The position numbers and the translations under genes were made by a program. A stretch of 7,539 nt of DNA from Desulfobacteraceae bacterium. Its GTDB lineage: Bacteria > Desulfobacterota > Desulfobacteria > Desulfobacterales > Desulfobacteraceae. The notes beneath the pieces were generated by a model. The model was not told where the DNA came from, did not search any database, and worked only from the letters and a program-made list of their open reading frames with translations. Location: positions 1 to 7,539 of the forward strand of contig PIVQ01000339.1 of NCBI GenBank assembly GCA_003354055.1. Direction: 5' to 3'. Below are positions 1 to 7,539 of this stretch, one piece after another (position 1 is the first letter of the stretch; every line of letters begins with the position of its first letter).

Positions 1-695
1 TCGCCTGCAAGGTCCACCATCCCTTCGAGGATGATTTTTTGAAGAAATAACTCTTCAAGGGTCTGTTCACGGATGTTGGACATAAAGGGAAGAAGGATAA
101 AATTGGCAAGGATGATTCCGTAGAGTGTTGACGTTAACGCAATGGGAATGGTTTGGAGGATGACTGAAGAATCACCGATACCTGCCAGCATGCCGATAAG
201 ACCGACCACGCTTCCGACAATTCCGAAAGAGGGGGCCACATCAGCCATGGTTTGCAGCACCCGGATGGTCTGCTCCCTTCGTTTTCTGAAAAAAAACATT
301 TCAGCCTGGAGATACCCCCGGATTTCTTCCGAAGAATAACCGTCCACAATATATCCCAGAGCCTGGCGAAAAAAACTGATCCGGATTTCATTTTCAGCCT
401 CCTGAAACGCTTTAACTCCCCTTACCTTTTTTTTAAATGACAGGTCCATGATCATCTCAACTATTTGGACCGGTTTGAGGGCAGGTTTTGAATAGGCGCG
501 TTGGAGAACCCTGACCAAGATCACAAGCCGGTCCATGCGGTAGCTCAGCACGGTTGCCCCCAGCGTGCCTCCGATGACAATGAGCAGCCCTGAAAGGTTA
601 ACATAAAGTGCCAGATTTCCGTTGATGAAAAATCCCGAACAAAAAACAATCAAACAGAATACCAGGCCGATGAAATTTGCTACCCTAAGATCCAT
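1..695 (-). CDS. motA: MotA-type flagellar stator protein (partial, 3' end beyond left edge)
   Basis: Proton/sodium channel subunit of the flagellar motor stator in the inner membrane; with MotB it couples ion flow to rotor torque. The frame is open from an ATG at 695 to the window edge (231 codons). The start MDLRVANFIGLVFCLIV and a following hydrophobic segment with SGLLIVIGGTLGATVLS are typical of MotA TM1-TM2. The later pair of membrane segments includes DVAPSFGIVGSVVGLIGML, with the conserved Pro of TM3, and IPIALTSTLYGIILANFILL of TM4. A charged cytoplasmic loop lies between the pairs. Usual length is about 250-290 residues, so only the C-terminal tail is missing. The start lies 2 nt after the motB stop, with a GGGGGAT ribosome site inside the motB end, so the two are co-translated. 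A TolQ/ExbB-like or other stator role is less likely because the loop and TM layout match MotA. Confidence 0.9.
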   Translation of the reverse strand, partial: MDLRVANFIGLVFCLIVFCSGFFINGNLALYVNLSGLLIVIGGTLGATVLSYRMDRLVILVRVLQRAYSKPALKPVQIVEMIMDLSFKKKVRGVKAFQEAENEIRISFFRQALGYIVDGYSSEEIRGYLQAEMFFFRKRREQTIRVLQTMADVAPSFGIVGSVVGLIGMLAGIGDSSVILQTIPIALTSTLYGIILANFILLPFMSNIREQTLEELFLQKIILEGMVDLAG

Positions 696-697
696 TG

Positions 698-1432
698 TTA
701 TTCATCCCCCAGGACCTGTGGCGCGGTCTGCTTTTTCATAAGTATAATTTCAACCCTGCGGTTTAATGACCGGTTGGTCCAGGTATCGTTTGGGCGGACT
801 GGCTGGTAAAAGGCATGGGCGGTGAGAACAAACCTGTCAGCCATGACGCCGCATGATTCAATCATAAACCTGGCCACCCGGCATGCCCGGGCTGCAGACA
901 ATTCCCAATTGGTGGGATAAAGGGCCGAATGAATCGGCGTGATATCCGTATGGCCTGCAACATTTATGGCAAGGTTGTTTTGATTCAGGATATCTGCTAT
1001 CTGGCGCAGACGGTGCATGGCCCTGGCCTTGATCTCAGCCTTTCCGATGTCAAACATAAGGTCTGATGCAATGGAGATCCTTATGGCTTTATCCTTTACA
1101 AAATCCACATTTGTGAAGGAGCTGACAAATTCGTCTTCCAATGCGCTCAGGGTATGGTCAAAGACCTGAGACGGCATTTTTTCCGCCTCTTTGCCCTGCC
1201 CCTGATTGTTATCCTGTTCCACTATCTGAGACTGGGTGTCTCCCGGGGTTAAGTCAAATTCCCGGTGACCGGCCTGGTAGATGTACATTACGGCAAAAAG
1301 AATAAACATGGTCATCATCAGATCTGACCATGCGATTGCCCATCTATTCTGTCCGGAAACCTGGAGGTCCAGGATCAGGGGATCGTCAAAAGGGTCGTTG
1401 GTACCATTCAGGTCGTCATAATAATTTTTCAT
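698..1432 (-). CDS. motB: MotB-type stator protein with OmpA peptidoglycan-binding domain
   Basis: Stator subunit that anchors MotA to peptidoglycan and carries the ion-binding Asp. The protein has 244 aa. A short cytoplasmic N-terminus is followed by one membrane helix at about residues 31-53 (WAIAWSDLMMTMFILFAVMY), with the channel Asp at D37. A periplasmic linker follows. The OmpA/MotB domain spans about 117-234: F127-D-I-G strand, GHTD at 160-163, the peptidoglycan-binding NWELSAARA at 175-183, and NRRVEI at 224-229. The ATG at 1432 has GGAAAG about 6 nt upstream. The gene comes first in the operon, 2 nt before motA, which reverses the usual motA-motB order. A generic OmpA-family protein is possible, but the membrane Asp and the adjacent motA make the stator role most likely. 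Confidence 0.9.
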   Translation of the reverse strand: MKNYYDDLNGTNDPFDDPLILDLQVSGQNRWAIAWSDLMMTMFILFAVMYIYQAGHREFDLTPGDTQSQIVEQDNNQGQGKEAEKMPSQVFDHTLSALEDEFVSSFTNVDFVKDKAIRISIASDLMFDIGKAEIKARAMHRLRQIADILNQNNLAINVAGHTDITPIHSALYPTNWELSAARACRVARFMIESCGVMADRFVLTAHAFYQPVRPNDTWTNRSLNRRVEIILMKKQTAPQVLGDE

Positions 1433-1466
1433 ACGCGTCTTTCCAACCTTTGCATCATGAAGGTCG

Positions 1467-1488
1467 CAGGGGCTGTTGAGCCGCCCTG
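1467..1488 (-). promoter_or_regulatory. Hairpin in the motB leader
   Basis: On the minus strand CAGG-GC-GGCT-CAAC-AGCC-CCTG forms a GC-rich 8-bp stem with a 2-nt bulge and a 4-nt loop, ending 34 nt before the motB ATG. It has no T tract, so it is not an intrinsic terminator. It may affect translation or stability of the stator mRNA. Confidence 0.4.
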
Positions 1489-1564
1489 TTCTTCAGCACA
1501 ACAATTTCCGGGTCATGAAATTGCCTGTAAGCCCGCACCACATTTTTTTAGGGAAATGTCCAAA

Positions 1565-1594
1565 AGACTAGAATGGAATGGGGTGGTTTGTCAA
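1565..1594 (-). promoter_or_regulatory. Candidate sigma-70 promoter for motB-motA
   Basis: On the minus strand a perfect TTGACA (1594-1589) is followed after 18 nt by TAGTCT (1570-1565), which matches only 3 of 6 consensus -10 bases. It would give a leader of roughly 125 nt before motB. The -35 box is strong and the -10 weak, so an activator or a different sigma factor is possible. No clear sigma-28 or sigma-54 signature was found. Confidence 0.4.
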
Positions 1595-1674
1595 CAAAAG
1601 AGTTTAAAGATTTTTAACGGGGGGATAAACAATTGGGAAAAATGTGATGTGAGAGTCCATCTTTAACGCTATTT

Positions 1675-1729
1675 ATTAATTGTTGGAAAGAGAATAATTA
1701 ATTGTTGGATATTGTTAATTATTCTCTTT
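1675..1729. repeat. AT-rich dyad and paired direct repeats in divergent intergenic region
   Basis: A perfect 15-bp inverted repeat has arms AAAGAGAATAATTAA at 1687-1701 and its complement at 1715-1729, with a 13-nt loop. Overlapping it, the 13-mer ATTAATTGTTGGA occurs twice, at 1675-1687 and 1697-1709, exactly 22 bp apart (about two helical turns). The sequence lies between the divergent motB and diguanylate cyclase genes. That position suits an operator, but no regulator family can be named from the sequence. Confidence 0.6.
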
Positions 1730-1780
1730 ACTAAGCCCAACCCGCATATTACAATTTCAAATCAGCGTAAGGATGCCCGG

Positions 1781-1812
1781 TGCGAATACTATTTTCGCAC
1801 AAAAAATAGTAT
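1781..1812 (+). promoter_or_regulatory. Two mutually exclusive hairpins upstream of the GGDEF gene
   Basis: TGCGAA at 1781-1786 can pair with TTCGCA at 1794-1799. Alternatively ATACTATTTT at 1786-1795 can pair with AAAATAGTAT at 1803-1812. The pairings share bases and cannot form together. The structure ends 46 nt before the start codon at 1859. It does not resemble the GEMM c-di-GMP riboswitch. It could be a protein-binding dyad or a leader switch. Confidence 0.4.
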
Positions 1813-1858
1813 CAACAAACAAAAGAAGACGTTTGTCGAACCTTAAAGGTGTTACCAA

Positions 1859-3784
1859 ATGGGACTCAGGGAAAAGACGTTAATAACTATTTGCACGACA
1901 CTTATCCTAATGGTTTTAATCATATATTCCATCACCAGCGTGATCCTGCTTGGTGGTTATGCAAAACTTGAAAAGCAAAATATCCTTCAGAGCGCAGGCC
2001 AGGCAATGAAGGTGATTGATGATGAATTGGTTCAACTAAAAAGCGTTGTCGGTGACTGGGCTCCCTGGAATGATACGTACCGATTTGTTCAAAACACGAA
2101 TCAAGAATATATTGACGATAATCTCATGGATTCCTCAGTGATCAATTTGTATGTCAATTTCTTATTATTTATAAATAATGCCGGGGAAATTGTATATTGT
2201 AATTATGTTAACCTGGAAACCGGCCAGGGAGATGAATGCCCAGAATCGATTAAAAGCTACCTTTCCTCAGAAGGGTCTTTTCTTTTGCGAAGTGAAAGTG
2301 AAAAAGAAACCTTGACTGGCCTGGCAATATTGCCTGAGGATCCTGTCCTCCTTGCATCGGCCCCAATTATTACAAGTCAATTCAAAGGACCTGTAATGGG
2401 GACACTGATTGCCGGAAGGTATTTAAATACCTCCGAAATTAAAAGATTGGCCTCCAAAGTAAATCTTTCTATCGCACTTGAACGAATGGACAGTCAGTCA
2501 CTTTCAGATGGATTTAAGAGGGCAAAGCTATCCTTATCTCCGGAGAAAAAAGTTGCCATTATGGAGTTCAATGACAATACCATCGGGGCATATTCATTAC
2601 TGACGGATTTACACGGCAAACCCATACTCATGCTTGGGATAAAAAAAGAGCGCATAATTTTTGCCCAGGGTAAGACCAATATGCGTTATCTTGTTTTTTC
2701 ATTACTTATAACCGGTTTAGTCTTCATTATTGCCACTTTGATTTTCCTTGAAGTAACCGTATTATCAAGGATGGTTCGATTAAACAGGGAAGTTAAAGAT
2801 ATTGGAAGTACGGGAAACCTGTTTGCCAAAACAACAATTACCGGGAGAGACGAATTAGCCGCTCTCGCAACTGAAATAAATCTAATGATAGAATCTGTCA
2901 GGATAAGCACAGAACGGGATCGTGCGATCCTTGAATCAATTGAAGATGCTTATTTTGAACTGGATTTAGCAGGAAATCTAACATTTTTCAATGATTCCTT
3001 ATCCCGGCTTTTCAGACATGGAAAACAAGATCTCAGACAGGTGAACTACCGTCAACTGCTGGATGAAACGTCTGCTAAGAAAGCATTTAAAACATTTGAA
3101 CACTTGTATAAAACAGGTAACCCGATAAAGTCTATGGAGACAGAATTTAAACTTGAAAACGATCAAAAAATATACCTGGAATCAACCGTCTCTCTCATTA
3201 AGGATAATACGGGAAAAACAATCGGGTTTCGCGGCATCTCAAGAGATGTTACTGAACAAAAAGAATCATCCAGAAAACTTGTCCATATGGTCTACCATGA
3301 CTCATTAACCGGGCTTTTGAACAGGAAAGCATTTCAGGAAAACCTTGAAAAGGAACTATCCTATGCCGAACGATACAAACAGCAAAGAGTCGTGTTGTAT
3401 ATCGACCTCGACAAATTTAAAAAAGTAAACGATACATACGGACATGATGCCGGAGATCGTTTTCTGAAAGAATTTGCCACTCGGGCCAAAAAGACTCTCC
3501 GGCAGACTGATATGATTTACCGCCTTGGGGGTGATGAGTTTGCCGTAGTTTTAACAAATCCCCAGGACCCAACTCCTGAAATAGTCGCGCAACGAGTTAT
3601 TGACGTTATGGCTGAACCATTTATTATAAAGTCAAAAACAATTGATTTTGTGACGCCAAGTATTGGAATCAGCTTTTACCCTTTGAACGGAACCGATGTT
3701 GAAACTCTCTTGCAGTGCGCAGACAAGGCAATGTACGAAGCCAAGAAGGAAAGGAATCGCTATTTTATATTTCAAAACAGCTGA
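1859..3784 (+). CDS. Membrane diguanylate cyclase, CHASE4-HAMP-PAS-GGDEF
   Basis: Makes cyclic di-GMP from two GTP in response to a periplasmic signal. The protein has 641 aa. TM1 is at about residues 8-32. A periplasmic CHASE4 domain spans about 35-270, with the hallmark DWAPWNDTY at 66-74. TM2 is at about 277-302, followed by HAMP to about 350. A PAS domain runs from about 352 to 468, ending in GISRDVTEQK. The GGDEF domain occupies about 475-640: IDLDKFK at 515-521 with metal ligand D516, intact LGGDEF at 556-561, and a product-inhibition I-site RQTD at 548-551. The enzyme is therefore predicted active and feedback-inhibited. No EAL domain is present. The ATG has AAAGGTG at 1845-1851, 7 nt upstream. 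It is divergent from motB-motA, which suggests but does not prove a motility output. The CHASE4 ligand is unknown. Confidence 0.95.
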   Translation: MGLREKTLITICTTLILMVLIIYSITSVILLGGYAKLEKQNILQSAGQAMKVIDDELVQLKSVVGDWAPWNDTYRFVQNTNQEYIDDNLMDSSVINLYVNFLLFINNAGEIVYCNYVNLETGQGDECPESIKSYLSSEGSFLLRSESEKETLTGLAILPEDPVLLASAPIITSQFKGPVMGTLIAGRYLNTSEIKRLASKVNLSIALERMDSQSLSDGFKRAKLSLSPEKKVAIMEFNDNTIGAYSLLTDLHGKPILMLGIKKERIIFAQGKTNMRYLVFSLLITGLVFIIATLIFLEVTVLSRMVRLNREVKDIGSTGNLFAKTTITGRDELAALATEINLMIESVRISTERDRAILESIEDAYFELDLAGNLTFFNDSLSRLFRHGKQDLRQVNYRQLLDETSAKKAFKTFEHLYKTGNPIKSMETEFKLENDQKIYLESTVSLIKDNTGKTIGFRGISRDVTEQKESSRKLVHMVYHDSLTGLLNRKAFQENLEKELSYAERYKQQRVVLYIDLDKFKKVNDTYGHDAGDRFLKEFATRAKKTLRQTDMIYRLGGDEFAVVLTNPQDPTPEIVAQRVIDVMAEPFIIKSKTIDFVTPSIGISFYPLNGTDVETLLQCADKAMYEAKKERNRYFIFQNS

Positions 3785-3811
3785 TTTACAGAGTTTTTCT
3801 TATGGTTTCCC

Positions 3812-3834
3812 CCTGGATTTGGGCCACCAGGTTT
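3812..3834 (+). terminator. Weak candidate terminator after the GGDEF gene
   Basis: CCTGG (3812-3816) and CCAGG (3827-3831) form a 5-bp stem with a 10-nt loop, followed only by TTT. It lies 28 nt after the cyclase stop. The T tract is too short for a confident intrinsic terminator. Confidence 0.25.
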
Positions 3835-3895
3835 CAAACAAAGAAATATTTTTAGAAACCATGACCGATCCTCCTATTGGATTTCGTTGGATAGA

Positions 3896-3926
3896 TTAGG
3901 AATCGTTACAAAATAACTTGATCTAA
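3896..3926 (+). repeat. 31-bp direct repeat, copy 1 (left edge of accessory segment)
   Basis: The sequence begins TTAGGAATCGTTACAAAA and ends ACTTGATCTAA. It recurs in the same orientation at 6041-6071 with one mismatch (T to C). Similarity stops abruptly on both sides. It contains a small dyad, GTTA-CAAAA-TAAC, broken in copy 2. Together the copies bracket the kinase, the MITE-like element and the RiPP precursor. It could be a recombination or integration footprint, or the end of an insertion element. Confidence 0.8.
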
Positions 3927-4004
3927 GGCGTGGGGTCAAATTAAAATCTTCCAGTACACAATCACTCAACCTATATGGATAGCTGTGATCGGAAACACCA
4001 CGCC
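3927..4004. repeat. REP-like palindromic extragenic element
   Basis: The outer arms GGCGTGG (3927-3933) and CCACGCC (3998-4004) pair perfectly. Nested inside are TTCC (3949-3952) with GGAA (3991-3994), and ATCAC (3961-3965) with GTGAT (3985-3989). The 78-nt unit can fold into one long irregular hairpin. It starts at the base after the first 31-bp repeat. The size and GGGGTC start resemble sequences mobilised by REP-associated (RAYT-type) transposases. No such transposase lies in the window, so the assignment is tentative. Confidence 0.4.
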
Positions 4005-4099
4005 AATTACCTGGGAGGTTTATTTTTGACACTCTGCCTAAATACCCTGAAGGGCAGAAACTTATTTCCAAAACCCCTTAAAAGACTGGGTATTTTTAC

Positions 4100-4117
4100 A
4101 AAAGACCCTAAATGGGT
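4100..4117 (-). terminator. Weak candidate terminator after the NHLP peptide gene
   Basis: On the minus strand ACCC-ATTTA-GGGT (4117-4105) is a short 4-bp hairpin followed by CTTTT. It lies about 40 nt after the precursor stop codon. The stem is short, so the call is weak. Confidence 0.25.
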
Positions 4118-4157
4118 ATTTTGAAAACAAAAGATCAAGTAATTTTGGAGCCGATCC

Positions 4158-4514
4158 TTAGTAGTTTGGGTCACCGCCATAGTTTGGATCACCGCCATGG
4201 TTTGGATCACCATCAGGGTTTGGATCACCGCCAAAGTTTGGGTCACCGCCATAGTTGGGGGTGTAGCCGCCCCCACCCACCACGGCATCTAACTCTTCAA
4301 GTGACATCTCATTAGACGGCTCAGGTGGAAAAATCAAATCAATTAAATTATCCGTATTTTCAGCTATACGAACTTCGACCCCCTCCGGGACGATTAAATC
4401 ATTCTCCTTAAAAACTGTCATGGGATCTGCCAAAAGTTTTGCTTTAAACTCATCGTCACTCCATGCCTTTGCAACCAGTTTATCGCAGGCTTTCTGAAAT
4501 TCCTTTGGGTCCAT
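4158..4514 (-). CDS. NHLP-leader (proteusin-type) RiPP precursor with DPNxGG repeat core
   Basis: A ribosomal natural-product precursor of 118 aa. Residues 1-83 resemble the nitrile-hydratase-alpha-like leader (NHLP family): an acidic helical start, DEFKAKLLADP at 21-31, IVPEGVEVRIAENT at 41-54, the IFPPEP segment at 61-66, then MSLEELDAVVGGGG at 70-83, a double-Gly-type cleavage junction. The presumptive core (84-118) is six near-identical hexads: TPNYGG, DPNFGG, DPNPDG, DPNHGG, DPNYGG, DPNY. It contains no Cys or Ser and only one Thr, so lanthionines or azoles are not expected; Asn, Asp, Pro and aromatic residues are the available targets. The ATG has GGAG 8 nt upstream. No maturase, methyltransferase, radical SAM enzyme or peptidase-ABC exporter lies in the window, so the gene looks orphan. 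Membership of the family is inferred from the leader pattern; any product is unknown. Confidence 0.8.
   Translation of the reverse strand: MDPKEFQKACDKLVAKAWSDDEFKAKLLADPMTVFKENDLIVPEGVEVRIAENTDNLIDLIFPPEPSNEMSLEELDAVVGGGGYTPNYGGDPNFGGDPNPDGDPNHGGDPNYGGDPNY
4161..4262 (-). repeat. 18-bp coding tandem repeat (core hexads)
   Basis: Six units of 18 bp (the last partial) encode the DPNxGG hexads of the precursor tail. On the plus strand the unit reads approximately TTTGGATCACCGCCATAG with scattered substitutions. Most changes fall in the variable fourth residue (Y, F, P, H, Y, Y) or are synonymous, such as GAC/GAT in the Asp codon. Copy-number change by slippage is likely. Confidence 0.9.
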
Positions 4515-4573
4515 GCTCTATCTCCATTTTTAACGTAAAATCACGACCTCATCTGGTGGGTTCTTCGACGATT

Positions 4574-4602
4574 ACACTATCTGCACGATGATAAATTGTC
4601 AA
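4574..4602 (-). promoter_or_regulatory. Candidate sigma-70 promoter for the NHLP precursor
   Basis: On the minus strand a perfect TTGACA (4602-4597) is followed after 17 nt by TAGTGT (4579-4574), which matches 3 of 6 -10 bases. It gives a leader of roughly 50-55 nt before the ATG at 4514. The -35 box starts only about 10 bp inside the right-hand precursor side of the MITE-like element, so the precursor probably has its own promoter separate from the kinase. Confidence 0.45.
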
Positions 4603-4693
4603 TTCGCATATTTGATGGACAGGAATTCTCAATATGGTGAGGTGCCCAAAAGCGAGAGCGGCGAGAACCGCTCGATCAGCGAGAGCAGCAGGT

Positions 4694-4721
4694 GGAGAAC
4701 CTTCGGTTGGCCTTTTTTTTT
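4694..4721 (+). terminator. Plus-strand terminator-like hairpin inside the MITE
   Basis: GG-AG-AACC-TTC-GGTT-GG-CC (4694-4712) forms a hairpin with one internal mismatch pair region, followed directly by nine T (4713-4721). No plus-strand gene ends nearby, so its function may be to block readthrough into the element. Confidence 0.55.
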
Positions 4722-4740
4722 ATAGTAAGTGCTGCCGGGT

Positions 4741-4766
4741 AAAAAAAATGGTGCGCGAAGCGCCAC
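4741..4766 (-). terminator. Minus-strand terminator-like hairpin, likely ending the kinase transcript
   Basis: On the minus strand GTGGCGC-TTC-GCGCAC (4766-4752) forms a bulged stem, followed by CA and eight T (4748-4741). It lies about 135 nt after the kinase stop at 4901. With the plus-strand hairpin it makes a near-symmetric, bidirectional terminator. Confidence 0.5.
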
Positions 4767-4900
4767 AATAACTGTTCTCGCGGCTCTCGCTGTTCCAGCT
4801 GTTCTCGCTATTTCACCTAAACATCCAAATTGAGAATTGCTGTTGATAGACAGGGCAATCGCATGTAAACCCGGCACGTTTTTATTCTTAAAATTTTGGT

Positions 4901-5902
4901 TTAAAACCGAAAAGACATTTTTCGCAATTCCTTTACTCTTTCAATAAGCTCCTTCGCTCTTTTATATTTTATTGTGTCATTATCTTCCATTACCCCTATT
5001 ATATGCCAAGCAATCATGCAATGTGCTCCCCATTGTATGTAGGCGGGCAGCATTTTTTTCTCGGTTTCGTTTAGTTTGTAATATTTTTGATATTCATTAA
5101 GAAAAACATACAGAAGCTCTTCTGATAATTTATTATTGATATAACAAAATCCGTGGATTGCCGTCCCAAGTTCATGCAATAAGTTTTCAACACAGATTAT
5201 CTCAAAGTCTAAGACAGCAAGCAATTTATCACCCTTAAACATTGTGTTGTCAGGAAATAAGTCACCATGTACTAAACCCTTAGGAAGCTCTACAGACAAG
5301 GGCTCTTCCAGATAGTCTGTTTGCTCTATGAAATACTCGAAGATATCAGGTTTGGGATAAGCAGCATCAGGAAATTTTTGGATAACAGCTTTACAATAGT
5401 TAATATCTACCCAGTTTTGCTGGGAAAAAGATGTCGGAACTTCCAACAAATTCAAAGCGGCCGCAGCCTTGGCAATCTGTTTTGTTGTTTCTATATTCAC
5501 CTCGGGGTGATGTCCGTCTATAAATTCGTATATCACAACATAATTGTTGCCAAGCATATTAATAAATTCATTTTCTCTGTCTGCAATAGGATATGCTGCG
5601 GGTATGTCTTTATCCTTTAGATATTGCAAAATTTTTATTTCAGAGGCGATATTTTCAAGTTTATTGTATAGATGGATTTTCAGCAGGTAATCTCTTTTAT
5701 CTGCACTGACTTTATAATTTATATTGGTATACCCCCCAACCGTAGGAGATATATTTGTGATTTTCCCACTATTGTATTTATCCATCAACAGCTGAATATC
5801 ACGCATTGCGTTTGTTTTATTATTAAAATATTCCATCGGTATGGAATACATAGCGATCTTAGGGAAATCAACAGATATCTCATAATTAAAACCAAAATTC
5901 AA
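4901..5902 (-). CDS. APH-family phosphotransferase, homoserine-kinase type II-like
   Basis: ATP-dependent kinase of the aminoglycoside phosphotransferase/choline kinase/homoserine kinase fold; cytosolic, substrate unknown. The longest frame (TTG at 5902) gives 333 aa. The nucleotide loop is near GGYTNINY (56-63), followed by the ATP lysine in YLLKI (K75) and a helix Glu (E88). The hinge is YVVIYEFIDG (121-130), the Brenner catalytic loop HGDLFPDN (212-219) has D214, and the metal site is DFE (232-234). The DLFPDN form resembles type II homoserine kinase. Family alignment suggests translation from ATG at 5806 (M33) or 5851 (M18); none of the starts has a good ribosome site. Base composition is clearly more AT-rich than the flanking stator and RCK genes, which suggests transfer. 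It lies upstream of the RiPP precursor but is separated from it by terminator-like hairpins, so peptide modification is only a speculation. Confidence 0.8.
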   Translation of the reverse strand: MNFGFNYEISVDFPKIAMYSIPMEYFNNKTNAMRDIQLLMDKYNSGKITNISPTVGGYTNINYKVSADKRDYLLKIHLYNKLENIASEIKILQYLKDKDIPAAYPIADRENEFINMLGNNYVVIYEFIDGHHPEVNIETTKQIAKAAAALNLLEVPTSFSQQNWVDINYCKAVIQKFPDAAYPKPDIFEYFIEQTDYLEEPLSVELPKGLVHGDLFPDNTMFKGDKLLAVLDFEIICVENLLHELGTAIHGFCYINNKLSEELLYVFLNEYQKYYKLNETEKKMLPAYIQWGAHCMIAWHIIGVMEDNDTIKYKRAKELIERVKELRKMSFRF

Positions 5903-5944
5903 AACTCAAATGATAATTCGGGTCCTGTTGAAAACCCATAGCCA

Positions 5945-6030
5945 ACATCACACCAGAGGAAGGCTCCTTGACTACCGGACAGCCAGACTCTGTATTTGCT
6001 TTTCCTGTTGCTTTTTCTTACCGGTGATGT
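5945..6030. repeat. Nested inverted repeats inside the right end of the accessory segment
   Basis: ACATCAC (5945-5951) pairs with GTGATGT (6024-6030). Nested inside, CAGAG (5954-5958) pairs with CTCTG (5988-5992) and GGCT (5962-5965) with AGCC (5981-5984). The structured stretch ends 10 bp before the second 31-bp repeat. Its sequence is not related to the palindrome at the other end. The long outer loop makes this a weak call. Confidence 0.3.
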
Positions 6031-6040
6031 TTAGCTCAGT

Positions 6041-6071
6041 TTAGGAATCGTTACAAAACAACTTGATCTAA
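6041..6071 (+). repeat. 31-bp direct repeat, copy 2 (right edge of accessory segment)
   Basis: Same orientation as the copy at 3896-3926, 30 of 31 bases identical, 2145 bp apart. Its last three bases (TAA, 6069-6071) are an in-frame stop just upstream of the RCK gene, and the channel-like linker codons begin at the next base. Confidence 0.8.
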
Positions 6072-6080
6072 TCAGTTCGC

Positions 6081-6086
6081 GGGAGG
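6081..6086 (+). promoter_or_regulatory. Ribosome binding site setting the TTG start of the RCK gene
   Basis: GGGAGG lies 6 nt before TTG at 6093. No ATG or GTG occurs between the in-frame stop at 6069-6071 and this codon, so the site decides the start. Confidence 0.7.
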
Positions 6087-6092
6087 CAAAAC

Positions 6093-6797
6093 TTGGACAA
6101 TCAAATTAAAAAACTCGACGGGCATTATATTGTCTGTGGCTATGGCAGAATAGGCCGGCTGGTGACACAGTACCTGGTCCAGAAGTACATCAATGTGGTG
6201 GTCATAGAAAAGGACAGTAAGCATGAAGCCCATCTGGATGAAGATGGCGTCCTTTACCTGATCGGAGAGGCGGCTGATGAAAATGTGCTGATCCGGGCCG
6301 GTATAAAGAGCGCTTCCGGCATCATTGCAGGCGTAGGAACAGATGATGAGAATGTTTTGCTTGTTCAGTTAGCCAGGCAGTTGAATCCTGATATTTTTGT
6401 TGTGGCCCGTGCATCCCGGGATTCATCCAAGAAAACTCTTGAAGAAGCAGGTGCCCACAAGGTGATATCACCCTTTGATATCGGTGCCCGGCGCATGGCC
6501 CACGCGATTTTACGCCCTACGGTCATCAAATTCCTTGAAACCGCGTTTAATGATGAATCAACCGAATTTCAGTTCGAGGAAATCCGTATCGGGCAGGGAG
6601 CAAAACTCGCCAATGTAAGCCTGATGGATTCCGGAATCCGGCAAAAGATGAATCTGATTGTCATTGCCATACAGGATAAAAAAGGGGAAATGATGTTTAA
6701 CCCTAAAGCAGATACAAAATTTGTCATCGGGGATACTATTGTAGTCATGGGAAGTGCAAAGAGCATTAAACAGCTTGAAAGCCTGATGCGGGGATAA
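6093..6797 (+). CDS. RCK (TrkA-N/TrkA-C) potassium regulator, probably a channel lacking its pore
   Basis: Cytosolic regulator of K+ conductance that binds nucleotide or cation ligands. The protein has 234 aa. The Rossmann RCK-N domain starts at HYIVCGYGRIG (11-21, with the GxGxxG glycines 16-21), continues through VVVIEKD (35-41, acidic E39 of strand 2) and ends near residue 150. The TrkA-C domain spans about 160-232. The start LDNQIKKLDGHYIVCGYGRIG is the style seen just after TM2 in two-helix K+ channels (about 330-350 aa), not that of free-standing TrkA/KtrA. No pore or TVGYG filter is encoded upstream. Codons from 6072 (SVRGRQN) also look like channel linker, up to an in-frame TAA inside the 31-bp repeat. 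It may be a soluble gating ring, as made from internal starts in MthK and Kch, or a decaying remnant with an intact frame. It converges on the binding-protein gene, 13 bp apart. Confidence 0.85.
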   Translation: MDNQIKKLDGHYIVCGYGRIGRLVTQYLVQKYINVVVIEKDSKHEAHLDEDGVLYLIGEAADENVLIRAGIKSASGIIAGVGTDDENVLLVQLARQLNPDIFVVARASRDSSKKTLEEAGAHKVISPFDIGARRMAHAILRPTVIKFLETAFNDESTEFQFEEIRIGQGAKLANVSLMDSGIRQKMNLIVIAIQDKKGEMMFNPKADTKFVIGDTIVVMGSAKSIKQLESLMRG

Positions 6798-6810
6798 GGC
6801 GCAATGCTTT

Positions 6811-7539
6811 TTATTTCAGCCATTTCTTATTCACCGTATCAACAAACCCCTCATCAGACAACTCATCATAAACCGTTGCCCACTGTTGGACAATTGCATC
6901 GTCGGTCTTCTTGGAGAATGCCATGTACAGCTCGGCTTTTTTAAAGGTATGGACGATCTTAAACTTATCCCATGATATCAGAGATTTGTCGCAGCAGTCT
7001 TTAAAAGAGAGCTTTGAAGTGGCAACGAGATCCAGTCTTTTTTTCTCCAGCATTTTGATTAACAGGGGCATCTGGCATGTGGAATGAAGATTGGTAAAGC
7101 CCTTTGATTTAAGATACTGCTCTCTTGCATCTTCCCTGTAGGTGCCGATGAGGTGTACTGCCCTTGCATCATCAAGGGAGGCAATGGAAACATTGCTGTC
7201 CTTTCTGGCCAGAAACACCCATTCCAGCTTTATCAGGGGACCGACCCATTTAAACAGGGATTCGCGCTGCGCTGTCCGGGTGGTGGAAAAAAGCATGACA
7301 TCCGGGTTCTGTAGCAGCATTTTATAGGATCTTGCCCAGGGCAAAACCTTGATTTCAGTGTCCAGATCAAGGCGTTTCATTATCTCTTTTACGATATCAA
7401 CGCTCAGTCCTTTTAATTCCCCTGCTTCATCAATGAAACTTCCGGGCGGAGAGTCTTCGGTCAATATGGTGAGCTGCCCTGCTGATACCATGAAGGCACA
7501 CAGCATAAAGACAAAGGTCAGGCAGATAATTTTTAAAAC
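6811..7539 (-). CDS. Periplasmic solute-binding protein, family 3 (partial, 5' end beyond right edge)
   Basis: Periplasmic receptor of the amino-acid ABC transporter type (SBP_bac_3). The frame is open from the TAA at 6813-6811 to the window edge, 242 codons. An internal ATG at 7506 is unlikely to be the start, because the preceding codons read VLKIICLTFVF and continue directly into MLCAFMVSAGQ, making one signal peptide whose beginning is off the edge. Mature features include LTILTEDSPPGSF, GLSVDIVKEIMKRL (lobe 1), the FSTTRTAQRE segment that usually supplies a ligand-binding Arg, and the C-terminal helix ending in KKWLK. There is no lipobox Cys at the cleavage region. Length fits the short orphan members common in Desulfobacterota. 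No permease or ATPase lies beside it here, so ligand and role (uptake or sensing) are unknown. Confidence 0.85.
   Translation of the reverse strand, partial: VLKIICLTFVFMLCAFMVSAGQLTILTEDSPPGSFIDEAGELKGLSVDIVKEIMKRLDLDTEIKVLPWARSYKMLLQNPDVMLFSTTRTAQRESLFKWVGPLIKLEWVFLARKDSNVSIASLDDARAVHLIGTYREDAREQYLKSKGFTNLHSTCQMPLLIKMLEKKRLDLVATSKLSFKDCCDKSLISWDKFKIVHTFKKAELYMAFSKKTDDAIVQQWATVYDELSDEGFVDTVNKKWLK

Follow-up and report, generated by a model that had tools for sequence, protein, structure and literature searches.

The locus described here raises the question of what is made by a precursor gene whose leader belongs to a well-known family and whose core is a short repeat of a type that is undescribed in the literature searched, where DPNYGG was found in no paper. 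Coordinates refer to the window, the whole stretch of 7,539 nt that was analysed, unless a locus is named. The open reading frame (ORF) is real, running on the minus strand from an ATG at 4514 down to 4158 and encoding 118 amino acids; the first-pass annotation had placed the gene correctly and left its strand unstated. That annotation had also proposed a leader of the NHLP or proteusin type with a GG junction, and the profile search it had called for returned a match and not a blank, with residues 8-81 scoring 66.8 bits against TIGR03793, the NHLP leader model (cut-off 50.9). The best sequence match of the leader in the PDB is 8TB1, a solved proteusin leader, which the predicted leader fold appears to resemble; the model has helices at residues 3-19, 21-29, 31-37 and 72-79 and is of low confidence across the core.

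The published register of the family helps to place the junction. NHLP precursors carry an L(X)4L motif at -12 to -7 relative to the cut, according to the extracts of PMC10858898, and M70...L75 fits this register with Met replacing the first Leu and Gly80-Gly81 as the Gly-Gly junction. Since the spacing fits only with a cut after Gly81, the leader should comprise residues 1-81 and the core 37 residues. The GGGG reported earlier is present (residues 80-83), but the leader end assigned to residue 83 falls two residues beyond the predicted cut. The GC content of the core, 0.54, exceeds that of the leader (0.43) and of the window (0.42). Rfam models gave nothing above their gathering scores, and promoter-like sites (7 found against 7.1 expected) are uninformative.

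Table 1. Features of the precursor gene and of the repeat that adjoins it
Feature	Position	Strand	Basis or remark
Ribosome-binding region	4515-4533	minus	GGAG with a seven-base spacer to the ATG
NHLP leader (residues 1-81) with the predicted C39 cut after its terminal Gly80-Gly81	4272-4514	minus	TIGR03793, match to 8TB1, model helices
Core, residues 82-118, GGYTPNYGGDPNFGGDPNPDGDPNHGGDPNYGGDPNY	4161-4271	minus	ORF translation; low model confidence
18-bp tandem array encoding the hexads, 5.3 copies	4162-4256		Tandem Repeats Finder
Stop codon TAA, within the terminal TTAG of the repeat element (4158-4161)	4158-4160	minus	sequence
Dispersed MITE-like repeat with a longer interior than the ~100-bp copies of genome G308	3895-4161		repeat comparison

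The units of the core read TPNYGG, DPNFGG, DPNPDG, DPNHGG, DPNYGG and DPNY followed by the stop, that is, six PN-x units of which five are DPN and one TPN. The composition given in the first-pass annotation, with no Cys or Ser and one Thr, holds for all 37 residues and is not that of a Cys/Ser/Thr-rich azole (TOMM) core, whereas the pattern of six DPN[Y/F/P/H]GG-type hexads holds only approximately, given the TPN unit, the DG that replaces GG in another and the truncated last unit. The computed monoisotopic mass of the unmodified core is 3736.46 Da. Tandem Repeats Finder reports a single array in the window (period 18, score 134), in frame with the hexads, and the hexad repeat exceeds chance. 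Over the five complete units, 6 of the 18 nucleotide columns vary and three of these fall in the X codon (P 0.025, or 0.17 when the final base, itself part of the repeat element's TTAG, is excluded). Variation mostly at one position, as remarked earlier, is thus true by eye and statistically weak, and the proposal of a scaffold with a diversified residue gains correspondingly little from the array itself.

Searches with the core alone were of limited help. None of 175 candidate proteins was scored by residues 77-118 at E up to 10, a null result that is weak because the repeat is low in complexity. Of 389 genomes, 67 gave matches within E 10, the best at E 0.0024; in none of 17 loci from these matches did an open frame contain a second DPN, and no NHLP was among the five matches examined at the matched place.

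The homologues of the whole protein are more telling. The window protein alone retrieved 13 proteins and, together with P0001, a metagenome protein on a 1086-bp contig, it retrieved 107. With the core defined as the sequence after the aligned leader (some cuts being imperfect), hypervariable and unrelated tails follow the junction after the same point among the 107 homologues, and NHLP cores are described as hypervariable in the available part of PMC4603692. Cys is present in 77 of the 104 homologue cores of six or more residues, while 5 of the 104 lack all three of Cys, Ser and Thr. Only P0001 among the 107 has at least two DPN in its tail; P0095 has one, inside a Cys-rich core. The P0001 core, NYGGAPDIGPKPADPNYGGDPNMGG, resembles that of the window in having DPNYGG/DPNMGG units, X differing among its units also, and lacks Cys, Ser and Thr, although it is shorter (25 residues) and less regular. 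It scores 91 against the window core, the next best of 100 cores reaching 42, and 0 of 20000 shuffled P0001 cores attain 91 (mean 36, maximum 84), so that order, and not only composition, is common to the two. A leader-only tree of the window and 101 homologues (six of the 107 dropped), with few columns for its rows and an unsettled bootstrap, pairs the window with P0001 as sisters (support 99/87), their leaders being 73% identical. As P0001 is the sister by leader alone, the core type looks inherited rather than a product of merely local slippage, and the most economical account of these sequences has a DPN core already present in the ancestor of both and kept, with changes, as the leaders diverged. 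Among viral contigs, 41 stretches fit a pattern with no relative among them, and 5 of 72,556 plasmid records matched, at 46.6% identity at most.

The closest known systems are the azole-type NHLP precursors MprE1-MprE10 with the YcaO protein MprC, which, in the parts of PMC12455567 and PMC10858898 drawn on here, share with the window protein an 81-residue leader, a GG junction and, apparently, a three-helix leader fold. The MprE register is L70/L75 against M70/L75 in the window; the MprE cores carry Cys that becomes azol(in)es, in contrast to the hexad repeat with its single Thr; and MprE occurs with MprC, whereas a scan of seven window ORFs recognised no modifying, peptidase or export gene (YcaO, radical SAM, methyltransferase and epimerase included). 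An APH-like kinase gene (4901-5902) was considered as a partner and rejected, as its relatives at 83-85% in genomes G269, G234 and G293 have no RiPP-like neighbour in the flanks examined by eye and these genomes gave no leader match; two of the three relatives share a neighbour of 145-146 residues.

A scan of named genomes for NHLP precursors gave 34 loci. In the Desulfobacteraceae MAG OB14, one precursor (L001) is preceded by a SagB dehydrogenase and a YcaO that contains a leader-binding domain, a second (L002), whose core IFLSPFGP is free of Cys, is preceded by NHLM HlyD, ABC1 and ABC2, and a third (L003) has no such maturation gene recognised by eye among its neighbours. These YcaO/SagB and NHLM neighbours, together with the prevalence of Cys in the homologue cores, make the leader branch look azole-forming, and the core of L002 indicates that Cys-free cores occur within it. 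Azole-type precursors are sometimes found far from their modifying genes, as stated in the excerpt of PMC2887384.

The reading that we prefer, with middling confidence, is therefore of an NHLP (proteusin-type) RiPP precursor from a mostly azole-type leader branch, whose core now consists of six (D/T)PNx units with GG or DG, free of Cys and Ser, and which would be served in trans unless it is already orphaned. The leader would be read by an NHLM exporter whose gene lies elsewhere in the genome, and the C39 peptidase of this exporter would cut after Gly81 to release a peptide of 37 residues. With a single Thr, azole formation would be at best marginal; because the core offers an azole-forming YcaO or a LanM at most this one residue, the peptide would remain unmodified or be altered at Asn, Asp, Gly or X by an enzyme of a non-azole type. 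Each DPNx unit presumably forms a beta-turn in which X is displayed, GG serving as the hinge, which we offer as a proposal.

Several observations stand against the preferred reading, among them the lack of a recognised maturation gene in the window and of a DPN core other than that of P0001. Of 10 genomes examined, 6 have NHLM ABC1 above the cut-off, but G198, G014, G080 and G041, the four nearest by trkA DNA, do not. TIGR03793 matched all six genomes that contain the NHLP loci examined, 11 of 291 in the order of G001 (five above the cut-off) and 5 of 86 in the family of G198 (all above it), but none of the 26 in the genus of G198, where the window protein as query likewise found 0 of 26. The host is probably related to sulfate reducers, but its placement in that genus is itself unsure: the trkA-like gene (6093-6797) is 92% identical to that of G198 and 89% to that of G014, a genome that the list for the family of G198 does not include. 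For motAB (3-1432), the longest matches within the genus are at 67-75%, a disparity hinting at mixed ancestry of the region.

The lack of a partner gene in the window and of a TIGR03793 match in those 26 genomes also feeds a serious rival, less probable than the preferred reading, in which the precursor is orphaned and decaying, its maturation system lost, its leader drifting and its core changing by slippage of the 18-bp unit. At 35 leader columns, each conserved in at least 90% of 89 homologues (those of the 101 with at least 55% leader identity), the window departs five times (Y10C, G11D, V51A, L62F and L70M), which also tells against the preferred reading; as many departures occur in only 2 of the 89 homologues and none in P0001. 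The terminal branch of the window in the leader tree is 0.41 long, against 0.2 for P0001. Position 11 aligns, on an inferred numbering, with Ser10 of MprE7, which is among the residues examined at the RRE contact in the available part of PMC12455567. In the same part, both Leu of MprE7 are replaceable by Val or Phe, but not by Ala, so that by analogy Met70 may be tolerated. Against L001, the leader has a dN of 0.23 and a dS of 1.87, which, being pairwise, are uninformative on the window's own branch; dS was not computable against L002 or L003.

Further, a dispersed MITE-like repeat begins at the stop codon. It has a partial copy at 6038-6071, and two direct copies of a 27-bp sequence stand at 3898-3924 and 6043-6069, with a third, inverted, at 4132-4158. 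Genome G308 has 59 matching pieces; 19 of 20 examined stretches contain a copy, of which 17 measure 98-100 bp between GG and CC ends, one 148 and one 98 with altered ends. TTAG stands at both ends in 15 of these 19 copies (the left G being counted as shared with the first G of the element), and a tandem pair of elements at L130 has one TTAG in common, which suggests that TTAG is a duplicated target. The right TTAG in the window contains, besides the stop codon, the last base of Tyr118: if it derives from the target, the gene already had this stop, and if it is part of the element, the insertion set the C-terminus. Upstream of the precursor, 4619-4843 holds nested inverted repeats (arms of 19, 21 and 29 nt), perhaps another small mobile element, and about 33 bp at 4850-4883 match four places in genome G312 at 91%; another dispersed repeat may end in this stretch of the window.

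The near-identity of the repeat units is likewise consistent with decay. However, the frame, start and ribosome-binding site are intact, the array is free of stops and frameshifts, the leader still scores above the TIGR03793 cut-off, and the core type is kept in P0001, whose leader has none of the departures.

A bolder and unlikely proposal sees in the window and P0001 a new class of non-azole proteusin core: an azole-type precursor would have changed its core while keeping its leader, and a DPNxGG scaffold with one varied residue would be modified or trimmed unit by unit by a novel enzyme. Likewise unlikely is dedicated non-azole chemistry along the repeat, for example by a radical SAM enzyme, methyltransferase or epimerase acting on Asn or X. 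The regular spacing and the varied position would suit it; radical SAM genes are present in some NHLP clusters (extracts of PMC4289311), and in genome G360 a radical SAM-like ORF of 342 aa (CxxxCxxC by eye) lies directly upstream of an NHLP precursor (L139, 1008-2409), although the L139 core is unrelated. The Asn N-methylation, epimerisation or radical cross-links suggested in the first-pass annotation are not supported: no such gene was recognised in the window, and the closest named relatives that have maturation genes linked to them are azole-type, a chemistry requiring Cys, Ser or Thr. Chemistry at an aromatic X would also miss the window unit with Pro at X and those of P0001 with Ile or Met. 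Spliceotide precursors carry X-Tyr-Gly sites acted on by a radical SAM splicease; NYG is present in two of the six window units and in two places in P0001, but most units are not XYG.

It is very unlikely that the protein is no RiPP at all and that its leader-like domain carries the repeat as an uncut tail for metal binding or adhesion. DxNxDG is a calcium loop motif, which DPNPDG fits, and in five units Asn stands two residues after Asp, with G or D and then G behind it, but the leader ends in the junction of the family in the right register, and past that point the homologues have unrelated tails, as cores do. A multicore precursor, cut at every GG into short DPNx peptides, is scarcely credible even with GG every six residues, given that the leader context before GG is missing in the repeats, one unit has DG and P0001 is less regular.

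In genome G121, three ORFs of 223-238 aa (L062/L081, L071/L080 and L075/L078) each have two NHLP leader domains joined by a linking segment with SRRDML and a hydrophobic run, which we take to resemble a Tat-type signal. In genome G013, a 462-aa radical SAM-like ORF (L063; CxxxCxxC by eye) has an NHLP-like end at 32.3 bits, below the cut-off, and L004 (310-648) encodes an NHLP precursor with the Trp-rich core GSGCWWWDWGWWWWGGF.

With two members and no linked gene set, the DPN core type is a lead and not yet a system. NHLP leaders guide enzymes to very different cores, and an azole-type leader in front of a repetitive core that is hardly open to azole chemistry would be a pointer to one of three things: a new modifying enzyme, a secreted repeat peptide or the reuse of a leader after the loss of its pathway.
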